NCBI GenBank assembly: GCA_947458275.1
Contig: CANGYR010000003.1
Coordinates: 124,001 to 188,000 of the forward strand
Length of the DNA: 64,000 bases
Reading direction: 5' to 3'
Source: Chitinophagaceae bacterium
GTDB lineage: Bacteria; Bacteroidota; Bacteroidia; Chitinophagales; Chitinophagaceae
This document shows, piece after piece, positions 1 to 64,000 of the stretch. The notes under the pieces were generated by a model. That model made no database searches, had not been told where the DNA came from, and saw nothing but the letters and a program-made list of their open reading frames with translations. A program made the translations under genes and the position numbers. The number at the start of each line of letters is the position of its first letter. Positions within the stretch are counted from its first letter, which is position 1.

Positions 1-3000
1 GACATCGGAAAAAAAATCTCTGTAGAAGATTATAACAAAAAGTGCAGAGAGGTGGTGATGCAGTTCAAAGACAAATGGGATGACATCACCAGAAAAATGG
101 GTTACTGGGTTGATCTGCATCATCCGTATGTGACTTTTGAAAACAACTATATTGAATCATTGTGGTGGTGTTTGAGTGAATTGTTTAAAAAAGGATATCT
201 GTATCAGAGTGTCAGTATACAACCCTACTCTCCTGCTGCGGGGACGGGACTTTCCTCTCATGAACTCAATCAGCCTGGAACATATAAAGATGTGAAGGAT
301 ACCAGTGCGGTGGTAATGTTTAAGGTTCATACTGACACAAACAATAAGCAGGCACAAAATATTTTTGAGCTTTTAAAAAACAATACAAGCGCCCACACTT
401 CAACAGAATTGTTTTTAATGGCCTGGACCACCACTCCGTGGACACTGCCATCCAACCTTGCATTAACCGTAGGTCCTGAGATAGATTACGTTGTGGTGCA
501 AACATTAAATCCATACACTTTCTTGCCTGTCAATGTAATTCTTGCCAAAGCACTGCTTGAAAAATACTTTAAAAAAGAAGGAGAAGATGCATCTCTTGAA
601 AGCTATCAGCAAGGAGATAAATTAATCCCCTGGAAAATCATTCATTCATTCAAGGGAAAAGAACTGGAAGGTGTAAAGTACGAACAACTCCTTCCTTTTG
701 AATCAAACACTATTGATAAAATTCAGGAAATCACTCCGGGCGCCGATCCTTTTAAAGTTATCATCGGAGATTTTGTCACCACAGAAGATGGTACAGGAAT
801 TGTGCATACTGCTCCTGCATTTGGTGCAGATGATTTTAAAGTAGGAAAAAAGAACAATATTGGTATTCTTACACTGGTAGACAAGCAAGGCAAGTTTATT
901 GATGGCGTAGGTGAATTCAGCGGAAGGTATGTAAAGAACTACAAGGATGACAAAGAGTATGTGGATGTCAATGTAGACATATCCGTAAAACTGAAAAAAG
1001 AAAACAGAGCGTTTAAAGTAGAAAAATACGAACACAATTATCCTCATTGCTGGAGAACGGACAAGCCGATTATCTACTACCCGCTTGATGCCTGGTTTAT
1101 TAAAACAACCGCAGCAAAAGAAAGAATGATTGAGTTGAATAAGACTATCAACTGGAAACCGGCTGCTACGGGTACAGGAAGATTTGGTAACTGGCTGGAG
1201 AATATGGTGGACTGGAATTTGAGCAGAAGCAGATACTGGGGAACGCCGCTTCCCATATGGAAAACGGAAGACGAAGAAGAAGAAAAATGCATAGGTTCTG
1301 TTGCTGAATTAAAAACCGAACTGGAGAAATCATTCAATGCAGGATTGTGGAAACCAGAAAACAATCAAGCCGTTGCAGATTATATTGATTATCTGGTTTC
1401 AGATTTACACAAACCATTTGTTGACAATATTATTTTGGTGAGTGATTCGGGCAAGCCGATGAAAAGAGTGGCTGATTTGATTGACGTTTGGTTTGACAGC
1501 GGAGCGATGCCCTATGCACAATGGCATTATCCGTTTGAAAACGAAGAAACATTCAAACAGAATTTTCCTGCCGACTTCATAGCGGAAGGTGTTGATCAGA
1601 CTCGAGGTTGGTTTTACACCCTGCATGTATTAGGCGTATTGCTTTTTGACAGTGTTGCGTACAAAACTGTTGTGAGTAATGGACTTGTGCTGGATAAAGC
1701 GGGGAATAAAATGAGTAAGCGTTTGGGCAATGTGGTTGATCCGTTCGAAACAATCAACAAATACGGTGCCGACGCAACCAGATGGTATCTGATTACCAAC
1801 GCCTCTCCCTGGGACAGCTTAAAATTTGATGAAGAAGGCATTAAAGAAGTACAAAGAAAATTCTTCGGAACACTCTACAACACCTATCAATTCTTTGCCT
1901 TGTATGCAAATCTGGATGGATTTGATTTCAGTGAATCTTATATCCCATTAGAAAAAAGACCTGAGATTGATCAGTGGATTATTTCTTCACTCAACAGTCT
2001 GGTAAAAACAACCGCTGAAAATTTTGATGCTTACGAACCTACACAGGCAGGAAGAGCCATTGAAGATTTTGTTGATAATCATTTGAGCAACTGGTATGTG
2101 CGGCTTTGCAGAAGGAGATTCTGGAAAGGTGAATATGAGCATGATAAAAAATGTGCTTATCAGACATTGTATGAATGCCTGGAAACATTATCCAGACTTA
2201 TTGCGCCGATTGCACCGTTCTTTGCAGACTGGCTTTTCAGTAATCTCAATGCGGTTACAAAAAGATTTGAAAACAACTCCGTACATCATGTTCTATATCC
2301 AATAGTACAAGAAGATGCTATTCAATCATCACTTGAAAAAAGAATGCAACTCGCTCAAGACACATCATCACTTATACTTTCCATCAGAAAAAAAGTAAAC
2401 ATCAAAGTAAGGCAGCCATTACAAAAAGTATTCATTCCTGCATTAGATAAAGAGATGTCTGACAATATCAAATTGATGGAGGCGATTATTAAAACAGAAA
2501 CAAATATTAAAGAAATAGAAATTCTTGATGCAAAAAATGATTTCATCAGGAAGAAAGCAAAAGCCAATTTCAAAACATTAGGTAAAAAACTGGGAGCAAA
2601 GATGAAATGGGCTGCCACCGAAATAGAAAAATTTGATAATGTATTAATAGAAAAAGTACAGCAGGGAGATTATGTGCTCAACCAGGAAATGGTGGAAAAA
2701 GGAGAAGAACCCATCAAAATTTCTGCAGAAGATCTGGAAATTATTACGGATGAAATACCCGGTTACGAGATTGCCGGTAAGGGTTCTTTGACCGTTGCGC
2801 TGGACATTAGCATATCACAATCGCTTCATAATGAGGGAAATGCGAGAGAATTAATCAACAGAATACAGAACATCAGAAAGGAAAACGGGTATGAGCTGAC
2901 CGACAGGATTGCAGTAAAAATTAGCGAAAATGCTGAACTTGAGGCGTCATTGTTGGAATTTAAGGACTATATTTGCCGCGAAATTTTGGCAGACAGTCTT

Positions 3001-3087
3001 ACATTTGATGCCTCGGTTTCAAACGGAACGAATGTAGAAATCAATGACATTCCTTTGATAATTGATATACAAAATAAAAGTGATTGA
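1..3087 (+). CDS. ileS: isoleucyl-tRNA synthetase, 3' part (5' end outside window)
   Basis: This enzyme charges tRNA-Ile with isoleucine in the cytoplasm. The reading frame is open from base 1, so the start codon and the N-terminal HIGH-type motif lie upstream of the window. The visible part carries the editing (CP1) domain, with the WTTTPWTLPSN segment near base 425, and the class I KMSKR loop (NKMSKRLGNVVD) near base 1708. The anticodon-binding domain and a long C-terminal extension follow. I see no C-terminal Cys4 zinc finger, which suits the long IleRS form usual in Bacteroidota (inference). The stop codon at 3085-3087 lies 2 bases before the ATG of the DksA-like gene, so the two are probably co-transcribed. 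Confidence 0.97.
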   Translation, partial: DIGKKISVEDYNKKCREVVMQFKDKWDDITRKMGYWVDLHHPYVTFENNYIESLWWCLSELFKKGYLYQSVSIQPYSPAAGTGLSSHELNQPGTYKDVKDTSAVVMFKVHTDTNNKQAQNIFELLKNNTSAHTSTELFLMAWTTTPWTLPSNLALTVGPEIDYVVVQTLNPYTFLPVNVILAKALLEKYFKKEGEDASLESYQQGDKLIPWKIIHSFKGKELEGVKYEQLLPFESNTIDKIQEITPGADPFKVIIGDFVTTEDGTGIVHTAPAFGADDFKVGKKNNIGILTLVDKQGKFIDGVGEFSGRYVKNYKDDKEYVDVNVDISVKLKKENRAFKVEKYEHNYPHCWRTDKPIIYYPLDAWFIKTTAAKERMIELNKTINWKPAATGTGRFGNWLENMVDWNLSRSRYWGTPLPIWKTEDEEEEKCIGSVAELKTELEKSFNAGLWKPENNQAVADYIDYLVSDLHKPFVDNIILVSDSGKPMKRVADLIDVWFDSGAMPYAQWHYPFENEETFKQNFPADFIAEGVDQTRGWFYTLHVLGVLLFDSVAYKTVVSNGLVLDKAGNKMSKRLGNVVDPFETINKYGADATRWYLITNASPWDSLKFDEEGIKEVQRKFFGTLYNTYQFFALYANLDGFDFSESYIPLEKRPEIDQWIISSLNSLVKTTAENFDAYEPTQAGRAIEDFVDNHLSNWYVRLCRRRFWKGEYEHDKKCAYQTLYECLETLSRLIAPIAPFFADWLFSNLNAVTKRFENNSVHHVLYPIVQEDAIQSSLEKRMQLAQDTSSLILSIRKKVNIKVRQPLQKVFIPALDKEMSDNIKLMEAIIKTETNIKEIEILDAKNDFIRKKAKANFKTLGKKLGAKMKWAATEIEKFDNVLIEKVQQGDYVLNQEMVEKGEEPIKISAEDLEIITDEIPGYEIAGKGSLTVALDISISQSLHNEGNARELINRIQNIRKENGYELTDRIAVKISENAELEASLLEFKDYICREILADSLTFDASVSNGTNVEINDIPLIIDIQNKSD

Positions 3088-3089
3088 TT

Positions 3090-4004
3090 ATGGCAACTAA
3101 AAAACCTGTAAAAAAAGCGGCAGCAAAAAAACCGGTTGCAAAACCCTCCGCTAAAGTGGTTAAAAAAGCTGCTCCTGTAAAAAAAGCCGCAAAGCCTGCT
3201 GCTAAGGTGGTAAAAAAAGCTGCAACAAAAAAACCGGTTGCAAAAGCTGCAACTAAAGTGGTAAAGAAAGTTGTTGCTAAAAAACCTGTAGCCAAAGTTG
3301 TCGTTAAAAAAACAGTTCCGGCTAAACCAAACAAGGTAGTTGCCAAACCTATTGCTAAAAAAATTGCACCTGCTCCCATTAAAAAACCTGTGAGCAAAGT
3401 AGCTGTTACTGCCCAGAAAACAACAGCCGTAAAACCCGAAGTGAAAACAGTAAAAAAAGTAGAAGAAAAAAAACAAGGAATTAAAGCTATTGCGGTTAAT
3501 CCTAAAGACATAAAAATTCCTGCACCCAAGCAGGTGGTAGTTCCAAAAATCAATACAAAAACATCTAAACCCTACAAACCGGATTTTACCAAATCTGTTT
3601 TGGATCAGGTAAAAAATAATCCTGCTGCACCAACCAACAGGTATTCAGATACTGAGTTATTGGAGTTTAAAGAACTCGTGCAAAGAAAACTAGAAACTGC
3701 AAAGAAAGAACTGCATTATCTTCAAGGTCTTATTACACGTAAAGATGATATGGGGGGAGATGAAAGTGAAAACAGATACATGACAATGGAAGATGGCAGT
3801 TTAAGTATGGAAAGAGAACAACTTAGTCAAATGGCCAGTCGCCAGATTACTTTCATCGACCATCTCGAAAAAGCATTGATGCGTATTGAAAATAAAACTT
3901 ACGGCATCTGCAGAGTTACAGGAAAATTGATAGATAAGGCAAGATTAAGAGCAGTTCCACATGCAACTTTGAGTATTGAAGCTAAAATGGGTATGACAAA
4001 ATAG
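3090..4004 (+). CDS. DksA/TraR-family protein with histone H1-like lysine/alanine-rich N-terminal tail
   Basis: 304 aa from ATG 3090; a TTG six bases upstream overlaps ileS and is less likely. Residues 1 to about 115 are an Ala/Lys/Pro/Val-rich tail with repeated KKPVAK, KKAA and KVVKK units, like bacterial histone H1-like (Hc1/AlgP-type) tails. A proline-rich linker follows. The last ~120 residues are a coiled-coil plus DksA/TraR C-terminal module ending in YGICRVTGKLIDKARLRAVP. Only one Cys of the usual C4 zinc finger is left, so zinc binding is doubtful. DksA-type proteins bind RNA polymerase; the basic tail suggests DNA or RNA binding (inference). Homologues next to ileS are common in Bacteroidota, but lspA, often the next gene, is absent here. 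Confidence 0.85.
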   Translation: MATKKPVKKAAAKKPVAKPSAKVVKKAAPVKKAAKPAAKVVKKAATKKPVAKAATKVVKKVVAKKPVAKVVVKKTVPAKPNKVVAKPIAKKIAPAPIKKPVSKVAVTAQKTTAVKPEVKTVKKVEEKKQGIKAIAVNPKDIKIPAPKQVVVPKINTKTSKPYKPDFTKSVLDQVKNNPAAPTNRYSDTELLEFKELVQRKLETAKKELHYLQGLITRKDDMGGDESENRYMTMEDGSLSMEREQLSQMASRQITFIDHLEKALMRIENKTYGICRVTGKLIDKARLRAVPHATLSIEAKMGMTK

Positions 4005-4022
4005 TAAACAGAAAAAAGTTTA

Positions 4023-5834
4023 TTATTTCACTTCCTGCATCTCTACAAGTCTTTTATAGAAACCATTTTGTTCCATAAGACTTTCGTGTGTACCCCTTTC
4101 AACAATTTCTCCTTTTTGTAATACGATTATTTCATCAGCATGTCTTACAGTACTTAATCTGTGAGCAATGACAATGGATGTTCTATTGCTCATCAGTTTG
4201 TTGATGGCATCCTGCACCAGACGTTCGCTTTCTGTATCCAGAGACGAGGTGGCTTCATCCAGAATCAGTATAGGTGGATTTTTCAATACGGCTCTCGCAA
4301 TGGTCAGGCGCTGACGCTCGCCGCCACTAAGTTTAGATCCCCGGTCTCCGATGTTGGCATCGTAAGCATTTTCTTTTGCCTGAATAAAATTCTCTGCATT
4401 GGCAATGCGTGCGGCATTTTTAATATCATCCATATTGGCATTATCCATGCCTAATGCAATGTTGCCAGCAATCGTATCATTGAATAATATGGGTTCTTGT
4501 GTAACAATACTGATATGATTTCTCAAAGAATGTAAAGCATATTCCTTTATATTAATTCCATCAATTAGAATCTCTCCTCCACTGACATCGTGAAATCTGG
4601 GAATAAGATCGGCAAGTGTAGATTTACCGGCACCGCTGCTGCCTACCAGTGCAACTGTTTTCCCTTTTGTAATGGTGAGGTTGATGTTTTTCAAAATAGA
4701 AAATCCTTCATAGGCAAAATCCACTCCTTTGAATTCAATGCTATGATTAAAGTTTTCCATTTTTTTACCGTCGGAATTTTCATCCACAACAACAGGTGCA
4801 TTCAGAACCTGCTCAATGCGGTGAATAGCGGCCGAACCTTTTTGCATATTGCTGAAGGCGGTGGAGATAGATTTAGCCGGATTGATGATGTTGTAAAACA
4901 GGCCCATATAAGTTAAGAACAATGCGCCATTTAATGAAATTTCATGAGACAAAACCAACCTTCCGCCAAACCATAATATTCCAGAAAAAATTGTCACCCC
5001 CATCAACTCACTCATCGGAGATGCGAGGTCTCTCCTGAAACCAATTTGATTTCTTGCATCGAGCAAATCTTTACTCAAATCAGCAAATTTCTGCCTTAAT
5101 TTATTTTCAACATTAAATGCTTTTATAACACGAAGTCCTCCGAGTGTTTCATCCAAAGCAGACAAAGTCTCACCTGTCTTTTCAGAAACTCTCATTGATT
5201 GCTTTTTCAAAGATCTGCTGACTCTGCCAATAAAAATTCCCATCAAGGGAAGCGATATCAATATAAAAGAGGTAAGTTCGGGACTGATATAAAAAAGAAC
5301 AATCAGATTGATGATGATGGATAAAGGATCTTTGACCCAGCCTTCCAGTGTTGAAACGACTGAAGTTTCTATTTCATAAATATCATTGGTCATTCTGCTC
5401 ATCAAATCTCCTTTTCTCTGTTCGGTAAAATAGCCAATCGGAAGCTTTAATATTTTATCATACATTTCAGAACGAAATCTGTTGATCACCTGATTTTTTA
5501 TCGGACCAAGAATTCTTGCTGCGAGATAAATAAATACATTTTTCAATAAAATAGATAGTATAATCATTGTACACACTATTCCCAGTGCGTAAAAAGAATC
5601 TCCTTTCTGTATAAGTTCGTGCAGAAAATGGTTAATCCAGTTTAATACAGGATTGGAGGACGACTTATCGGATGTGTTCGTATTGTTTGCTCCAAATAAC
5701 AATTGCAAAAAAGGGAAAAGCATCCCAAGTGAAACCAAAGAAAAAACTATGGAAAGGACTACAAATAACAGATAATAAAGGACAGAAATTTTATACTCGG
5801 ACAGGTATTTAAATACTCTTGAATATCTTCTCAT
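4023..5834 (-). CDS. ABC exporter, MsbA-like (fused membrane and ATPase domains)
   Basis: 603 aa from ATG 5834; an in-frame TTG at 5861 would add nine residues. Residues 1-320 form a six-helix exporter membrane domain. The C-terminal ATPase domain is complete: Walker A GSSGAGKST, Q-loop (VTQEP), signature LSGGERQR, Walker B LILDEAT and switch His (IAHRLS). It is a homodimer-type flippase or exporter of the inner membrane. MsbA homologues flip lipid A core, but sequence alone cannot separate lipid from drug export. It converges on the DksA-like gene (18-bp gap) and diverges from rbfA with a 63-bp gap, so the two promoters must overlap. Confidence 0.93.
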   Translation of the reverse strand: MRRYSRVFKYLSEYKISVLYYLLFVVLSIVFSLVSLGMLFPFLQLLFGANNTNTSDKSSSNPVLNWINHFLHELIQKGDSFYALGIVCTMIILSILLKNVFIYLAARILGPIKNQVINRFRSEMYDKILKLPIGYFTEQRKGDLMSRMTNDIYEIETSVVSTLEGWVKDPLSIIINLIVLFYISPELTSFILISLPLMGIFIGRVSRSLKKQSMRVSEKTGETLSALDETLGGLRVIKAFNVENKLRQKFADLSKDLLDARNQIGFRRDLASPMSELMGVTIFSGILWFGGRLVLSHEISLNGALFLTYMGLFYNIINPAKSISTAFSNMQKGSAAIHRIEQVLNAPVVVDENSDGKKMENFNHSIEFKGVDFAYEGFSILKNINLTITKGKTVALVGSSGAGKSTLADLIPRFHDVSGGEILIDGINIKEYALHSLRNHISIVTQEPILFNDTIAGNIALGMDNANMDDIKNAARIANAENFIQAKENAYDANIGDRGSKLSGGERQRLTIARAVLKNPPILILDEATSSLDTESERLVQDAINKLMSNRTSIVIAHRLSTVRHADEIIVLQKGEIVERGTHESLMEQNGFYKRLVEMQEVK

Positions 5835-5897
5835 TTTAATAAATATGCGTAGAAAGAGCAAAGTAACTAATTTTACATTGATTTAAAGCAAAATGAT

Positions 5898-6275
5898 ATG
5901 ACAGAAGGAAAAAGACAAAAACAAGTGGCAGCTGTACTTGAAAAAGAACTGAATGATATTTTCCAGCGGCTTGGACTTGCTATGATAGACGGAGGAATGA
6001 TTTCCATTTCAGCTGTTAAAATTACTCCCGACTTGTTTGAAGCAAGAATATACCTGAGTTTTTTTAAGGTAAACAATCCTGCAGACACACTGAAAAGCAT
6101 ACAAGAGAGAGCATGGGAAATAAAAAAAGAACTTACGGCAAGGGTAAGGCATCAATTGAGATCGATGCCTCAATTATCTTTTTACATTGATGACACGCTT
6201 GAATATGTTGACAAAATGGAACAGCTGTTCAAAGAGATCAAACAAGAAGAAGAAAAAATAAAGAAAAAACCCTGA
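5898..6275 (+). CDS. rbfA: ribosome-binding factor A
   Basis: 125 aa, normal length for RbfA, a KH-fold protein that binds the 30S subunit during 16S rRNA 5'-end maturation and cold adaptation. The N-terminus (MTEGKRQKQVAAVLEKELNDIF) and the ARIYLSFF and RHQLRSMPQLSFYIDDT segments are typical of the family. The C-terminus is a Lys/Glu-rich tail. It lies 6 bases upstream of the LolC/E-like permease gene and is probably co-transcribed with it. TAATTTTA upstream (about 5869-5876) is a 7/8 match to the Bacteroidota -7 box. Confidence 0.95.
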   Translation: MTEGKRQKQVAAVLEKELNDIFQRLGLAMIDGGMISISAVKITPDLFEARIYLSFFKVNNPADTLKSIQERAWEIKKELTARVRHQLRSMPQLSFYIDDTLEYVDKMEQLFKEIKQEEEKIKKKP

Positions 6276-6281
6276 CAATTC

Positions 6282-7502
6282 ATGTACCTGAATTTTGCGT
6301 GGCGATACTTTAAAGCAAAAAAATCTGCCAATGCCATCAATATCATTGCATGGGTGACGGCAGGTGTCATTGCATTTGCCACTTCTTGTCAGATACTAGT
6401 ATTAAGTGTCTTCAACGGCTTTGAAGACCTCGTCAAGTCAATGTATTCGTCATTTTATTCCGATATAAAAATCATTCCATCTTCAGGAAAGACTTTTATT
6501 ATCACCCATTTACAATCAAACGAAATAAAAAAAATTAAAGGGGTTGATGCAGTTTCATTCATTGCAGAAGAGAAAGCATTACTGCAAAACGGTCCTGCGC
6601 AATCTGTAATACAATTAAAAGGCGTCGATTCAAATTTTTACAAAGTAAGTGGGTTGACAACAAAAATCACCGAAGGAACTTTCAAGATTGGGGATGCCGA
6701 CAATCCCAAAGCTGTTTTAGGTATTGGCGTACAATATGCCACCGGAATAAATCTGGACCCGGCATTGAATCTAGAAGAGACCACCGTTATTTTACCTAAA
6801 TGGAATGTTCAAAGCAATGATCCCTTGACAAGTCTGAGTGAAGGTGTGATTACCCCATCTGGGATTTTTACTATTCAGCAAGAGTTTGATAACAGCTATG
6901 CTGTTACTAATATAGATTTTGTCAAACAACAAATGGGTATCGCTGATAATTCTTTCAGTTCAGTTGAAATAAAATTAAATCCCAATGCTGACGAAGATAA
7001 AATCAGGAAGTCCATCCAAAAGCTTTTGGGGGGAAATTATGTGATTCAATCCAGATATGAACAGAATGCAAGTCTATATCGTACCATGAAGTTGGAAAAG
7101 TGGATCATTTATGCAGTACTAACGCTTATACTTGTGATTGCCGCCTTCAATATGATCAGCGCACTCACAATGCTTGTTCTGGAAAAGAAACAGGATATTT
7201 CAATATTACAAAGTATGGGGGCAAGCAATCATCAAGTTAAAAAAATATTTCTCAGCGAAGGATTGTTATTGGGAGTTATAGGTTCAGTAATTGGCATTTC
7301 TCTTGCACTTGTCATTTGCCTGCTTCAAATAAAATTTAAATTCATAAAACTTCAGGGAGGATCATTTCTGATTGATTATTTTCCTGTAAAACTTTTGCCG
7401 GCAGATTTTTTACTAGTTGCTGCAACCGCAATGGCGATAACCATATTGGCTTCATGGTTGCCTGCTCAAAAAGCATCGCAACAACCAATTCTACTCAGAT
7501 AA
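6282..7502 (+). CDS. FtsX/LolC-E-type ABC permease
   Basis: 406 aa with the MacB/LolE layout: one N-terminal membrane helix (about residues 20-45), a large periplasmic domain (about 50-260) and three C-terminal helices (about 270-295, 320-345, 370-395). The start MYLNFAWRYFKAKKSANAIN and the ISILQSMGAS cytoplasmic loop are typical of lipoprotein-releasing permeases. In the Lol system such permeases extract lipoproteins from the inner membrane together with the ATPase LolD. No LolD-like ATPase is adjacent, so the partner must be encoded elsewhere. rbfA followed by this permease is a frequent Bacteroidota gene pair (recalled, not checked). Confidence 0.88.
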   Translation: MYLNFAWRYFKAKKSANAINIIAWVTAGVIAFATSCQILVLSVFNGFEDLVKSMYSSFYSDIKIIPSSGKTFIITHLQSNEIKKIKGVDAVSFIAEEKALLQNGPAQSVIQLKGVDSNFYKVSGLTTKITEGTFKIGDADNPKAVLGIGVQYATGINLDPALNLEETTVILPKWNVQSNDPLTSLSEGVITPSGIFTIQQEFDNSYAVTNIDFVKQQMGIADNSFSSVEIKLNPNADEDKIRKSIQKLLGGNYVIQSRYEQNASLYRTMKLEKWIIYAVLTLILVIAAFNMISALTMLVLEKKQDISILQSMGASNHQVKKIFLSEGLLLGVIGSVIGISLALVICLLQIKFKFIKLQGGSFLIDYFPVKLLPADFLLVAATAMAITILASWLPAQKASQQPILLR

Positions 7503-7506
7503 TTAT

Positions 7507-8340
7507 TTAATAATCCCCTAAAGTTTCGGGTAATTGTTCGAGCGCTCTTTTTAATTGATCATCATTGGGAGCGATGCCGTGCCATTCGTGTGTGCCTTCC
7601 ATAAAATCAACACCCTTGCCCATTATGGTATGCATTAAGATAACTACCGGCTTGCCTTTCCCAAGCATTGATTTGGCTTGTTGAATTCCGGCAACTACTT
7701 CATCCATATCATTGCCGTTCATTTCTGTTACCAGCCAGTCAAATGCCTCAAACTTGGCTCTCAGATTGCCTAATTTCATCACATCATCTGTAGAACCGTC
7801 AATTTGCTGTCCGTTACAGTCAATGGTAGCAATCAGGTTATCTACTTTCTTATGAGCAGCAAATAAAATCGCTTCCCAGTTTTGTCCCTCATCCAGTTCA
7901 CCATCTCCATGCAACGAATAAACGATGTGAGCATCTTTGTTCAGTTTTTTGGTGAGTGCCGCACCAACTGCCACGCTCAATCCTTGTCCCAATGAACCAC
8001 TTGCCATCCTTACTCCGGGCAAATGTTCGTGCGTGGTAGGATGTCCCTGCAACCTGCTATTGAGTTTTCTGAAAGTGGCGAGTTCATTCACCGGAAAATA
8101 ACCACTGCGTGAAAGGCAACTATAAAATACAGGAGATATATGACCATTGCTGAGAAAAAATAAATCTTCGCCGATTCCATCCATGTTGAATGAATTATTA
8201 TGACGCATTTCTTTAAAATACAAAGCTGTAAGAAAATCTGCACAACCCAGTGAACCACCGGGGTGACCACTTTGTACGCCATGAACCATTCTTACAATAT
8301 CTCTTCTGATTTGTGTTGCAATATCTTTTAATTGATGCAT
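7507..8340 (-). CDS. transketolase, N-terminal (thiamine diphosphate-binding) subunit
   Basis: 277 aa, covering only the N-terminal third to half of a full transketolase. Thiamine diphosphate/Mg-binding features are visible: HGDGELDEGQNWEA, GSLGQGLSVAVG and the GHPGGSLG start. Split transketolases work as a heterodimer with a separate C-terminal (pyrimidine-binding plus C-terminal domain) subunit in the pentose phosphate pathway. That partner normally sits directly downstream, but here the next gene downstream is the convergent permease gene 4 bases away, so the subunit is orphaned. A complete Bacteroidota promoter lies upstream (8379-8409). Confidence 0.92.
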   Translation of the reverse strand: MHQLKDIATQIRRDIVRMVHGVQSGHPGGSLGCADFLTALYFKEMRHNNSFNMDGIGEDLFFLSNGHISPVFYSCLSRSGYFPVNELATFRKLNSRLQGHPTTHEHLPGVRMASGSLGQGLSVAVGAALTKKLNKDAHIVYSLHGDGELDEGQNWEAILFAAHKKVDNLIATIDCNGQQIDGSTDDVMKLGNLRAKFEAFDWLVTEMNGNDMDEVVAGIQQAKSMLGKGKPVVILMHTIMGKGVDFMEGTHEWHGIAPNDDQLKRALEQLPETLGDY

Positions 8341-8378
8341 GTTATTTTATATTTATTTATAATAACTGAAAATGTACA

Positions 8379-8409
8379 CAAACCTAAATGAATGTAAATC
8401 AATTACAAA
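8379..8409 (-). promoter_or_regulatory. Bacteroidota promoter of the transketolase gene
   Basis: On the minus strand TTTG (8409-8406) is followed by exactly 19 nt and then TAGGTTTG (8386-8379), matching TTTG-N19-TAnnTTTG. The predicted transcript start lies near 8372, leaving a leader of about 30 nt. Confidence 0.7.
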
Positions 8410-8437
8410 GAAAATTTTCTACAACTTAAAAAAATAA

Positions 8438-8455
8438 ATTATTTTATAAAATAAT
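8438..8455. repeat. perfect 18-bp palindrome in AT-rich divergent intergenic region
   Basis: ATTATTTTATAAAATAAT reads identically on both strands. It lies about 29 bp upstream of the transketolase -33 box and 127 bp upstream of the WecA-like gene. The 8341-8582 intergenic region is very AT-rich, so chance is possible. Apart from this palindrome, the transketolase promoter and a 7/8 -7 box (TATCTTTA, 8552-8559) for the downstream gene, I see nothing else in it. Confidence 0.45.
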
Positions 8456-8582
8456 AAGTAATTAGTTTAATGCAAATGAATTACAATAAAGAAAATATGT
8501 AAACGCCTATAAAGATGCTGCATTAAAATTCTTTAATTAAAAGTTAAATTCTATCTTTACTAGAGATATAAACGATCGTAGC

Positions 8583-9713
8583 ATGGATAATATCTTGCTC
8601 AGTGCATTCCTGGCTTTTATGGCAACTTTCTTTGCGATTCCTGTGATTATCCAGGTTGCAAAAGAAAAAAAATTGTTCGATGAACCGGATGAAAGAAAAG
8701 TTCATAAGACAGTTATTCCAACTTTAGGCGGTTTGGGTATTTTTGCCGGCTTTATTCTTGCAGCTCTTCTTGGTGCTCCCCAGGATAATACCAATGACAT
8801 ACAGTATTTTGCTGCAGCTTCAGTAGTAATTTTCTTTCTGGGGATTAAGGATGATATCCTTGTAATTTCGGCAACAAAAAAGTTCATGGGCCAGGTGGTG
8901 GCAGCAATCATCATTATCAAGTTCGGCCATATTCAGCTGAATAACATGTATGGGTTGTTCGGAATATATGAAATCCCTGCGTTTGCCGGATCTGTGTTGA
9001 CTCTTTTTACCATTGTAGTCATTACCAACTCATTCAATTTGATTGATGGAGTGGATGGATTGGCCGGCAGCCTAGGATTGTTAACTACACTAGTTTTCGG
9101 AAGTTACTTCTATTATATTGGTGAACTGTCATATGCTGTTATGGCCTTCTCTTTGGCAGGAAGTATAATCGGCTTTTTAATTTATAACTTCTCACCTGCT
9201 AAAATCTTTATGGGCGATACCGGATCGTTGCTTTTAGGGCTCATCAATTCAATTCTGGTGATAAAATTCATCAATGTTTCTCAGTCAAATACCATACCGC
9301 TTCATTTAGATGCTTCTCCTATCATTGGATTTGCAATTTTAATGATTCCGCTTTTTGACACACTGAGAGTTTTTACATACAGAATACTGGATCGCCGATC
9401 TCCTTTCAGTCCTGACAGAAATCATATTCATCATTTATTGCTTGATCTTGGAAACAACCATCGTCAGGTTACATACATATGTTTGGCTGCTAATATTGGT
9501 TTTATTCTGCTCGCTTTCACGCTTCGCCAATTGGGATCTAACATTCTGATTGCTGTCATAATGATCGTCGCTATGGGTCTTATAGGCATTGCTTATTTTA
9601 TGCGCAACAAAAAAAATGCGGCAAGACAACTTGATGAAATCAATGAAAAGCAAAACATCATCAAGTCTCACAAAATTCTCACCTTAGCCGGTAAATCTGC
9701 GGAGATAAAATAA
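8583..9713 (+). CDS. undecaprenyl-phosphate sugar-1-phosphate transferase (WecA/TagO/MraY family)
   Basis: 376 aa and very hydrophobic, with about 10-11 membrane helices. It carries the hallmarks of the glycosyltransferase 4 family: NSFNLIDGVDGLAGSLG, the FMGDTGSLLLG Asp motif and the HIHH motif in DRNHIHHLLLDLG, which is typical of the WecA/TagO branch rather than MraY. These enzymes move GlcNAc-1-P (or a related sugar phosphate) from UDP-sugar onto undecaprenyl phosphate, starting O-antigen, capsule or teichoic-type glycan synthesis. It stands alone, with no polysaccharide cluster around it. The C-terminal 40 residues are hydrophilic. Confidence 0.9.
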   Translation: MDNILLSAFLAFMATFFAIPVIIQVAKEKKLFDEPDERKVHKTVIPTLGGLGIFAGFILAALLGAPQDNTNDIQYFAAASVVIFFLGIKDDILVISATKKFMGQVVAAIIIIKFGHIQLNNMYGLFGIYEIPAFAGSVLTLFTIVVITNSFNLIDGVDGLAGSLGLLTTLVFGSYFYYIGELSYAVMAFSLAGSIIGFLIYNFSPAKIFMGDTGSLLLGLINSILVIKFINVSQSNTIPLHLDASPIIGFAILMIPLFDTLRVFTYRILDRRSPFSPDRNHIHHLLLDLGNNHRQVTYICLAANIGFILLAFTLRQLGSNILIAVIMIVAMGLIGIAYFMRNKKNAARQLDEINEKQNIIKSHKILTLAGKSAEIK

Positions 9714-9781
9714 TTAAATTTATATCAGGTCTGCGCTCTTTGATAATCTGTAAAAAATAGCAGATTTTAAAAGCGTTTTAA

Positions 9782-9789
9782 TAAATTTG
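9782..9789 (+). promoter_or_regulatory. -7 promoter box upstream of frr
   Basis: TAAATTTG is a perfect TAnnTTTG match, ending 17 nt before the frr ATG. No TTTG is found at the usual upstream spacing. Confidence 0.5.
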
Positions 9790-9806
9790 CATTCAATTTT
9801 AAAACT

Positions 9807-10370
9807 ATGTCAGCAGATTTATCTCAGATTATATCAGATGCAGCAGGATTAATGTCCAAAGCCATCAATCACCTTGAATACGAGCTTTCTAAAATCAGAG
9901 CCGGTAAAGCCAGTCCTGCTATCCTTGATGGCATCATGGTGGAATATTATGGCAATCCTACACCTGTTAATCAGGTGGCAAATGTTTCAGCACTGGATTC
10001 CCGTACCATTTCCGTTCAACCCTGGGAAAAGAATATGGTGCAACCCATTGAGAGAGCCATTATGGCCGCCAACATTGGCATCACTCCTCAAAATGACGGA
10101 AATACCATTCGACTTTTTATGCCACCACTCACTGAAGAAAGAAGAAGAGAATTGGTGAAAAAATGTAACGCGGAAGGTGAAAATGGTAAAATCTCCGTTA
10201 GAAATATTCGCAGAGATACTATTGAACAAATAAAAAAACTGCAAAAAGACGGATTGAGTGAGGATGCTTGTAAGGATGCTGAAAAAGAAGCACAAGATGC
10301 GACCGATAAATTTATAGCGCTGATTGAAAAACATCTTGAAGCAAAGGAAAAGGAAATCATGGCCGTTTAG
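9807..10370 (+). CDS. frr: ribosome recycling factor
   Basis: 187 aa, the standard RRF length. RRF splits post-termination ribosomes together with EF-G. Family segments include LSKIRAGKASPAILDGIMVEYYG, VQPWEKNMVQPIERAI and ERRRELVKKCN (in ORF order). ATG at 9807. pyrH, a frequent upstream partner in bacteria, is not here; the gene seems to have its own promoter (9782-9789). Confidence 0.97.
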   Translation: MSADLSQIISDAAGLMSKAINHLEYELSKIRAGKASPAILDGIMVEYYGNPTPVNQVANVSALDSRTISVQPWEKNMVQPIERAIMAANIGITPQNDGNTIRLFMPPLTEERRRELVKKCNAEGENGKISVRNIRRDTIEQIKKLQKDGLSEDACKDAEKEAQDATDKFIALIEKHLEAKEKEIMAV

Positions 10371-10403
10371 CCATTGAATGATGAACCAATCAATTTAAAA
10401 ACA

Positions 10404-11288
10404 ATGCATTCTTCCCGTGAAGCAATTGTAATCCTTTTTTCCATTCCTCTATACACTGTTCTGATTGGATTGGAAATCCTAATGAGCAACTGGCAGCGTC
10501 GTAACTTTTACACACTTAAAAGTACCCTACAAAATATATATCTTACTTTGGCCAATGCAGGTATTGATTTGCTTTTGCGCGGAGTCTTTTATGTTAGCGT
10601 ACTGACATGGTGTTATAATCATCACTTTTTTAAAATTCAAAACCCTTATCTCTACTGGATTTGTCTCTTTTTTCTTGAAGACATCGCCTTCTACTTTGAG
10701 CACCTCGTTGACCATTACTGCCGATTATTCTGGGCAGTTCACGTAACCCACCATTCATCGGAAGATTACAATTTCACTACCGGATTCAGGTCCTCTGTGT
10801 TTCAGCCTGTGTACAGATTTATTTATTTTCTTCCAATTGCATTGATGGGATTTGAGCCAGTTGACATTGTGTTTATGTATTCACTTACACAAACCTATGG
10901 CATACTGGTTCACACTCAATACATAAAAAAAATGCCGAAATGGTTTGAAGCTGTTTTTGTAAGCCCATCACACCACCGCGTACATCATGCGAGCAATGTA
11001 ATCTATCTGGATAAAAACATGGGTATGTGCCTAATTGTGTGGGACAAACTTTTCGGAACCTTTCAGGAAGAGCTGGAAATCGAACCGGTGAGATACGGAC
11101 TAAAGAAATCGCTCAATAAATCTGACAACCCGCTTTATATCATTTTTCACGAATGGCAGGCGATTGGTAAAGATTTAAAGAAAAAAACTTCGCTTTTAAC
11201 CAAAATGAAATACCTGTTCATGCCGCCAGGCTGGAGCCATGACGGAAGCAGCAAGACTACAAGTGAAATGAGGAAAGAATTATCCTGA
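10404..11288 (+). CDS. sterol desaturase/fatty acid hydroxylase superfamily membrane protein
   Basis: 294 aa from ATG 10404; an in-frame TTG at 10374 would add ten residues. It shows several membrane helices and the di-iron histidine clusters of the superfamily: HLVDHYCRLFWAVHVTHHSS and PSHHRVHHA, plus the first cluster region DIAFYFEH. Members oxidise C-H bonds in lipids (sterol C5 desaturase, fatty-acid 2- or 3-hydroxylase, alkylglycerol monooxygenase). In Bacteroidota a plausible role is hydroxylation of membrane or sphingolipid acyl chains (inference). It follows frr closely and may share its transcript. Confidence 0.85.
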   Translation: MHSSREAIVILFSIPLYTVLIGLEILMSNWQRRNFYTLKSTLQNIYLTLANAGIDLLLRGVFYVSVLTWCYNHHFFKIQNPYLYWICLFFLEDIAFYFEHLVDHYCRLFWAVHVTHHSSEDYNFTTGFRSSVFQPVYRFIYFLPIALMGFEPVDIVFMYSLTQTYGILVHTQYIKKMPKWFEAVFVSPSHHRVHHASNVIYLDKNMGMCLIVWDKLFGTFQEELEIEPVRYGLKKSLNKSDNPLYIIFHEWQAIGKDLKKKTSLLTKMKYLFMPPGWSHDGSSKTTSEMRKELS

Positions 11289-11321
11289 TAACCGATCTCT
11301 TTTTAATTTTAAATTAATTGC

Positions 11322-12503
11322 ATGCAAATCCTTCCAGTAGTCGATAAAAAAAGTCAAATGACTTTTTTTCAGCTTCCACTAAAAATTTATGAGAAGGACC
11401 CAAACTGGATCAGACCGCTCGATAAAGACATTGAGGATGTGTTTGACACTGAAAAAAACAAGGCCTTTAGATTCGGAGAAGTTAAAAGATGGATTTTGTT
11501 TGATGAAGCTGCCCAACCCATTGGCAGAATAGCCGCTTTTATAAACAAAAAATATAAAAACAAAGGAGACGACATTCCTGTTGGCGGTATTGGTTTTTTT
11601 GAATGCATCAACCATCAGGACGGCGCTGATTTGCTGTTTGATACAGCCAGACAATGGCTTAAAGAAAAAAACATGGAGGCAATGGACGGCCCCATTAACT
11701 TCGGAGAGAGAGACCGCTGGTGGGGACTGGTAACAGAAGGATTTGATGAACCATTGTATTGCATGAATTACAATCCTCCCTATTACAAACAACTGTTTGA
11801 AAATTACGGATTCCTTCCTTTCTATCATCAAATTTGTATGGGGATGGATCCGCAAAAGAAACTGAATGATAAAATCTGGCAACGCTACAACGCATTTGCA
11901 AATGACAGCGATTACAGTGTAAGCACACTGAAAAAAAACAATCTGGAAAAATTCGCGGCAGATTTTACTGAGGTATACAATAAAGCATGGGCCGGGCACG
12001 GAGGGATGAAATCCATCTCAAAAGAACAAGCGCTGTTGATGTTTAAAAAAATGAAGGTGGTCATTGATGAAAAAGTGATTTGCTTTGCATATCATAAAAG
12101 CAACCCCATCGCTATTTTTATAAATCTTCCCGATCTCAATCAGTGGTTTAAATACCTTCATGGCAAATTCGGGTTGTTACAAAAACTTTATTTTTTGTGG
12201 CTAAAAAAAACAAAACCAAATCATAAATTGACCGGTTTGGTTTTTGGTATTATCCCTGAATTTCAGGGCAAAGGCGTTGATGCATATATCATTGGTTGCC
12301 TGGCTAATAATATACAAAATAACCAATCTGCTTATACAAATTATGAAATGCAATGGTTGGGTGATTTCAACCCAAAAATGATCAATATTGCCAAAGGGCT
12401 GGGCGACGTTCATCAATCCCGAAATCTTACCACCTATCGTTATTTGTTTGACAGAACAAAACAATTTAAAAGACATCCAATCCTATCGGAGTCTGACAGA
12501 TAA
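11322..12503 (+). CDS. conserved GNAT-like acyltransferase-fold protein of unknown function
   Basis: 393 aa, soluble, no signal peptide. It resembles a family widespread in Bacteroidota and annotated only as GNAT-like or hypothetical. The N-terminal half has IGRIAAFINKKY and GGIGFFECINHQ, compatible with a GNAT beta-sheet core, then GPINFGERDRWWGLVTEGF. The C-terminal half has LVFGIIPEFQGKGVDAYII, an acetyl-CoA pyrophosphate-loop-like Q-G-K-G-V motif, and a conserved YEMQWLGDFNPKM segment. This suggests two tandem GNAT folds, as in FemX/MbtK-like proteins (inference). Substrate unknown. It lies 48 bp upstream of the dnaX start. Confidence 0.7.
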   Translation: MQILPVVDKKSQMTFFQLPLKIYEKDPNWIRPLDKDIEDVFDTEKNKAFRFGEVKRWILFDEAAQPIGRIAAFINKKYKNKGDDIPVGGIGFFECINHQDGADLLFDTARQWLKEKNMEAMDGPINFGERDRWWGLVTEGFDEPLYCMNYNPPYYKQLFENYGFLPFYHQICMGMDPQKKLNDKIWQRYNAFANDSDYSVSTLKKNNLEKFAADFTEVYNKAWAGHGGMKSISKEQALLMFKKMKVVIDEKVICFAYHKSNPIAIFINLPDLNQWFKYLHGKFGLLQKLYFLWLKKTKPNHKLTGLVFGIIPEFQGKGVDAYIIGCLANNIQNNQSAYTNYEMQWLGDFNPKMINIAKGLGDVHQSRNLTTYRYLFDRTKQFKRHPILSESDR

Positions 12504-12551
12504 GGATTAAATTTGTCTTTAGCAGTCGGCAAACATCAAGTCAGTTTTATT

Positions 12552-14336
12552 ATGGATAAATTTATTGTATCAGCCAGAAAATACAGGCCTCAAAACTTCA
12601 GCACGGTAGTTGGACAATCTCACATTACCACAACCCTGAAAAATGCGATTAATAACAATCAGCTGGCTCATGCTTTTTTATTCACCGGACCAAGAGGTGT
12701 GGGAAAAACAACATGCGCGAGAATTCTGGCTAAGACCATAAACTGTGAGAAAAGAACCAAAGACGGCGAAGCCTGCAATAAATGTAACAGTTGCGTTTCT
12801 TTTGATAATGGCACTTCGTTTAATATACATGAACTGGATGCAGCAAGTAATAATTCTGTTGATGACATCAGAACACTTGTAGAGCAGGTAAGATTCGCTC
12901 CTCAAGCTGGCCAATACAAAGTATACATTGTGGATGAGGTTCACATGCTGAGTGCCAATGCGTTCAATGCATTTTTAAAAACACTGGAAGAACCTCCTCC
13001 TTTCGCAATTTTTATTTTAGCAACTACCGAAAAACATAAAATTCTTCCAACGATTCTTAGTCGCTGTCAGATTTTTGATTTCAAAAGAATTACCATTAAT
13101 GACACCGTAGAGCATTTACAGGAAATAGCAATAAAAGAACAGATCAGCGCTGAAAAAACCGCCTTACACCTGATTGCTCAAAAAAGTGAGGGTTGCATGA
13201 GAGACTCTCTGAGTATTCTCGACAAAATTGTCAGTTTCACAGGCGGTAAGATCACCTATTCAAATACGCTGGAGCACCTGAATATTCTGGATGAAGATTA
13301 TTATTTCAGATTGCTTGATCAGTTTCAGCAACAGCAACTTACAGATGCCATGCTCCTGTTTGATGAAATCAATCAAAAGGGATTTGAGGGAGATGCCCTG
13401 CTTGACGGACTGGCAGATTTTTTTCGCAATCTGCTTGTATCAAGAGACCCCAAATCCGCTGTATTGTTAGATGTAGCTGAAGACTTTAAACCAAAATACA
13501 TTCAGTCTGCAGCACAAATTGATGCATCATGGCTGGTTGCCGCCATGAATATTGTAAGTGAATCCATCATTCAGTACAAGCTCTCCAGAAATAAGAAACT
13601 ACACATTGAATTATTGCTCATAAAGCTGGCTTACTTAAAACAGGCCGTACAGTTAAGCATACACGATGATGCTGTTGAAAAAAAAAATCTGACTGAAAAT
13701 ACCAAACCGGTTTCTTTCAGAGCGCTGACTATAAGGCCTGTAAAAACAGTCAAAACCAATACTTCGGTTGTAAAAAAAGAAAATACAGCAACCCTCTATG
13801 TTGAAGAGCCTAAAAATGAAATAAAAAAAGCGGATCCCACAACAGCTGTTGTTCAACCTGCTGCTATTAACGTTGAGAAAAGTGAAAGCAAGCTGGCATC
13901 TTTAGGAAAAATCAGACAAAAGATAGCCGAGAAAAACAGGCAGGAAAACAATTCCAATATTTTAACGCAGCAGGCATTGGAAACAGCATGGAATAAGTTT
14001 ATTGAGTTGCTTATCTCCAATAAAAATCATTCAGCTGCCACGAATTTTAAAAATGCATCATTGAAGATTATTGATGATAACAATTTTGAAATCATTACTG
14101 ATAATAACATTCAGCAAAAGTTTATTGAAGCGGCGAGGGCTGAGTTGATGGATCATGTGCAGGGGTATTTCAATAACCGGTTAATCAAGTATCAGTTGAA
14201 ACTAGAGGAAATAGAAAACAATGAGCAGCCCGGAGAAAAGCGAATGAACAATAAGGAATTTTTTGCATTGCTGACGGAGCAATATCCACTGATTAAGGAA
14301 TTGAAAGAAAGACTGAAGCTGGATATCGATTATTAA
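12552..14336 (+). CDS. dnaX: DNA polymerase III subunits gamma/tau
   Basis: 594 aa from ATG 12552 (MDKFIVSARKYRPQNF). The alternative TTG at 12513 would add a non-conserved extension. It is the clamp-loader ATPase: Walker A GPRGVGKTTCAR, the four-Cys zinc site around CEKRTKDGEACNKCNSC, Walker B DEVHML, and sensor/SRC motif LPTILSRCQ. The C-terminal ~230 residues are a variable Lys-rich tau-type region ending in a conserved TEQYPLIKELKERLKLDI segment. I did not find an obvious slippery A-run for programmed frameshifting at the gamma/tau border. Confidence 0.96.
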   Translation: MDKFIVSARKYRPQNFSTVVGQSHITTTLKNAINNNQLAHAFLFTGPRGVGKTTCARILAKTINCEKRTKDGEACNKCNSCVSFDNGTSFNIHELDAASNNSVDDIRTLVEQVRFAPQAGQYKVYIVDEVHMLSANAFNAFLKTLEEPPPFAIFILATTEKHKILPTILSRCQIFDFKRITINDTVEHLQEIAIKEQISAEKTALHLIAQKSEGCMRDSLSILDKIVSFTGGKITYSNTLEHLNILDEDYYFRLLDQFQQQQLTDAMLLFDEINQKGFEGDALLDGLADFFRNLLVSRDPKSAVLLDVAEDFKPKYIQSAAQIDASWLVAAMNIVSESIIQYKLSRNKKLHIELLLIKLAYLKQAVQLSIHDDAVEKKNLTENTKPVSFRALTIRPVKTVKTNTSVVKKENTATLYVEEPKNEIKKADPTTAVVQPAAINVEKSESKLASLGKIRQKIAEKNRQENNSNILTQQALETAWNKFIELLISNKNHSAATNFKNASLKIIDDNNFEIITDNNIQQKFIEAARAELMDHVQGYFNNRLIKYQLKLEEIENNEQPGEKRMNNKEFFALLTEQYPLIKELKERLKLDIDY

Positions 14337-14461
14337 CTCGATTCAGGAGTTTTGTTTAAATAAATCCCTTCATTCGGTTTATAGTGTAAAAAGTACGCTT
14401 AAGATTTACCATTTTTGGCGTAATTTCGAACCTTAAATTAAAAATAAAGAAAAATAAATAT

Positions 14462-16078
14462 ATGGCAGAGGTTATCAAAATGCCCAGGCTTAGTGATACA
14501 ATGGCTGAAGGTGTTATTGTTGCATGGAATAAAAAGGTGGGCGACAAGGTAAAACCAGGAGATGTACTCGCTGATGTGGAAACGGATAAAGCTACGATGG
14601 AGCTGGAAAGTTACAATGAAGGAACGCTCCTGTACATTGGAGTAGAGGCAGGGAAATCGGTGAAGGTGGACGGCCTGCTGGCAATTATCGGAAAAGAAGG
14701 AGAGGATTATAAAAAATTACTTGAAATAAATGACAGTAAGCCAGTGGAATCAATATCCGTAGCGGCCCCGCAGGAGCCTCAGGCTAGCGCTCCAACGGCC
14801 TCATTACCTCAGGGAGCTAAAGTTATTCGGATGCCGCTGCTGAGCGATACCATGACCGAGGGTAAAATTGTATCATGGAATAAAAAACTAGGCGATTTTG
14901 TGAAATCTGACGATGTACTTGCAGATGTAGAGACTGATAAAGCCACCATGGAAGTAGTTGGCTATGAGGAAGGCACACTGCTTTACGTTGGTGTGGAAGC
15001 CGGCAAAGCCGCTAAAATAAATGAGATCATCGCCATCGTTGGTAAAGCCGGTACAGATGTGAGTGCTTATGTGGCTGCCGAAAAAAGCGGAGCAAATAAT
15101 CAGACACCAACCGCTGTTAAAGAAACAGCTCCAGCTGCAAGCCAGGCAACTACTGCTGCAACTACTTCTGCAACTACGCCGGTCGCATCTCAGACCACCT
15201 CAACCGATGGAAGGGTAAAAGCTTCACCTCTTGCCAAAAAAATTGCAGCTGAAAAAGGAATAGATATCAGCAAACTAAATGGTTCCGGCGACGGAGGAAG
15301 GGTAATCAAAAAAGATGTAGATGACTACGTTCCGACAGCATCCTCTGCTCCGAAAAGCTCTGCAGCCGCTTCAGCCATTGCAGTTACTGCAGGCACTGAG
15401 TCTTATACTGATACTCAGCTTACGCAAATGCGTAAAACCATTGCCCGCAGATTGGGCGAAAGTAAGTTCAGCGCCCCTCATTTCTATTTGACAATGGAAA
15501 TAAACATGGACAATGCCATTACTGCCCGTAAGACAATTAATGAAGTAAGTCCTGTAAAAATTTCCTTCAATGATATGCTCATAAAAGCATGTGCGGCTGC
15601 GATCAAGCAACATCCCGATGTAAACAGCAGCTGGATGGGCGAATTCATCAGACACAATCATCATATTCATATCGGTTCGGCTGTGGCAATGCCCGATGGC
15701 CTTATTGTACCCGTCATCAAATTTGCAGATCAAAAATCTATGTCACAAATCGCCTCTGAAGCTAAAGAATTGTACGGCAAGGCGAAAGACAAGAAACTCC
15801 AACCATCCGAGTTCAGCGGAAATACTTTTACCATCTCCAACTTGGGCATGATGGACATTGAAGAGTTTACCGCCATTATCAACCCGCCGGACAGCTGCAT
15901 ATTGGCTGTTGGGCGTATAAAAGAAGTTGTTGTTAAAAAAGGCGAAACATTTGATGTAACCAACATTATGAAAGTAACGCTCAGTTGTGATCATCGAACA
16001 GTAGATGGTGCCATTGGCGCTGCATTCCTTCAAACGCTCAAAAAATACATGGAAAATCCGGTATTAATGTTGGTATAA
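14462..16078 (+). CDS. pdhC: pyruvate dehydrogenase complex E2, dihydrolipoamide acetyltransferase
   Basis: 538 aa. There are two N-terminal lipoyl domains with lipoylation lysines in ETDKATM (K43 and K160), each followed by an Ala/Thr/Ser/Pro-rich linker. The peripheral subunit-binding domain lies around residues 252-290 (ASPLAKKIAAEKGID). The catalytic domain has the H-R-T-V-D-G active site (H511, D515). The enzyme moves the acetyl group from lipoamide to CoA. The tandem identical-type lipoyl domains and DTMAEG/DTMTEG motifs favour pyruvate over 2-oxoglutarate dehydrogenase. E1 and E3 genes are not adjacent. Confidence 0.95.
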   Translation: MAEVIKMPRLSDTMAEGVIVAWNKKVGDKVKPGDVLADVETDKATMELESYNEGTLLYIGVEAGKSVKVDGLLAIIGKEGEDYKKLLEINDSKPVESISVAAPQEPQASAPTASLPQGAKVIRMPLLSDTMTEGKIVSWNKKLGDFVKSDDVLADVETDKATMEVVGYEEGTLLYVGVEAGKAAKINEIIAIVGKAGTDVSAYVAAEKSGANNQTPTAVKETAPAASQATTAATTSATTPVASQTTSTDGRVKASPLAKKIAAEKGIDISKLNGSGDGGRVIKKDVDDYVPTASSAPKSSAAASAIAVTAGTESYTDTQLTQMRKTIARRLGESKFSAPHFYLTMEINMDNAITARKTINEVSPVKISFNDMLIKACAAAIKQHPDVNSSWMGEFIRHNHHIHIGSAVAMPDGLIVPVIKFADQKSMSQIASEAKELYGKAKDKKLQPSEFSGNTFTISNLGMMDIEEFTAIINPPDSCILAVGRIKEVVVKKGETFDVTNIMKVTLSCDHRTVDGAIGAAFLQTLKKYMENPVLMLV

Positions 16079-16106
16079 TTTTTGAATTACTACGCTTTAT
16101 TGAATT

Positions 16107-16131
16107 AGGATGATTCATTCATCCTTTTTTT
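16107..16131 (+). terminator. Rho-independent terminator after pdhC
   Basis: Inverted repeat AGGATGA (16107-16113) / TCATCCT (16119-16125) with a 5-nt loop and a run of seven T, 29 bp after the pdhC stop. Confidence 0.75.
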
Positions 16132-16345
16132 ATGCCATCATTTTATTAAAATAAACTCCAAAAAAGTCTATTGATTTTCTTGCATATACGTATAATTATA
16201 TTTATTATACTATAAAAGAATGATTGTCAAATTATAAAAATCCATTTTTTTATAAAAAAATCTTTTGGCACATACTATTAAGCAATAAATGAGCGTTGTT
16301 ACTGGTAGAATTCGTGATTTTATCCAATATCTAAAACAAAAGCAA

Positions 16346-16804
16346 ATGAAAACCATTTTCAAAACAAGCATTGCGCTGTTATTTTGCCTATCTGCCATAT
16401 CTGTCTTCGGACAAAAAAATAAAACCGGCAAACCGAAATTATTTTCCGGCTTTGCAAGAACCATTCCGGTTAGTTCCAGCACTTTAGAAAAGACGATGAT
16501 TTATAAAAACGGCGAAACTGTTTCTATCGCATTCAACGAGCAACTCGTATTCAAAGGAGAAGTTATCAGCAATGAGATGAAATACCACAACCTTCAGTCT
16601 GTTTTAATCAGATCTCAAAATTTTGAAAATACATTATTGCAAATCTCCAGAATTTCTGAAGAAGCAAGTGAGGCAAGATACGTTGGCCGTATCATCAATC
16701 CGGATGCAGCTGATGGATATGAATTAAAAAAAGACAATCAAAATAATTATTCAATCGAAAAATTTGAAATAAGTTCTTTATTACAGGACTGCCATAGTCA
16801 TTGA
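16346..16804 (+). CDS. small exported protein of unknown function
   Basis: 152 aa from ATG 16346, chosen because it begins a clear signal peptide (MKTIFKTSIALLFCLSAISV, cleavage near FGQ). ATG 16289 would put 19 extra residues before it. The mature part is about 130 aa and basic at its start, with no recognised domain and one Cys near the end (LLQDCHSH). It lies 50 bp upstream of the secreted metzincin gene in the same direction and could be co-expressed. The 267-bp gap before it holds the pdhC terminator and otherwise AT-rich DNA with no clear promoter. Function unknown. Confidence 0.6.
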   Translation: MKTIFKTSIALLFCLSAISVFGQKNKTGKPKLFSGFARTIPVSSSTLEKTMIYKNGETVSIAFNEQLVFKGEVISNEMKYHNLQSVLIRSQNFENTLLQISRISEEASEARYVGRIINPDAADGYELKKDNQNNYSIEKFEISSLLQDCHSH

Positions 16805-16854
16805 TGATTATGTCCTGATGTACTTTTTATCCAATATCAAATCCTATAATCCAC

Positions 16855-18441
16855 ATGAAAAACTTTTACAAAACCCTTTTATTGCTGATGGTTACCCTTC
16901 TATCAACAGCAGCGTTTAGCCTTCCCAGGTTAAACAGTCTTCCTTCGGCAAGACCTACTATTTTTCTTGATTTCGATGGACATTATGTAAGAAGTTCAGT
17001 ATGGAACGGAGGAAATCCCATCGTTTGTACAGCTCCTTCATTGACAGATGCTCAGATTACCGAAATATTCAACAGAGTATCTGAAGACTATCGTCCATTT
17101 GACATAAATATCACTACAGATTCAACAATATTCCTTTCTGCGCCTTTGGCACAGAGAATGCGCGTAATCATTACTCCAAGCAGCAGCTGGAAACAAGGTG
17201 TTGGAGGCGTTGCTTTTATCGGCTCATTCACTTGGGGAGATGACACTCCTGCTTTCGTATTTTCAGACAGATTAGGTCCTAATAATGCTAAATATATAGC
17301 AGAATGTTGCAGTCATGAAAGCGGCCATACTGTTGGACTTTCACACCAGGCTTCGTTTGACAACAATTGTACTCTCACAGAAACCTATAATTCAGGTATT
17401 GGAACAGGCGAAACAAGCTGGGCTCCAATTATGGGAAACAGCTACTACAGAAATAAAACAGGATGGAATGCAGGTCCTATCCCATCAGGTTGCAACAATA
17501 TACAAGACAATCTAAATATCATCACTTCAAGAAATGGATTCAGCTACAGAGCAGATGATTATGTTGAAACATTAAATGAGGCTGCATTCTCTCCCGGTAA
17601 TACATCGTTCAATGTTAATGGTATTGTTGCCACTAATACAGATAAAGATGCATTTAAGTTTGTTTTTTCTCAGTTTTCAAATTTCCATTTTGAAGCAAAT
17701 CCATATAGTCTGGGCGGAACAAACGAAGGTGCCAATCTGGATATTAAAGTACTTCTTTATGATGGATCTCAAACACTGTTGAGAACGTATGATCCTTCAA
17801 CAACAATGGATGTAACGATTGATACATCATTAAAAGCAGGTACCTATTATTTTGTAGTTACCGGAGCCGGCAATTCATTTTCAAGCAATTACGGAAGTCT
17901 GGGTTCATACAGCATCACAGGATTCCGCAGTACATTGGAAATCAGAAGCGTTGCCCTAAGCGGAAACGTAAATAAAGATGAACATCGTTTAAATTGGAGC
18001 ATTGTTTCTGATGAACCTATTAAATCACAAATCGTTGAGGTATCAAATAATGGAAGCGGTTTCACCAGTCTTTCTGATCAGGGTACAACTTCCAGAAATG
18101 CAGTATATCCTGCAAATGGCAACGGTACCAAATACTACAGACTTAAAGTAACCTCTGTAACCAATCAGATAGTTTACTCAAATGTGATAGTATTAAAATC
18201 TACTGAGAATACAGCCAAACCATATACAGTTGGAACACTAGTTAACAGTTTCATTACTGTAAATGCACAAGACAACTTCCAGTACAGAATTATGGATGCA
18301 AATGGCAGAGCTGTTCTTATGGGCAGTGGAAGAAGCGGCATCAATCAAATTGACATGGGCAATAAAGCCGCGGGCTTTTATGTAATCCAACTAATAGGTA
18401 AAAATCAACAACTGCAAGCAGAGAGAATTATAAAACAGTAA
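16855..18441 (+). CDS. secreted metzincin-type zinc protease with T9SS sorting domain
   Basis: 528 aa. Signal peptide at residues 1-22 (cleavage after AAFS). The catalytic domain carries the full metzincin motif HESGHTVGLSH (residues 154-164: three His ligands and the Glu base) and a candidate Met-turn (APIMGN, M193). Next comes a PPC/jelly-roll-like pre-peptidase C-terminal domain (about 250-365) with LKAGTYYFVVTGAG. The last ~80 residues look like a type A T9SS C-terminal domain (YRIMDANGRAVLMG ... AGFYVIQL). It is predicted to be exported across the outer membrane by T9SS; porT lies 2 kb away. Substrate unknown. A strong terminator follows. Confidence 0.85.
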   Translation: MKNFYKTLLLLMVTLLSTAAFSLPRLNSLPSARPTIFLDFDGHYVRSSVWNGGNPIVCTAPSLTDAQITEIFNRVSEDYRPFDINITTDSTIFLSAPLAQRMRVIITPSSSWKQGVGGVAFIGSFTWGDDTPAFVFSDRLGPNNAKYIAECCSHESGHTVGLSHQASFDNNCTLTETYNSGIGTGETSWAPIMGNSYYRNKTGWNAGPIPSGCNNIQDNLNIITSRNGFSYRADDYVETLNEAAFSPGNTSFNVNGIVATNTDKDAFKFVFSQFSNFHFEANPYSLGGTNEGANLDIKVLLYDGSQTLLRTYDPSTTMDVTIDTSLKAGTYYFVVTGAGNSFSSNYGSLGSYSITGFRSTLEIRSVALSGNVNKDEHRLNWSIVSDEPIKSQIVEVSNNGSGFTSLSDQGTTSRNAVYPANGNGTKYYRLKVTSVTNQIVYSNVIVLKSTENTAKPYTVGTLVNSFITVNAQDNFQYRIMDANGRAVLMGSGRSGINQIDMGNKAAGFYVIQLIGKNQQLQAERIIKQ

Positions 18442-18461
18442 ATAAACAATCATGTGTAATT

Positions 18462-18493
18462 AAAGGGTTAGCGAAAGGGGCTAACCCTTTTTT
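18462..18493 (+). terminator. Rho-independent terminator after the metzincin gene
   Basis: AAAGGGTTAG (18462-18471) pairs with CTAACCCTTT (18481-18490) across a 9-nt loop and runs into T6. Confidence 0.88.
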
Positions 18494-18505
18494 ATTTACA
18501 GCCAA

Positions 18506-18514
18506 TTATCCACA
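18506..18514 (+). other. isolated perfect DnaA box
   Basis: TTATCCACA is an exact strong DnaA-box sequence, lying between the metzincin terminator and the YkuK-like gene. It is a single site, so chance is possible. Confidence 0.35.
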
Positions 18515-18595
18515 AATGCACATTTCAGGAGCATTATAACTGTTGTTTAGTTTTTCTTTACTTACATATTGAGTATATTTAGTAAACCTTTCAAT

Positions 18596-19069
18596 ATGTT
18601 ATGGAGAAAATTTAACGGCGATGCCATAGAACTTCCCATTAAAGATGCGGTTACTCAAGCCATCCAACGTGAGACTGCCAACGGACATAAATTAAAAGTT
18701 TGCATCGGAACAGACAGCCAGGTCAAAGGCATCGAAACTGAATTTGCCACGGTGATTGTTTTCTTAAGAGAAGGCCAGGGCGGATTTATGTTCATTCACA
18801 ATGAAAAAACGCACCTGAAATACAGTATAAAAGAACGTATGCTGGTGGAAGTTGCAAAGAGCATTGAGATTGCCTATGAGCTATGCTCCATCTTTACTGA
18901 ATATCATGTTGATATGGAAGTGCATGCAGACATCAATACCAATCCTCAATTTAAAAGTAACGACGCGCTCAGAGAAGCAATGGGATATATTCTGGGAATG
19001 GGCTTTGCATTCAAAGCTAAGCCTGAAGCATTCGCGAGCAGCAGTTGCGCTAACAAAGCAGTAAACTAA
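18596..19069 (+). CDS. YkuK-like RNase H-fold protein (DUF458)
   Basis: 157 aa from ATG 18596; a TTG at 18569 would add nine residues. It matches the DUF458/YkuK family: an RNase H-like fold start with KVCIGTDSQ (D40 as likely metal ligand), a second acidic site in EVHADINTNP, and a C-terminal GMGFAFKAKPEAFASSSCAN segment. The biochemical role is not settled; nuclease activity is inferred from the fold only. It converges with engB and the two stop codons overlap (19066-19069). Confidence 0.8.
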   Translation: MLWRKFNGDAIELPIKDAVTQAIQRETANGHKLKVCIGTDSQVKGIETEFATVIVFLREGQGGFMFIHNEKTHLKYSIKERMLVEVAKSIEIAYELCSIFTEYHVDMEVHADINTNPQFKSNDALREAMGYILGMGFAFKAKPEAFASSSCANKAVN

Positions 19070-19698
19070 TTTTTCTTCAGGAGCTCTTCGTTCATTTCTT
19101 CAATACAGGAAAGGATTTTTTCTTTCCCGATTTTCTTAACAGCGCTTGTCATAAAATGTTGCGGTAAAAACTGCCAGGTCTTTTTCATCGCCTCCAGAAA
19201 GTCTTTTATATTTTTACTCACCACTCTTTGCGTTTCTTTATCTGTCTTGGTGAAAATCAAACTCAAAGGAATTTGCCACAATTTTAAACTCTCCAGAAAA
19301 TCAAGATCTATTTTTTGTGGTGTATGACGAGCGTCAATCAATACAAAAACCATCGACAAGTTTTCTCTTTTTCTGAGATAATTCTCTATCATCTGTTCCC
19401 ATCTTCTTCTATTGCGCTGACTCACTTTGGCAAAACCATAACCGGGCAAATCTACCAGATACCATTGCGATACAACACCTTTACTATTTGCTGATGTTAT
19501 TTCAAAATGGTTAAGCAGCTGTGTTTTTCCGGGGGATGCGGAGGTTTTGGCCAGTTTATCATTGTTACACAACATATTAATCAGCGAAGACTTGCCCACA
19601 TTACTTCTTCCAATAAAAGCGTATTCGGGTTTGTTGGGCGCAGGACATTTTTCATATTCCGGACTGCTAATCACATATATTGCTTTCTTAATGTTCAT
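19066..19698 (-). CDS. engB: ribosome biogenesis GTP-binding protein EngB/YsxC
   Basis: 210 aa, a TRAFAC GTPase needed for 50S subunit assembly. G1 is GRSNVGKSSL, the G2 region is TSASPGKTQ, G3 is DLPGYG, G4 is TKTD and the G5-like segment is SAVKK. Length and the YAFIGRSNVGKSS context match EngB. It has a matching -7 box upstream (19716-19723) and is divergent from ubiE. Confidence 0.96.
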   Translation of the reverse strand: MNIKKAIYVISSPEYEKCPAPNKPEYAFIGRSNVGKSSLINMLCNNDKLAKTSASPGKTQLLNHFEITSANSKGVVSQWYLVDLPGYGFAKVSQRNRRRWEQMIENYLRKRENLSMVFVLIDARHTPQKIDLDFLESLKLWQIPLSLIFTKTDKETQRVVSKNIKDFLEAMKKTWQFLPQHFMTSAVKKIGKEKILSCIEEMNEELLKKN

Positions 19699-19715
19699 TA
19701 TTTTTAATTGTTAAG

Positions 19716-19723
19716 CAAAAGTA
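19716..19723 (-). promoter_or_regulatory. -7 promoter box of engB
   Basis: On the minus strand TACTTTTG is an exact TAnnTTTG match, 17 nt before the engB start codon. Confidence 0.5.
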
Positions 19724-19774
19724 ATTAATCTAAAAGCAATGTTAATACAGATATCTGCGAAGAGGCAAAGGGTG

Positions 19775-19782
19775 TATATTTG
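19775..19782 (+). promoter_or_regulatory. -7 promoter box of ubiE-porT, almost touching the start codon
   Basis: TATATTTG is an exact match and ends only 8 nt before the ATG at 19791. If used, the transcript would be leaderless or nearly so. Confidence 0.5.
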
Positions 19783-19790
19783 CAGTATCA

Positions 19791-20534
19791 ATGCCTGAAT
19801 TTGCACACGATACCGTAGTTCCTTACAAAGACTCTACTTTGAAAAAAAAGGAACAAGTGGCGGATATGTTTAACGACATATCGGTTAAGTATGATTTTCT
19901 GAATCGCTTTTTAAGTGCGGGTATTGATGTTAGCTGGAGAAAAAAAGCACTCAAACAATTAAAAGAAATCAATCCATCGTCAATATTAGATGTAGCCACG
20001 GGTACTGCCGATGTTGCCATATTGGCTCAGAAAATACTGCATCCGAAAAAAATTATTGGTATCGACATCAGCGAGGGAATGCTGGACGTAGGGAGAAAAA
20101 AAATTGCCAAACTCGGTTTGGAAAAAGATATTGAATTATTACTTGGCGACAGCGAGGCAATAAAATTTGAAGACAATACGTTTGACGCAGTTACGGTAGC
20201 CTTTGGCGTGAGAAATTTTCAGCATCTTGAAAAAGGACTTGCCGAAATAAAAAGAGTGCTTAGGCCAGGAGGCAAACTGGTGGTGCTGGAATTCAGCAAG
20301 CCAGATTCTATATTGGTAAAACCTCTGTATAATTTTTATATGAAACAGATTACTCCAAATGTTGGAAAGCTGTTCTCTAAAAATAGAGAGGCGTATAAAT
20401 ATCTGGATGAATCAATAAGGAAATTTCCTGAGGGAAAAGCATTTGTAAATATTCTTGATGAAGTTGGATATACAAAAACTTTATGTAAACCATTGACCTT
20501 AGGTATATGCAGCATTTATTGCGGAGTAAAATAA
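19791..20534 (+). CDS. ubiE: demethylmenaquinone methyltransferase
   Basis: 247 aa, a class I SAM methyltransferase catalysing the last C-methylation in menaquinone synthesis (MenG/UbiE). Visible are KYDFLNRFLSAGIDVSWRKK, the SAM-binding DVATGTADVA, the acidic-loop region IIGIDISEGML and VLEFSKP, all diagnostic of UbiE. Bacteroidota use menaquinone, so the MenG function fits. Its last 28 bases overlap the start of porT in another frame, so the two are translationally coupled. Confidence 0.95.
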   Translation: MPEFAHDTVVPYKDSTLKKKEQVADMFNDISVKYDFLNRFLSAGIDVSWRKKALKQLKEINPSSILDVATGTADVAILAQKILHPKKIIGIDISEGMLDVGRKKIAKLGLEKDIELLLGDSEAIKFEDNTFDAVTVAFGVRNFQHLEKGLAEIKRVLRPGGKLVVLEFSKPDSILVKPLYNFYMKQITPNVGKLFSKNREAYKYLDESIRKFPEGKAFVNILDEVGYTKTLCKPLTLGICSIYCGVK

Positions 20535-21238
20535 TACATCTGATCATTTGCACTATGATGCTAAGCTCCTCTGCTTTTTCGCAGGCGGAGTTGGAATTGA
20601 ACCTACCTGAACATGATGATAAAGAATTTCATTTCGGCATTAATCTGGGGACGAACCGCTCCTATTACAGCTTTACCCATCACCCAAGATTTTTGGAATA
20701 TGACAGTGTGCTTGCCGTAGAAAGTATTCAAAGCACCGGTATTAATCTTGCCTGGCTGGTGAATATGCGACTAGGAGAACATTTTGATTTGCGCACCTAT
20801 CCGCTTAATCTGATATTTACTGAAAAAGCATTTCAATACAAGCTGAAATATCCCGACAGATTCTCATCAGAAGATAGCATTACCACCCGAAAGGTACAGG
20901 GTATTACGCTTTCTCTTCCTATGCAAATAAAATTCAGTAGCGACCGTATTAATAATTTCAAAGTATATTTAATTGGAGGAGGAAAAATAGAATATGATTT
21001 TGCCGCAAATGCCGGACAAAAAAATGCAGAAAAATTAATCAAGTTAAATAAACTGGACTACGGCGTAGAAGCCGGTATAGGTTTTCATTTTTATTTCCCT
21101 GTATTTGTATTATCTCCTGAGCTCAAGGTAGGTTGGGGATTTAAAAATGTACATAGCAGGGATGAAAATCTGAAGTTTTCAAACGTTATTGATCAGATAA
21201 GATCAAGAAGTATCACGCTTTCTTTTATTATAGAGTAA
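20507..21238 (+). CDS. porT: PorT-family outer-membrane protein of the type IX secretion system
   Basis: 243 aa. N-terminal signal sequence (HLIICTMMLSSSAFSQ). The rest is an alternating beta-barrel pattern ending in SRSITLSFIIE, a typical outer-membrane C-terminal strand. Segments such as FHFGINLGTNRSYYSFTHHP and LRTYPLNLIFTEKAFQY resemble PorT/SprT, a T9SS protein required for secretion of CTD proteins. ubiE followed directly by porT is a recurrent Bacteroidota arrangement (recalled). ATG 20507 overlaps the ubiE 3' end. The secreted CTD proteases at 16855 and 57834 are plausible T9SS clients. Confidence 0.85.
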   Translation: MQHLLRSKIIHLIICTMMLSSSAFSQAELELNLPEHDDKEFHFGINLGTNRSYYSFTHHPRFLEYDSVLAVESIQSTGINLAWLVNMRLGEHFDLRTYPLNLIFTEKAFQYKLKYPDRFSSEDSITTRKVQGITLSLPMQIKFSSDRINNFKVYLIGGGKIEYDFAANAGQKNAEKLIKLNKLDYGVEAGIGFHFYFPVFVLSPELKVGWGFKNVHSRDENLKFSNVIDQIRSRSITLSFIIE

Positions 21239-21249
21239 GTTTCACTGCA

Positions 21250-22974
21250 TTAAAAATCGTATTCCCTTCTGAAAACATTCAATCTGACTCCTGCCCAAAA
21301 TGTTGTTGATGCAGGTCTTTGATTCCCAACTGCCAATTGAAAATTTCTGTATTGCAAACCCGTTTCAAAAAACAGGTTTTGTCTGAATTCATAGGAAACA
21401 TGCAGCACGCCATTGAGACAGGTGGCTCTGTTTCCGCTTCCAACTTTGTAGCCATCTTCCATATGCCTTGTGGTATATGGCCGGAAAATATTTCCTCCGA
21501 AATTGGTATTAGCTGTATCAAGTCCCTGATAATAATAGATAGCCCTTGCGTAAATATTCCATTTAGGAAAAGGTTGATAGCGAACAATGCCTATCAACTC
21601 CTGGAAATTAGCCCCCAAAGGATGCGCTAACGGCTGGTTGTAATGCGTCATATTATTAACGGTGTCATAATGGGAATAAGTAAATGGACGCACCCTGTTC
21701 ATTTCAATTTGTAGATCAAGATTCTTAACACCAAACGCATCTATATATTTTCCACCCAGTTGAAATCCAAATTTATTCACCCAGTTGGTTGGGCTGTTTT
21801 TTATTTTAGATAAAATAAATTCATCCATCAACAACTGTCCGTAGAACTGAAAACGATGCATGACATTTGCTTTGAAGTCAATACCCGCAACGGCATTATC
21901 AGGACTACCGACAGTTCCTTCTACATGTCTGTAAAAAATAATTGGATTCAGGTATTGAAAATCGAAATGATCTTTTCTTCCAAACATGACTCCTTCAAAC
22001 AAACCAATGTTGAGCCATTTAGTAACATTCATACTCAAATGATGCATAGCCGAGTATTTTCTTTTGAGCAGAGAATCTCCGTTTTTTGTATAAGTTGGCA
22101 TATACTCCATGAAAAGATTCTGGTAGTTCAATTTCCAAATACGCGTATTGATTTTTGCAAAAAGATAGCTGTTACCCCAGTCGCTCAGAAAAAGACTTCT
22201 GTAACCATTGCCGATAAAATTTTTATCGTACCCAAATTGAAAATCAATAAACCTAGCTGCGTTGAATGTCAGATATCCCCTGCCATCAAAATAGTCATAT
22301 GCTGAAGCATCTTTTTTGAATAATTTATAAAAACCTACACCGGGTACCGCTCTTAGGGTTGTTACTTTTTCCTGGTAAAATGAAGGACCACGCTCCTGAT
22401 TTTCCATAATAGTGGATGAAAAGCCAATACGCCCTCCTATTCTTCCTCTCACGGTAATACCTCTCGTATTCAAATACAATCTTTTTTCGTTGTCAGATTC
22501 TTTTCCAAATTGCAACTGGAGTACCGGATTTACAGCAAGAAATAAATCTTTACTATTTAATTCAAAAAAATTAGACTTGGAAGTGTAAAATGTCTTGAGC
22601 AAAGGATATTTGGAGGTAAATGATTGCCTGTAAAGACTTCCCCACTCAGCATTGTTCATAAACAAACTTTGCAGATTGTACTCATCTGCAGCAGAAAATG
22701 GACGGATCTTGTTTTTTAATTGTTTGTACTCCGTTATTGAATCTTTTAATCCTAATCTAACACTGTCTATAAACGAAGCCTCCTGAATGACATGTTTTCT
22801 GTTGTACGATTTTAAAGTGGAAAAATTGAGGTCTGTATTATTTTTCAGTCTTATCTCAAGTCTGTCAATCACATGAAAATCCTTGGCTCCCTGATTCAGG
22901 TAGGTGGACTGAGCGACTGAACAGAATGGAAACAGTACAACAAAAAAAATGATTAATCTTATAATAGTTTGCAT
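21250..22974 (-). CDS. outer-membrane beta-barrel protein, Wzi (capsule assembly)-like
   Basis: 574 aa with a signal peptide (RLIIFFVVLFPFCSVAQ). The body is barrel-like and rich in aromatic, Gly and Asn residues, ending in the aromatic VRLNVFRREYDF. A GNGYRSLFLSDWGNSYLFAK segment and the overall layout resemble the Wzi-type capsule-assembly barrels that anchor surface polysaccharide. That is a fold-level resemblance; no capsule genes are nearby, so the actual job is uncertain. It converges with porT (11-bp gap). Confidence 0.6.
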   Translation of the reverse strand: MQTIIRLIIFFVVLFPFCSVAQSTYLNQGAKDFHVIDRLEIRLKNNTDLNFSTLKSYNRKHVIQEASFIDSVRLGLKDSITEYKQLKNKIRPFSAADEYNLQSLFMNNAEWGSLYRQSFTSKYPLLKTFYTSKSNFFELNSKDLFLAVNPVLQLQFGKESDNEKRLYLNTRGITVRGRIGGRIGFSSTIMENQERGPSFYQEKVTTLRAVPGVGFYKLFKKDASAYDYFDGRGYLTFNAARFIDFQFGYDKNFIGNGYRSLFLSDWGNSYLFAKINTRIWKLNYQNLFMEYMPTYTKNGDSLLKRKYSAMHHLSMNVTKWLNIGLFEGVMFGRKDHFDFQYLNPIIFYRHVEGTVGSPDNAVAGIDFKANVMHRFQFYGQLLMDEFILSKIKNSPTNWVNKFGFQLGGKYIDAFGVKNLDLQIEMNRVRPFTYSHYDTVNNMTHYNQPLAHPLGANFQELIGIVRYQPFPKWNIYARAIYYYQGLDTANTNFGGNIFRPYTTRHMEDGYKVGSGNRATCLNGVLHVSYEFRQNLFFETGLQYRNFQLAVGNQRPASTTFWAGVRLNVFRREYDF

Positions 22975-23013
22975 CAGAAATTTATTTTAATAGTTGATGT
23001 AAAACAAGATAAG

Positions 23014-23021
23014 CAAAAATA
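23014..23021 (-). promoter_or_regulatory. -7 promoter box of the Wzi-like gene
   Basis: TATTTTTG on the minus strand is an exact TAnnTTTG match, 39 nt before the start codon. The rest of the 22975-23179 gap shows nothing clear. Confidence 0.4.
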
Positions 23022-23179
23022 ACTTTTTAGGAACATACTGACATTAAACGAATTAAAATAACTGAAATGCGGATAATTCAATTTATAAATGTTTAAACCA
23101 CAACAAATAGTTGTTTTAATCTTTTAAAATCCTGTTGTTATTCTTCCCGAAACAATCAGACAATGTTTGACATTTACAT

Positions 23180-24724
23180 ATGCTTATTAAAACATACGGA
23201 AGTGCAGTTTATGGTGTAGAAGCTATTACTATTTCAGTGGAAGTGGATGTAAACAATCAGGGCAAACATTATTTTATTGTTGGCTTGCCGGACAATGCCA
23301 TAAAAGAAAGCTTGCAGCGAGTAGAGAGCGCCATCAAAAGCAATCAATATTATATGCCGCGAACCAAACTGGTAGTCAATTTAGCGCCGGCGGATATAAA
23401 GAAAACCGGTACTGCATTTGATTTACCCATCGCGATTGGAACTTTGGCTGCCACCAATCAAATCAATGAACCTGATAAAATTTCCGACTACATTATCATG
23501 GGTGAGCTGGGACTGGATGGCATAGTGAAACCTATCAAGGGGGCCCTGCCTATTGCGATTCAGGCAGAAAAAGATGGTTTTAAAGGAATCATACTTCCAG
23601 CTGCCAATGCCAGAGAAGCCGCTATGGTTGATAATTTAAAAGTATTTGGAGTAAGCCATTTGAAAGAGGTGATTGAGTTTTTTGATAAAGAGCACTCACT
23701 CCGACCAACAACCATCAATACGAGAGAAGAATTTTTACATGCGCAGAGCACGTATGAAATTGATTTTGCCGAGGTGAAAGGTCAGCACAATATTAAAAGA
23801 GCATTGGAAATAGCGGCGGCCGGCGGACATAATGCCATTTTGATAGGTCCGCCGGGCGCCGGTAAAACGATGCTAGCAAAAAGACTTCCAACAATTTTAC
23901 CGCCACTTACATTGGAAGAAGCGCTGGAGACAACAAAAATTCACAGTGTTGCCGGTAAGCTTCCTGAACATTCCACATTGGTGAGCCGGCGACCTTTCAG
24001 GAGCCCTCATCATACCATATCAGATGTGGCGCTCGTAGGTGGCGGTGGCAATCCTCAACCGGGAGAAATCTCGCTTGCACATAACGGAGTTTTATTTTTA
24101 GATGAATTGCCTGAATTTAAAAGAACAGTACTTGAAGTGATGCGACAGCCAATGGAAGAAAGAAAAGTAACCATATCAAGAGCTAAAATTGCGCTGGATT
24201 TTCCGGCGAGTTTTATGTTGATTGCCAGCATGAACCCCTGTCCCTGTGGATTTTTTAATCATCCCGATAAAGAATGTTCTTGTCCGCCAGGCACAGTACA
24301 GAAATATCTTAATAAAGTGTCGGGCCCTTTACTCGACCGAATTGATTTGCATGTGGAAGTCACTCCCGTGGTATTTGATGAATTGTCGTCACAGGAAAAA
24401 TTTGAAAATAGTGAAACCATAAGAGTGAGGGTAATAAAGGCCAGAGAAATTCAGGCGAAGAGATACAGCAACTGTCCGGCTGTTTATGCCAATGCTCAGA
24501 TGAGCAATAAGATGCTGAAAGAGATTTGTTTGATTGATCAGACTGGGCAAAGTTTACTAAAAAAAGCCATGGAAAAACTGAACTTATCAGCGAGGGCATA
24601 CGACAGGATACTGAAAGTAAGTAGAACCATTGCAGATTTGTCGGGGAGCGCTGATATCGAAGCGGAGCATCTGGCAGAAGCGATACAATACAGGAGTCTG
24701 GACAGAGAAGGATGGGCCGGTTAG
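23180..24724 (+). CDS. ComM/YifB-family Mg-chelatase-like AAA+ ATPase
   Basis: 514 aa with the standard three-part layout. An N-terminal S16/Lon-protease-like ChlI domain (about 1-170, with RVESAIKSN and VVNLAPADIKKTG) is followed by a central AAA+ domain (Walker A GPPGAGKTML, Walker B LFLDELPEF, sensor SMNPCPCG). A C-terminal Mg-chelatase helical domain ends in EAIQYRSLDREGW. In Vibrio and Haemophilus, ComM is a hexameric helicase that extends branch migration during natural transformation; other members are poorly studied. It converges with the TolC-like gene (10-bp gap). Confidence 0.93.
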   Translation: MLIKTYGSAVYGVEAITISVEVDVNNQGKHYFIVGLPDNAIKESLQRVESAIKSNQYYMPRTKLVVNLAPADIKKTGTAFDLPIAIGTLAATNQINEPDKISDYIIMGELGLDGIVKPIKGALPIAIQAEKDGFKGIILPAANAREAAMVDNLKVFGVSHLKEVIEFFDKEHSLRPTTINTREEFLHAQSTYEIDFAEVKGQHNIKRALEIAAAGGHNAILIGPPGAGKTMLAKRLPTILPPLTLEEALETTKIHSVAGKLPEHSTLVSRRPFRSPHHTISDVALVGGGGNPQPGEISLAHNGVLFLDELPEFKRTVLEVMRQPMEERKVTISRAKIALDFPASFMLIASMNPCPCGFFNHPDKECSCPPGTVQKYLNKVSGPLLDRIDLHVEVTPVVFDELSSQEKFENSETIRVRVIKAREIQAKRYSNCPAVYANAQMSNKMLKEICLIDQTGQSLLKKAMEKLNLSARAYDRILKVSRTIADLSGSADIEAEHLAEAIQYRSLDREGWAG

Positions 24725-24734
24725 TAATTTGATA

Positions 24735-26171
24735 TTATCTCAATTCCCCGGCAGACCATGATAGCGCCACCTGGGTTTGAAGATATTTTATTTTTAATTC
24801 AGCCAGCTTTTGAGCTGCTTCCAGCACTTTATTTTCACGACTGTTCAGAATAAATAAACTGCTTTCGCCCGCCTTGAATCTTATTTCCTCACCTTTGAAA
24901 AGTTCCTGATAATTTTTGTAGATATCACTATACAACTTTATCTGACGTTGAAAACCTGCCAATTCATTGAAGTAATATTTGATTTTGTTTTCTATTTGTT
25001 GTCTCTGCAAACTGACTTCAAAATCGGTTTCCTGAATTTTCAATTTGGCTGTTTTGTAATTCGCCCTACCCTGACTTAATCTTAATGGAATTCCCATGTC
25101 GAAACCGAACTTGTTGTAATCGGAATAGTATCCGGAATTTTTTATTCCATTAAAAACATTGTAGCCATTATTCAAAATACTGGCACGCAGGTTCACCACA
25201 GGCAACAGGTCCTGAAATTTCAATTTTCTGTCAACCACTAAAGCAGACATTTTATCTCTGTACACTTTTAATTTAGGATGATTGGATAAAGCGCCGGTAA
25301 CAACGTCCTGCATAACTGGCAATGGAAGATTGCTATAATCAATTTTATTCCATTCCTCATTTATCGTTACAAAATCGGGAAGGTCATAATATTCGTTGCT
25401 TTCCTTCCACAAAAAATTGGATAATTCAACCGCTGAGGTTTTAACTTTTATTGCTGATTCGGTCTGTAAAAACTGAAAGCTTTGCAACTGAGTGAATGCC
25501 TCTGTCGTGTCTATCGCAGGGCGCTCTCCAATTATAAAGGATTTTCTGATTAATTGATAACGTGCCTCATTTATTTTAACGGCTTCAGTTAATATAATAT
25601 TAATACGATTAGCTTTAGCCCATTCCCAATAGGCATACAAGGCATCTTTAAGCAAATCGTTTACAATTAAAGCCTTCTGACTGTAAGACTGTTGCCTGAA
25701 AATTTTAGCTTGTTGCAATGCCGCCCTTCTTTTATCCATAACCAGATTCTTTGCAAGAGGCAATGAAATAGCCGCATAACTTGTATTGCCCAAGGTACTT
25801 TCTGAAGCCAGTCTTGGCCCGGAGTTGGTTTCGAGACCTGCTTTCACTTCAATACCATACCATGTCGGTATTTTTAATTCAGGATTGGCTACCTGAAAAT
25901 ATTGCTTACCATCAAAAGTTTTTTGATCAGAATTAAATCCAAGATAGGGATCAAATGATCCTCTGGCAGAAAGCACATCCAAACCGGCTCTCTGAATGGC
26001 TATATCGGCTTGTTTTACAATAGGATGATATTTTTTTACGATTGTGATATATTCATCCTGACTTAAAAAAGCTGGAGATGAATTAACCTGAGCGCTTACA
26101 GAATTAAAGAGAAAGACAATAGTAACTATTGCGAATAACCGAAAAGCTATTTTGGTGCTAAACCTGAGCAT
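24735..26171 (-). CDS. TolC-family outer-membrane channel
   Basis: 478 aa. Signal sequence at residues 1-27 (FLFNSVSAQ). Two helical-hairpin repeats of the outer-membrane efflux protein family follow, with alternating coiled-coil (QQAKIFRQQSYSQKALIVNDL ... and a late RENKVLEAAQKLAELKIKYLQTQVAL segment). It forms the outer-membrane exit duct. It is the last gene of a three-gene operon (ABC, HlyD, TolC; 3-bp gap to HlyD), so it is the exit duct for the export system of genes 26175 and 27588. Confidence 0.9.
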   Translation of the reverse strand: MLRFSTKIAFRLFAIVTIVFLFNSVSAQVNSSPAFLSQDEYITIVKKYHPIVKQADIAIQRAGLDVLSARGSFDPYLGFNSDQKTFDGKQYFQVANPELKIPTWYGIEVKAGLETNSGPRLASESTLGNTSYAAISLPLAKNLVMDKRRAALQQAKIFRQQSYSQKALIVNDLLKDALYAYWEWAKANRINIILTEAVKINEARYQLIRKSFIIGERPAIDTTEAFTQLQSFQFLQTESAIKVKTSAVELSNFLWKESNEYYDLPDFVTINEEWNKIDYSNLPLPVMQDVVTGALSNHPKLKVYRDKMSALVVDRKLKFQDLLPVVNLRASILNNGYNVFNGIKNSGYYSDYNKFGFDMGIPLRLSQGRANYKTAKLKIQETDFEVSLQRQQIENKIKYYFNELAGFQRQIKLYSDIYKNYQELFKGEEIRFKAGESSLFILNSRENKVLEAAQKLAELKIKYLQTQVALSWSAGELR

Positions 26172-26174
26172 TGC

Positions 26175-27530
26175 TTACTTTGATGATTTTTTTTCTGATT
26201 TAGCGGTTTCTGCGGTATAAAAATCAGGAGGGAATCCGTTTATATTTCGCCATAATTCATACCAGATAGGTACATTTTTTAATAATGCCATTGATTGTGC
26301 GCCTCCTCCTATTCTTAGTTCTTTTGGCCAAGGCTTATCTGATTTATCTTCGGCAACGAGTACACGAAATTTTCCTTCCTTACCAACGGCATTTTCTATA
26401 ACAGCAATTTTACCGCCAAAAGTTCCGTATGAAGCAGCAGGCCAGCCACTGAAAACAATGGCAGGAAATCCGTCAAACATAAATCTTACTTTCTGACCAA
26501 CTGAAATCAAAGGCAAATCAACGGGGCGAACGAAAATTTCCACTGCATAATTCATTCTGGTAGGAACGATTTCCACCAATAGCTCTCCTTCTTTAACGAT
26601 CTCTCCTATACCGGCTTTTTTTGCTTTCACTACCTGGCCGTCCTGAGGAGCGGTGATGTAATACAACCTGCTTCGGATATCATAATTCATGTACTGGTTG
26701 CGTAATTTGGCAACCTCTGCTTCACCGGATGCAATTTGGGAAAGTGACTGAAATTTATCCCCGGAAGCTTTTGATATTTTCTCATTGTAATCCTGCATAG
26801 CACCGTTTAATTCCAGTTGCAAAACACCTAACTCCTGCCTTGAGTTAGAGTACTTGATTTCAGCAGAAGTCATTTTTGCCATAGCATTTTGGAAAGAAAC
26901 ATTTCGCTGCTCCAATTGTGTAAGGGATACCAATCCATTGTCATACATTTCTTTCTGACGTTGGTATTGTTGATTGGCGATCTTGTAGTCATTTTTCGCG
27001 GCAACAAGGTCCATACTGTCACTGCGCAATTTCATTTTTTGCTGACCAATCTTATTTTCAATCTGAGAAATCTTCAGTTCTCGTCCCTGGGTCAGCGCAC
27101 TTATCTGTTGTTCTGCTGTTCCAACTTTACTCTTGTAACTTTCAATGCTCATCTCTTTGGAAGAAATCTGTTCTTTGGTACGCATAAGCAATTGCGGATC
27201 CAGATAGTCATCTTTTATTTCAGAAATCTGAATAAGCGTATCTCCTGCTTTTACCAAATCACCCTCTTTAACTCTCCATTTGGCAATCTTTCCTGCGATG
27301 ATGGTATTTAATTCCTGCGGCCTGTCTTCCTGCCTTAAAGTAGATATAAGACCGTTTGCACGGATATTCTGGGTCCATGGTACAAACATAAAAGCAACTA
27401 AAACAATCAGTATTCCTACAAGCCAGTGTTTAACACGACTCTCTTTTCCTATCCTGTAAATATACCCGTAGGAACGAATGTCAGACTCTTTAAGTTCTTC
27501 TTCAATGCTATTTTTAAAAAAAGTACCCAA
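26175..27530 (-). CDS. HlyD-family membrane fusion protein (apparent TTG start)
   Basis: 451 aa if started at TTG 27530. The frame has no ATG until residue 48, inside the membrane helix, and an in-frame stop lies shortly upstream. So TTG (or a non-canonical start) is the only sensible choice. Layout: short cytoplasmic part, one helix (LVGILIVLVAFMFVPW), a biotinyl/lipoyl-like half-motif (IAGKIAKWRVKEGDLVKAGD), a long coiled coil (about 120-290), the second half-motif (YITAPQDGQVVKAKKAGIGEIVKEGE) and a beta-barrel domain. It bridges the inner-membrane ABC protein and the TolC channel. Confidence 0.88.
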   Translation of the reverse strand: MGTFFKNSIEEELKESDIRSYGYIYRIGKESRVKHWLVGILIVLVAFMFVPWTQNIRANGLISTLRQEDRPQELNTIIAGKIAKWRVKEGDLVKAGDTLIQISEIKDDYLDPQLLMRTKEQISSKEMSIESYKSKVGTAEQQISALTQGRELKISQIENKIGQQKMKLRSDSMDLVAAKNDYKIANQQYQRQKEMYDNGLVSLTQLEQRNVSFQNAMAKMTSAEIKYSNSRQELGVLQLELNGAMQDYNEKISKASGDKFQSLSQIASGEAEVAKLRNQYMNYDIRSRLYYITAPQDGQVVKAKKAGIGEIVKEGELLVEIVPTRMNYAVEIFVRPVDLPLISVGQKVRFMFDGFPAIVFSGWPAASYGTFGGKIAVIENAVGKEGKFRVLVAEDKSDKPWPKELRIGGGAQSMALLKNVPIWYELWRNINGFPPDFYTAETAKSEKKSSK

Positions 27531-27587
27531 TTGATCAGCGTTTATTATTACTATATTTTTCTAAAAAATATTTTTAAAATATCCGTA

Positions 27588-29303
27588 TTATATATCTTTA
27601 TTTATTTCACTCCACTTCCCCATAGCCTTTATTTTTCCATGTTCAAGGTAGATTACTTTGTCGCACTTTGAAGCAAAATCAGCATCATTCGAACAAATAA
27701 AAGCGGTTGTAGCTGACATAGAAGTCAGCATGTATGACATTATCTTCTCCTTAATATCTTCTTCAATCCCTTCAAATGGCTCCTCCATAAGCAATAAGCG
27801 AGGATAGTTTATAAATGAACGCAACAATAAAATTTTTTGGATGATTTTTTTGGATAATTTATGACCTACAGGATCAAGCTTCTCGTCAAATCCAGTAGGC
27901 AAAGTGGCAATAAAATTCTTGAGTCCAACTTTTTCAGATATCTCAGAAATATGTTCCAATGGAATATTTTTTGTCCCCATGGTGATATTATCGATTAAGG
28001 TGCCCTCAAAAATATCTTCATGGCTGAATAAAGCTCCTGTTTGTGATCTCAATGAATTTAATTCGTAGTTGTGTATTGAAAGGTTATTCAAACATATTGT
28101 ACCGTCAAAATTTTTGTAAGCGCCACAAAGTAATTTTAATATGGTTGATTTACCTGAACCGGCTCTTCCCATCAGACAAACTTTCTCCCCGGGCAAAACA
28201 CTGAAAGAAACATTATTGAGCGCATTTTCACCAAAGGTTTCAGAATAACTGAAACTTACATTAGTAACATCGATACTTAATCCAGCCGAACTCTTGGGAA
28301 GTTGAGCGCTTCCGTTTACCTCCACGGGCATTTCGGTGACTTTGCTCAGCTTTTCAACTGAAGTAAGAATATCGTATACGTTATCAAGATTAGCTATCAA
28401 TTTCTCCACTGAATTGATCACCATCAAAATAACAATTTCAGCGGCAATAAATTGTCCGATGTTCAACTGCTGATTAACTAGCAACAAACTACCGACTATC
28501 AACATTGCAGCAGTGATGATTACTTTAAAAATTATGAGCGTCCAATATTGCTGAAGAAGAACTTTAAAATGACTGGTTCTGTGCGTAAGGTATTTAGATA
28601 AGTTTTCATCAGTCTTACTGATAGAAAAATTTTGATTACCGGAAAACTTGAATGACTTCACTACCCTTGCAATCTCCTCCAGCCAGCCGGCGACTTTAAA
28701 TTTATAATCACTTTCATAAAGACTGGATTCCATTCCCTTGGCACTGGTCGTTTTCAAAATAAGATAAATAATAGCAATCAGTGTTATACCAAAGAAGATA
28801 AAAACGGAGTGATAAAAAGAAAGCAGTATTAATCCGAAAAATATCTGGATACTTGCCGCAGGTATATCCAGCAGCAACTTTGATACTCCTTTTTGCAAAG
28901 AGACGGTATCAAAAAAACGATTCACCAATTCAGGCAGATGTTTGCCGTCGGTGTGTTGTAAGTTGAATTTGGGTATGCGGTCGGAAAATTCAAGCGAGTA
29001 GCGAACGAATAGCTTTTGCTGGATTTTTTCAATGATTTTCATTTGGTTTACCTGCAAAAGACCACTCACTAAAACACCCCCAACGACCAAGACAATCAAA
29101 AAAATCAGAGAAGCAGACATGGCTCCGCCTAAAACAAAACTGATGATAGACTGAATGCCAATGGGAAGAGAAAGTTGAATCAAGCCGCTCAGAACAGCAT
29201 AAAAATATATGGAAGAAACTTCATTTTTCTCCAGTTTGATAACCTCATAAATTCGATTTATGGGTTTAGAAAATACAAACTTGTGCGCAGATTCTTCTGC
29301 CAT
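27588..29303 (-). CDS. type-I-secretion-like ABC protein with degenerate ATPase domain
   Basis: 571 aa. An exporter membrane domain (about 1-310) is followed by an ATPase domain. Walker A is intact (GRAGSGKST, near residue 380). The other motifs are not. The Q-loop region reads LFSHEDIF, with His where Gln is expected. The signature LSGGQ is replaced by KLSKKIIQ. Walker B reads LLLMEEP, and the switch position reads CSNDADF, with Asn instead of His. No N-terminal C39 peptidase domain is present. It is first in an operon with HlyD and TolC, so a tripartite export system is implied, but its energy coupling is unclear. It may be weakly active, regulatory, or need a partner ATPase. Confidence 0.85.
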   Translation of the reverse strand: MAEESAHKFVFSKPINRIYEVIKLEKNEVSSIYFYAVLSGLIQLSLPIGIQSIISFVLGGAMSASLIFLIVLVVGGVLVSGLLQVNQMKIIEKIQQKLFVRYSLEFSDRIPKFNLQHTDGKHLPELVNRFFDTVSLQKGVSKLLLDIPAASIQIFFGLILLSFYHSVFIFFGITLIAIIYLILKTTSAKGMESSLYESDYKFKVAGWLEEIARVVKSFKFSGNQNFSISKTDENLSKYLTHRTSHFKVLLQQYWTLIIFKVIITAAMLIVGSLLLVNQQLNIGQFIAAEIVILMVINSVEKLIANLDNVYDILTSVEKLSKVTEMPVEVNGSAQLPKSSAGLSIDVTNVSFSYSETFGENALNNVSFSVLPGEKVCLMGRAGSGKSTILKLLCGAYKNFDGTICLNNLSIHNYELNSLRSQTGALFSHEDIFEGTLIDNITMGTKNIPLEHISEISEKVGLKNFIATLPTGFDEKLDPVGHKLSKKIIQKILLLRSFINYPRLLLMEEPFEGIEEDIKEKIMSYMLTSMSATTAFICSNDADFASKCDKVIYLEHGKIKAMGKWSEINKDI

Positions 29304-29365
29304 TTTTTTAAAAGTTTAATTTCTTTCAAAGAGAGTTACAAAAACTAGGTTTCTTAAAACTATTG

Positions 29366-29373
29366 CAAATATA
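29366..29373 (-). promoter_or_regulatory. -7 promoter box of the ABC-HlyD-TolC operon
   Basis: TATATTTG on the minus strand is an exact TAnnTTTG match, about 62 nt before the ABC gene start. Confidence 0.4.
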
Positions 29374-29432
29374 GTTAACGCAGGTAATATGCTAAGGATT
29401 TGCGTATAATATATAACTAAAATCAGTCAAAA

Positions 29433-29471
29433 TTGTTCAATTAAAGAAGTTATTTAACATATATTGAACAA
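29433..29471. repeat. 9-bp inverted repeat in the divergent ABC promoter region
   Basis: TTGTTCAAT (29433-29441) and ATTGAACAA (29463-29471) are exact inverted copies with centres 30 bp apart (about three helical turns), between two divergent ABC transporter genes. Possible operator or chance. Confidence 0.35.
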
Positions 29472-29551
29472 ATAGCAAGACGGATAAATGTTTGTAGACA
29501 GATTAAACGAACTTGCAGAACATTAAAGAGTAAAAAATAATTCCTTATTAG

Positions 29552-31375
29552 ATGAAGATATTACTGCATTATTTGAGACCTCACAGATGGCTCGTTATAC
29601 TGACCTTGATGATGGCAGCAATCAATATAGGATTTTCATTAATCGACCCAATTCTTCTAGGCAAGCTGGTTAATCTCGCGGGAGATCAGCACGCTTCAAA
29701 AGAATTGTTTAAAGCCAATGAGTTCTTTTGGAGTTTTACAAAGACCAACCGAAATGGAGCTCCTTATTTGCAATTAGGCGTTTACTATATACTCATTTTT
29801 TCCATTTCCGTGGCTATGGTGAGTCGTATTGCCAAGGCTTTTCAGGATTATTTTTTAAATCTGATTATTCAGAAGTTCGGTGCAAAAGTATTTACCGACG
29901 GACTGCAACATGCGATGAAGCTGCCTTATCAGGATTTTGAAGAACAACGAAGCGGAGAGACGCTTTCTATACTTACTAAAGTTAGGTCGGATGTAGAGAA
30001 ATTTATGACCAATTTCATCAACATACTTTTTGGAATTATCATAGGCATAGTGTTTGTTTTTGTTTACGCCGCTGTATTTATCAACTGGCGTATTCCAGTC
30101 TCCTACCTGATTGGCATTGGCATACTGTCGCTCATTACCAATAAGCTCAGTAAAAGAATAAAACTGATACAAAAAAATATAGTAAAGGAAACCACCGCAC
30201 TAGCCGGCTCTACCACCGAATCTTTAAGAAATATCGAGCTGGTAAAAAGTCTCGGCCTTACCAAACAAGAAATAGAACGACTGAATAAAAACACCTACAA
30301 AATACTCGGACTTGAATTGACTAAGGTAAAACGTATCAGGAGTATCAGTTTCGTTCAGGGTACGATGGTAAACACGCTCAGACAATTGATTCTGTTTATT
30401 TTGATGTGGCTGATTTTTCATAATCAAATGGATGCGGGACAGTTGGTGACAATGCAGATTTTTTCATTTTTTGTTTTCGGGCCTTTACAGGAAATTGGCA
30501 ACATCATCCTTTCTTACAGGGAAGCCGAAGCATCGCTGAATAACTTCGATAAATTGATGAAAAAATATCCAGAAGCAGAACCTGTAATTCCAAAAAAACT
30601 AGGAGAAATAAATACTTTATCATTCAACACTGTTTCGTTCAAACATCAAACAGCATCGCAAAATGCTATAAGCCATATCAGTTTTGAGGTAAAAAAAGGA
30701 GAAACCATCGCATTTGTTGGTCCCAGCGGAAGCGGGAAATCTACGCTGATGAAATTGTTGGTTGGATTATACCGGCCACTCGAAGGAAAGATTTTGTATA
30801 ATGGGATGGATGAGACTGAAATACATTTTGATGACCTAAGAAAACAAATTGGATTTGTTACACAGGATACCAACCTGTTTAGCGGCACTATCAAAGAAAA
30901 CTTACAGTTTGTACAACCCGATGCATCTGATGCTGATATAAATGAAGCTTTGCAAAAAGCATCCTGCAACAACCTGCTCTCCCGTGCTGAAAACGGAATA
31001 GAAACCATCATCGGCGAAGGCGGTTTTAAATTAAGCGGAGGAGAAAAACAGAGAATTTCAATAGCCAGAGCACTTTTGAGGAAACCACGGCTACTGATTT
31101 TTGATGAAGCCACATCCGCACTCGACTCATTGACAGAAGAAGAAATTTCAAATACCATTAAAGATATTTCTTACAAAAAAGAACAGATAACTATTTTGAT
31201 TGCGCATCGTTTGAGTACCATCATGCATGCAGATAAAATTTATGTACTTGAAAAAGGTGATGTGGTGGAGACGGGTTCTCACGAAAAATTACTGAATGAA
31301 AAAGGACTTTACTATGCCATGTGGCGTCAGCAGATAGGTGAAAGAAAAAAAGAGAACAATAATCAGTACCAATAA
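29552..31375 (+). CDS. ABC exporter with canonical ATPase domain
   Basis: 607 aa, exporter type: membrane domain about 1-330, ATPase domain about 350-590. All motifs are intact: Walker A GPSGSGKST, Q-loop (VTQDTNLF), signature LSGGEKQR, Walker B LLIFDEAT and switch His (IAHRLS). Substrate unknown; drug, lipid and peptide export are all possible. It is divergent from the degenerate ABC protein (248-bp gap) and might be its functional or regulatory partner, but this is speculation. The stop codon is directly adjacent to the A-run of the minus-strand terminator at 31374-31399. Confidence 0.9.
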   Translation: MKILLHYLRPHRWLVILTLMMAAINIGFSLIDPILLGKLVNLAGDQHASKELFKANEFFWSFTKTNRNGAPYLQLGVYYILIFSISVAMVSRIAKAFQDYFLNLIIQKFGAKVFTDGLQHAMKLPYQDFEEQRSGETLSILTKVRSDVEKFMTNFINILFGIIIGIVFVFVYAAVFINWRIPVSYLIGIGILSLITNKLSKRIKLIQKNIVKETTALAGSTTESLRNIELVKSLGLTKQEIERLNKNTYKILGLELTKVKRIRSISFVQGTMVNTLRQLILFILMWLIFHNQMDAGQLVTMQIFSFFVFGPLQEIGNIILSYREAEASLNNFDKLMKKYPEAEPVIPKKLGEINTLSFNTVSFKHQTASQNAISHISFEVKKGETIAFVGPSGSGKSTLMKLLVGLYRPLEGKILYNGMDETEIHFDDLRKQIGFVTQDTNLFSGTIKENLQFVQPDASDADINEALQKASCNNLLSRAENGIETIIGEGGFKLSGGEKQRISIARALLRKPRLLIFDEATSALDSLTEEEISNTIKDISYKKEQITILIAHRLSTIMHADKIYVLEKGDVVETGSHEKLLNEKGLYYAMWRQQIGERKKENNNQYQ

Positions 31376-31399
31376 AAAATGGAGGCCAATGGCCTCCAT
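31374..31399 (-). terminator. terminator of the TonB receptor-lipoprotein operon
   Basis: ATGGAGGCC (31379-31387) pairs with GGCCTCCAT (31391-31399) around AAT. On the minus strand the stem is followed by six T (top-strand A run 31374-31379). The T-run overlaps the stop codon of the facing ABC gene. Confidence 0.8.
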
Positions 31400-31417
31400 C
31401 TGATATATTTTGAAATC

Positions 31418-31999
31418 TTATTTTACTTCTAGTGGGAATTCAACATCTATGTCAGTTGATGCTTTAGGACTATCCACCGGATCGTTTTCCTGTTTGTTGG
31501 GAGGAGTTCCTGCATAATGTCTCAATACCACTCTGATTTTTCCTGTTGCAGCAGTTGCAGATGTTTGCCATAAACTGGTTAATCCAACAGAAACGTTATC
31601 GGCATCTTTATCTAGCCCACTTATCGTGACTAAATTTGCAGAAGCGGGAATGTAATAAAAACGATGACTTTTCTTACCCTCTACAGTTTCAATTTCTTCA
31701 GTAATATCTTCCTCAGGTGTTACTGATTCATTGTACACTTCCACTTCAACATTATACTTTTTCCCGGCATCCAAAAGTATTGGATCTATTTGCTCTGGAG
31801 TTCCATTGCCGTCAGTATCCTTCCATTCGAAGGAAATTTCATCTGCCTCCGTACCGCCTTCGGGTATAAAGCTCAGTTCAACTTTTGTAATTACTTCCTC
31901 TTCATTGGGTTCCGGAGTTGGGGTGTCTTTTTTACAAGAGGTTAAAAAAAGAGAAGAAGCCAGTAACGCCGCAGCGCTCAATTTGAATACATGTTTCAT
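31418..31999 (-). CDS. lipoprotein paired with a TonB-dependent receptor
   Basis: 193 aa. Lipoprotein signal with lipobox LTSC-KK (Cys about residue 22). The mature protein is strongly acidic, with an N-terminal TPTPEPNEEE linker, a calcium-binding-like DTDGNGTPEQID segment and all-beta character. It lies 25 bp downstream of the TonB-receptor gene in the same operon and ends before a strong terminator. Such lipoprotein/receptor pairs occur in Bacteroidota, usually for a specific nutrient. The acidic surface would suit binding of a cation (inference). No named domain recognised. Confidence 0.75.
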   Translation of the reverse strand: MKHVFKLSAAALLASSLFLTSCKKDTPTPEPNEEEVITKVELSFIPEGGTEADEISFEWKDTDGNGTPEQIDPILLDAGKKYNVEVEVYNESVTPEEDITEEIETVEGKKSHRFYYIPASANLVTISGLDKDADNVSVGLTSLWQTSATAATGKIRVVLRHYAGTPPNKQENDPVDSPKASTDIDVEFPLEVK

Positions 32000-32024
32000 G
32001 ACTTGTTGATTTTAGATTTAATTG

Positions 32025-34349
32025 TTAAGAATGATTGATATTTATTTTTAAACGAATAATAAAGTTTCTTCCCACCTCATCAGTGAAATACCTGAAACTA
32101 TTGAGGTATTCACGATAAGATGTATTTAAAATATTCCGACAACTCAGATTAAGCGTAAGCGGGACTTTATTTATACTGAAAGTGGTTACGAAATCAGCAT
32201 GCAGTAAATTATATCCAGACGGAGGTGATTTATAATCTTGCTTTCCGGATGAATTATCAGGCGTTCTTTTTTGAAACAGCACATGTTGAGAAGTAACACT
32301 CAGTAAAGTATTAGAGAATTTTTTTGTGTCCTTAAAATTCCATGCAAGCTCATTTTCTATTCTGTCAGACGGCATCCAGATAAGCCAGTCATTGATTTTG
32401 AGATTTCTTGCTCGAAGTATGCTGTATTTGTTTCGATACGTTAGTTGTGCAACCGGCTGCCATTGGGCGGTGAAATCCAATCCGCTCAGCGCAGCATTGG
32501 TGGACATATATTCAATTTTGGGAAACGCCCCTCTGATAGTCAATACCGGCTGATCGGGCCGTGGCTGCTGATAAATAAAGTTGTTGATTCTGTTATGATA
32601 TACAGAGAAATCAATGGATATATTTTTTTTCTTGTTGGCATAACTGCTGTTCAGTGAAATATTTTTAGACACTTCGGGAACAAGATTGATGTTGCCCACT
32701 TCATAAGTAGCAGTACCATGATGCAGTCCGTTGGTCAGCAGCTCATTTACATGCGGCGACCGGGAGGAGAGTGAAAAATTGGCATTCACTTTCCAGTCGG
32801 GGGATAATTTATATCCTGCATTTACAGATGCGCCATAGGTATTGAAATTGAAAGCATATCTGTCAATAACACTTGCTCCCGACTGCAATCTCGTAGTATT
32901 GATGGATTTATTATCTGCACGAAGACCTGCCTGTACATCCCATTTTTGATGATTCCATTTTTCAATATAAAAAGCTCCGAATGAATACAAAAAATAATTG
33001 GGTATAAGATAACGACCGGTATAACTGTTGTCTTGCTGAGTGGCAGTTAAACCTGCAATGCCGGAGAAATTTTTATACTTTGGATGTTCCCAGTTTATTT
33101 CTTGGGAAAAAGTGTATACCGATAAATTTATCTGAGGAGATTTACTGGAAGCATTTCTCAGCACATCAAACTCTTTTCGCAGATTGTGTTGTCCGGATAA
33201 CAGTATAGTGAATTTATGATTATTGATATCAAATCCTGTTTTCCATTTAAATAGTTGATGCCGGACATCCTGGCTTGGACGGGCGATGGAATAAGTTTGC
33301 TGCCCTGTATAAACAGGATCTGGCTTTGTTGCGTCTATGGCTACCAGTAAGTCGGATAAATTTCCTATATGTGAACCTGAAAATACTCCAAGTTGCGTAT
33401 CAAAATAGCTGTAAAATACCTCAGTATTAAAATGCTCTTTTCTCCATGCCAGTGTAGCTGAAAAATTTTTTTCTTCCAGTGCTGTATTATTGAGCGTATA
33501 GGCGGGTGTAGCCGTATTGGCTCCTTTTTTGAAAGTGCCCTGCAGCCGCCAAGTCAGTCCGGGCAGGCGTTTCAGCTGTTGTTCATAGATGCCGGAGAAG
33601 ACATATTGTCTGTTATTCGAAAAAAATACACTGTTGAATTCGGTATTTACTCCTGCTGTATTCCGGAGTGTTTTAGGTTCCACTAAAACCACACCACCAA
33701 TCGCATCAGAACCATATCTCAGTTCATCCACTCCTTTGATGAAAGTTAATTTATCTGCAATAAAAGGATCGATTTCGGGAGCGTGTTCATTGCCCCATTG
33801 CTGGCCTTCCTGTCTCACGCCATTATTAATGGTAACGATTCTGTTGCCGTGTAACCCATGTACCACGGGCTTTGAGATGGTGGAGCCCGTTTGCAAGAGT
33901 GTAACACCATTCAATTTGCTGAGCGCTTCTGCAAGTGAGGAGCCTCTTGTTTGAAACAATTTGATTTCAGAAAGGTCACGCCTCATTCCTGTATTGATAT
34001 TTTTTCCTTGTCCGCTTACCACTACTTCTTTGAGCGTGTTATTGCTTACAACAAGATCTATATCGACATGTATATTTTTTTTTATCGTAATTTTCTTTAC
34101 TACAGAATCATAGTTGATATAATGTACAATAAGCGTATAACTTCCTTCACATAAATTTTCTATGGAAAAATCTCCGTTGTCATCTGTTTTGATTAACTGA
34201 TTGCTCTCTGCCAGAAAAACGGTTGCGTTGGATAATACTTCGTGCGACTGATCGGAGTGGACATGCCCATCAATTTTCAGGCTGCATTGCTGCGCTTGCA
34301 GTTGTGCGGTAAACAAAATGAAAATCAATATGGAAATGATTTTTTTCAA
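32025..34349 (-). CDS. TonB-dependent outer-membrane receptor, candidate metal (zinc/copper) uptake
   Basis: 774 aa from TTG 34349, which gives a good signal peptide (KKIISILIFILFTAQLQAQ). No ATG exists near the N-terminus; another TTG lies at 34385 inside the promoter. Residues about 25-100 are a carboxypeptidase-regulatory-like domain (HVHSDQSHEVLSNATVFLAE). The TonB plug follows (EALSKLNGVTLL, LRYGSDAIGGVVLV), then a 22-strand barrel ending in EVGRNFIIRLKINI. His-rich stretches (HVHSDQSH, HGLHGNR, NEHAPEID) and the GLHGNRI-NNG-RQEGQQWG signature recall ZnuD-like zinc receptors (inference). The promoter carries a large palindrome (34388-34420). Confidence 0.85.
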   Translation of the reverse strand: MKKIISILIFILFTAQLQAQQCSLKIDGHVHSDQSHEVLSNATVFLAESNQLIKTDDNGDFSIENLCEGSYTLIVHYINYDSVVKKITIKKNIHVDIDLVVSNNTLKEVVVSGQGKNINTGMRRDLSEIKLFQTRGSSLAEALSKLNGVTLLQTGSTISKPVVHGLHGNRIVTINNGVRQEGQQWGNEHAPEIDPFIADKLTFIKGVDELRYGSDAIGGVVLVEPKTLRNTAGVNTEFNSVFFSNNRQYVFSGIYEQQLKRLPGLTWRLQGTFKKGANTATPAYTLNNTALEEKNFSATLAWRKEHFNTEVFYSYFDTQLGVFSGSHIGNLSDLLVAIDATKPDPVYTGQQTYSIARPSQDVRHQLFKWKTGFDINNHKFTILLSGQHNLRKEFDVLRNASSKSPQINLSVYTFSQEINWEHPKYKNFSGIAGLTATQQDNSYTGRYLIPNYFLYSFGAFYIEKWNHQKWDVQAGLRADNKSINTTRLQSGASVIDRYAFNFNTYGASVNAGYKLSPDWKVNANFSLSSRSPHVNELLTNGLHHGTATYEVGNINLVPEVSKNISLNSSYANKKKNISIDFSVYHNRINNFIYQQPRPDQPVLTIRGAFPKIEYMSTNAALSGLDFTAQWQPVAQLTYRNKYSILRARNLKINDWLIWMPSDRIENELAWNFKDTKKFSNTLLSVTSQHVLFQKRTPDNSSGKQDYKSPPSGYNLLHADFVTTFSINKVPLTLNLSCRNILNTSYREYLNSFRYFTDEVGRNFIIRLKININHS

Positions 34350-34382
34350 AACAATCAGTCGGTAAAATTTGAAATACTGTTG

Positions 34383-34413
34383 CAAATTTAATTATTTGTA
34401 ACAATGTTGCAAA
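34383..34413 (-). promoter_or_regulatory. Bacteroidota promoter of the TonB receptor-lipoprotein operon
   Basis: Minus-strand TTTG (34413-34410), 19 nt, then TAAATTTG (34390-34383): an exact TTTG-N19-TAnnTTTG promoter. The predicted start of transcription lies about 25 nt upstream of the TTG start codon. Confidence 0.75.
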
Positions 34414-34420
34414 TAATTAA
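34388..34420. promoter_or_regulatory. 33-bp palindromic operator candidate over the TonB-receptor promoter
   Basis: TTAATTATTTGTAACA (34388-34403), central A, then TGTTGCAAATAATTAA (34405-34420). The 16-bp arms are complementary except for one position. It covers the -33 box and the whole spacer of the promoter. A further copy of the half-site TGTTGCAAAT lies at 34378-34387, overlapping the -7 box. The placement is what is expected for a repressor such as a Fur/Zur-type metal regulator; the regulator itself is not in this window. Confidence 0.7.
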
Positions 34421-34458
34421 TGTTAAAATATTCTTTGATGATTAAATATAATATGTAA

Positions 34459-35640
34459 CTAATTGATATTCTCAATAATTCCGGCTATACCTTGTCCACC
34501 GCCGACGCATGCGGTGACCATACCATATTTTTTTTGGAGGCGTTTCAGGTCATGTATATTCTGGATGGTGAGTTTGCAACCGGTACAGCCGAGTGGGTGA
34601 CCGAGGGCGATGGCGCCGCCGTTGATGTTAATGATATCGGGATTAAGGTTAAGTGTTCTGATTACGGCAAGTGCCTGAGAAGCAAATGCTTCATTGAGTT
34701 CGATTAAATCTACATCAGCCAGATTAAGTCCGGCTTGTTTCAATGCTTTTGGTACAGCTTCTACCGGTCCGATGCCCATCAGGCGGGGGTGAACGCCGGC
34801 CACGGTGCAACTGACGAGGCGGGCGAGGGGTTTTAGTCCGAGTTGATGAATCATTTTTTCACTCATGACAATTACAAATGCCGCACCGTCACTGGTTTGC
34901 GATGAATTTCCTGCGGTAACACTGCCGCCACTGGCAAAAGCAGGTTTTAATTTAGACAACCCTTCCACACTGGTATCAGCCCGAACACCATCGTCTGTAT
35001 CAACAATAAACTCCCTTGAATTTTTTTTCCCTTTTTCATTTATAAAAACCTCTTTAACATGAATGGGTAAAATGCCATCTTTAAAATATCCGTTCTTTAC
35101 AGCATTGGTTGCTTTCATGTGACTCTCATAACTAAATGCATCCTGGTCTTCTCTGCTGATCTTATATTCACTGGCCACTGCTTCCGCTGTAAGTCCCATG
35201 TTCAAATAATAATCCGGCTCATCCGATGCAATGCTAAATGCGGGAGATGTCTTCCAACCGGCGGTGGGAACCAGACTCATGCTCTCTGTGCCTCCCGCAA
35301 TTATACATTCCGCCATTCCGCTTCTGATTTTTGCAGTGGCGATGGCAATACTTTCCAAACCGCTGGCACAATATCTGTTGATGGTAATACCGGGTGTATG
35401 AATGCCTAACGCTCTTGCAGCAATGATACGGCCAAACTGCAATCCCTGCTCAGCTTCGGGAACCGCATTCCCTACAATCACATCGTCTATGAGCTCCGGA
35501 GCCAACTGAGGCACAGAAGCCATCAATCCTTTGATCAGGTCAACTGCCAAATCATCCGGACGAGTAAAACGAAAACCGCCTTTTTTACTTTTAGTAACTG
35601 CAGTCCTGAAACCCGCTACGATATATGCTTCCTGGCTCAT
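34459..35640 (-). CDS. acetyl-CoA acyltransferase (thiolase)
   Basis: 393 aa, standard thiolase length. The acylated Cys lies in NRYCASGLES. The second-site motifs NEAFAS and GGAIALGHPLGCTG, the latter with the catalytic His and the fold-typical C-terminal GGGQG region, are all present. It catalyses thiolytic cleavage of 3-ketoacyl-CoA (FadA-like) or acetyl-CoA condensation. The R-P-D-D-LAVDLIKGLM start favours the beta-oxidation type. The 3-hydroxyacyl-CoA dehydrogenase and acyl-CoA dehydrogenase genes often found beside it are not in this window. Confidence 0.93.
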   Translation of the reverse strand: MSQEAYIVAGFRTAVTKSKKGGFRFTRPDDLAVDLIKGLMASVPQLAPELIDDVIVGNAVPEAEQGLQFGRIIAARALGIHTPGITINRYCASGLESIAIATAKIRSGMAECIIAGGTESMSLVPTAGWKTSPAFSIASDEPDYYLNMGLTAEAVASEYKISREDQDAFSYESHMKATNAVKNGYFKDGILPIHVKEVFINEKGKKNSREFIVDTDDGVRADTSVEGLSKLKPAFASGGSVTAGNSSQTSDGAAFVIVMSEKMIHQLGLKPLARLVSCTVAGVHPRLMGIGPVEAVPKALKQAGLNLADVDLIELNEAFASQALAVIRTLNLNPDIININGGAIALGHPLGCTGCKLTIQNIHDLKRLQKKYGMVTACVGGGQGIAGIIENIN

Positions 35641-35687
35641 AATTACAATTTAGTGAAAAAGAAAAACATCACAAATGAATTCCTCAC

Positions 35688-35695
35688 CAAAGGTA
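35688..35695 (-). promoter_or_regulatory. -7 promoter box of the thiolase gene
   Basis: TACCTTTG on the minus strand, exact match to TAnnTTTG, 47 nt before the thiolase start codon. Confidence 0.5.
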
Positions 35696-35752
35696 GAGTT
35701 TAACATCATCAAATGAACAGGACAAATCTTCGTGAGGGTTGAATATTAAATG

Positions 35753-35760
35753 TAATTTTG
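35753..35760 (+). promoter_or_regulatory. -7 promoter box of pyrD, 6 nt before the start codon
   Basis: TAATTTTG matches TAnnTTTG and ends 6 nt before ATG 35767, implying a nearly leaderless transcript. Confidence 0.45.
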
Positions 35761-35766
35761 CGACGT

Positions 35767-36813
35767 ATGTATAAAATCATCCGTTCAATTCTTTTTTTAT
35801 TTGACCCCGAGGATGTTCATTATTTTTCAATGAATTCATTAAAATGGCTTTGTCGCATTCCATTGGTCAAACAATTGCTTCAGCAACTATTTACACCCGC
35901 AACAGTCAATAGCACACAACTTTTCAATCTGTCATTCAGGAACCCCGTTGGATTGGGGGCCGGTTTTGATAAAAATGCCCTTTACCTCACCGAACTGGAA
36001 ACACTCGGTTTTGGATTTGTTGAAATTGGAACCGTTACTCCCCTGCCCCAATCAGGAAATGAAAAGCCACGCTTGTTCAGATTGCCAAAAGACAAGGCAT
36101 TGATTAATCGAATGGGGTTTAACAACGATGGAGCGGAAGTCATTGCACAAAGATTATCCGACTGGAGAAAAGGAACCGGTAAAAATACCCGGATGATTAT
36201 CGGAGGCAACATCGGTAAAAATAAAAACACACCCAATGAAGATGCCTGGAAGGATTATGAAATCAGCTTCAATGCATTGTATAATCATGTAGATTATTTT
36301 GTGGTAAATGTAAGCAGTCCCAATACACCGGGATTGAGGGCGCTGCAAGAAAAAGAGAGTCTGCAAAAAATATTTTCAGTATTACAGTCATCCAATAATT
36401 CCAGGAAACAAGTCAAACCTGTTTTATTGAAAATAGCACCGGATCTTACGAATGAGCAGTTAGACGATATAGTTACACTTGCCGAAGAAATGCAATTGGA
36501 TGGATTGATTGTTTCGAACACAACCATAAGCAGAGAAAATCTGACTGCCTCAAAAACTGAGTCAGATAAAATCGGAGCCGGGGGATTGAGCGGACTTCCT
36601 CTGCAACAAAAGAGTACGGATGTGATTGAATACATCTATAAAAAATCATCAGGAAAAATTATCATCATCGGAAGCGGCGGTATTTTTTCAGGAAAAGATG
36701 CTGAACGAAAATTAAATGCGGGAGCATCACTGGTGCAAGTGTGGACGGGCTTTGTTTATAAAGGACCTGCCATAGTAAAAAAAATATGTCGCTATTTGGA
36801 ATCTGTTAAATAA
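35767..36813 (+). CDS. pyrD: dihydroorotate dehydrogenase (quinone), class 2
   Basis: 348 aa from ATG 35767; a TTG at 35758 adds three residues and overlaps the -7 box. The N-terminal amphipathic membrane-binding helix pair (MYKIIRSILFLFDPEDVHYFSMN) marks the quinone-linked class 2 enzyme. FMN/substrate motifs: NPVGLGAGFDKNA, GTVTPLPQSGNEKPRLFRL, NRMGFNN, catalytic Ser in NVSSPNT, and IGSGGIFSG. It oxidises dihydroorotate to orotate in pyrimidine synthesis and passes electrons to menaquinone. The terC gene follows after 8 bp, so they are probably co-transcribed. Confidence 0.96.
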   Translation: MYKIIRSILFLFDPEDVHYFSMNSLKWLCRIPLVKQLLQQLFTPATVNSTQLFNLSFRNPVGLGAGFDKNALYLTELETLGFGFVEIGTVTPLPQSGNEKPRLFRLPKDKALINRMGFNNDGAEVIAQRLSDWRKGTGKNTRMIIGGNIGKNKNTPNEDAWKDYEISFNALYNHVDYFVVNVSSPNTPGLRALQEKESLQKIFSVLQSSNNSRKQVKPVLLKIAPDLTNEQLDDIVTLAEEMQLDGLIVSNTTISRENLTASKTESDKIGAGGLSGLPLQQKSTDVIEYIYKKSSGKIIIIGSGGIFSGKDAERKLNAGASLVQVWTGFVYKGPAIVKKICRYLESVK

Positions 36814-36821
36814 ATCAATCA

Positions 36822-37613
36822 ATGGAATATCTTTTTACATCAGAAAGTATCATCAGCTTTTTCATTTTAGTAATACTGGAAGTGGTATTGGGAATTGACA
36901 ATGTGATTTTTGTCAGTATCATCATGAACAGACTTCCAACGCTGAAGGATCATAGTAACGCTCGAAGAATATGGATGATTACCGGCATATTATCCAGAAG
37001 CTGTATGCTATTGGGTTTGGGTTGGCTGCTGGCGCAAAAAGGCAAACCATTATTTACCATATTCGATAAAGGCTTTGATCTTGCCAGCCTGGTTATGCTG
37101 GCAGGCGGGCTGTTTCTGATGTATAAATCGGTAATGGAAATTCATGCCAAACTGGAAGGTGAGGATCCCAATGTGCATACTAAAAACAAAACCACCATTA
37201 CTTTATCCAGAGCCGTTGGGCAAATTTTGATTATTGATGCCGTATTTTCATTCGACAGTATCATCACTGCAGGCGGCACCGCAAAGCATATTGAAATCAT
37301 GATTGCTGCAGTAGTCATTGCCATGCTGGTAATGTTTTTATTCAGTCCAAAAATTTCTGCCTTCATTCACAAACACCCAACTTTAAAAATGCTTGCCCTC
37401 TCCTTTTTGGTGATGATAGGTCTGAGTTTGATCATTGAAGGGTGGAACGCTAAATCAGCGGAAGAGTTGCATTTGAAAAACTATATTTACTTTGGAATGG
37501 CTTTCTCATTTGTGGTGGAAATACTGAATATGCTAATGAGAAAAAAGATGGAAAAGAAAAGAGTGGTTCAATTAAATGAACCTGTACTCAATAATCCGGA
37601 AGCAGAAAAATAA
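36822..37613 (+). CDS. TerC-family integral membrane protein
   Basis: 263 aa with about seven membrane helices. It carries the TerC hallmark acidic motifs EVVLGIDNVIF and DAVFSFDSIITAG. TerC proteins are linked to tellurite resistance, and some members (Alx, MeeF/MeeY) to Mn2+ export that metallates exoenzymes. Placement behind pyrD looks incidental. It converges with rsmE with a 4-bp gap and no evident terminator between them. Confidence 0.92.
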   Translation: MEYLFTSESIISFFILVILEVVLGIDNVIFVSIIMNRLPTLKDHSNARRIWMITGILSRSCMLLGLGWLLAQKGKPLFTIFDKGFDLASLVMLAGGLFLMYKSVMEIHAKLEGEDPNVHTKNKTTITLSRAVGQILIIDAVFSFDSIITAGGTAKHIEIMIAAVVIAMLVMFLFSPKISAFIHKHPTLKMLALSFLVMIGLSLIIEGWNAKSAEELHLKNYIYFGMAFSFVVEILNMLMRKKMEKKRVVQLNEPVLNNPEAEK

Positions 37614-37617
37614 TTTG

Positions 37618-38331
37618 TTATTGTTGCATTAAATGAGCCAGCAGAGCAGTTGCCACCACACCGGCGGTTTCAGTTCTCAGTCGATTTGTTCCTAGACTCA
37701 CCGGCAAGAAATTATTTGAATTCGCTAATGCCACTTCTTCATTTGTAAAATCACCCTCGGGCCCAATTAATATTAATACAGAGGAATTGTTGCCAATTAT
37801 ATTTAGCGTTTGTTTGCCGGCATCTTCATTGCAATGTGCGATAAGTTTCAACTGAAATTCATGGGATGAGATGACTGAAGAAAAAGCTATAGGTTCATGC
37901 AACTTTGGTAAATAAGATTGTCTGGATTGAAGCATGGCGCTGATCAGAATATTATTCATCCTGTCGTGCCTGAAATGTTGTTTCTCCGTTCTTGAACAGA
38001 TGACAGGAATAATTTCCGTAACACCAATCTCGGTTGCCTTTTCCAGAAACCACTCAAACCGGCTGGTATTTTTTATGGGAGATATGGCGACTGAAATTTT
38101 CTTTAAGACAGGTGGAATATTTTGCACATTGGTTTTTCTCACTGTGCATTTTTTTTTGTGATCATCAATAATTTCAGCGATGATAGTAAGCCCGGCTCCA
38201 TCAGTCAGTTGCAGCATTTCCCCGTTCTTCATCCTAAGCACCTGGATGATATGCTTTGAAGTGTCTTCATTTAAAATGAAAACATCGGGCTGCAAGTGCA
38301 GATCAGATTGAAAGAAAAAGGGTAAAGACAT
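37618..38331 (-). CDS. rsmE: 16S rRNA (uracil1498-N3)-methyltransferase
   Basis: 237 aa, a SPOUT-class SAM methyltransferase that modifies U1498 in the 30S decoding region. SAM-knot motifs LIGPEGDFTNEEV and SLGTNRLRTETA are diagnostic, with AISPIKNTSRFEWFLEKATEIGV upstream. It sits 14 bp downstream of dnaB and is probably co-transcribed with it. Confidence 0.95.
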   Translation of the reverse strand: MSLPFFFQSDLHLQPDVFILNEDTSKHIIQVLRMKNGEMLQLTDGAGLTIIAEIIDDHKKKCTVRKTNVQNIPPVLKKISVAISPIKNTSRFEWFLEKATEIGVTEIIPVICSRTEKQHFRHDRMNNILISAMLQSRQSYLPKLHEPIAFSSVISSHEFQLKLIAHCNEDAGKQTLNIIGNNSSVLILIGPEGDFTNEEVALANSNNFLPVSLGTNRLRTETAGVVATALLAHLMQQ

Positions 38332-38345
38332 ACAATTACAGTAAA

Positions 38346-39902
38346 TTAGAATGGACTTTCTTCGTCATATTCACCATCGTTCATTTTGCTGCCTTTCTGG
38401 ATGAACATTTTAGCACCATCGTCTCCCGCTCCGGAAACCGGACGCCAGTTCCCCTCTTTAGGTAAAGCAGGATTAAAGCCGCTGTCACCTTCGTCTTCAA
38501 TAAACTTCTGAATATGGAGGAGTGCCTTGAGCTTGATGGTTTCCAGACTACCATTTCTGTGCTTGGCTATTCTTACAAAAGTTTCGCCTTTATTGCTCTC
38601 ACCGAATGCATCCGCGTTGATATCGTGATATTCGGGACGATACAAAAACATTACCATATCCGCATCCTGCTCAATAGCTCCGGACTCTCTCAAATCACTC
38701 AACTGAGGCATTTTATTTCCCTCTTTTCTTTTTTCTACTTCCCTGCTTAATTGAGACAACGCAATGATAGGTATTTGCAGCTCTTTCGCCAGTCCTTTCA
38801 GGTCTCTTGAAATTTTACTGATTTCCTGTTCTCTGTTGCTGTTTCTGTCGCCGCTGCCACTCATCAGCTGAAGGTAATCAATGATGATAATGCCTACATT
38901 GTGTTTGTTTTTTAATCTGCGACATTTCGCTCTCAACTCAAAAATATTTAAAGCGGCAGAATCATCAATAAAGATGGGGGCTTTACTGAGTTTTTCAATT
39001 CCTCGCTTGTACAATTGTTTCATTTCATGCTCTTCCAGCTTACCACGTGAAATTTTTTCAAGATTGATTTCACTCTCAGCACTGAGAATACGTTGTACCA
39101 GCTGAGCGCTGCTCATCTCCAGACTAAAGAATGCCACAGCACAAGGTTTGGTGGAGTTCATGGCTGCGCTGCGTGCCAGATTGAGGGCAAAGGCAGTTTT
39201 ACCCACTGAAGGCCTTGCTGCAAGAATAATCAGATCGGTAGGTTGCCATCCATAGGTGATTTTATCTATGGTTGGAAAGCCGGTAGGGACACCGGTAATT
39301 TCTTCTTGACGGTTACGCATATCCTCAATGCGCGTAATCGTTTTCATAAGAACATTATCAATCGTATCAAAATTTCTTCTGAGATAACTATTCATGATTT
39401 CAAATAGTTTTCCCTCCGCTTTATCTAGCATATCAAAAACATCTGAACTGTCTTCGTAGGCATCACCGATTATTTCTCCGCTGATGCGAATCAGTTCGCG
39501 CTGGATAAACTTTTGCACCACAATGCGCGAGTGTGCGTCAATGTTAGCAGCAGAAACCACCGAATTGGTCAACTTTGTGATGTAATAAGGTCCTCCGACA
39601 AACTCAAGATCATTCCGCTTTTTGAGCTCCTCCACTACTGTCAGCAAATCAATAGGAGAACCTACATCTGCGAGAGATTCCATCGCTTTGAAAATTCGCT
39701 GGTGTGCATCTACATAAAAACATTCGGGCTTTAAAATTTCTCTAACGGTATCAAAGGCACTTTTCTCCAGCATGACCGCACCCAATATTGCCTCTTCCAG
39801 TTCTTTTGATTGAGGAGGAATTTTTCCGAATACCATTGAACCCAAATCTATGGGTGTTTTCTTTCTATTGAATCTGTCTTTACCAGTGTTGATGAGGTCC
39901 AT
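38346..39902 (-). CDS. dnaB: replicative DNA helicase DnaB
   Basis: 518 aa. The N-terminal primase-interacting domain (PQSKELEEAILGAVMLE) and linker lead to the RecA-like ATPase core: Walker A ARPSVGKTAFALN, Walker B IIIIDYLQLMSG, the sensor ALSQLSREVEKR and the arginine-finger region KHRNG. The C-terminal ~70 residues are an extension with an acidic end. DnaB unwinds DNA at the replication fork. The 420 bp upstream hold a cluster of DnaA-box-like sites; no exact TAnnTTTG box was found for this gene. Confidence 0.97.
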   Translation of the reverse strand: MDLINTGKDRFNRKKTPIDLGSMVFGKIPPQSKELEEAILGAVMLEKSAFDTVREILKPECFYVDAHQRIFKAMESLADVGSPIDLLTVVEELKKRNDLEFVGGPYYITKLTNSVVSAANIDAHSRIVVQKFIQRELIRISGEIIGDAYEDSSDVFDMLDKAEGKLFEIMNSYLRRNFDTIDNVLMKTITRIEDMRNRQEEITGVPTGFPTIDKITYGWQPTDLIILAARPSVGKTAFALNLARSAAMNSTKPCAVAFFSLEMSSAQLVQRILSAESEINLEKISRGKLEEHEMKQLYKRGIEKLSKAPIFIDDSAALNIFELRAKCRRLKNKHNVGIIIIDYLQLMSGSGDRNSNREQEISKISRDLKGLAKELQIPIIALSQLSREVEKRKEGNKMPQLSDLRESGAIEQDADMVMFLYRPEYHDINADAFGESNKGETFVRIAKHRNGSLETIKLKALLHIQKFIEDEGDSGFNPALPKEGNWRPVSGAGDDGAKMFIQKGSKMNDGEYDEESPF

Positions 39903-40041
39903 GTTCTTCTTATAATATTTTTAAAAAATCATTTTATTGCGTTTATGCGGGACAGTGAGCCGGCAAATTTCTGTCAGTCAAATGGCTGATCAGAATTACT
40001 AAATTAAAAGCAATTCATTAATAATTACTTAACAAAGCTGA

Positions 40042-40168
40042 TTATGCACTCTTTGAGGATGTTTTTCCACCGGTAATCCACATATAAATGTACGTTATCC
40101 ACCCCTTATTAACTAATGTATGCACATGAGATTTGAAAACAGGGTTAAAAAATCAGCATTTATGCACA
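40042..40168 (+). other. array of six DnaA-box-like sequences (candidate oriC or DnaA-controlled region)
   Basis: In the 39903-40322 gap between dnaB and pheT, six same-strand sequences match TTWTNCACA at 8/9 or 9/9. They are TTATGCACT (40042), TTTTCCACC (40063), TAATCCACA (40074), TTATCCACC (40095), GTATGCACA (40118) and TTATGCACA (40160, exact). Start-to-start distances are 21, 11, 21, 23 and 42 bp, close to multiples of the helical turn. An A/T-rich stretch (about 40185-40260) follows. The rest of the gap holds the pheT promoter box and nothing else that I recognise. Confidence 0.6.
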
Positions 40169-40292
40169 AATGCAGGTATCAGAAAAGAGAATTTTTTACA
40201 CCTTACAAAGAAATATTTTTTTGGAAAAATGGTGAAAATTTCATCAGATTAAAGGCGAATCATTTGAAACTGCCTATCTAAAGCCAAAAAAC

Positions 40293-40300
40293 TATATTTG
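40293..40300 (+). promoter_or_regulatory. -7 promoter box of pheT
   Basis: TATATTTG, exact match, 22 nt before the pheT ATG. A TTTG at 40263-40266 lies 26 nt upstream, longer than the 19 nt seen elsewhere here. Confidence 0.5.
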
Positions 40301-40322
40301 CACCTATAAATTAATTATTTAG

Positions 40323-42734
40323 ATGACTGTTTCATACAATTGGCTGGCTGAATATTTACCTGTTTCCATCGATCCGGAAAAATTGTCCGTAATACTGACT
40401 TCCATCGGACTCGAGGTAGAAAGTCTTACGCAATACGAATCAATAAAAGGCGGATTGAATGGCTTGGTGGTGGGGGAAGTCCTTTCCTGTGAAAAACACC
40501 CCGACGCAGATAAGCTGAAGCTCACTGCTGTTAATGTAGGCGCTGAAAAACCTTTGCAAATTGTTTGCGGTGCACCCAACGTGGCTGCCGGACAAAAAGT
40601 GATTGTTGCCACTGTAGGCACAAAAATTTATCCAACAGCAGGGGATCCTATTGATATTAAAAGAGCAAAAATCAGAGGTGTTGAAAGCGAGGGCATGATT
40701 TGCGCTGAAGATGAAATCGGATTGAGTGACCATCACGAAGGCATAAAAATTCTTCCGGCGGAAACCACTCCCGGAACAAAAGTCGCAGCGTTGTTTCCCA
40801 CTTACAGTGATTTTATTTATGAAATCGGCCTCACGCCCAACAGAATGGATGCCATGAGTCATCTGGGAGTTGCAAAAGATGTGTGTGCTTATTTATCTTA
40901 TCACGAAAAAAAATCTTACAGCGTAAAGCTGCCCTATCCCGAAAGTTTCAAGACCGACTCTTCCGACGCGGGATTCAGTGTAAGCATTGAAAACAATGAT
41001 TCCTGCAAAAGATATACCGGGGTTTTAATAAATGGAATCAAGGTAGCTGAAAGTCCTCAGTGGTTGCAGGGTAAATTAAAAGCTATTGGACTCAGGCCGA
41101 TCAACAATATTGTAGATATCACCAATTACATTCTGCACGAAACCGGGCAACCCTTGCATGCTTTTGATGCAGATTACATAAAGGGGAAAAAAGTTATTGT
41201 AAAGAATGTTGCGGAAGGTACTTTGTTCAAAACGCTGGATGACAAAGAAAGAAAACTCTCCCGTGAGGATCTGATGATTTGCAATGAAAATGAGGCGATG
41301 TGCATTGCCGGGGTGTACGGAGGTATTAATAGTGGCGTAACAAACACTACAAAAAATATTTTTCTGGAGAGCGCTTATTTTGAAGGAGGAAGCATTCGCA
41401 AAACTTCGTTCAGGTATGGACTCAGAACAGATGCGGCCGCTCGCTTCGAAAAAGGAGTTGATATCAGCAATACGCTCAATGTGCTCAAACGAGCTGCAAG
41501 CATGATTAAAGAAATTGCCGGTGGTAACATTGCCGGCGATGTCATCGATGTTTATCCAAGTCCTGCCTCTAAAACAAGCGTTGTATTTACCAATGCTTAT
41601 CTGAAAAAACTCAGCGGTAAATCTTATGAGCAAGCGGATGTAAAAAGAATCTTAACCGGCCTGGGATTTGAGATACTTTCTGAAAATGCTGATCAGCTTA
41701 CTTTGGCTATTCCTTTTTCAAAACCGGACATTTCTATCCCTGCAGATATCGTGGAAGAAATCATGCGGATTGATGGTCTGGACAACATAGAAATACCTTC
41801 CGCTATCACCATTACCCCATCCATAGAAAAAGATAAAAGAAAGTTTGCGCTGAGAGAAAAAACATCTAATTATCTGGCGGGACAGGGATTCTATGAGATT
41901 TTCACCAACAGCATCAGCAACAGTGCTTTTTATGATGAAAAAGAATTGGCAGGTGCTGTTAAAATGATGAATAGTCTGAGTGCTGATTTGGATATACTCA
42001 GACCATCGATGATTCACAGCGGATTGCAAGTGATTGCACACAACATCAACAGAAAAAACAACAATCTGCGGTTATTTGAATTTGGCAAAACGTATAATGC
42101 TGCAGGCCAGGGGCAATATGCAGAAAAAAATCACCTCAGTCTTTATGTAACAGGCAATACACAGGAAAAAGGATGGAGAACGGAAGTAAAAAAGGCCGAC
42201 TATTTTTATCTGAAAGGAGCCGTTGAAAATCTGTTTAAACTGATTGGACTTAATAAATTAAAGTTTGAAGCAACCGAGCATTCAATCTCATCCATCATGC
42301 TCAATGGCAAAACTGTAGGGCATTTTGGAGAAGTAAGTCAGGCTTTATTAAAACAATTTGACATCAAGCATGCCGTGTATCATACAGATATAGACTGGGA
42401 TCTTGTTTTAGAGCAGAAAGAAAAACCTGTTCAATACAGAGAGATTCCAAAGTTCCCATTTGTAAACAGAGACCTGGCCTTGGTGGTGGATAAAAATGTT
42501 TCCTATTCACAGATAGAACAAATAGCTTTATCTAGGAAAATCGGTCAGCTCAGCTCCGTTTCGCTTTTTGATATCTTTGAAAGCGAAAAACTGGGTAAAG
42601 ACAAAAAGTCGATGGCATTGAGTTTTACTTTTCTGGATGAAACCAAAACCCTGACGGACTCAGAAATTGATGGATTCATGCAAAAAATCATCGCTGGTCT
42701 TGAAAAAGATGTACAAGCCGAAATAAGAAAATAG
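40323..42734 (+). CDS. pheT: phenylalanyl-tRNA synthetase beta subunit
   Basis: 803 aa, full length. Domain order: N-terminal part, EMAP-like tRNA-binding domain (about 40-150, with VVGEVLSCEKHPDADKLKL), B3/B4 editing domain (LRPINNIVDITNYI, GQPLHAFDAD), B5 domain, catalytic-like core and a C-terminal ferredoxin-like anticodon-binding domain (KFPFVNRDLALVVDKNVSYSQI). It works as alpha2-beta2 with PheS; pheS is not adjacent here. It is the first gene of a cluster continuing with a coiled-coil protein and zapA. Confidence 0.97.
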   Translation: MTVSYNWLAEYLPVSIDPEKLSVILTSIGLEVESLTQYESIKGGLNGLVVGEVLSCEKHPDADKLKLTAVNVGAEKPLQIVCGAPNVAAGQKVIVATVGTKIYPTAGDPIDIKRAKIRGVESEGMICAEDEIGLSDHHEGIKILPAETTPGTKVAALFPTYSDFIYEIGLTPNRMDAMSHLGVAKDVCAYLSYHEKKSYSVKLPYPESFKTDSSDAGFSVSIENNDSCKRYTGVLINGIKVAESPQWLQGKLKAIGLRPINNIVDITNYILHETGQPLHAFDADYIKGKKVIVKNVAEGTLFKTLDDKERKLSREDLMICNENEAMCIAGVYGGINSGVTNTTKNIFLESAYFEGGSIRKTSFRYGLRTDAAARFEKGVDISNTLNVLKRAASMIKEIAGGNIAGDVIDVYPSPASKTSVVFTNAYLKKLSGKSYEQADVKRILTGLGFEILSENADQLTLAIPFSKPDISIPADIVEEIMRIDGLDNIEIPSAITITPSIEKDKRKFALREKTSNYLAGQGFYEIFTNSISNSAFYDEKELAGAVKMMNSLSADLDILRPSMIHSGLQVIAHNINRKNNNLRLFEFGKTYNAAGQGQYAEKNHLSLYVTGNTQEKGWRTEVKKADYFYLKGAVENLFKLIGLNKLKFEATEHSISSIMLNGKTVGHFGEVSQALLKQFDIKHAVYHTDIDWDLVLEQKEKPVQYREIPKFPFVNRDLALVVDKNVSYSQIEQIALSRKIGQLSSVSLFDIFESEKLGKDKKSMALSFTFLDETKTLTDSEIDGFMQKIIAGLEKDVQAEIRK

Positions 42735-42740
42735 TTAAGA

Positions 42741-43028
42741 TTGCAGCAAGTAGAAAAACATATCAGTCAGATTTCTTCCAAACTTCAGGACTTACTGAAA
42801 AAACATGCTGTGTTGTCGAAACTATGTGAACAACAAAAAGAAATCATCGCGAATTATAAAGAACAACAGGAAACCAATGCTAAAAAGATTAAGACACTGG
42901 AGGAGCAGCAATATATTTTAAAATCTGCAGCAGGAGAACTCAATAGCGCAGATAAAAAGGCATTTGAGCAAATCATTACAAAGTATATCAAAGAAATTGA
43001 TAAATGCATTGCATTGCTTAGCGAATAA
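42741..43028 (+). CDS. small coiled-coil protein between pheT and zapA (TTG start)
   Basis: 95 aa from TTG 42741. The frame contains no Met codon, so a TTG start is needed; an in-frame stop lies 6 bp upstream of it. Nearly the whole chain is a heptad-like coiled coil rich in Lys, Gln and Glu (KLQDLLKKHAVLSKLCEQQK, then NYKEQQETNAKKIKTLEEQQ). No domain recognised. Position 6 bp after pheT and 11 bp before zapA suggests it acts with ZapA, perhaps as a ZapB-like divisome linker (inference from position and shape only). Confidence 0.7.
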   Translation: MQQVEKHISQISSKLQDLLKKHAVLSKLCEQQKEIIANYKEQQETNAKKIKTLEEQQYILKSAAGELNSADKKAFEQIITKYIKEIDKCIALLSE

Positions 43029-43039
43029 ATTTTTTCCGA

Positions 43040-43327
43040 ATGGCAAATGAACTGATTCCGATAAATATTGTGATTGCAGATCGTACGTATCGCATCAAAA
43101 CCAGCCCCAAAGACGAGGAGGCCGTGAGAAAAACAGTTAAAATAATAAATGACAAAATATTTGAATTCAAGAGTCTCTATGCCGGAAAAGACATGCAGGA
43201 CTATATTGCCATGGTAATCATCTGGTATGCCACCCAAAATGCCTCCGGAGGTCCCTCAACGGCCGAACTGGAAAAACTTGCCGCCAGTCTTCTCAAAATT
43301 GAAGAACAGATTGATAAAGTTCTGTAA
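43040..43327 (+). CDS. zapA: cell division protein ZapA
   Basis: 95 aa. It has the N-terminal ZapA fold (IPINIVIADRTYRIKTSPKDEEAVRKTVKIINDKI) followed by a C-terminal coiled coil (AELEKLAASLLKIEEQIDKVL). ZapA binds and cross-links FtsZ filaments at the division ring. Length and start fit the family; ATG 43040. Next gene in the same direction after a gap is rny, a frequent neighbour in Bacteroidota. Confidence 0.88.
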   Translation: MANELIPINIVIADRTYRIKTSPKDEEAVRKTVKIINDKIFEFKSLYAGKDMQDYIAMVIIWYATQNASGGPSTAELEKLAASLLKIEEQIDKVL

Positions 43328-43341
43328 AGAATCACTGAAAA

Positions 43342-43542
43342 TTACGCCCCTACTTTAAACAACATTTTTATTACCCAATACCAGAAAGCAACCAAAATTG
43401 CTGCTCCCAATACAACTCCAAACACCCCGACTACTTTTACAAGTTTAGAGGTGTAGTTATCCAAACCCTTCTCTAATAAGAGGTCATTTTCTTCCTTGTC
43501 ATCCGTTCTTTTTTCTCTGTTTTTATTTAGAAAAATGCTCAT
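43342..43542 (-). CDS. small single-pass membrane protein, unknown function
   Basis: 66 aa from ATG 43542. Charged N-terminal half (KNREKRTDDKEENDLLLEKG) and one C-terminal membrane helix (VVGVFGVVLGAAILVAFWYW), followed by a short amphipathic end. It lies in a gap between zapA and rny on the opposite strand and converges with zapA (14 bp). The clean charged/hydrophobic layout suggests a real gene, but I recognise no family. Confidence 0.5.
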   Translation of the reverse strand: MSIFLNKNREKRTDDKEENDLLLEKGLDNYTSKLVKVVGVFGVVLGAAILVAFWYWVIKMLFKVGA

Positions 43543-43853
43543 AACCGGTAAGTAGTTTTGTTGAATTAATTAAAAAATCAAAACAATAATTATCTCAAAC
43601 CCAACGAGAATAATTCATTGGGGAGCTGTAATACTTGCGAAAATAAATAACTATATGAACACATATCAATTATTTGATGAAAAATTGATTCTGAAAGAGG
43701 TTTTATATAAATAATATTAATATGAATGATTTTTCCGGATAAGTTTCTATAAAAAACATAACCCTAAATTTCTTACCTTTGTCGGACTTTCTCGGTAAAT
43801 CGAGGGTAAATTAATGTACTATATTGTGAATCAGTTAAAAACGAAACAATTAA
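43543..43853. other. 311-bp intergenic region upstream of rny
   Basis: AT-rich. It holds a weak hairpin (AATTATCTC at 43588-43596 against GAGAATAATT at 43606-43615, one bulge) and the rny -7 box at 43774-43781, leaving a 72-nt leader before rny. No tRNA, no reading frame of note and no recognised RNA. Confidence 0.5.
43774..43781 (+). promoter_or_regulatory. -7 promoter box of rny
   Basis: TACCTTTG, exact TAnnTTTG match, with a 72-nt stretch to the rny ATG. Confidence 0.5.
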
Positions 43854-45416
43854 ATGGAAAATATACTTTCTATCATCATTGGGATAGCCTCCCTGGCTGT
43901 GGGGCTGATCCTGGGAAAAATCATCTTCGCTAAAAACACCAAAAAAACGATTGAAGAAGCCGAAAGCCAAGCTAAAAAAATCATTGCAGACGGTCAATTA
44001 CAAGCAGAAAACCTAAAAAAAGAGAAGCTTCTCGAAGCTAAGGAGAAATTTGTGCAATTGAAATCGGATCACGATAGAGATGTGCTGCAGAGAACCCAAA
44101 AACTGAGTGAATCAGAAAACAGGGCTAAACAAAAAGAGCAGAGCGTCAATCAGAAAGAAGTCAACTTAGATAAGCAAATCAAGGAAAATGACTCCATCAA
44201 AGAAAATCTGAACCGTCAGATTGAGGTGGTCAACATCAAGAGAACCGAACTGGAAAAACACCAGGAAGAGCATATCCGCAGACTGGAAAAAGTGGCGGGT
44301 TTATCTGCCGAAGATGCAAAAAATCAGCTGATTGAAAGTCTGACTCAGGAGGCACAAACCAAAGCCATCTCTATTCAGCAGGAAATTATAGAAGACGCCA
44401 AGCAGAAAGCCAATAAAGAGGCTCGTAAAATAGTTATACAAACCATTCAGCGTACGGCTGCAGAGCAAGCCATTGAAAATTCCATCACGGTATTCAACCT
44501 GGAAAGTGATGAAATTAAAGGATCTATCATTGGTCGTGAAGGAAGAAACATCAGGGCCATTGAAGCCGCTACGGGTGTGGACTTGATTGTAGATGACACT
44601 CCGGAAGCCATTGTTTTATCTTCATTTGATCCGCTTCGTAGGGAAGTAGCCAGATTGTCTTTACAACGTCTTGTTTCCGATGGGAGAATACACCCTGCAC
44701 GTATCGAAGAAGTAGTTGAAAAAACCAAGCGTCAGCTGGATGACCAGGTTATGGAAATTGGAGAAAGAACTGCCATGGAACTGGGTATACATGGGTTACA
44801 TAAAGAATTGATCAGAATGGTGGGGAGAATGCGTTTCCGCTCTTCATACGGACAAAATCTGTTGATGCACAGTCGCGAAACTGCCAATCTTTGTGCCATC
44901 ATGGCGGCAGAATTAGGAATGAACCCTAAACTTGCGAAAAGAGCGGGATTGTTGCATGACATAGGGAAAGTACCTGATGAAGAAACAGAATTGAGCCATG
45001 CCTTACTGGGAGCCAAGTTGGCTGAAAAATACGGTGAAAACCCTGCCGTAGTGAATGCCATCGGGGCACACCATGATGAGATGGAAATGAAGTATGTCAT
45101 CTCCCCTATTATCCAGGCTTGCGATGCCATCAGCGGTGCCAGACCAGGAGCCAGAAGAGAGATCATGCAGCAGTATATCCAGCGTATCAAAGACCTGGAA
45201 AACCTTGCGTTGGCCTATCAGGGCGTAGAAAAAGCGTATGCTATACAAGCCGGTAGAGAATTGAGGGTGATTGTAGAGGCGGATAAGGTTTCCGACGGAG
45301 ATAGCGATAAATTAAGCTTCGAAATAGCCCAGAAAATACAGACAGAAATGACCTTCCCCGGCCAGATTAAAGTTACGGTAATAAGAGAGAAAAGAGCGGT
45401 GAATATTGCGAGGTAG
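43854..45416 (+). CDS. rny: ribonuclease Y
   Basis: 520 aa. N-terminal membrane anchor ([20 protein letters not shown]), a long coiled coil (about 30-200), a KH RNA-binding domain ([21 protein letters not shown]) and an HD phosphohydrolase domain ([12 protein letters not shown]; second His in GAHHDEME). RNase Y is a membrane-bound endoribonuclease that starts mRNA decay in bacteria lacking RNase E. The full length and all motifs are intact. Confidence 0.97.
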
Positions 45417-45420
45417 ACCA

Positions 45421-45584
45421 CTGCGTCGCGTTTTTGGTTGGGGGTTTGGTGCGCTAAAACGCGTTTGGGGTTGTCGAGATACAGGTTTCAACCGCTGAAG
45501 TTGGTATAAAGGTTTAAATCGCCTTTGGCTGGTTAAACAGGTAAAAAACTTCAGTAGATCTTCAAATTAGCACATCTTCAAATT
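45421..45584. repeat. structured, repeat-rich segment between rny and rplS
   Basis: Inverted repeat CGCGTTTT (45427-45434) / AAAACGCG (45456-45463). Nested hairpins follow: CTGAAGTT (45495-45502) / AACTTCAG (45547-45554), inside it GTTTAA (45512-45517) / TTAAAC (45533-45538), and inside that GCC / GGC (45521-45529). Then comes the direct repeat ATCTTCAAATT at 45558-45568 and 45574-45584. The base composition (long G/T-rich runs) differs from other gaps in the window. It could be a rny terminator region, a small RNA or a dispersed repeat element. Confidence 0.5.
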
Positions 45585-45643
45585 TCCTCAATGGCACTTC
45601 TGCTAATTTTTCCTAAATCTTTTTAAATTTTAAATTTTATCCT

Positions 45644-45651
45644 TACCTTTG
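45644..45651 (+). promoter_or_regulatory. -7 promoter box of rplS
   Basis: TACCTTTG, exact match, 22 nt before the rplS start. Confidence 0.55.
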
Positions 45652-45673
45652 CCGTCCGATAAAAATTACGATT

Positions 45674-46039
45674 ATGAGTGCCATTCAATTTGTACATGAG
45701 CAACTGACCAAAATAGCAGTATTGCCATCATTCAAAGCAGGAGATAATATCACTGTTAACTATAAAATCATTGAGGGAAACAAAGAGCGTATCCAGAGCT
45801 TCAAAGGCGATGTGATCAAGCGTCAGGGAACAGGTGCTACTGCTACCTTTACCGTACGTAAAATCAGTGACAGCGTTGGTGTTGAGCGTCTTTTCCCGGT
45901 GAATTCACCTAATATCGAAAGCATCGTTCTCAACAAAGTAGGACGTGTTCGCCGTGCTAAACTGTACTTCTTACGTGAAAGAAGCGGTAAAAGCGCCCGT
46001 ATCAAAGAAAAAAGAATGGCCGTTGCAGCTAAGAAATAA
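45674..46039 (+). CDS. rplS: 50S ribosomal protein L19
   Basis: 121 aa. Typical L19 segments: [54 protein letters not shown] and [22 protein letters not shown]19 sits at the 30S/50S interface. It has its own promoter and a strong terminator, so it is monocistronic here, away from the rpsP-rimM-trmD genes that accompany it in many bacteria. Confidence 0.97.
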
Positions 46040-46066
46040 GCTGTACAAAATATTGATTATACTCTT

Positions 46067-46097
46067 AAAAGCGAAAATGGTAAATTTTCGCTTTTTT
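46067..46097 (+). terminator. Rho-independent terminator after rplS
   Basis: AAAAGCGAAAAT (46067-46078) pairs with ATTTTCGCTTTT (46084-46095) around a 5-nt loop and ends in a T-run, 27 bp after the stop. Confidence 0.88.
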
Positions 46098-46134
46098 GTT
46101 GCATTTCACTATTCCGGCATCAGATAAAATCGAC

Positions 46135-46142
46135 TATCTTTG
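46135..46142 (+). promoter_or_regulatory. -7 promoter box of tatA
   Basis: TATCTTTG, exact TAnnTTTG match, 18 nt before the tatA ATG. Confidence 0.5.
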
Positions 46143-46160
46143 TACCTCAATTATACGATC

Positions 46161-46376
46161 ATGGCAACAGCTATTTTAAAACCAACCTTACTTTTATCCA
46201 TGCCGGGAGGCAGCGAGTGGATATTCATTTTGCTCGCCGTTCTTATCTTCTTCGGAGGCAAAAAAATTCCCGAATTAATGAGAGGAGTTGGAAGAGGTAT
46301 CAGAGAATTTAATGATGCCAAAGGAAATGTAAAAAAAGAAATCGAACAGGGGATTTCTGAAAAAGACGCAAAGTAA
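46161..46376 (+). CDS. tatA: twin-arginine translocase subunit TatA/E
   Basis: 71 aa from ATG 46161 (a TTG at 46140 lies inside the promoter box). One N-terminal membrane helix (EWIFILLAVLIFFG) then the Tat hinge and amphipathic helix (GGKKIPELMRGVGRGIREFNDAKG) and a charged tail. TatA oligomers form the pore that exports folded proteins across the inner membrane. tatC is not adjacent. Confidence 0.93.
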   Translation: MATAILKPTLLLSMPGGSEWIFILLAVLIFFGGKKIPELMRGVGRGIREFNDAKGNVKKEIEQGISEKDAK

Positions 46377-46472
46377 TTTCAACACATCTTCCGACATTCA
46401 TATTCAGCCGAAGCGTGCTCTTCTCCTCTAAAAAGAACGGCATCCTTCGGCTGATTGTATAATAAATACTTC

Positions 46473-47927
46473 ATGTTTACCTACAACAACATACAAGATT
46501 ACCATTCTCAGCTGGCATCAGGCAAAACTACCTGCGTGGACACTGTTGAATACTATCTGCAGAACATAAATAAACAGCGCCACCTCAATGCATTTGTGGA
46601 AGTATATGCAGAAGAAGCACTCGAGAAAGCGAAATCACTTGATGAGAAGAGAAAGAAAGGCGAAACGCTGAAAAAATTACATGGTGTGGTGATTGCATTG
46701 AAAGATGTTATCTGTTACCGCAATCATAAAGTCACTGCGGCCTCCGCCATTTTGAAAGACTACGTTTCATTGTACAATGCCTCTGCGGTTCAATATCTGC
46801 TGGATGAGGATGCCATCATCATCGGTACCTGCAACTGTGATGAGTTTGCTATGGGCAGCACCAATGAAAATTCCGCTTACGGCAAAGTGCTGAATGCATT
46901 GGATAATACCAAAGTACCGGGCGGCTCTTCCGGAGGCAGTGCGGTAGCCGTTCAGGCAGATATGTGTATGGTGAGTCTGGGTAGTGATACCGGCGGGTCC
47001 GTCAGGCAGCCTGCCGATTTTTGCGGCATCATCGGTTTAAAGCCCGGCTACGGCATCATTTCGAGATACGGGCTGATTGCGTATGCCTCCTCATTTGACC
47101 AAATAGGTATTTTCAGTAAAAACCTGCATGATGCAGCATTGCTGCTTGAAGTCATCGGCCAACCCGATGAATACGACAGCACGATGAACACCGAAAACAC
47201 TTCGGTTTCTTTGAGCAGTTTTCACAATAAGGAAAACAGAAAATTCAAGATCGCCTACTTCAATGAAATGCTCCAACATCCTTCGCTGGATAAGGAAATT
47301 TCAGCCGCCATTTTTCAAACAATCGAATCACTTGGCAACGAAGGTCATACTGCCGATGCCGTAACATTTGATCTGATTGACTATATCGTTCCGGCATATT
47401 ATGTGCTGACCACTGCAGAGGCAAGCAGCAATCTCTCGAGATACGACGGTGTCAGATATGGTCACAGAAGCAATGCTCCTGTAAAAGATTTGAATGATTT
47501 TTATTTTCAAAACAGAAGTGAAGGATTTGGTAAGGAAGTAAAGCGCAGAATCATGCTCGGTACTTTCGTGTTGAGTTCGGGATATTATGATGCTTATTAC
47601 AGCAAGGCGCAGCAGGTAAGAAAGAAACTAGCGGAAACGGTCACACGCATTTTTGAAAAATATGACGCTATTGTTTTACCCAATAGTCCAACAACTGCAT
47701 TTGCTATCGGACAAAACGAAAAAGATCCGATAGCCACCTATCTGGCAGATATCTTTACCGTATTTGCCAATCTGACCGGCGTACCAGCGATTTCTATTCC
47801 GTTATATCAACACAGCAATGGAATGCCATTTGGTTTACAGATAATCACCAAAAAACAGGATGAGCAAACACTTCTTCAATTATCTGATATACTCATGAGC
47901 AAAAAAGCCGAGCCGGCTGTTATTTAA
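46473..47927 (+). CDS. gatA: glutamyl-tRNA(Gln)/aspartyl-tRNA(Asn) amidotransferase subunit A
   Basis: 484 aa from ATG 46473; a TTG at 46455 is less likely. It is an amidase-signature protein with the Lys-Ser-Ser catalytic set: Lys in VIALKDVI, Ser residues in GGSSGGSA and GSDTGGSVRQPADFCG. GatA releases ammonia from glutamine or asparagine for amidation of misacylated tRNA by GatB, with GatC. gatB and gatC are not in this window. The GLKPGYGIISRYGLIAYASS segment separates GatA from general amidases. Confidence 0.94.
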   Translation: MFTYNNIQDYHSQLASGKTTCVDTVEYYLQNINKQRHLNAFVEVYAEEALEKAKSLDEKRKKGETLKKLHGVVIALKDVICYRNHKVTAASAILKDYVSLYNASAVQYLLDEDAIIIGTCNCDEFAMGSTNENSAYGKVLNALDNTKVPGGSSGGSAVAVQADMCMVSLGSDTGGSVRQPADFCGIIGLKPGYGIISRYGLIAYASSFDQIGIFSKNLHDAALLLEVIGQPDEYDSTMNTENTSVSLSSFHNKENRKFKIAYFNEMLQHPSLDKEISAAIFQTIESLGNEGHTADAVTFDLIDYIVPAYYVLTTAEASSNLSRYDGVRYGHRSNAPVKDLNDFYFQNRSEGFGKEVKRRIMLGTFVLSSGYYDAYYSKAQQVRKKLAETVTRIFEKYDAIVLPNSPTTAFAIGQNEKDPIATYLADIFTVFANLTGVPAISIPLYQHSNGMPFGLQIITKKQDEQTLLQLSDILMSKKAEPAVI

Positions 47928-47931
47928 TTGA

Positions 47932-49068
47932 ATGAGAGTTATAACGATCATATCATTTTTACTGTTCAGTGTTCAGCAAGCATTCGCAGGATCTAATTTT
48001 GGTGAGATGAAATTTGCAGATACTTTAATAAAAAAAGATACTGCCGAAGACAAAATCATCTCTGAGGTTATTCAACAAAAAACAGCTCCTAAAAAAGAAA
48101 CTGTTCAATACATAGGTCAACTCACCAGATACGGCTTCAAAGATTTGTTTAAGTCATACAGTTACAATACTTCTCTTCCTTACAAATCCCAGATTAATCC
48201 CAATGCTGAATTGTACATGAGAGATTATTTGAACAATCATAAAAAATTCCTTTTAGAAATGAAGGGTTGGGGAAGACCATATTTTAATCTGATTGATAAT
48301 ATATTCAGATTATACGGACTGCCGGGTGAACTAAAATATCTCGCAGTTATAGAGAGCAGTCTGCAAACACAAGCTACCAGTTGGGTGGGTGCTGCGGGTC
48401 CTTGGCAATTCATGCCTTCAACTGCCAGAGAGTATGGACTTGCTGTCAATAATTACATTGATGAACGCCGCGATTATTTCAAGAGTACCCATGCCGCAGC
48501 ACGTATGTTATTGTATCTGTACAGTAAACTCAACGACTGGCTATTAGTGATTGCTGCGTATAACGGAGGACTTGGAAGAGTATATGATGCAAAGGCAAAA
48601 TCCGGAAGTAATAATTTCTGGCAATTGCAATACCATCTTCCCGAAGAAAGTAGGAACCATGTAAAAAAATTCATTGCCACGCATTATGTAATGGAAGATA
48701 ATTCGAGCGGTAATTTTTTCTTACCTGCTGATCAAAAGAAAAAGGCGAATATTCTTTCAGAAGAAGAAAGACTTTTATTGTCAAGTAAAAAAATATCCGG
48801 CAAATACAATTCAGTTGTCATTGCAAAAAATCTTTTGATGGACATCATTCAATTCAATAGATACAACCCCAACTTTGATGAGGCCATTGCCGATTCGGGT
48901 GAATATGAATTGAATTTACCTAAAGACAAAATGGACCTGTTTACTGCTAATAAATACCAAATCCTCAACGAGTGTATTCAGGTAATTCTTGAAGACAATT
49001 CGCCTGCCATGCCACAGCAAATCAAAACTGCTGAGAAAACAAAAAAGTCCGCTAAAAGAAAGATTTAA
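47932..49068 (+). CDS. MltD-like lytic transglycosylase (SLT domain)
   Basis: 378 aa with a signal peptide (MRVITIISFLLFSVQQAFA). The SLT/goose-lysozyme-like domain lies about residues 130-250: catalytic Glu in LAVIESSLQ, then GAAGPWQFMPSTAREYGL and AAYNGGLGRV. It cleaves peptidoglycan between MurNAc and GlcNAc with 1,6-anhydro product. Unlike E. coli MltD there are no LysM repeats; the C-terminus instead carries a Lys-rich tail. It starts 4 bp after gatA and its stop overlaps the convergent pabB stop. Confidence 0.9.
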   Translation: MRVITIISFLLFSVQQAFAGSNFGEMKFADTLIKKDTAEDKIISEVIQQKTAPKKETVQYIGQLTRYGFKDLFKSYSYNTSLPYKSQINPNAELYMRDYLNNHKKFLLEMKGWGRPYFNLIDNIFRLYGLPGELKYLAVIESSLQTQATSWVGAAGPWQFMPSTAREYGLAVNNYIDERRDYFKSTHAAARMLLYLYSKLNDWLLVIAAYNGGLGRVYDAKAKSGSNNFWQLQYHLPEESRNHVKKFIATHYVMEDNSSGNFFLPADQKKKANILSEEERLLLSSKKISGKYNSVVIAKNLLMDIIQFNRYNPNFDEAIADSGEYELNLPKDKMDLFTANKYQILNECIQVILEDNSPAMPQQIKTAEKTKKSAKRKI

Positions 49069-50330
49069 TTTTCAGATAAAATTTTCATCAAGGCCGAGGC
49101 TTTGGCCATACATTCATCATATTCCTGTTCTGCGTTGCTGTTGAAAGTAATACCGCTGCCTGCTTTGAATGACAGCCTCTGCAGACTGTTGTTATAAAAC
49201 ATACTTCTGATAACCACATTAAAATCAAAATTGCCATCAGGAGTTACATAACCAATCGTTCCGGAAAACAGTCCCCGTGGTGCAGATTCATACTTTTCAA
49301 TGAGCTCCAATACTTTTATTTTAGGCGCACCTGTCATGGAGCCCATAGGATAACAGGCCTCTATAATTTTTACCCAAGGTATATTTTCGTCTACCGTTCC
49401 TTGTATGGTGCTGATCATCTGGTGTACCTGTGGGAAAGAATAAATACCAAAAAGTTCATTTACAAAAACACTGCCGGGCTTGCACACTCTGCTCATGTCA
49501 TTTCTTACCAGATCTACCACCATCACATTTTCAGCTCTTTCTTTATGACTTTCGAATAGATGTTCTTTTGATTTCTGATCGGCTGCTGTATCAGCAGGAA
49601 TTCTTTTTGCTGTTCCCTTAATTGGCTGAGAATACAAAGTATTGCCTGTTTTTTTTAAAAACCTTTCGGGGCTGGCGCAGATGCAATACTTATCTTCCAG
49701 GCGGTAAAAGGCGGAGAAAGGATTGGGTGAAATGGCTGACAAGCAATGAAAAAGATAATAAGGATCTATTGAGGTATTTTCTGCAAAGAAGTCAATGCAG
49801 TAATTAATTTCGTAACAATCTCCTCGCTGAATATGCTTTTTTAAATGACTGATTGTTTCAAGATACTCTTCTTTCGATGTGCGGCATTGCACTGAAATAT
49901 TTTTTTTCTGTTCCGCGATGATTTCAGAAGATTGTGCGTTGATTTCATCGTGGATGCTGTGCAGAGAAAAAGTATCGGATGAAATTTGGATGCTGTTACC
50001 GACGGAGCGGATAATCATTTGTGGCTTATAGAAAAAAGCTGCCGGAAAGTCAATATAATCTTTTTGTTGAGACGGATAATTAAAATGACCGAACAGCCAG
50101 CCGGGATATGCTAAATGAAAATCGGATATTTTTTGGATATCGCTGAAAGAATTTATTGAAATGGAGTTAGTGGCTCCGACGGCAGCGACCCACTCAAAGG
50201 AAGGATCCGTGTGTTCATATTCATTATTATCCAGAAAACAAAAAATGTTGAACTTTTTGATCCAGTTCAACATTTTTATTTTGTAGGTATTTTTTTCTTC
50301 GAAGGAAAGTGTAATGTCTATGTATTGCAC
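49065..50330 (-). CDS. pabB: aminodeoxychorismate synthase component I / anthranilate synthase-family protein
   Basis: 421 aa from GTG 50330; ATG 50273 would cut an N-terminal strand that seems part of the fold. It has the chorismate-binding enzyme core: QPIKGTAKR, DLVRNDMSRVC, PMGSMTGAPKIKVLELIEKYE and GLFSGTIGY. Shorter than TrpE (about 460-520 aa) and lacking the typical tryptophan-binding LLES motif in the visible N-terminus, so PabB (folate pathway) is favoured. pabA is not adjacent. It lies 8 bp downstream of the low-complexity gene at 50339. Confidence 0.85.
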   Translation of the reverse strand: MQYIDITLSFEEKNTYKIKMLNWIKKFNIFCFLDNNEYEHTDPSFEWVAAVGATNSISINSFSDIQKISDFHLAYPGWLFGHFNYPSQQKDYIDFPAAFFYKPQMIIRSVGNSIQISSDTFSLHSIHDEINAQSSEIIAEQKKNISVQCRTSKEEYLETISHLKKHIQRGDCYEINYCIDFFAENTSIDPYYLFHCLSAISPNPFSAFYRLEDKYCICASPERFLKKTGNTLYSQPIKGTAKRIPADTAADQKSKEHLFESHKERAENVMVVDLVRNDMSRVCKPGSVFVNELFGIYSFPQVHQMISTIQGTVDENIPWVKIIEACYPMGSMTGAPKIKVLELIEKYESAPRGLFSGTIGYVTPDGNFDFNVVIRSMFYNNSLQRLSFKAGSGITFNSNAEQEYDECMAKASALMKILSEN

Positions 50331-50338
50331 AATTTTAT

Positions 50339-50773
50339 TTAAAAGTCATCATCATCGAATCCGCCTCCGCCCATATCATCATCAAAAAGACCTAAGTCCT
50401 TAAAGTCGTCATCCGCGCCGAAATCATCTTCATCTTTTGAAGGTTTTTTCGAAGCAGCTTTTTTTGATTTTGATTTAGGTATATCAAACTCATCAAAATC
50501 GGGATCCCAGTTATCATCTTCTTCGGGCTTATCCCAATCATCCTGAACATCTACATCATCATCGTCATCATCATCGTCATCATCCTTTTTTTTCTTGGAA
50601 GATTTCGCGGCGCTTCCTTTCATTGATGCAGGAGCATCCTGTTCATCCAAATCATCTTCCTCCTCCAACTCTTCAGCAGCTTTGGATTTAGGAGTTGATT
50701 TTTTTGCCACAGCTTTTTTCGGAGCGGCGGGCTTAGCGGTTTTCTTGTTTCCTTTATCTGATTTTGATGCCAT
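50339..50773 (-). CDS. low-complexity Lys-rich/Asp-rich protein, unknown function
   Basis: 144 aa from ATG 50773. The N-terminal ~35 residues are Lys/Ala/Pro-rich (KKTAKPAAPKKAVAKKS), like a histone H1-type tail. The rest is strongly acidic, with a run of ten Asp (about residues 64-73), Trp-Asp motifs (DDWDKPEEDDNWDPDFDEFD) and a Gly/Asp-rich end. It is likely disordered. Possible roles as a nucleic-acid or protein chaperone are guesses. The charge pattern of basic head and acidic tail is clear. It precedes pabB (8 bp). Confidence 0.7.
   Translation of the reverse strand: MASKSDKGNKKTAKPAAPKKAVAKKSTPKSKAAEELEEEDDLDEQDAPASMKGSAAKSSKKKKDDDDDDDDDDVDVQDDWDKPEEDDNWDPDFDEFDIPKSKSKKAASKKPSKDEDDFGADDDFKDLGLFDDDMGGGGFDDDDF
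50545..50585. repeat. trinucleotide repeat tract (ATC/GTC) coding the Asp run
   Basis: The top strand reads repeated ATC and GTC triplets (Asp codons on the minus strand) for roughly 40 bp. Changes in copy number would alter Asp number without shifting the frame. Confidence 0.7.
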
Positions 50774-50853
50774 AACTAAAAAGGATTATTACTGTAAAAT
50801 TTCCACGACTTTTTCAAATCGCCAAATATTTTTTAGGTTTTTTATCATTTTTT

Positions 50854-52116
50854 TTAACAGGAAGCAATTTGCTCTCTTCCAGGACCATTACTGATGTATT
50901 TTACAGGCACACCCAAATAGTTGTTTATGAAATTTATGTATTCTTTCATCTTCTCAGGCATGGAAGCATAATCTTTTATTTTAGATATATCCGAATTCCA
51001 ACCCGCAAAAGATTGATACACCGCTTCAATTTGTAAGCGGTTCATCTGAAAGGGAACTGTAGTTATTTCATTTCCGTCAACTTTATAGCTTTTACACACT
51101 TTGAGCTCCTCCATTGAATCGAGAATATCTGCCTTGGTCATTACAATCTGTGTAACTCCATTGATCATACAGGCAAAATTCAGTGCAACCAGATCAATCC
51201 ATCCGCAGCGACGGGGGCGACCGGTGGTACTTCCGAATTCATTTCCTGCATTTCGCAAAAAATCTCCTGTAGCTTCAAGCAGTTCGGTTGGGAATGGACC
51301 GCCGCCCACTCTGGTGCAATAAGCTTTTGTGATGCCTATCACTTCCTTAATGTGCTGTGGCGCTATGCCTAATCCGGAGCATACTCCGGCGGATATTGTA
51401 CTGCTGCTGGTTACAAAAGGAAAAGTTCCAAAATCCACATCCAGCATACTTCCCTGCGCTCCTTCGGCAAGTACTTTTTTGCCGGATCTGATTTTTTCGT
51501 TGATGAAGTATTCACCATTAACGATATTCAGTGTTTTAAGAAACTCAACAGCTTCAAAGAATTCTTCTTCCCATGGGGTGATGTCTTCATTGAAATTGAA
51601 ATTATCCAGCAAGCGCTGGTGTTTCAAACGAAGCTTGATGTATTGAGTAGTAAAATTTTTATCCAGCAAATCTCCCACACGCAAACCGTTTCTGCCTGTC
51701 TTATCCATATAAGCCGGCCCGATTCCTTTTAGTGTACTTCCGATTTTATCATTCCCTTTGGATACTTCACTGGCTTTATCCAATGCACGATGAGTAGGAA
51801 GAATAAGATGTGTACGTTCGCTTATAAATAAATTGCTTTTATAATCATAACCGAATGCCGCCACAGCATCACATTCTTTTTTGAGTGTTACAGGGTCGAG
51901 TACAACTCCGTTGCCAATCAGATTTATTTTATTGGAATGAAAAATTCCGCTTGGTATCTGGTGCAGTACTACTTTTTTATCATTTACATAAAGCGTATGG
52001 CCTGCATTCGGACCTCCCTGAAAACGGGCGATTACATCATAATTTTTTGCGAAATAATCTACAATTTTTCCTTTACCCTCATCTCCCCACTGCAAACCCA
52101 GAATAACATCTACCAT
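50854..52116 (-). CDS. purA: adenylosuccinate synthetase
   Basis: 420 aa from ATG 52116 (MVDVILGLQWGDEGKGK). A more upstream TTG would add a non-conserved 22-residue extension. GTP-dependent ligation of IMP and aspartate, the first step to AMP. P-loop-like GDEGKGK, FQGGPNAGHT, EGAQGSMLDVDFGTFPFVTSS, TTGRPRRCGW and the C-terminal GPGREQ are all present. A strong hairpin lies between it and the clpX stop. Confidence 0.96.
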   Translation of the reverse strand: MVDVILGLQWGDEGKGKIVDYFAKNYDVIARFQGGPNAGHTLYVNDKKVVLHQIPSGIFHSNKINLIGNGVVLDPVTLKKECDAVAAFGYDYKSNLFISERTHLILPTHRALDKASEVSKGNDKIGSTLKGIGPAYMDKTGRNGLRVGDLLDKNFTTQYIKLRLKHQRLLDNFNFNEDITPWEEEFFEAVEFLKTLNIVNGEYFINEKIRSGKKVLAEGAQGSMLDVDFGTFPFVTSSSTISAGVCSGLGIAPQHIKEVIGITKAYCTRVGGGPFPTELLEATGDFLRNAGNEFGSTTGRPRRCGWIDLVALNFACMINGVTQIVMTKADILDSMEELKVCKSYKVDGNEITTVPFQMNRLQIEAVYQSFAGWNSDISKIKDYASMPEKMKEYINFINNYLGVPVKYISNGPGREQIASC

Positions 52117-52200
52117 TTTATTTAAATTGAATTTTTTATTAAAAATCAGATTGCTCCGCGAAATTAAACTGAAAAATAACAATCACCTAAAAACAATTAA

Positions 52201-52235
52201 AATAAAAAAAAGCCGACTGAAATATGTCGGCTTTT
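52201..52235 (-). terminator. terminator after clpX (minus strand)
   Basis: AAAAGCCGAC (52208-52217) pairs with GTCGGCTTTT (52226-52235) around TGAAATAT. On the minus strand the stem is followed by a T-run (top-strand A run 52204-52210). Confidence 0.8.
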
Positions 52236-52255
52236 GAATTTTTTTATGTAAAAAA

Positions 52256-53500
52256 TCAGGCAACTTTTAGCATGCTCAGACTGGTTGTGCTGAATTTTGC
52301 CGTGGCATATTCCAAAGTAACATCAAATGAACTTACATTTTTGGAGGGCAACTCAAACATAGCTTCATTTAAAATTGCTTCACAAATACTTCTGAGTCCT
52401 CTGGCTCCAAGCTTATATTCAATGGCTTTGCTTACCATAAAATCCAACACCTCCGGCTGAAATTTGAGGGTTATTCCCTCCATTTCAAAAAGTCTGGTAA
52501 ATTGTTTGATTAATGAATTTTTTGGCTCTGTCAGGATGCATCTTAAAGAAACGGCATCCAATGGATTCAGATAAGTTACTACGGGCAGTCTTCCCAGTAA
52601 TTCGGGTATCAATCCGAATTGTTTAAGGTCCACAGCGTTTATAAATGCCAGCAAATGACTATCCTGATAATCTTTCATTGCTTTATTTACATTGAATCCG
52701 ATGGCATTTGTGTTAATACGCTTTGCGATGATTCGGTCAATGCCATCAAAAGCTCCTCCGCAAATAAATAGAATATTTTGCGTGTTTATTTTAATGAGCT
52801 TCTGTTCGGGATGTTTACGCCCTCCCTGCGGTGGAACAAGTACCTCGCTTCCTTCAAGCAATTTCAGCAGACCTTGTTGCACGCCCTCACCGCTTACATC
52901 TCTTGTGATAGATGGATTGTCGCTTTTCCTGGCAATCTTATCTATCTCATCGATATACACGATTCCTCTTTCTGCTGCGGTCACATCATAATTACATGAC
53001 TGAAGCAAACGAGTAAGCATACTTTCCACATCTTCTCCCACATAGCCGGCTTCAGTGAATACAGTAGCATCAACAATTGCGAAAGGAACATTGAGCATCC
53101 TGGCAATTGATTTGGCGAGCAATGTTTTACCTGTACCTGTCTCTCCTACCAGAATGATATTGCTTTTTTCAATTTCAACTTCGTTGTCAATTGTTTGTTT
53201 GATTCTTTTGTAATGATTGTAAACGGCCACTGCCAATACTTTTTTGGCATCATCCTGACCAATCACATACTCATCGAGAAATGATTTTATTTCAACCGGC
53301 TTTCTGACTGAAAGTTTTTCAGCGGGAGCTGTTTCATTTATCTCAACCGAAGTCTCCGGTTTCAGTTCCTGCACCACAATTTGCTTTGCATGCTCAATAC
53401 AATCTTCACAGATATGCCCGTCTTGCCCTGCTATAAGAATCTTTACCTCATTACGTGGTCTTCCACAGAAAGAACAACATAAAGTTTTTTGTTTGGCCAT
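52256..53500 (-). CDS. clpX: ClpX, ATP-binding subunit of Clp protease
   Basis: 414 aa. N-terminal C4 zinc domain ([20 protein letters not shown] ... CEDC). AAA+ core: Walker [11 protein letters not shown], Walker [13 protein letters not shown], sensor/Arg region [10 protein letters not shown], substrate pore loop [12 protein letters not shown]-type ClpP-docking loop ([15 protein letters not shown]-like segment, here [12 protein letters not shown]). It unfolds substrates and feeds them to ClpP. Directly downstream of clpP 53515 (14 bp). Confidence 0.97.
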
Positions 53501-53514
53501 AATAATTTTATTAA

Positions 53515-54135
53515 TTACAGCTTTTCCAAAAGCTTGTCAACAATACCATAAGCAATAGACTCTTTGGCGTCCATCCAATAATCCCTGTCAAAATCCTTCA
53601 ATACTTTTTCGAATTTCTGCCCACAGTTGTCTGCGAGTATTTTCGCGCCCATTTCTTTGGTTTTTTGCATTTGTATCGCCATGATTTCCAGATCGGCACT
53701 TGTACCGCGACCACCGCCACTTGGCTGATGAATCATTACCTCTCCATGCGGAAAAATAAATCTTCTTCCCTTTGCACCGCCGCTAAGCAAGATACTACCC
53801 ATGCTTGCTGCCATCCCCATACATACTGTACTTACCGGAGATGAAATCATTTGCATCGTGTCGTAAATAACCATTCCGCTGGTAACAAGTCCACCCGGAC
53901 TATTGATGAAGAAAGTAATTTCTTTTCCTGGGTCAAGTGCTTCCAAATAAAGCAACCGATCGGTAATATCTTTTGAACTTTTATCATCTACTGCGCCCCA
54001 AAGAAAAACCTTACGCTGTTCAATAAATTTTTTATCAAACATCCATCCACTCATCATTTTCTCCATAGGATTTTCCAGTGCTTTTTCTGGCGATTCATCT
54101 TCCCATCTTCTGTTTTTGTCAAAAGAAAAATTCAT
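53515..54135 (-). CDS. clpP: ATP-dependent Clp protease proteolytic subunit, second paralogue
   Basis: 206 aa. The catalytic triad is present: Ser in GMAASMGS, His in MIHQPSGG, Asp in KDFDRDYWM. Compared with the neighbouring ClpP it has an unusual N-terminal extension (about 35 residues, [20 protein letters not shown]) and [13 protein letters not shown] in place of the usual GQATDIEI-type segment. The two paralogues could form mixed heptamers or tetradecamers as ClpP1P2 do elsewhere (inference). Order on the transcript: ClpP, this ClpP, ClpX. Confidence 0.93.
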
Positions 54136-54182
54136 AATTTTTTTATTAAAATTTTTAAAGAGTATTTGATTACATTAAAGCC

Positions 54183-54875
54183 TTAGTCTTTTTTATTTTT
54201 TCTTGGATTGGTGAGTAACACTTCATCTACCAGTCCATATTCTTTGGCTTCCGTGGAAGTCATCCAGTAATCTCTGTCGCAATCGGCCGCAACTTTCTCT
54301 ACAGGCTGTCCCGTATGATTGGCAATGATTTCGTAAAGTTCTTTTTTGATCTTCCTTATCTCATTGACCGTAATTTCTATATCCGTTGCCTGACCTCCTG
54401 CACCTGCGCTTGGCTGATGCATCATGATACGACTATGTTTTAATGCGGTTCTTTTCCCTTTAGCACCGGCACACATTAGTACCGCACCCATACTGGCTGC
54501 CATTCCAGTACATATTGTGGCGATATCGGGAGTGATGAACTGCATCGTATCGTACATACCCAAACCTGCATAAACACTGCCTCCGGGGCTGTTGATATAC
54601 ATCTGTATATCTCTTGAGCGATCTGTACTTTCCAGAAACAATAATTGTGCAGTAACAATATTCGCTACTTCGTCATTGATGGGATATCCCAAAAAAATGA
54701 TGCGATCCATCATCAGTCGGCTGTACACATCCATCACGGCAACATTCATCGGGCGTTCCTCAATGATATTGGGTGTAAGATTGGTTACATTATGATTGAT
54801 ATACCCATGAAGGGTATTGCTGCTGATGCCTTTGTGTTTTACAGCATATTTTTCGAACTCTTTTCCCAGACTCAT
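54183..54875 (-). CDS. clpP: ATP-dependent Clp protease proteolytic subunit, canonical paralogue
   Basis: 230 aa. Standard ClpP: FLGYPINDEVANIVTAQLLFLE, Ser in CTGMAASMGAVLM, His in RIMMHQPSAGAGGQATDIEI, Asp in DCDRDYWMTSTEAKEYGLVDE. A serine peptidase that degrades proteins unfolded by ClpX. First gene of a clpP-clpP-clpX operon. No trigger factor gene precedes it, although tig is often next to clpP. Confidence 0.95.
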   Translation of the reverse strand: MSLGKEFEKYAVKHKGISSNTLHGYINHNVTNLTPNIIEERPMNVAVMDVYSRLMMDRIIFLGYPINDEVANIVTAQLLFLESTDRSRDIQMYINSPGGSVYAGLGMYDTMQFITPDIATICTGMAASMGAVLMCAGAKGKRTALKHSRIMMHQPSAGAGGQATDIEITVNEIRKIKKELYEIIANHTGQPVEKVAADCDRDYWMTSTEAKEYGLVDEVLLTNPRKNKKD

Positions 54876-54998
54876 GATGTTATTAATTGATAATTATTGA
54901 TAAAGAAAATATTACGTTTTAAACAGAGACATAAAGTTATGACATCTGCCTCCGCAAAAAAAATCTAACTGATTTTATAAAGTTTGTTTTAGCGTTCA

Positions 54999-55694
54999 TT
55001 AATCTCTGCTTCTGCTTTGATAAATCAATAAATACTGAACAAGCATGGCTATTGATGCAAGTGCAGCAACCACGTAAGTCATGGCAGCCCATTTCAAAGC
55101 ATCCTTTGCCTTTTCTTTTTCATCGGGGTTGGTAATGTTGGCGGCAGACAACCAGTTCAGCGCTCTGGCGGATGCGTCAAATTCAACAGGCAATGTAATG
55201 ACGGTAAACAGTGTGGTGACAGCATACAATATGATGCCAATCAGTAAAATAGTAGAGCTACCTCCTCCGAATCCCATCATTCCAACTCCGGCCATGATGA
55301 TCCACTGGGAAAGTTTGCTGCTGATTTGAACGGCAGGGACAATTTTACTTCTGAGCATTAGCATAGAATACGCAGTAGCATGCTGAACGGCATGACCGCA
55401 TTCGTGAGCCGCAACGGCAGCGGCAGATACATTTCTGCCATCAAACACATCTCTGCTCAGATTCACCGTTTTATTGACTGGATTGTAGTGATCGGTCAGT
55501 GTACCCTCTACAGAAATTACCTGCACATCGTAAATGCCATTGTCTTTCAACATTTTTTCTGCAATTTCCTGTCCGCTCATTCTGCTTGAAGTAGGAACGG
55601 CCAAATATTCACTGAATTTACTCTTCAAACGGGATTGTACAAACATTCCCAACAACATAAAAATGGCAGAGACAAAAATGATACCCATTGTCAT
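54999..55694 (-). CDS. YugP-like membrane zinc metallopeptidase
   Basis: 231 aa with an N-terminal helix, a zinc site HECGH (in AAHECGHAVQHA) and three to four further membrane segments (SQWIIMAGVGMMGFG, ILLIGIILYAVTTLFTVITL, AALASIAMLVQYLLIY). An E-F-D segment (PVEFDASARAL) may supply the third ligand. It matches the YugP family, whose substrates are not well known. ATG 55694; a second ATG two codons later is possible. It lies downstream of atpA on the same strand, in the position where atpG is usual in Bacteroidota. Confidence 0.9.
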   Translation of the reverse strand: MTMGIIFVSAIFMLLGMFVQSRLKSKFSEYLAVPTSSRMSGQEIAEKMLKDNGIYDVQVISVEGTLTDHYNPVNKTVNLSRDVFDGRNVSAAAVAAHECGHAVQHATAYSMLMLRSKIVPAVQISSKLSQWIIMAGVGMMGFGGGSSTILLIGIILYAVTTLFTVITLPVEFDASARALNWLSAANITNPDEKEKAKDALKWAAMTYVVAALASIAMLVQYLLIYQSRSRD

Positions 55695-55809
55695 AATTAG
55701 ATTTTTTAATTAATTAATACAATAATTGTTCCTAAGCAAAATACTGACAAAATTACAAGTTGTCAATTACTGTAATTGCATTGATCATTATTTTTCAAAT
55801 ACACTTAAC

Positions 55810-55840
55810 AAAAATGGAGCCGTTAAACGACTCCATTTTT
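55810..55840 (-). terminator. terminator after atpA
   Basis: AAAAATGGAG (55810-55819) pairs with CTCCATTTTT (55831-55840) around an 11-nt loop, giving T5 on the minus strand just after atpA. The symmetric A/T flanks could act in both directions. Confidence 0.8.
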
Positions 55841-55861
55841 TATAATCTGATAAATATTTGA

Positions 55862-57439
55862 TTATTTGTACTGGGCACTTAAAGAATTAGCCAAGTCGGT
55901 AATTTTCTTCAATCCTTCTTCGGGAAGATTTCCTTTTTTGAAATCTGCGAGAATTTCGGGGTGCTTGTTTTCCAGCTCCAGGAGGAAATGTTCTTCGAAA
56001 GCCTTTACATTCTTAACGGCAACATTTTTCAACAATCCTTGTGTACCAAGATAGATAATGGCAACTTGTTTTTCAACGCTGAAAGGTGAATATTGCGCTT
56101 GTTTCAGGATTTCCACGTTTCTGGCTCCCTTGTCAATTACGTTTTTGGTTGCGGCATCCAGATCTCCCCCGAATTTGGAGAAGGCTTCCAGTTCGCGGTA
56201 AAGCGCCTGATCCAGTTTCAGTGTACCGGCTACTTTTTTCATGGATTTAATCTGAGCATTACCACCCACTCGACTTACAGAGATACCCACGTTGATTGCG
56301 GGACGGATACCGGCGTTGAAAAGATTACTCTCGAGAAATATCTGACCGTCAGTAATAGAGATTACGTTGGTAGGAATATATGCCGAAACGTCACCTGCCT
56401 GCGTTTCAATGATAGGAAGTGCTGTAAGAGAACCGCCACCTTTTACCAGATGTTTGATAGACTGTGGCAAATCGTTCATTTGACGGGCTATGTCATCTTT
56501 TGACACCACTTTTGCCGCTCTTTCAAGCAGACGACTGTGAAGGTAGAAAACGTCACCGGGATATGCCTCACGACCGGGTGGACGACGAAGGAGAAGAGAA
56601 ACTTCACGATAGGCAACCGCTTGCTTTGAAAGATCATCATAAATAATCAAAGCAGGGCGACCGGTATCGCGGAAAAACTCTCCGATGGCAGCACCGGCAA
56701 ATGGAGCATAGAACTGAAGCGGAGCGGGATCAGAAGCAGAAGCCGCAACGATGGTAGTATACTCCATTGCTCCATTTTCTTCCAAAGTCTTCATGATACC
56801 GGCAATAGTTGAAGCTTTTTGTCCGATAGCTACATATATACAATAAACCGGTTTCCCAGCAGCAAAAAACTCTTTTTGGTTAATGATGGTATCAACAGCA
56901 ATAGCTGTTTTTCCCGTCTGACGGTCTCCGATAATCAACTCACGTTGACCACGTCCGATTGGAATCATTGCATCGATGGCTTTGATACCTGTCTGCAACG
57001 GCTCTTTTACCGGCTCACGGAAAATAACTCCCGGTGCTTTACGCTCAAGAGGCATTTCATACAACTCCCCTTTGATAGGGCCTTTGCCGTCTATCGGCTC
57101 ACCAAGCGTATTGATTACACGACCGCTCATACCCTCTCCCACTTTGATGGAAGCGATTTGATTGGTTCTTTTAACTCTGTCACCTTCCTTGATTTCAGTG
57201 CTTTCTCCCATCAATACCACACCCACGTTGTCTTCCTCAAGGTTCAGTGCGATTGCTCTCACTCCATTTTCAAACTCTACAAGTTCGCCGGAACGTACAT
57301 TGCTTAGACCATAAATACGTGCAATCCCATCACCCACTTGGAGTACGGTACCTACTTCATCCAAACTGGCTCCAACATTGAAATTGCTCAATTGCTGGCG
57401 TAGTATCGCCGAAATTTCATCTGGTTTAATTTCTACCAT
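55862..57439 (-). CDS. atpA: F0F1 ATP synthase subunit alpha
   Basis: 525 aa. N-terminal beta-barrel, nucleotide-binding P-loop GDRQTGKTA, and catalytic-interface segment [30 protein letters not shown], typical of alpha. The alpha subunit forms the F1 head with beta and makes ATP from the proton gradient. Normally atpF-atpH-atpA-atpG run together in this phylum, but here atpH ends 5.4 kb upstream and an opposite-strand protease gene lies between, and the next gene is not atpG. A complete promoter lies 94-124 bp upstream (57533-57563). Confidence 0.98.
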
Positions 57440-57833
57440 AATTGTAATTTGATATTTAATCGGTTCACAAGAAAATCGTCAGTTTTTATAAGACCTTTTC
57501 CTATATCAACCAGCCAATCTTTTATTCGGCTGCAAAGGTAGGGTTGGGCAGTTTAACAGCAAAAAAAAGAAGACAGTTTCGCTCAAAAAACCGGTAAAAA
57601 CCCCGAAAAACGGCTCGAATTTCAGACCCAACAGATTATAAGACCTGAAATCACAATTTTACCGGCAAGAATGACAGATTTATTTCCTTTGCAAATTAAA
57701 AATTGTAATTTTCAGTCCTTTTGGGCGAAGCTTGTAGTAATGCACGCCGGAAAATAAAAAACCTAAGAGCAAATTTATTGTTGTGATATAATCCAATTCA
57801 CCATAATCTGACTAAAGACCTTTCCAAAAATTT
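57440..57833. other. 394-bp divergent intergenic region, atpA / M36 protease
   Basis: Contains the atpA promoter (57533-57563), a 93-nt atpA leader, a C/A-rich stretch and AT-rich DNA near 57770-57830 with a TATAAT-like element (57786-57791). I found no exact TAnnTTTG box for the protease gene. Confidence 0.5.
57533..57563 (-). promoter_or_regulatory. Bacteroidota promoter of atpA
   Basis: Minus-strand TTTG (57563-57560), 19 nt, TACCTTTG (57540-57533): exact TTTG-N19-TAnnTTTG, giving atpA its own transcription start about 87 nt upstream of the ATG. Confidence 0.75.
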
Positions 57834-60800
57834 ATGAAAATAAGACTATTACTTCTGGTTGCCATAGTGGCCCATTTTTCTTCATTTTCCCAAAACAATG
57901 AAAAAAATGTAGCCATTCAGTTGGTGAAAAAAAACAAAAACATTATTGGTCTAACCGGTGAAGACATCGCCAATAGTATTGTCAGCGACAGCTATTTCAA
58001 CAAAACAGCCGGCACGCAGATGGTTTATTTACAACAATCCTATCTGACGCTTCCGGTTTATAATGTATTGATGGTGCTGGCATTTAAAAAAGACAGTCTG
58101 GCTTCCAAATCGGGAGGAAGAATAAAAAATATTCATACACTCACCAACAGCCAAAATGGAATTCCTTCAATAAATGCTCAAATGGCTGTGATGACTGCAC
58201 TGGCCGACAGAAAAGTGTCAGCAACCAATCAACCGATTGTATTGGGCAGTCAATTCAACGGAAACAAAATTATTTTCAACGACATGGGTATTTCCAGAGA
58301 AAACATCACTGCCGAGTTGATGTGGGTTCCTGTGGACGAGGGAAAAAAAGTTGTCCTCTGCTGGCAGATTTACTTCATACCTAAAACAACTTCTGATTAC
58401 TGGATGATAAGAGTAAATGCGATGGACAATACGATTGCAGGCATTAACAACCTGACTGTCTATTGCAACTGGGGCAGTCATTCAAATTCAAAAGAATGCA
58501 AGCATCATGATGCCGTTGTTCAGGAAGAAAATGTATCATCTGTTGCTTCATCTGCTCCAACTAGCATTGACAATGCCTCTTACAAGGTAATCCCTTATCC
58601 GGCGGAGAGTCCTATACATCCGGGAGGCACTCCAACAGTAGTTACCAATCCATGGGAAGCCGCAGCCGGAAATGCTACTTCTTTAAAGTGGCACAGTACA
58701 GGCGCTACAGACTATACAAACACCAGAGGAAATAATGTTTGGGCTGCTGAAGATCGTAAAGGAAGCAACAGCGGCGGGAATACTGCCAATTCCACCACCA
58801 CTGCGGAACCGTTGAAATTTGAGTTTACACCAAATTTTCTGTTGTCTCCCACTCAAATTGCTCCGAACCCCAATCAGCCATTTTCCATCACCAACTTATT
58901 TTACTGGAACAATGTGATTCATGATATTTCCTACCTCCATGGATTTGATGAGGCATCCGGAAATTTTCAGGCAAACAATCAGGGAAGAGGGGGTGCCGGA
59001 AATGATCCGGTTCTGGCAGATGCTCAGGATGGCAGCGGTAACAACAATGCCAATTTTGCTACTCCTCCCGATGGAGGTAGTCCCAGGATGCAAATGTATC
59101 TGTGGAACGGAGCTCCTCAAAAAGACGGGTCGGTAGACAACGGAATTATTGCACATGAATTTGCACATGGCATCAGTACAAGGTTAACAGGAGGCCCAAG
59201 TCAAGTGGGTTGTATTTCCAATGATGAAAGTATGAGTGAAGGATGGAGTGATTATTACGGAATTATGTTTACGCAGGACTGGGCAGGCTCCAATGTAAAT
59301 TCAGGATTCAATACACCCAGAACGATAGGCACTTATGCCATTGGACAAACTCCCGATGGTAACGGATTAAGATCAAAAAAATACTGTACCAATTTTGCCG
59401 TCAATGATAAAGTATACAGCACCACTATTGAATCTCAGGTTCATGCAAGAGGAGAATTGTGGTGCACCACTCTATGGGATATGACATGGAACATCATCAA
59501 CCAGACCGGCAAGATCAGCCCTAACTTATATGATGTAAATGGAGGAGGGGGAAATACGATTGCATTAAAACTGGTAACGGAGGGAATGAAATTGCAGCCA
59601 TGTTTTCCGGGTTTCATAGATGGCAGAGATGCTATTCTGAAAGCAGATGAAATTATATATGGAGGAGCATATAGTTGTGCCATCAAAGAAGCATTCAGAA
59701 GAAGAGGGATGGGCGCTTATGCTTCTCAGGGTTCTTCTACCAGCGTTTCCGATCAAACAGCCGATTTCAGTTCGGGCGATGCTCGACTCAGCCTTTCCCA
59801 AAACATCACCAAGGTTCCGGAAGGTGAAAACATCACCTATACCAATACCGTCAGCGCTGGCAACTGTAGTGGTATCAGCAATTTTGTTTTAACGGATACA
59901 CTCCCGACAAATGTAACCTACATTAGTGGTGGCACTTACAATCCTGCTAACAGAGTAGTAAGTTTTCCTGTAAATATTGGTGCAGGTCAAACTGCAAACT
60001 ATACATTTACGGTTAAAGTAAATGAAGGAACCTATTTCCCCACAACAAATCTTTTTGAAGACTCAGTAACACAAACTGATTTTCCGAATAAATGGATTGC
60101 CTCTCCTACCACAGGTAAATTCTGGTCCGTCTCCAAAAAAAGAAGTTTCAGTCCCGAAAGGTCCTATTACTCTTCCGACCCGGTTAACGAATCGAACATT
60201 CAATTGACGTTAAAGAACCCCCTCGCACTGGGAGCCAATCCTCCAAAATTAACTTTCCGTCACTGGTACAATACCGAATATACGTACGACGGAGGAGTAC
60301 TTGAAATAAGCACAGACGGAGGAATAAGCTGGAAGGACATGCAGAATGATATCCTCGAGGGAAAATATACTGCATCTATGGATGCCAGCACCACTCTGGC
60401 AAGAAGAAAAGCATGGACTGGAAACAGCAACAATAACTTCATTAAATCCGTTGTCGATCTTACCCCTTACGCCAACCAAAATGTTTTGCTGAGATTCAGA
60501 TTCACTTCTGACTTAGGTACAAATCTGGAAGGATGGTACATTGATGAAATTCGCATTAAAGATGAAGCACTGGTTGAAATAAAGAGTAATCTGTTTAATT
60601 CCAACAGTAAAAAAATTCTTACTGCTGATACCACTACTTCAATACTTCCGAAAACAACCTGTGTAGCAGCCGCCATCACTACACAACCTAAAAACATAAA
60701 AGCCTGTTCAGGTGGTAGCGCCACATTGGATGTCATATCTGCCGGAAGTTCTCCTGTGTATCGCTGGCAAATCAGTAAAGACAATGGTATTACTTACAAT

Positions 60801-62843
60801 GACATGCCCGGAGAAAACAACAGCACATTGACTTTTAATAGTATAGCTGCTGGAGACAATCTAAATCTTTACCGCGTTATTATTGAAAATGCATGTCCTT
60901 CTTCTGTCATTTCAAATGCAGCCTTACTCACTGTAAGTGATGCCGTTTCAATAACCGGACAACCTGATAATAGAACTGTTTGTTCCGGCGAAAATACTTC
61001 CTTCAGCATCACTACTTCTTCAGTTCCTTCATCATACACCTGGCAGGTAAGCAAGGATGGCGGAAGCACTTTTTCGGATTTGCCAAATGAAAACACCTCA
61101 ACAATCGTTTTAAATAACGTAAGTAGTTTGCTGAACGGTGAACAGTTGCGTGTTAAAGTCAGTAGTTGTGGTCCGGATGATGTGATTTCAGCTGTTGCTA
61201 CACTAACAGTCAACAGTGCTCCTGAAATTATATCGCAACCTGCTGATGCCAACGCATGTATAGGTAACAGTATTACAATTAATGCGACCATTAACGGAAC
61301 GGCTCTTTCCTTCCAGTGGCAGGAAAGTAAAGATGGAGGTGCGACTTATACTGATATCCCCAATGAGATATCTTCCTCTTTAACGCTAACCAACCTCTCG
61401 GCTTCGATGAACAACTACCGGTATAGGGTAATCGCCTCCGGTTCGGCATGCCCGGGTACCGTAACGTCGAACGCAGCTGTTCTTTCAGTTAGTAATAACA
61501 CCAGTATCATTTCTCAGCCTTCGAACACCAGTACCTGTGCTGGTAGTACTGCATTGTTCAATGTTAATGCAACAGGGACAGGCCTTAACTATCAGTGGCA
61601 AGTAAGTACAGACGGAGGAACGAATTATGCAGATGTTGTCAATGAAAAAAATGCCTCGCTGAATTTGAATGATGTAAAAATCACTTCGAACAATACTCTC
61701 TTCAGAGTAATCATTGGAAGCGCTTGCTCCGCCACTCAACTTATTTCCAGTTCGGCAACGCTGACAGTGTATCCATTGGCGCAAATAACCGAACAGCCAA
61801 AGAATGCCGGTGTTTGCGTAAACGGCTCTGTAAACTTTACCGCTGCTGCTTCCGGAAACTCAATTGCCTATCAGTGGCAGATGAGTACAGACGACGGAGA
61901 TACTTTTACAGATATTCCCAATTCCACCGGTAATACGCTTATCATTTCCAACGCTTCGCTTTCTCTGAATAATAACAGATATAGACTGCAAGCCTCCGGA
62001 GCGCCCTGCGGATCAGCTGTATCTGATGCAGCAATACTGTCTGTTTCTTCTCCTGGAGTGATTGTTGAACAACCAAAGAATATTTCAGTTTGCGATAAAA
62101 CCGAAGCGAAATTTTCAGTTGCCGCCACCGGCACTTCTATCTCCTATCAATGGCAGCTTAGTTCGAATAATGGAAACAGTTTCTCAGATATTGCCAATGC
62201 AAAAACTAATACATTGACTATAGCTAGTGCAACAAGCACTCAGAATAAAAATCTTTACAGAGTAGCTATCAAAGAAAATAATTGCGGAACAATCCTGTCT
62301 GACCCGGCATTATTAAACGTCAATGCGCTGCCTTCGGTAAGTATCAATGCCATTCCGGCAAGCGCTGTTTTACCTGGACAAACAATTACGCTGACTGCAA
62401 GCTCCTCACCTTTTGTAAACATATACAAATGGTATTTGAATGGCAGTTTGATTAGCAATCAGACAGAAAAAAACATTATTGTAGGTGCTGATAAATTGGG
62501 CACATACACGCTAACGGTGACAGACGCAAATGGCTGCATCAACAGTTCTCCCGCAATTAATGTAAAAGACTCCATACTCAATACGGCTTTGATCTATCCT
62601 AATCCAAACGATGGCAAATTTCAGATAAGAGAAGGCAGTTATGCTACTGACAATAAAGGAAGGAAAGTGAAGATTTTTGATTCAAAAGGAGCAGTAGTGT
62701 ATAGCAAAGAATTTACGGTCAACTTCAGTTATCAGCCAATGGAGATTGTTGCTGAAAAACTCAGCGATGGCTTGTACTTACTTACGTTGTATGATTCAAG
62801 AGGAAAACTGCTTAAATCTGAGAAACTACTTATCATCAGATAA
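57834..62843 (+). CDS. secreted M36 (fungalysin-like) metalloprotease with Ig-like repeats and T9SS sorting domain
   Basis: 1669 aa. Signal peptide (residues 1-19, cleavage near SFS-Q). Propeptide about 20-260. M36 catalytic domain with zinc motif HEFAH (H441, E442, H445) and third ligand E469 in SMSEGWSDYYG. A DUF11-like segment (about 680-760, ENITYTNTVSAG ... YTFTVKV) and a jelly-roll/MAM-like domain follow. Six Ig-like repeats of about 92 aa start near 948, 1038, 1129, 1223, 1316 and 1408, each with a Gln-Pro start and a Trp-Gln core. A seventh PKD-like domain (about 1500) precedes a T9SS C-terminal domain (IYPNPNDGKF ... LSDGLYLLTL). It is predicted to be a large cell-surface or released protease. 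Confidence 0.9.
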   Translation: MKIRLLLLVAIVAHFSSFSQNNEKNVAIQLVKKNKNIIGLTGEDIANSIVSDSYFNKTAGTQMVYLQQSYLTLPVYNVLMVLAFKKDSLASKSGGRIKNIHTLTNSQNGIPSINAQMAVMTALADRKVSATNQPIVLGSQFNGNKIIFNDMGISRENITAELMWVPVDEGKKVVLCWQIYFIPKTTSDYWMIRVNAMDNTIAGINNLTVYCNWGSHSNSKECKHHDAVVQEENVSSVASSAPTSIDNASYKVIPYPAESPIHPGGTPTVVTNPWEAAAGNATSLKWHSTGATDYTNTRGNNVWAAEDRKGSNSGGNTANSTTTAEPLKFEFTPNFLLSPTQIAPNPNQPFSITNLFYWNNVIHDISYLHGFDEASGNFQANNQGRGGAGNDPVLADAQDGSGNNNANFATPPDGGSPRMQMYLWNGAPQKDGSVDNGIIAHEFAHGISTRLTGGPSQVGCISNDESMSEGWSDYYGIMFTQDWAGSNVNSGFNTPRTIGTYAIGQTPDGNGLRSKKYCTNFAVNDKVYSTTIESQVHARGELWCTTLWDMTWNIINQTGKISPNLYDVNGGGGNTIALKLVTEGMKLQPCFPGFIDGRDAILKADEIIYGGAYSCAIKEAFRRRGMGAYASQGSSTSVSDQTADFSSGDARLSLSQNITKVPEGENITYTNTVSAGNCSGISNFVLTDTLPTNVTYISGGTYNPANRVVSFPVNIGAGQTANYTFTVKVNEGTYFPTTNLFEDSVTQTDFPNKWIASPTTGKFWSVSKKRSFSPERSYYSSDPVNESNIQLTLKNPLALGANPPKLTFRHWYNTEYTYDGGVLEISTDGGISWKDMQNDILEGKYTASMDASTTLARRKAWTGNSNNNFIKSVVDLTPYANQNVLLRFRFTSDLGTNLEGWYIDEIRIKDEALVEIKSNLFNSNSKKILTADTTTSILPKTTCVAAAITTQPKNIKACSGGSATLDVISAGSSPVYRWQISKDNGITYNDMPGENNSTLTFNSIAAGDNLNLYRVIIENACPSSVISNAALLTVSDAVSITGQPDNRTVCSGENTSFSITTSSVPSSYTWQVSKDGGSTFSDLPNENTSTIVLNNVSSLLNGEQLRVKVSSCGPDDVISAVATLTVNSAPEIISQPADANACIGNSITINATINGTALSFQWQESKDGGATYTDIPNEISSSLTLTNLSASMNNYRYRVIASGSACPGTVTSNAAVLSVSNNTSIISQPSNTSTCAGSTALFNVNATGTGLNYQWQVSTDGGTNYADVVNEKNASLNLNDVKITSNNTLFRVIIGSACSATQLISSSATLTVYPLAQITEQPKNAGVCVNGSVNFTAAASGNSIAYQWQMSTDDGDTFTDIPNSTGNTLIISNASLSLNNNRYRLQASGAPCGSAVSDAAILSVSSPGVIVEQPKNISVCDKTEAKFSVAATGTSISYQWQLSSNNGNSFSDIANAKTNTLTIASATSTQNKNLYRVAIKENNCGTILSDPALLNVNALPSVSINAIPASAVLPGQTITLTASSSPFVNIYKWYLNGSLISNQTEKNIIVGADKLGTYTLTVTDANGCINSSPAINVKDSILNTALIYPNPNDGKFQIREGSYATDNKGRKVKIFDSKGAVVYSKEFTVNFSYQPMEIVAEKLSDGLYLLTLYDSRGKLLKSEKLLIIR

Positions 62844-62868
62844 GTTCAGACAATAAATGAAATAAAAA

Positions 62869-63432
62869 TTAACGAATGCTGTGGATGTATTCGTTGCTTT
62901 TAAATTGCTTCTTTACATCATTCAGGTCTCTTAAAACACTTGCATCAATCAGTGTGTCACCGATTTCCAGCGTGAAACCTCCAATCAATTCTTGTTTAAT
63001 GGATGTTTCCAGTTCTATTTGCTCAATGGATGTACTGCCTTTAATCTTCTGAAGGATGGCTGAACGCAATTCATCACTCATAGGAACAGCTGTGGTTATT
63101 TTCACTTCCTGTATTCCTTTGAGTTTATTATAGTACTGTATGAATGATTTTACTATTTCAGGAAGATTGCTTTCGCGGGTTTTATTGATTAATAATTTTA
63201 AAAAAGATGAAGTGAGCGGATTTACTTTGTCTTTCATAATTGCTTCAAAGATTTGCTCTTTCTTTTCTGCAGTTATTACAGGGCTTTTCAAAATATTTAC
63301 AAAATCATGGTTGCTTTTGCAAATAGATTGCAATAATTTGATGTCCTGATAGACCTCTTCCAATTGATTTTTTTCAACTGATAAATCAATTAAACTTTTT
63401 GCATATCTCCCTGCTAATCTTGGATTGCTCAT
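62869..63432 (-). CDS. atpH: F0F1 ATP synthase subunit delta
   Basis: 187 aa. OSCP/delta family: N-terminal helical domain (MSNPRLAGRYAKSLIDLSVEKNQLEEVYQD) and C-terminal domain with the typical LRSAILQKIKG and GGFTLEIGDTLIDASVLRDLNDVKKQF segments. Delta links the F1 head to the peripheral stalk (AtpF). It follows atpF with a 27-bp gap. Downstream the operon is interrupted by the opposite-strand M36 gene. Confidence 0.95.
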   Translation of the reverse strand: MSNPRLAGRYAKSLIDLSVEKNQLEEVYQDIKLLQSICKSNHDFVNILKSPVITAEKKEQIFEAIMKDKVNPLTSSFLKLLINKTRESNLPEIVKSFIQYYNKLKGIQEVKITTAVPMSDELRSAILQKIKGSTSIEQIELETSIKQELIGGFTLEIGDTLIDASVLRDLNDVKKQFKSNEYIHSIR

Positions 63433-63459
63433 TGTATTCTGATTTGTAAATCTTGGCGA

Positions 63460-63954
63460 TTAATTCAATTTGATTTCCTCTGCAAGTTGTTTGATGTAGT
63501 TTTCCTGTTGTGCTTTATCAGACAATTCTCTTCTGAGAATTTTTTCACTTACTTCCACCACCATTTTACCCACCTGATTTTTAATATCAGTTAATGCAGC
63601 TAATTTCTGGTTGTTTATAGAAGCGTGGGCTTCGTTGATGATTTTAGCCGCCTGAGATTTGGCCTCCTCTTTGGCATCGTTGATCATTTTGTCTTTGATT
63701 TCTTTTGCTTCTTTCAGCATGGCAGCGCGCTCTTCTTTTGCACTGAGGAGCAAAGCTTCGTTATCACTTTTCAACTGAGCCATTTCCTGTTTCACTTTTT
63801 CAGCGGAAGCGATAGAATCAGCAATATTTGATTCTCTTTCTTTCAGACCGTCGAGTATGGCTTTCCATGCAAATTTCTTAAGAATAAAGAATACGATTAA
63901 AAAAGCCAGTAAGGTCCATACAATCAGTCCTAAATGAGGTAATAAAAGATCCAT
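63460..63954 (-). CDS. atpF: F0F1 ATP synthase subunit b
   Basis: 164 aa. N-terminal membrane helix (LGLIVWTLLAFLIVFFILKKFAW) followed by a long charged coiled coil (ERESNIADSIASAEKVKQEM ... ), ending in SDKAQQENYIKQLAEEIKLN. It is the peripheral-stalk subunit dimerising in the membrane and binding delta. ATG 63954. atpE and atpB, expected upstream, lie beyond the window end. Confidence 0.95.
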   Translation of the reverse strand: MDLLLPHLGLIVWTLLAFLIVFFILKKFAWKAILDGLKERESNIADSIASAEKVKQEMAQLKSDNEALLLSAKEERAAMLKEAKEIKDKMINDAKEEAKSQAAKIINEAHASINNQKLAALTDIKNQVGKMVVEVSEKILRRELSDKAQQENYIKQLAEEIKLN

Positions 63955-64000
63955 GTTTAAAAATTATTTATCATTAATAAATGTCAAATTAAATATTACT

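Follow-up and report, generated by a model that had tools for sequence, protein, structure and literature searches.

In Mycobacterium tuberculosis, a genomic pull-down found DnaA bound upstream of the replicative helicase gene dnaB (PMC7738170), and in Caulobacter crescentus a review places dnaB in the DnaA regulon, with predicted boxes upstream of the gene (PMC8203912). The array of DnaA-box-like sites that we describe here, in a Chitinophagaceae genome, likewise lies upstream of dnaB. Binding was shown in M. tuberculosis and is predicted for our array, and the two gene contexts are not alike. The Caulobacter dnaB promoter shares the predicted upstream boxes and belongs to a gene that responds to DnaA (PMC8203912), in an organism from a different phylum than the host of the array. 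Within the same phylum, chromosome I of Prevotella intermedia carries an oriC with multiple boxes away from dnaA, as in our case. A clear GC-skew transition marks the position of those Prevotella boxes (PMC4755523), whereas on three contigs of related genomes the array has none. In Escherichia coli, datA, DARS1 and DARS2 (see PMC4585315) resemble the array in being conserved box clusters outside oriC and differ from it in that the array is attached to dnaB. In the open-licence literature, we found no report of Bacteroidota with DnaA boxes in front of dnaB and no description of a family-wide, one-sided ladder of boxes spaced by whole helical turns. The new part is the family-wide phased and co-oriented array; DnaA action upstream of dnaB has already been reported for Caulobacter and M. 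tuberculosis.

The assembly comprises 2.89 Mb in 87 contigs, and the window, that is, the whole stretch of 64,000 nucleotides that was analysed, is part of its 215-kb contig C3. Within the 420-bp dnaB-pheT gap of the window, six plus-strand 9-mers resembling the box TTWTNCACA occupy positions 40042-40168. Those starting at 40042 (TTATGCACT), 40063 (TTTTCCACC), 40074 (TAATCCACA), 40095 (TTATCCACC) and 40118 (GTATGCACA) carry one mismatch each, and the sixth, at 40160 (TTATGCACA), is exact. Their start-to-start distances of 21, 11, 21, 23 and 42 bp are near whole helical turns. A sequence-only reading of the window had reported these six same-orientation matches (five at 8/9, one exact) and their spacings, and we recovered both exactly. 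It had also noted A/T-rich DNA 3' of the array, where we measured a GC content of 26.6% at 40169-40322, compared to 34.6% in the array and 39.0% in the window, and flanking genes that point away from the array, which Pfam identified as dnaB on the minus strand (38346..39902; PF00772, PF03796) and, as its divergent neighbour, pheT on the plus strand (40323..42734), encoding the phenylalanyl-tRNA synthetase beta chain. Further one-mismatch matches, absent from that reading, follow past the array at 40192 (+), 40194 (+) and 40220 (-). Upon shuffling the dinucleotides of the 420-bp gap 2000 times, we obtained a mean of 1.25 and a maximum of 4 same-strand boxes, with none of the shuffles reaching six, while the window as a whole showed no enrichment (204 box matches versus 211 expected). 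As no Rfam match was found within 39700-40500 at E up to 1, the region was dropped as an RNA element.

The sequence-only reading had proposed a comparison of this gap across related genomes, and in these relatives we found the boxes to be kept and co-oriented. Relatives came from a PheT search of 59 relative genomes and from a DnaB search of genome contigs, among whose 80 best loci the closest matches were Chitinophagaceae and Ferruginibacter assemblies. Both genes were present at 92 loci, and we analysed the 84 with a gap of 150-1000 bp, leaving out 8 with a gap of at least 1000 bp. These 84 gaps contained 103 exact boxes on the plus strand and 10 on the minus strand (shuffle means 6.9 and 2.5), as well as 300 and 89 one-mismatch matches (105.6 and 58.1). 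The exact minus boxes were thus mildly enriched too, with a shuffle maximum of 7, and several gaps from Chitinophaga had a minus box 14-15 bp beyond the last plus box. At least three boxes within 130 bp, one mismatch allowed, were found on the plus strand in 77/84 gaps and on the minus strand in 4/84, and the 49 non-redundant gaps that remained after clustering held 53 plus and 2 minus exact boxes. For an intergenic control, we used the 58 gaps of loci L036-L115 (the 26 gaps of L006-L035 were left out): exact boxes occurred at 0.24 per kb in intergenic DNA elsewhere at these loci versus 2.66 in the gaps, and three same-strand boxes within 130 bp in 3 of 56 such intergenic stretches versus 51 of the 58 dnaB-pheT gaps. 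DnaA-regulated promoters are marked by boxes that keep a fixed position in front of the gene and are conserved among relatives, as observed here.

The spacings between plus boxes in these gaps clustered at 11-12, 21-23, 32, 41-44, 54-56 and 62-67 bp. With the variant TTATNAACA taken into the box set, the best period was 10.85 bp for the full set of 84 (R 0.504; null maximum 0.147) and 10.80 bp for the 49 non-redundant ones (R 0.591; null maximum 0.171 in 500), against a null in which boxes were scattered randomly within each array and which ignores shared ancestry and box overlap. In the array itself, the co-oriented boxes are separated by one, two or four turns of the helix and are thus exposed on a single face of the duplex.

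In an alignment of 352 sites, the commonest bases give TT(A)T(C/T)CACA, which is the DnaA box, although the sites had been chosen by box similarity and are biased in that direction. This consensus counts, with the same bias, against a reading in which a protein other than DnaA recognises the repeats as TTATNMACA, for instance an unknown regulator of dnaB or pheT. In favour of such a protein, the variant TTATNAACA is as one-sided in the 84 gaps (56 plus, 2 minus) as the box form TTATNCACA (79 and 2), and it is the only one-sided form at the level of the class. Among the best 30 loci of 118 matching genomes, minus the window's own (29 loci, L236-L264), strict TTWTNCACA was not co-oriented in the 350 bp upstream of dnaB (7 plus, 7 minus), and TTWTNAACA occurred 28 times on the plus and 5 times on the minus strand, in 20 of the 29 loci. 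This class-level motif may represent the array in a weaker form, or it may have nothing to do with it. Overall, we regard a different binding protein as quite unlikely.

The array follows dnaB. For 22 loci at which no pheT was seen within 1 kb, we counted 71 plus and 22 minus boxes (18 and 2 when exact) in the 450 bp directly upstream of dnaB, with at least two plus boxes in 20/22 loci and at least three in 12/22. Conversely, 11 pheT loci had no dnaB within 1 kb; one of them ended at a contig edge and two showed the array of a distant dnaB, which left 8 informative loci. None of these 8 had an exact box within 1 kb of pheT, and L058 showed three scattered one-mismatch plus matches. We accordingly dropped the boxes as a property of pheT. 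The position of the array within ~450 bp of dnaB, beside a promoter-like element and even without pheT, also counts against the notion that it mainly acts on DnaA itself, by titration or by ATP/ADP exchange like datA and DARS, with the proximity to dnaB being secondary, because titration alone would not require such a fixed place. Sites of the datA/DARS type depend on IHF or Fis and affect the nucleotide state of DnaA, and co-oriented box clusters suit DnaA oligomers. The co-orientation of the array would fit this role, as would dense, conserved boxes that, on three contigs, lie away from the origin defined by skew. We consider a mainly DnaA-directed function to be unlikely.

The promoter-like element next to the array, a putative dnaB promoter, lies at 39999..40006 on the minus strand (CTAAATTA on the plus strand, TAATTTAG when read toward dnaB), 36-43 bp from the first box. 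It is one base off the Bacteroidota -7 box, TAnnTTTG (PMC9723704). Its generalised form CTAA[GA][GTA]TA, which reads TAnnTTAG toward dnaB, was found in 51/84 gaps, at a median of 96 bp from the dnaB start, compared to 1/84 on the other strand and 7/84 and 8/84 for letter-scrambled controls, and was absent from the other 33. In 50 of the 51 gaps a box lies beyond the element, mostly 20-80 bp further. Because the published -7 box is TAnnTTTG, we can only infer that CTAA[GA][GTA]TA serves as the dnaB promoter. On the opposite side, a promoter-like -7 box for pheT lies at 40293..40300 on the plus strand (TATATTTG), 30 bp before the start codon, and the published -7 box, as TANNTTTG, was found within 120 bp of pheT in 73/84 gaps, versus 7/84 for the reversed motif. 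The low-GC stretch at 40169..40292, between the array and this box, belongs to the A/T-rich DNA (26.6% GC) that doubles as the pheT promoter region.

A cluster of DnaA boxes, an A/T-rich flank and divergent genes together could also describe a replication origin, at which DnaA would polymerise on the phased boxes and melt the A/T-rich flank so that bidirectional replication starts from the dnaB-pheT gap. Consistent with an oriC, the array was the best box cluster in the 211 kb scanned of contig C3 (score 11; runner-up 6), the genome's own dnaA lies on a different contig, and the oriC of Bacteroidetes is described as commonly far from dnaA in PMC4755523. We dropped dnaA as a rival cluster site because none of 11 dnaA loci had more than two exact boxes or more than three same-strand matches within 130 bp. 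In three genomes, dnaA and pheT share a contig without being neighbours, at distances of ~119 kb (G061:C1), ~127 kb (G063:C21) and ~119 kb (G064:C2).

GC skew spoke against an origin at the gap in three of four sampled genomes. We sampled 20-kb stretches along contigs of three relatives (G059:C4, G060:C1 and G061:C1), corrected their skew for gene strand and fitted step models. Over 150 kb on either side of the gap, the corrected skew kept its sign in G059 (-0.045/-0.042), G060 (+0.043/+0.024) and G061 (+0.025/+0.054), and the negative-to-positive switch expected of an oriC was found elsewhere, on the pheT side of the gap in each. The fitted origin was at 2.31 Mb with the gap at 1.16 Mb in G059 (1.15 Mb apart), at 0.96 and 1.62 Mb in G060 (0.66 Mb apart), and at 0.68 and 1.50 Mb in G061 (0.82 Mb apart), and a fraction of 0.010, 0.000 and 0.002 of the bootstraps, respectively, fell within 100 kb of the gap. 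Contig C3 itself, one of 87, showed no clear skew switch, and the stretches sampled from G064 were too flat in skew for use. In a fourth genome, the single 5.08-Mb contig of G159, skew was weak and the best-fit origin at 4.55 Mb came near dnaB at 4.734 Mb, a locus that lacks pheT and shows a single exact plus box over 600 bp. The data for G159 are ambiguous and compatible with an origin close to dnaB, and we therefore retain oriC as a rival. Hence, of the two options that the sequence-only reading had offered, the origin did not hold up in three of the four sampled genomes (fitted origins 0.66-1.15 Mb off) and was set aside as the leading view, while a DnaA control site gained indirect support from the conserved, co-oriented, phased and dnaB-linked boxes. 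We judge an oriC in this gap to be improbable.

A separate site in Chitinophaga adds to the evidence against an origin at the gap. At G061:C1:780515-780545, an exact inverted box pair (TTATCCACA, 13 bp, TGTGAATAA) falls between a negative skew stretch at 0.65 Mb and a positive one at 0.80 Mb, and the same pair recurs at G063:C21:626279-626309. Allowing up to three mismatches, we found it once per genome in 22/40 Chitinophaga genomes, with no match for the control; its boxes were identical in all 22 and its spacer was variable. The pair shares a contig with dnaB in 11/22 genomes, always in the same relative orientation and in 10 of these 11 at a distance of 0.72-1.2 Mb; in G210 the distance is ~0.8 Mb, provided that the contig closes into a circle as long as the rounded genome size. 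The pair is a candidate origin, possibly inside a gene. In G060, no box cluster scored above 6 in the 420 kb around the skew minimum, and the origin was not found there; the exact minimum, near 869 kb, lies inside an apparent mobile element.

Box groups of other kinds were also seen. The array's own genome contains an inverted exact box pair with a partial box between (TTATACACAACCCTGTGGATATGTGTATAA) at G000:C4:141479-141508, which is a possible true oriC. It also contains exact same-strand pairs at L001 (G000:C20) and L002 (G000:C32), which we set aside as oriC because the surrounding ORFs look phage-like by eye; G000:C32 may be a contaminant. In a genome of the same order, L194 (G040:C33) has three exact same-strand boxes in 43 bp (1501-1543) within a 1.4-kb intergenic stretch, which looks like an origin or a DnaA site. 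The triple adjoins a gene that appears PIN/PhoH-like by eye and that gave weak partial matches alone in 15 other genomes searched.

Given the conservation, shared orientation, helical phasing and dnaB linkage of the boxes, we favour, with modest confidence, a reading in which the gap holds two divergent promoters and, on its dnaB side, an element for control by DnaA. The protein, probably in its ATP form, would cooperatively bind the co-oriented boxes just upstream of the dnaB promoter and, from one face of the DNA, tune dnaB transcription. Transcription of dnaB would thereby go up or down with the level of free DnaA, and the supply of helicase would be matched to initiation capacity, while the same boxes may soak up some DnaA as a by-product. 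Counting against DnaA control, only one of the six boxes in the window is exact and the other five have a mismatch, the dnaB promoter-like element deviates by one base from TAnnTTTG and is missing from 33/84 gaps, the exact minus boxes are somewhat enriched, and strict boxes outside the family are not co-oriented. More tentatively, and as something we would not yet expect to hold in full, we propose that Chitinophagaceae, and more weakly other Bacteroidia, may possess a dedicated DnaA-sensing dnaB switch separate from oriC, in which a one-sided phased ladder of strong and weak sites polymerises DnaA and couples helicase supply to initiator activity.

How the amount of replication machinery is tied to the initiator is an open question in bacteria, and Bacteroidota have been little studied in this respect. 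The strongest box cluster may lie beside a replication gene without being the origin, and box-based origin prediction in Bacteroidota may therefore mislead. The conserved, phased box ladder on dnaB offers a compact and testable element.
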